Source of the DNA: Actinomycetes bacterium
GTDB taxonomy: Bacteria > Actinomycetota > Acidimicrobiia > Acidimicrobiales > RAAP-2
Direction of reading: 5' to 3'
NCBI GenBank assembly: GCA_021777285.1
Contig: JAJYDR010000133.1
Location: forward strand, 1-5,767
DNA length: 5,767 bases
Shown: in pieces, positions 1-5,767 of the stretch
How the letters are laid out: every line of letters starts with the position of its first letter
Position numbering within the stretch: the first letter of the stretch is position 1
Program-made: the position numbers and the translations under genes
Notes under the pieces: generated by a model
Databases searched by the model: none
What the model saw: only the letters and a program-made list of their open reading frames with translations
What the model was told of the DNA's origin: nothing

Positions 1-78
1 CTTCCGTCCGGTGTGCTGGCCATTGTTGAGCTGCTCGAGTGCAGTCGACAGATCACCACCAAGGCACGAGGCCAGTAA
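1..78 (+). CDS. Possible C-terminal tail of an unidentified upstream gene (partial)
   Basis: Frame 1 is open from the window edge to a TAA at 76-78, giving 25 residues that end in ITTKARGQ. It has no recognisable motif and is too short to judge, so it may be chance. After it, 79-222 shows no further gene. That stretch should hold the left end and leader of the IS256-family element, but I could not place the terminal repeat because its partner is missing. Confidence 0.18.
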   Translation, partial: LPSGVLAIVELLECSRQITTKARGQ

Positions 79-222
79 GAGTGCGGGTCAGGCTGAACTC
101 GAGCAGCGACCAAATCCAACCACAGTACGAGTCCGGGAGCTGAATCAGGATCCACCAAAAACGACGTTCATCGCGTCAATCTCAAGATGCAGTTCTGACA
201 CAACAACTTGAGGAGAGACACG

Positions 223-689
223 ATGAACGTCCCCACCACTATCGACGCTGGCGCCTGGCTTGGCAAGTACCTGGAGGGTGCCCACGGCGACACCGACCTG
301 GCGCGGGCCATGCTCGGCGCCTTCGCCGAGGCGATCATGAGCGCCCAGGCGTCGATGCAGTGCAACGCCGCCTACGGCGAGCGATCCCCCGAGCGCGAGA
401 ACTCGCGCAACGGTTATCGCACCCGGCCCTGGGACACGAGGGTCGGCACGATCGAGCTCAACGTCCCCAAGCTGCGCCGCGGCGTCTACAGCCCCGAGGT
501 GCTCCTCAGCCCGCGCCGGCGGGCCGAGCAGGCGCTCGTGGCGGTGATCTGCCAGGCCTACGTCGAGGGGGTCTCCACGCGACGCGTCGACGACCTCGTC
601 AAGGCCATGGGCATCGAGGGGATGAGTAAGTCCGAGGTCTCGCGCCTGGCCGGTGAGCTCGACACCGTCGTCACCCAGTTCAAGGAGTG
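223..689 (+). pseudogene. IS256-family transposase, N-terminal fragment
   Basis: This is the first 155 codons of a mutator-type (IS256) DDE transposase, whose usual length is about 400 residues. ATG at 223 is preceded by AGGAG at 211-215 with a 7-nt gap. The family's conserved N-terminal block is clear: RNGYRTRPWDTRVGTIELNVPK at about residues 62-83, then the KLRRGVYSPEVLLSPRRRAE and GVSTRRVDDLVKAMG stretches, then MSKSEVSRLAGELD. These regions form the DNA-binding and interaction part. Similarity stops at residue 155 (FKE), just before the first catalytic Asp is expected, so the copy cannot transpose. The present reading frame runs 28 nt into the neighbouring IS30 end and stops at TAA 715-717. 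Before the IS30 insertion the frame would have read directly into a TGA at the probable IS3 left end, which suggests that IS3 caused the truncation. Confidence 0.9.
687..689 (+). repeat. Target duplication GTG of the IS30 element (left copy)
   Basis: GTG at 687-689 abuts the first base of the IS30 repeat, and an identical GTG at 1916-1918 abuts its last base. A 3-bp match can occur by chance, but its position at both mapped ends fits IS30 behaviour. Confidence 0.6.
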
Positions 690-713
690 GGCGGATTCAA
701 GTAGACAGCGCAA
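690..713 (+). repeat. IS30-family terminal inverted repeat, transposase 3' side
   Basis: GGCGGATTCAAG starts the repeat and GCGCAA ends it. It matches the reverse complement of 1892-1915 at 18 of 24 positions. The transposase stop codon (697-699) lies inside the repeat. Confidence 0.8.
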
Positions 714-1842
714 CTAATTCGGTGAACTTCTCCAATGGTGTCATATAGCCGAGGGTCTTGCGCGGACGTTCGTTCAGACTCAGTTGAATGCGGGCAAGGT
801 CATCCTTGGAGTACGTCGAGAGGTCGGTGCTCTTGGGCATGTATTGGCGAAGCAGACCGTTCGTATTCTCATTGGCTCCCCGTTGCCACGGGCTGTGCGG
901 GTCGCAAAAGTAGATGGGCACGCCGGTCGCCACGGTAAACGTCACGTGCTTGGCCATCTCGCTTCCTTGATCCCACGTCACCGAGCGAACGAGCTCGCTG
1001 GGCAGTGAGCTGATGGCGTCGCGCATCGCCGCCTCGACGGCGTCAGCCCCGTGGTTGTCGGGTAGATGCAGTAAGAGCAGCAGTCGAGTCTGGCGTTCGA
1101 CCAGCGTTCCCACCGCACTCGCGCCATCTTTGCCGATGATGAGGTCACCCTCCCAGTGGCCCGGCACCGCACGATCGTCGACCTCCGCGGGTCGCTCGGA
1201 GATCATCACCATGTTGGGTATTCTCCCGCGAGTCTCGACGGGACCACGAACTCGGCGTTTCGTTCGTCCCGAGCGAAGACACCGGGTCAACTCGCGACGC
1301 AACTCACCACGTCCCTGCACGAACAGTGACTGGTAGATCGTTTCGTGGCTCACGTGCATGGTCGGATCATCAGCAAACTGTAGGCGCAGGCATGCCGAGA
1401 TCTCCTCGGGCGACCAGAACCTCTCCAGCCACTCGCTGACCTGGCCGCACAGCACTGGATTGGCCAGTTTGCTGGGCTTGGGGCGCTTGGTGTTCTCTCG
1501 TGCGCGCTGGTGAGCGGGCCACACGTGGTAGTTCTCACGCCCTCCGTTGGCCTTCACCTCCCTGGTCACGGTGGAGAGTGAGCGGCCCAGTTGCCGCGCG
1601 ATTGCGGTCATCGAGAGATCGTCGTGAAGAGCCAGCATGATCACCTCACGTTCGTGCACCTGCAGGCTCGTCGAACGCGGCGTCCAGACATCTGGCTTGG
1701 CCTCACGCGCTTGACCACGCAGCATCACGTCGATCCCCGAGTGGCTGCAGCCGATCTCCTTAGCGATGTCGCGAAGACTCATCCCACCGGCTCGAAGGCG
1801 ATGAGCTAACGCTCGTTGGTCTGTGGTCAGATGTGCGGTCAT
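697..1842 (-). CDS. IS30-family DDE transposase, intact
   Basis: It catalyses cut-and-paste or copy-type movement of the surrounding element. The protein is 381 residues from ATG 1842-1840. I chose this start over the longer open frame to 1929 because the longer version reads through the element's own terminal repeat, and because AAGGG lies a few bases upstream of 1842. Residues 1-44 form a helix-turn-helix (MSLRDIAKEIGCSHSGI). A second HTH lies at about 62-96 (LSMTAIARQLGRSLSTVTREV), followed by the family's WSPEEIS and HETIYQ motifs (about 143-171). The RNase H-like core has D233 (HWEGDLI), D291 (TWDQGSEM) and E325 (RGANENTNGLLRQY). The D291-E325 gap is 33 residues, the DD(33)E spacing of IS30. 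No frameshift or missing catalytic residue is seen. It ends inside the terminal repeat and converges on the IS256 fragment. Confidence 0.95.
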   Translation of the reverse strand: MTAHLTTDQRALAHRLRAGGMSLRDIAKEIGCSHSGIDVMLRGQAREAKPDVWTPRSTSLQVHEREVIMLALHDDLSMTAIARQLGRSLSTVTREVKANGGRENYHVWPAHQRARENTKRPKPSKLANPVLCGQVSEWLERFWSPEEISACLRLQFADDPTMHVSHETIYQSLFVQGRGELRRELTRCLRSGRTKRRVRGPVETRGRIPNMVMISERPAEVDDRAVPGHWEGDLIIGKDGASAVGTLVERQTRLLLLLHLPDNHGADAVEAAMRDAISSLPSELVRSVTWDQGSEMAKHVTFTVATGVPIYFCDPHSPWQRGANENTNGLLRQYMPKSTDLSTYSKDDLARIQLSLNERPRKTLGYMTPLEKFTELVALST

Positions 1843-1891
1843 GGAACGCCCTTTTTGGTCGGTCAACTCATCTTTGTTGATCCACCAAATA

Positions 1892-1915
1892 TTGCGCTCA
1901 CCCCTTGAACTCGCC
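1892..1915 (-). repeat. IS30-family terminal inverted repeat, transposase 5' side
   Basis: Read outward-in on the minus strand it begins GGCGAGTTCAAG and ends GCGCAA, pairing with 690-713 at 18 of 24 positions. The stretch 1843-1891 between it and the transposase start is the element's leader. I see no convincing promoter there. Confidence 0.8.
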
Positions 1916-1918
1916 GTG
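1916..1918 (+). repeat. Target duplication GTG of the IS30 element (right copy)
   Basis: This is the partner of 687-689. Its TG is also the first two bases of the probable IS3 left end, so the IS30 target spanned the IS256/IS3 joint. Confidence 0.6.
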
Positions 1919-1944
1919 AGGTTCCCCAATGAAAGTGGACACCC
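1917..1944 (+). repeat. Probable IS3-family left terminal repeat
   Basis: The stretch begins TGAGGTTCCCCAATGAAAG and continues GTGGACACCC. IS3-family ends start with TG and often show a CCCC block followed by a GGAC-type block, as here. The right end is outside the window, so pairing cannot be tested. The boundary at 1917 is inferred from this pattern and from IS256 similarity ending at about 686. Confidence 0.45.
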
Positions 1945-1949
1945 AAGAG

Positions 1950-1967
1950 CCCGGCTCGCGAGTCGGG
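1950..1967 (+). promoter_or_regulatory. Near-palindrome just ahead of the orfA ribosome binding site
   Basis: CCCGGCTCG is followed directly by CGAGTCGGG, an 18-bp near-palindrome with one mismatched pair (G:U in RNA). It abuts GGGAGG at 1969-1974. An alternative pairing of CACCC (1940-1944) with GGGTG (1965-1969) would reach the edge of the binding site. In a transcript read in from outside it could reduce orfA translation; the function is inferred. Confidence 0.4.
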
Positions 1968-1982
1968 TGGGAGGATGTCACC

Positions 1983-2249
1983 ATGGGAATAACGAGAAGG
2001 AAGTTCACTCTCGAGTTCAGAACCGAGGCAGCTCACCGCGTCATCGACACCGGCCGGACGGTGCGCGACATGGCGAAGGAGCTATCGGTTCTGGAGAACT
2101 CGCTGAGTACGTGGGTGCGTGACGAGCGTCGACGGATGGAGGCGCTGCAGGCCAGCAGCAACGAGCCACTGAGCGTCGCCGAACGGGCCGAGCTGCTGCG
2201 GCTGCGCCGTGAGGTCGCCGAGAAGGACAAGGACCTGGCATTCTTGGGA
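1983..2249 (+). pseudogene. IS3-family orfA (helix-turn-helix transposase subunit), 5' part, interrupted
   Basis: OrfA is the DNA-binding half of IS3 transposase; the catalytic half is made by frameshifting into orfB. ATG 1983 follows GGGAGG (1969-1974) at 8 nt; the longer in-frame start at 1929 lies in the terminal repeat. MGITRRKFTLEFRTEAAHRV leads into a helix-turn-helix at about residues 20-47 (TVRDMAKELSVLENSLSTWVR). A short leucine-zipper-like helix follows at 66-88 (AERAELLRLRREVAEKDKDL). The IS3 sequence stops at Leu88-Gly89 (2244-2249), where the RIT element begins. The frame now runs 26 codons into the RIT repeat and stops at TAA 2328-2330, so a 115-residue hybrid could be made. Its continuation (KAAAYFASKPPKQRDLR) lies at 5647-5700. 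The undisturbed protein would have been 106 residues. Confidence 0.9.
2244..2249 (+). repeat. TTGGGA flanking the RIT element, left copy (target duplication or crossover sequence)
   Basis: TTGGGA occurs at both borders of the RIT element (2244-2249 and 5641-5646) and in inverted form at 5615-5620. Only one copy is needed to rebuild intact orfA. This fits a 6-bp crossover region of a tyrosine recombinase, whether conserved by target matching or duplicated by insertion. Confidence 0.75.
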
Positions 2250-2332
2250 TTATGGGGAAACCCTGCTTATGTGGAAACGGTCACGAGAGTCCTTTGTTCG
2301 ACGCAGATCGAGCAGAAGTTTTCCGCATAATC
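2244..2332 (+). repeat. RIT terminal inverted repeat, left (89 bp, perfect)
   Basis: Base for base, this stretch is the reverse complement of 5532-5620. The outer 6 bp (TTGGGA) coincide with IS3 sequence, so the element's own part is 83 bp from 2250. It contains three copies of a short motif: TTATGGGGAAAC (2250-2261), TTATGTGGAAAC (2267-2278) and an inverted TTATGCGGAAAAC (2318-2330). These are probable recombinase-binding arms. The ritC stop codon TGA (2331-2333) overlaps its inner edge. Confidence 0.95.
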
Positions 2333-3329
2333 ACAGGGCATCGAGTATGGCCAGCAATGCGTCAGCCGGTCGATAGCGGCCGCGAGTCTTGCCGATCGGG
2401 GTGGTGCGGTCGAGAGCCTGCTCCTTGAGCGCGAGATCCGCGTGGACGTAGATCTGAGTCGTTTCAATTGATTCGTGACCGAGCCAGAGTGCAATCGAAG
2501 CAATGTCGCTTCCCGACTGCAGAAGCCGCATGGCCGCCGTGTGGCGAAGTACGTGCGGCGTCACGTCCTTTGAACTGAGCGAGGTGCAACATTCGCCCGC
2601 TGTCCGTGCGTGTCGAGCGACCAGCTTGCTCACCGCGCTGCGACTGAGCGGGCCCGAGCCGTGGGTGTTGGCAAAGAGTGGCGAGTCGAGGGTGCCGTCG
2701 TGTTCTGCCAGCAGGCGTTTGATCACCGACGCGGTCTTCTTCGTCAGCGGCGTCGTGCGCTCCTTTCGACCCTTGCCGGTGCAGCGCACGTGGGACCTCA
2801 CGTCAAAGACCACGTCGCCTCGACGCAGCCCCACCAGTTCCGAGACTCGCATCCCGCTCTGCAGGGCGAGCAGCAGCAACGCGTGATCCCGACGTCCGAT
2901 GAACTGGGTCTGATCGGGCGCCGCGAGCAGGGCCGTCACTTCGTCGTCGCTCAGAAATGAGACGAGCGCTCGTTCGAACCGTTTCGTGGGAATCGCAAGC
3001 ACCCGTTGAATGCTCTGGGCGTGTTCGGGGTGCCGCAGGGCGGCGAATCGGAAGAACGAATGGATGGCCGCGAGTCGGACGTTTCGAGTACGCGCGCTAT
3101 TGCCTCGATCGACCTCCAGGTGGTGCAGGAACGAACCCACCAGTGCGGCGTCGATGTCCTCAAAGCCGAGTGTCGATGGCGCCTTTGCGCTGCGGTCCTG
3201 GACGAAGGCGAACAGGAGCTTGAAGGTGTCGCGGTAGGCGTCGATCGTGTGAGGACTCACGTGCCGTTGGCCCATGAGGCGTTCCTTGAAGAAGGCCTCG
3301 AGCGTGCGTGCGAGAGCGGTCGAGCTCAC
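2331..3329 (-). CDS. ritC: Tyrosine recombinase RitC, third gene of the trio
   Basis: This is a 332-residue integrase-type recombinase that cuts and rejoins DNA through a phosphotyrosine bond. The N-terminal SAM-like core-binding domain covers about residues 5-115 (HVSPHTIDAYRDTFKLLFAF is typical). The catalytic domain follows from about 125. Active-site residues are R161 (SGMRVSEL), K186 (GKGRKER), H259 and R262 (PHVLRHTAA), H285 (WLGHESIE) and the nucleophile Y294 (TQIYVHAD). A basic tail at about 304-320 (ALDRTTPIGKTRGRYR) follows the tyrosine. The start is GTG 3329-3327, overlapping the ritB stop as GTGA, which implies translational coupling. Any ribosome binding site is weak (GAGG in the preceding ritB codons). 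The gene ends 2 bp inside the left terminal repeat. Of the three it is closest to classical XerC/D-like integrases. Confidence 0.93.
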   Translation of the reverse strand: MSSTALARTLEAFFKERLMGQRHVSPHTIDAYRDTFKLLFAFVQDRSAKAPSTLGFEDIDAALVGSFLHHLEVDRGNSARTRNVRLAAIHSFFRFAALRHPEHAQSIQRVLAIPTKRFERALVSFLSDDEVTALLAAPDQTQFIGRRDHALLLLALQSGMRVSELVGLRRGDVVFDVRSHVRCTGKGRKERTTPLTKKTASVIKRLLAEHDGTLDSPLFANTHGSGPLSRSAVSKLVARHARTAGECCTSLSSKDVTPHVLRHTAAMRLLQSGSDIASIALWLGHESIETTQIYVHADLALKEQALDRTTPIGKTRGRYRPADALLAILDAL

Positions 3330-4249
3330 GAGGTCGCCTCGTAGGTCGATTCAAGGCGCGTCACGGCGTGCTCGAGCAACTGGGGCGACGCGGACAAGTA
3401 CCAATACGTAGACGCCGGATTCACGTGACCCACGTAGGTCGACAACGACGGCATCAGTGCGCGGACGTTGGCGCCTTCGTCGTGCCATCGCACGAGTACG
3501 TTGACGCAAAACGTGTGCCGCGCGTCGTGGATGCGAACGTGACCCGACGGCGGGGACGCAATGGGAACCTTCGCCACCAGTGCGCGAAAGTCGGTGAGAA
3601 ACCGGTGATAGGGAATGCGGCCACCGGTGTCGGACACGAAGAAGGCCGAACTGGTTGTTCGAGGCATCAATTCCTCGCGTCGTCGCTCGTAGGCGAGGAG
3701 GGCTGCGACACACGTGGGATGCAGCGGCACTTCGCGGGACCGGTCGAACTTCGAGTGACGAATCCTCAGCACGCCTTCGTTCAAGTCCGCGTCACTGCGC
3801 TCGAGTCCCAGGGCTTCGCCGATGCGTAGACCGCTCGCGAAGAGCAGACCGAGGATGGCCTCGGTCGTCACGGCGCGCAACTTGGGTGAGAGTTCTCGTG
3901 CCGCCCTCATCAGGGACCACGCCTCTGCGGACGAATACAGGTAGGGCGCGGGGCGTCGGTAGCCGTGGGCGAGCAGGTGCGTCGGAGGAACGGTGGTCCG
4001 CGGATCGAGCGCCTGTAGGAAGCGGGCAAAGCCTCGCACCGCGCTCAGTCGCTGGGCGTGATAGGCCGCACCGCAGTTCGTAGGCTGGGTCGCCCAGGCG
4101 AGGGCCAGTTCGCTCGTCACCACGTCGGCGCGTTGTGCGTCGCAGTAGTCCACGAAGTGACCGAGCCAATGCTCGGCGTTGGCGAGGGCGTAGCCGAACT
4201 GGCGCCGCACGACGAGGTAGTCAGCCAGTTGTTGGCGCAGCGACGTCAC
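3326..4249 (-). CDS. ritB: Tyrosine recombinase RitB, middle gene of the trio
   Basis: This is a 307-residue tyrosine recombinase. The core-binding domain covers about residues 3-95 and includes RRQFGYALANAEHWLGHFVDYC. The catalytic domain shows R142 (ASGLRIGEAL), K167 (RHSKFDRSREVPL), H241 and R244 (IHDARHTF), H275 (TYVGHVNP) and Y284 (TYWYLSA). The nucleophile lies 9 residues after the last His, as in both partners. The segment between HDARH and the last His is longer than in its partners (WHDEGANVRALMPSLSTYVGH), a RitB-type feature that may reflect a specialised contact; this is inference. It starts at GTG 4249-4247 in a GTGA overlap with the ritA stop and ends in the same kind of overlap with ritC. 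The coupling implies that roughly matched amounts are needed. Confidence 0.93.
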   Translation of the reverse strand: MTSLRQQLADYLVVRRQFGYALANAEHWLGHFVDYCDAQRADVVTSELALAWATQPTNCGAAYHAQRLSAVRGFARFLQALDPRTTVPPTHLLAHGYRRPAPYLYSSAEAWSLMRAARELSPKLRAVTTEAILGLLFASGLRIGEALGLERSDADLNEGVLRIRHSKFDRSREVPLHPTCVAALLAYERRREELMPRTTSSAFFVSDTGGRIPYHRFLTDFRALVAKVPIASPPSGHVRIHDARHTFCVNVLVRWHDEGANVRALMPSLSTYVGHVNPASTYWYLSASPQLLEHAVTRLESTYEATS

Positions 4250-5475
4250 GACGAGCTCACGAGCGACGCGGGTGCTGACGCACGGAGAGTTGATCCACTG
4301 GGCCAGGGCTGGGCCGCGCGGATCAGCGTGGCGTGATCGGCCTTGGCGTAGACGCTGGTCGCGGAGACATCCTGGTGACGCAGCACCTGAGCGATCTCGC
4401 TCAGGTTCGAACCCGAACGCAGCAGGTGCCTCGCGACACTATGGCGCAGCGCGTGCGCCCTCGTCACCGGGACCTGCGCTCGATGGCACGTGGCGGCGAC
4501 GACCCCCGACACGCCCGTGCTCGAAAGGGGACCTAACGGCGCGACCAATCGGCAAAACACGTGGCGGTGCGTGCAGGGTGGTCGCCCCGTCGCCAGCCAG
4601 TCGGCGAGCGCTTCGCCGACGTCGACGGGCAGCGGCAGGGCGTCGAGACGTGGCCCCTTGCCGCGCACCGTGAGCTCACCGCGGCGCCAGTCGATGTCCG
4701 AGAGTTCCATGGCTGCCACTTCCTTCGCGCGCAGTCCGAGTCGGGCGAGCACGCTCAGGATCGCGAAGTTCCTCGAACCGGAGGCCGTGGTTCGATCACA
4801 ACTGTCGAGCAGTCGGTGGACGTCACTCGGCGTCACGCTCTTGGCGAGCGACTGGCCAGCGTCGGCGACCGCGGGTATTGCGTTGGCGAGATTGACCTGG
4901 GTCAAATCACGCACAAAGCAGTAGCGCAGGAAGGCTCGCAGGCCGGTGACGACGGGACCCGGCACGTGACGACGACACTCGTCAGTGACGAAGCCCAATA
5001 CCTGCGCGACGCTCAGTTGATCGAGTCCGTCAACGCGGTGGTCATCGAGGAACCGTCGCGCCACGCGTGCGTAGTCGCGGGCCGTGCTTGGAGCGAGACC
5101 CCGCTCTTCGATCACGTACTCACGAAAGTTCACGAGGAGTGTGTCGACGTCCGAGTCGCGAGCCACTAGCGGCCCGGGAATCGCGCCGGACGCCCGCAGG
5201 TAGCTCAACACTGGAGCCACGCCTTTGCCTGAGAGCAATCGAGCGTAGTCCTCCGTCTTTCGCGCGCGTAAGAACTCCTCGACGTGCGTCGACGTGAAGT
5301 CGATCGGCGCGAGCTGGTGCTGCTCTAGCCAACGACTCACGTGGGCGAGCAATTCGACGTGGTGACACACCGAGTCCCTTCGGTAGCCATCCCCCTCGAG
5401 CATCACCACGAATCCGTCAACGTAACGAACCAACGGGCCCGTCACCTTCACGTTTGCCAAATCTCGACTCATCAT
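4246..5475 (-). CDS. ritA: Tyrosine recombinase RitA, first gene of the trio
   Basis: This is a 409-residue recombinase, about 100 residues longer than a simple integrase. The extra part is an N-terminal domain (about 12-100, with VRYVDGFVVMLEGDGYRRDS) that looks like a second SAM-like fold and may bind accessory repeat sites. The usual core-binding domain follows at about 110-200 (LLVNFREYVIEERGLAPSTA). The catalytic residues are R249 (LGLRAKEV), K273 (RGKGPR), H341 and R344 (HALRHSVA), H367 (VLRHQDVSA) and Y376 (SVYAKAD). Two ATGs lie side by side: 5475-5473 leaves only 1 nt after AGGAGG (5482-5477), whereas 5472-5470 leaves 4 nt, so translation probably begins at the second. The binding site is buried in a hairpin (5474-5508). 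The gene ends in a GTGA overlap with ritB and leads the operon. Confidence 0.93.
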   Translation of the reverse strand: MMSRDLANVKVTGPLVRYVDGFVVMLEGDGYRRDSVCHHVELLAHVSRWLEQHQLAPIDFTSTHVEEFLRARKTEDYARLLSGKGVAPVLSYLRASGAIPGPLVARDSDVDTLLVNFREYVIEERGLAPSTARDYARVARRFLDDHRVDGLDQLSVAQVLGFVTDECRRHVPGPVVTGLRAFLRYCFVRDLTQVNLANAIPAVADAGQSLAKSVTPSDVHRLLDSCDRTTASGSRNFAILSVLARLGLRAKEVAAMELSDIDWRRGELTVRGKGPRLDALPLPVDVGEALADWLATGRPPCTHRHVFCRLVAPLGPLSSTGVSGVVAATCHRAQVPVTRAHALRHSVARHLLRSGSNLSEIAQVLRHQDVSATSVYAKADHATLIRAAQPWPSGSTLRASAPASLVSSS

Positions 5476-5508
5476 TCCTCCTCACTCGAACTGCACTTGA
5501 GGAGGAAT
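5474..5508 (-). promoter_or_regulatory. Hairpin hiding the ritA ribosome binding site
   Basis: ATTCCTCCTCA (5474-5484) and TGAGGAGGAAT (5498-5508) are perfect 11-bp inverted repeats separated by 13 nt. In the ritA mRNA the 3' arm holds the AGGAGG Shine-Dalgarno and the first two bases of the first ATG. A transcript beginning upstream of 5508 would therefore fold so as to block ritA initiation. Translation of ritB and ritC, coupled to ritA, would be reduced too. The pairing is seen directly; the control role is inferred. Confidence 0.65.
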
Positions 5509-5531
5509 CTTTAGCGACTGCGGTTCGCGAG

Positions 5532-5620
5532 GATTATGCGGAAAACTTCTGCTCGATCTGCGTCGAACAAAGGACTCTCGTGACCGTTTCCACATAAGCA
5601 GGGTTTCCCCATAATCCCAA
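5532..5620 (-). repeat. RIT terminal inverted repeat, right (89 bp, perfect)
   Basis: It is the exact reverse complement of 2244-2332 and carries the mirrored motif copies at 5603-5614, 5586-5597 and 5534-5546. Unlike the left end it does not border the IS3 sequence; a further 20 bp (5621-5640) separates it from the outer TTGGGA. It must also contain, or lie just upstream of, the promoter for ritABC. The only hint is CATAAT (5538-5533, minus strand), without a clear -35. Confidence 0.95.
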
Positions 5621-5646
5621 TTATGGAGAATTCTCCATAATTGGGA
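5615..5646. repeat. Perfect 32-bp palindrome at the RIT right end
   Basis: TCCCAATTATGGAGAA (5615-5630) is followed immediately by its exact reverse complement (5631-5646). Its inner 6 bp belong to the right inverted repeat, and its outer 6 bp are the TTGGGA shared with the IS3 target. The middle 20 bp (5621-5640) are two inverted copies of TTATGGAGAA, a variant of the motif TTATGGGGAA at the element's ends. No counterpart exists at the left end. Confidence 0.95.
5641..5646 (+). repeat. TTGGGA flanking the RIT element, right copy
   Basis: This is the direct partner of 2244-2249. It encodes Leu-Gly in the frame of the resumed IS3 orfA and forms the last 6 bp of the 32-bp palindrome. Confidence 0.75.
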
Positions 5647-5649
5647 AAA
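5643..5649 (+). promoter_or_regulatory. Candidate -1 frameshift heptamer G GGA AAA of the IS3 element
   Basis: GGGAAAA lies in the orfA frame as ttG GGA AAA, matching the X XXY YYZ slippery pattern. From here the -1 frame is open through orfB to the window edge. IS3 elements make their full transposase by a -1 shift near the orfA end, so this is a plausible site. Use of this heptamer is inferred. The RIT insertion now separates it from the orfA start. Confidence 0.4.
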
Positions 5650-5699
5650 GCAGCCGCGTACTTCGCTTCGAAGCCACCAAAGCAGAGAGATTTGCGTTG

Positions 5700-5767
5700 A
5701 TGGCCGCGGAGTGCGCGAACTTCGAGGTCACTCGCATGGCCCGACTCCTGGAGGTCTCGACCGCGGG
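5700..5767 (+). CDS. IS3-family orfB (DDE transposase catalytic subunit), start only
   Basis: MAAECANFEVTRMARLLEVSTAG is the typical beginning of IS3 OrfB, just before the GYYAW motif; the DDE domain lies outside the window. Its ATG overlaps the orfA stop as TGATG, and it is in the -1 frame relative to orfA. That frame is also open upstream to at least 5646, as expected for an OrfAB fusion. With orfA split by the RIT element, the fusion transposase cannot be made from this copy. Confidence 0.85.
   Translation, partial: MAAECANFEVTRMARLLEVSTA

Follow-up and report, generated by a model that had tools for sequence, protein, structure and literature searches.

The window (the whole stretch of 5,767 nucleotides that was analysed) contains a RIT element of 3,391 bp, at positions 2250-5640, which encodes three tyrosine recombinases and lies inside the orfA gene of an IS3-type element (Table 1). 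Three adjacent and overlapping tyrosine recombinase genes, a size of about 3.5 kb, and terminal inverted repeats place it among the RIT elements, and the order and sizes of the genes are those of RitA, RitB, and RitC. Inside the ends of the element, no further open reading frame (ORF) of at least 80 aa is present that does not overlap the rit genes. Alignment of 22 RitA sequences shows invariant columns at R249, K273, H341, R344, H367, and Y376; we take these to be the catalytic residues. Just upstream of the IS3 element, the start of a Mutator/IS256-type transposase (PF00872; 211-717) runs into an IS30-like element (HTH_38, rve) at 700-1866; together with IS3 and the RIT, four mobile elements are nested or lie side by side within 5.7 kb.

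Table 1. Features of the RIT element and of the gene that it interrupts, in window coordinates
Feature	Position	Strand	Remarks
IS3-type orfA (HTH_Tnp_1), 5' part of interrupted target	1929..2249	+	Ends in TTGGGA; Pfam PF01527, E=1.1e-13
Distal 6-mer TTGGGA, target/core spacer	2244..2249	.	At the palindrome-free end; touches the repeat directly
Left terminal inverted repeat, 83 bp	2250..2332	+	Perfect reverse complement of 5532-5614
Arms in left repeat: outward TTATGGGGA and TTATGTGGA; inverted CATAA	2250 and 2267; 2326-2330	+	By eye
ritC, tyrosine recombinase, 332 aa	2331..3329	-	ORF; PF00589, E=8.2e-36
ritB, tyrosine recombinase, 307 aa	3326..4249	-	ORF; PF00589, E=9.3e-20; overlaps ritA and ritC by 4 bp
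ritA, tyrosine recombinase, 409 aa	4246..5475	-	ORF; PF00589, E=2e-25
Right terminal inverted repeat, 83 bp	5532..5614	-	On ritA side
Complete core site, CCCCATAA-TCCCAA-TTATGGAG	5607..5628	.	Presumably unused; exact reverse complement of predicted circle junction
Inner 6-mer TCCCAA	5615..5620	.	Spacer of the unused core
Perfect 20-bp palindrome TTATGGAGAATTCTCCATAA	5621..5640	.	Two arms back to back; terminal part of element
Outer 6-mer TTGGGA	5641..5646	.	Adjoins the palindrome
orfA remainder (KAAAYFASKPPKQRDLR*) and start of downstream frame	5647..5767	+	In-frame continuation of 1929..2249

Joining positions 2249 and 5647 around a single TTGGGA restores the orfA frame (...KDLAFLGKAAAYFASK...), in agreement with the initial annotation, which had taken this 6-mer to be the target. 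An intact protein of the same orfA kind (P0121) was found in the protein database with 99% identity over 98%, and an IS3 copy from another genome (L146), 75% identical, reads CTGGGAAAAGC without interruption. The initial annotation had considered that an empty IS3 site might already contain the block 5621-5640; this block is absent from both of the uninterrupted IS3 relatives examined, and the palindrome of the window therefore arrived with the element. More widely, elements of the RIT kind appear to occupy many different targets.

The two terminal repeats form a perfect inverted repeat of 83 bp, or of 89 bp if TTGGGA is counted, which holds two arms 17 bp apart. All strings quoted in the initial annotation were recovered at their positions, as was the asymmetry that it had described: the right end carries an extra TCCCAA and palindrome, and the left end does not. 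Positions 5615-5646 constitute a perfect 32-bp palindrome without spacer (arm 16), the longest in the window; in 40 mononucleotide shuffles of the window, arms did not exceed 9. The predicted junction of the two ends, CTCCATAA-TTGGGA-TTATGGGG, has its exact reverse complement at 5607-5628, as expected for the closed, opposite-facing core that had been proposed beside the true end, and the match reaches 58 bases. This inverse copy exists because the whole junction assembled in silico (right repeat, TCCCAA, 20-bp palindrome, TTGGGA, and left repeat) is a perfect 198-bp palindrome and thus its own reverse complement; the second core is the mirror image of the first. The extra piece is not a stray half-site; it comprises a complete second core (repeat arm, TCCCAA, and palindrome arm) and one arm of the used site.

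Relatives were sampled by a RitA alignment search of reference genomes, of which the top 80 of 307 loci were taken; 39 of these genomes supplied further loci, and named plasmids another twelve. Most of the loci are draft or metagenome contigs. RitA, inverted repeats, and arms were located by script, which returned 156 RitA hits in 158 records, with inverted repeats in 96. Removal of hits without an inverted repeat (42), cut by contig ends (18), with unparsable arms (19), or duplicated (5) left 72 distinct elements. A palindrome was called where at least 7 of 10 pairs matched within about 20 bp, a level reached by background 20-mers in 105 of 12,900 draws.

A palindrome of about 20 bp is present at exactly one end in 48 of the 72 parsed elements, beside ritA in 25 and beside ritC in 23 (the latter include L017, which was scored ritC-side although its contig begins within a palindrome on the ritA side). 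Both ends are readable and the 6-mers complete in 43 of these 48, which were used for the 6-mer counts; in these 43, the palindrome-less opposite end averages 2.5 of 10 pairs, as compared with 2.7 in the background. Palindromes were scored at both ends in 4/72 elements (L011, L047, L051, and L149), in L149 through a ritC-side flank, apparently target DNA, that reaches 8 of 10. None was called at the 7/10 threshold in the remaining 20/72, among them four with neither flank in the contig and one that lacks a single flank. On the point raised in the initial annotation, whether one end always carries the extra palindrome, the answer is yes for the majority of elements and no for those with two or none; its assignment of the block to the right end was not upheld, as the block occurs on either gene side and its side goes with the target.

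L070 and L077 have a near-identical ritA; the palindrome is kept at the ritC end of L070, and other DNA stands there in L077, from which it follows that some of the 20 palindrome-less elements may have lost theirs. In another palindrome-less element, L071, both flanks resemble one and the same half of IS256-type genes, namely the QRC side, which would be expected of a hybrid of two insertions. Among the 12 loci on complete plasmids, six carry a one-sided palindrome (L148, L150, L151, L154, L156, and L157), among them the copy of Cupriavidus necator H16 in L148 with 9 of 10 pairs; the other six are L149, with palindromes at both ends, L143, L152, and L155, with best scores of 6, 5, and 4, respectively, and the unparsed L144 and L153. 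A strict palindrome-end pattern occurs at 21 places in 14 of the 39 RIT genomes, and in just these because the arms vary; the reversed pattern, used as a control, gave 0. Among 399 genomes of the order to which G025 (Paraburkholderia tuberum) belongs, none had the strict pattern, a result that bears only on the rarity of chance matches, as the RIT of G025 itself (L051) mismatches the pattern. L088 shows two palindromes at a distance of 100 bp, apparently a scaffolding duplication around an N. A search of viral contigs by protein identified no relative of the element; one viral contig does contain the identical 20-bp palindrome (L081:4551-4570), but this is probably coincidence, since its outer bases extend the hairpin and none of the six ORFs of at least 150 aa in its 7.9 kb looks recombinase-like by eye.

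The extent of the mirror varies among elements. Of 43 junctions assembled in silico, 20 have a symmetry of 95% or more over 100 bp (median 94%), and 18 reach this level over 180 bp. An element's two repeats are closest to each other over 80 bp in only 39 of 62 cases, and the long mirror is therefore not universal; the perfect 198 bp of the window stand at the top of a range of junction symmetry. When the comparison is restricted to 34 bp, an element's own repeats resemble each other more than they do those of any other element in 51 of 62 cases, with 5 ties (median 97% vs. 82%).

Outward from the palindrome, the six adjoining positions are symmetric in 32, 41, 39, 38, 43, and 41 of the 43 elements, and the next six in 6, 13, 16, 5, 6, and 13. 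This fall to background past 6 bp agrees with the layout first proposed for the window, that of a tyrosine recombinase site with a 6-bp spacer. The outer 6-mer equals the inner one (as reverse complement) in 29/43 elements, the inner equals the distal in 23/43, and the outer equals the distal in 23/43; when 6-mers were permuted among elements, such matches averaged fewer than 1 and never exceeded 6 in 5,000 permutations, and 36 different inner 6-mers occur in the 43 elements. All three 6-mers are equal in 18 elements, the window among them; the outer and inner agree but not the distal in 11, the inner and distal but not the outer in 5, the outer and distal but not the inner in 5, and all three differ in 4 (the distal 6-mer of L016, read through an apparent one-base deletion, was scored as a mismatch). 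The last two classes, in which the inner 6-mer equals neither of the outer ones, hold 9/43 elements, and the inner 6-mer is thus not always that of the target. An always-exact copy of the target, a point that the initial annotation had proposed to check, was rejected on account of these mismatch classes; the outer 6-mer beside the palindrome is matched in the 29 elements given above. At the same time, the inner 6-mer equals at least one of the outer two in 34/43, though the outer two differ from each other in 20/43.

A RIT target appears to be a 6-mer within a conserved protein domain. A Pfam match crosses the joint in all ten of the re-joined targets scanned (10 of 39 joined sites), in one of them below the cut-off; the domains are IS110, HisKA, HNH, RVT_1, DDE_5, ISAzo13, AAA_22, Transposase_mut, TnpB_IS66, and integrase core (below cut-off). 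The original state of these ten targets was likely a single 6-mer and no palindrome. Conserved coding motifs are cut by the insertions in L014, L026, L027, L043, L057, L062, L107, L108, L120, and L141; most belong to enzymes of mobile elements (IS256, IS110, IS66, ISAzo13, reverse transcriptase), in addition to a histidine kinase and an HNH protein. Judging by eye from ritC-side flanks, some RITs are inserted in genes for tyrosine recombinases: L154 lies in a ritB-like gene at a ...TYTYW motif, and L122 and L155 lie at ...HSLR and ...HTLR motifs, respectively. Insertion into such genes may explain nested, truncated rit clusters, for example those of pHG1 and EbN1.

Flanks of different elements were paired by flank similarity alone, at 60% identity over up to 30 bases. 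Palindrome ends yielded 24 similar pairs and other ends 18, as compared with 2 crosswise pairs, both at the 0.60 floor; shuffled flanks gave about 0.15 pairs. The rit genes have opposite orientation in 19 of 30 pairs with similar flanks, of which a few near the 0.60 floor (such as L027 with L067 or L123) may not share a gene. By these data, the side of the palindrome is tied to the target, and the rit genes can point in either direction. The window and L001, for example, share the IS3 orfA site and have opposed genes with the palindrome on the same side; further similar-flank examples are L108/L151, L019/L060, and the group inserted into IS256-type genes. In nine IS256-type insertions with a palindrome (L031, L037, L044, L045, L050, L057, L066, L070, and L106), its side relative to the conserved QRC..H codons or matching DNA is constant, as read by eye; it lies beside ritA in four of the nine and beside ritC in five. 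The pair L014 and L016 comes from one genome, where the two elements occupy the same IS110 site in opposite orientation and are identical in 3,327/3,327 bases between the arms; their palindromes are on the same target side, and the non-symmetric centre of the palindrome (GATGTC vs. GACATC) is turned with the genes. This is what one circle entering by its two different cores would leave. It is also possible that an IS110-RIT composite was duplicated, followed by excision and re-entry; no empty IS110 copy with the two flank patterns was found in that genome.

We consider it probable that the RIT circle carries a palindromic attachment site with two inverted and equivalent cores, either of which can be used, and that the unused one is left at one end of the inserted element. 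A RIT would move by way of a double-stranded circle, whose joined ends would read arm, s, palindrome of two arms, s', and arm, with s' the reverse complement of the 6-bp spacer s; the site of the circle would then consist of two complete, back-to-back cores of opposite facing. The recombinase complex, whose proteins would bind particular arms, would pair one core with a 6-bp target (in the window, TTGGGA in the IS3 orfA), and strand exchange would take place at the edges of the 6-mer. Each end would then hold part of the used core, the unused core and the central palindrome would remain together at one end, and the target's own asymmetry would determine the side on which the palindrome lands. 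One outer 6-mer would come from the target, the other from the used core, and the inner 6-mer from the unused core, and the classes of 6-mers described above would be explained in this way. Since the site is symmetric, either core would be usable, so that the rit genes may face either way; the extra palindrome at one end is most likely present because the junction of the predicted circle is perfectly mirror-symmetric and offers two equivalent sites for cutting. The initial annotation had suggested that the asymmetry of the ends could set polarity; the block does not set gene polarity, and looks instead like the trace of an attachment site without polarity. The earlier interpretation of the extra end block is in this way partly supported.

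A draft metagenome contig (L047) has a direct repeat of TGTCTC - palindrome - GAGACA at both ends of the RIT unit (1322-1353 and 4727-4758), attached to the ritC end, which is possibly what a circle or tandem junction would give; no other such repeat was seen in the 53 loci that were checked, some few of them representing one contig twice. None of 121 genomes of the family that includes G038 contained the full junction pattern, and no circle or tandem was seen in a complete sequence. Full-junction matches in L066 and L094, from a scan of the fetched loci, look like loose pattern matches to target DNA. In many bacteria, instability would be expected of a circle that holds a long perfect palindrome, which is a point against the two-core circle. 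Also against it are the 20 parsed elements without a palindrome and the 4 scored at both ends, the 19 loci with unparsable arms, the 9 elements whose inner 6-mer equals neither outer one, and the limited reach of the mirror in many elements.

Several alternative origins of the one-sided palindrome were considered. The palindrome lies at the outermost edge of the element, adjoining target DNA, on a side that follows the target, as would be the case if it were part of the target, such as a terminator or repeat hit by the element. We reject this reading, to which we assign virtually no probability: two uninterrupted IS3 relatives lack the palindrome, Pfam domains run uninterrupted across ten re-joined targets of various kinds in its absence, and the arms of the palindrome resemble the element's own arms in unrelated targets. 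It is highly improbable, too, that the palindrome has an accessory function and no crossover role, whether as an enhancer, a binding site, or a terminator hairpin shielding ritA. Its location upstream of ritA in the window would suit such a function; however, palindromes adjoin ritC and ritA with similar frequency (23:25), on which ground the ritA terminator in particular was rejected, and the palindrome is spaced like a core (arm - 6 bp - arm), with symmetry that ends at 6 bp.

Inversion in place would leave the palindrome fixed at one end and flip the rit module after insertion, through recombination of the inner core with the distal core or between the long inverted repeats. Palindromes beside ritA and ritC in about equal numbers are in keeping with such flipping, as are inner and distal 6-mers that stand in inverted orientation and are equal in 23/43 elements, and repeats that can be long and identical (96/96 bp in L043). 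L051, whose palindrome reads the same way beside both ends, fits in-place inversion better than it fits the two-core circle and counts as evidence against the latter. Inversion is nevertheless improbable as the general explanation, because it leaves the origin of the palindrome and its tie to the target unexplained, and because in L014 and L016, a single pair, the centre of the palindrome turned with the genes, which is not expected if the palindrome stays put. A rather unlikely explanation is fold-back copying, in which hairpin (template-switch) synthesis re-makes or corrects the second core together with the mirror arms, the inner 6-mer being a copy of the current one. The similarity of an element's own repeats over 34 bp argues for such copying, and agreement of the inner 6-mer with an outer one in 34/43 is arguably more symmetry than passive memory should keep. 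However, the advantage within elements over 80 bp is limited to 39/62, the central dinucleotide is not self-complementary in 23/48, and ordinary gene conversion or selection for two working cores could yield the same result; in addition, the outer two 6-mers agree while the inner differs in 5/43, so that copying is not obligatory.

Fold-back copying can be combined with the two-core circle. Passive inheritance alone should, we argue, lose the symmetry of the 6-mers, and some homogenization is therefore likely, whether by template switching within the palindrome, by gene conversion, or by selection that keeps both cores working. That the mirror is re-made or corrected in each cycle by fold-back copying, with the second core rewritten to the current 6-mer, is a somewhat unlikely form of this homogenization; were it true, RITs would be transposons without a polarity of their own, the asymmetry of their ends would be a fresh record of the core used, and the unused core could sometimes retain the 6-mer of an earlier home. 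The mirror site with two cores would explain the single palindrome, the variable ends, and the free orientation together. It also gives exact end coordinates for the annotation of RITs, and it predicts the junction sequence, two orientations from one circle, and a memory of 6-mers.

These data point to a known family of elements, the RITs, with an apparently undescribed attachment-site design. Passages of an earlier study (Van Houdt et al., 2012; PMC3414803) report for RITs a short inverted repeat with an overlapping palindrome, variable ends, and a location in a transposase gene, their mobility being unproven; the adjacent, overlapping ritA-ritB-ritC genes, the size of about 3.5 kb, the inverted repeats, and the interrupted transposase gene are shared with the element in the window. 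Symmetry of the circle junction, a two-core site, a side fixed by the target, and free gene orientation are not described in those passages. Palindromic or symmetric attachment sites of RITs did not appear in the literature searched, though the one-sided palindrome or its cause may have been described before. In a second study (PMC10214605), excerpts of which include a table giving RIT repeats as 34 bp, strand-biased circularizing integrative elements (SE) are likewise said to have several tyrosine recombinases and a circular intermediate, with a 6-bp target segment at one end and a 6-bp footprint of the earlier site at the other. Unlike RITs, SE carry intA, tfp, intB, and srap, have termini with motifs C and C', and reach a median of 15.7 kb, and the same excerpts describe no palindromic double core for them; the element in the window, with three recombinase genes only, does not contain the SE gene set. 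The Tn554 family, according to the same excerpts, resembles RITs in its tyrosine recombinases, target specificity, 6-bp footprint, and imperfect terminal inverted repeats (PMC10214605). It differs in having two recombinases and TnpC, which, according to passages of PMC5385486, determines orientation, whereas RITs appear to be orientation-free. The three PF00589 proteins of the window, with no further separate ORF of at least 80 aa, do not correspond to tnpA, tnpB, and tnpC. Nor do they correspond to the ginA-ginD set of GInt elements, in which ginD is no recombinase; the window has no fourth separate ORF of at least 80 aa inside the ends of the element. Tn916-type elements have 6-bp coupling sequences, a circle junction that carries a short piece of the former site, and insertion in either orientation; their circle has one crossover site, unlike the two inverted ones in the RIT palindrome.
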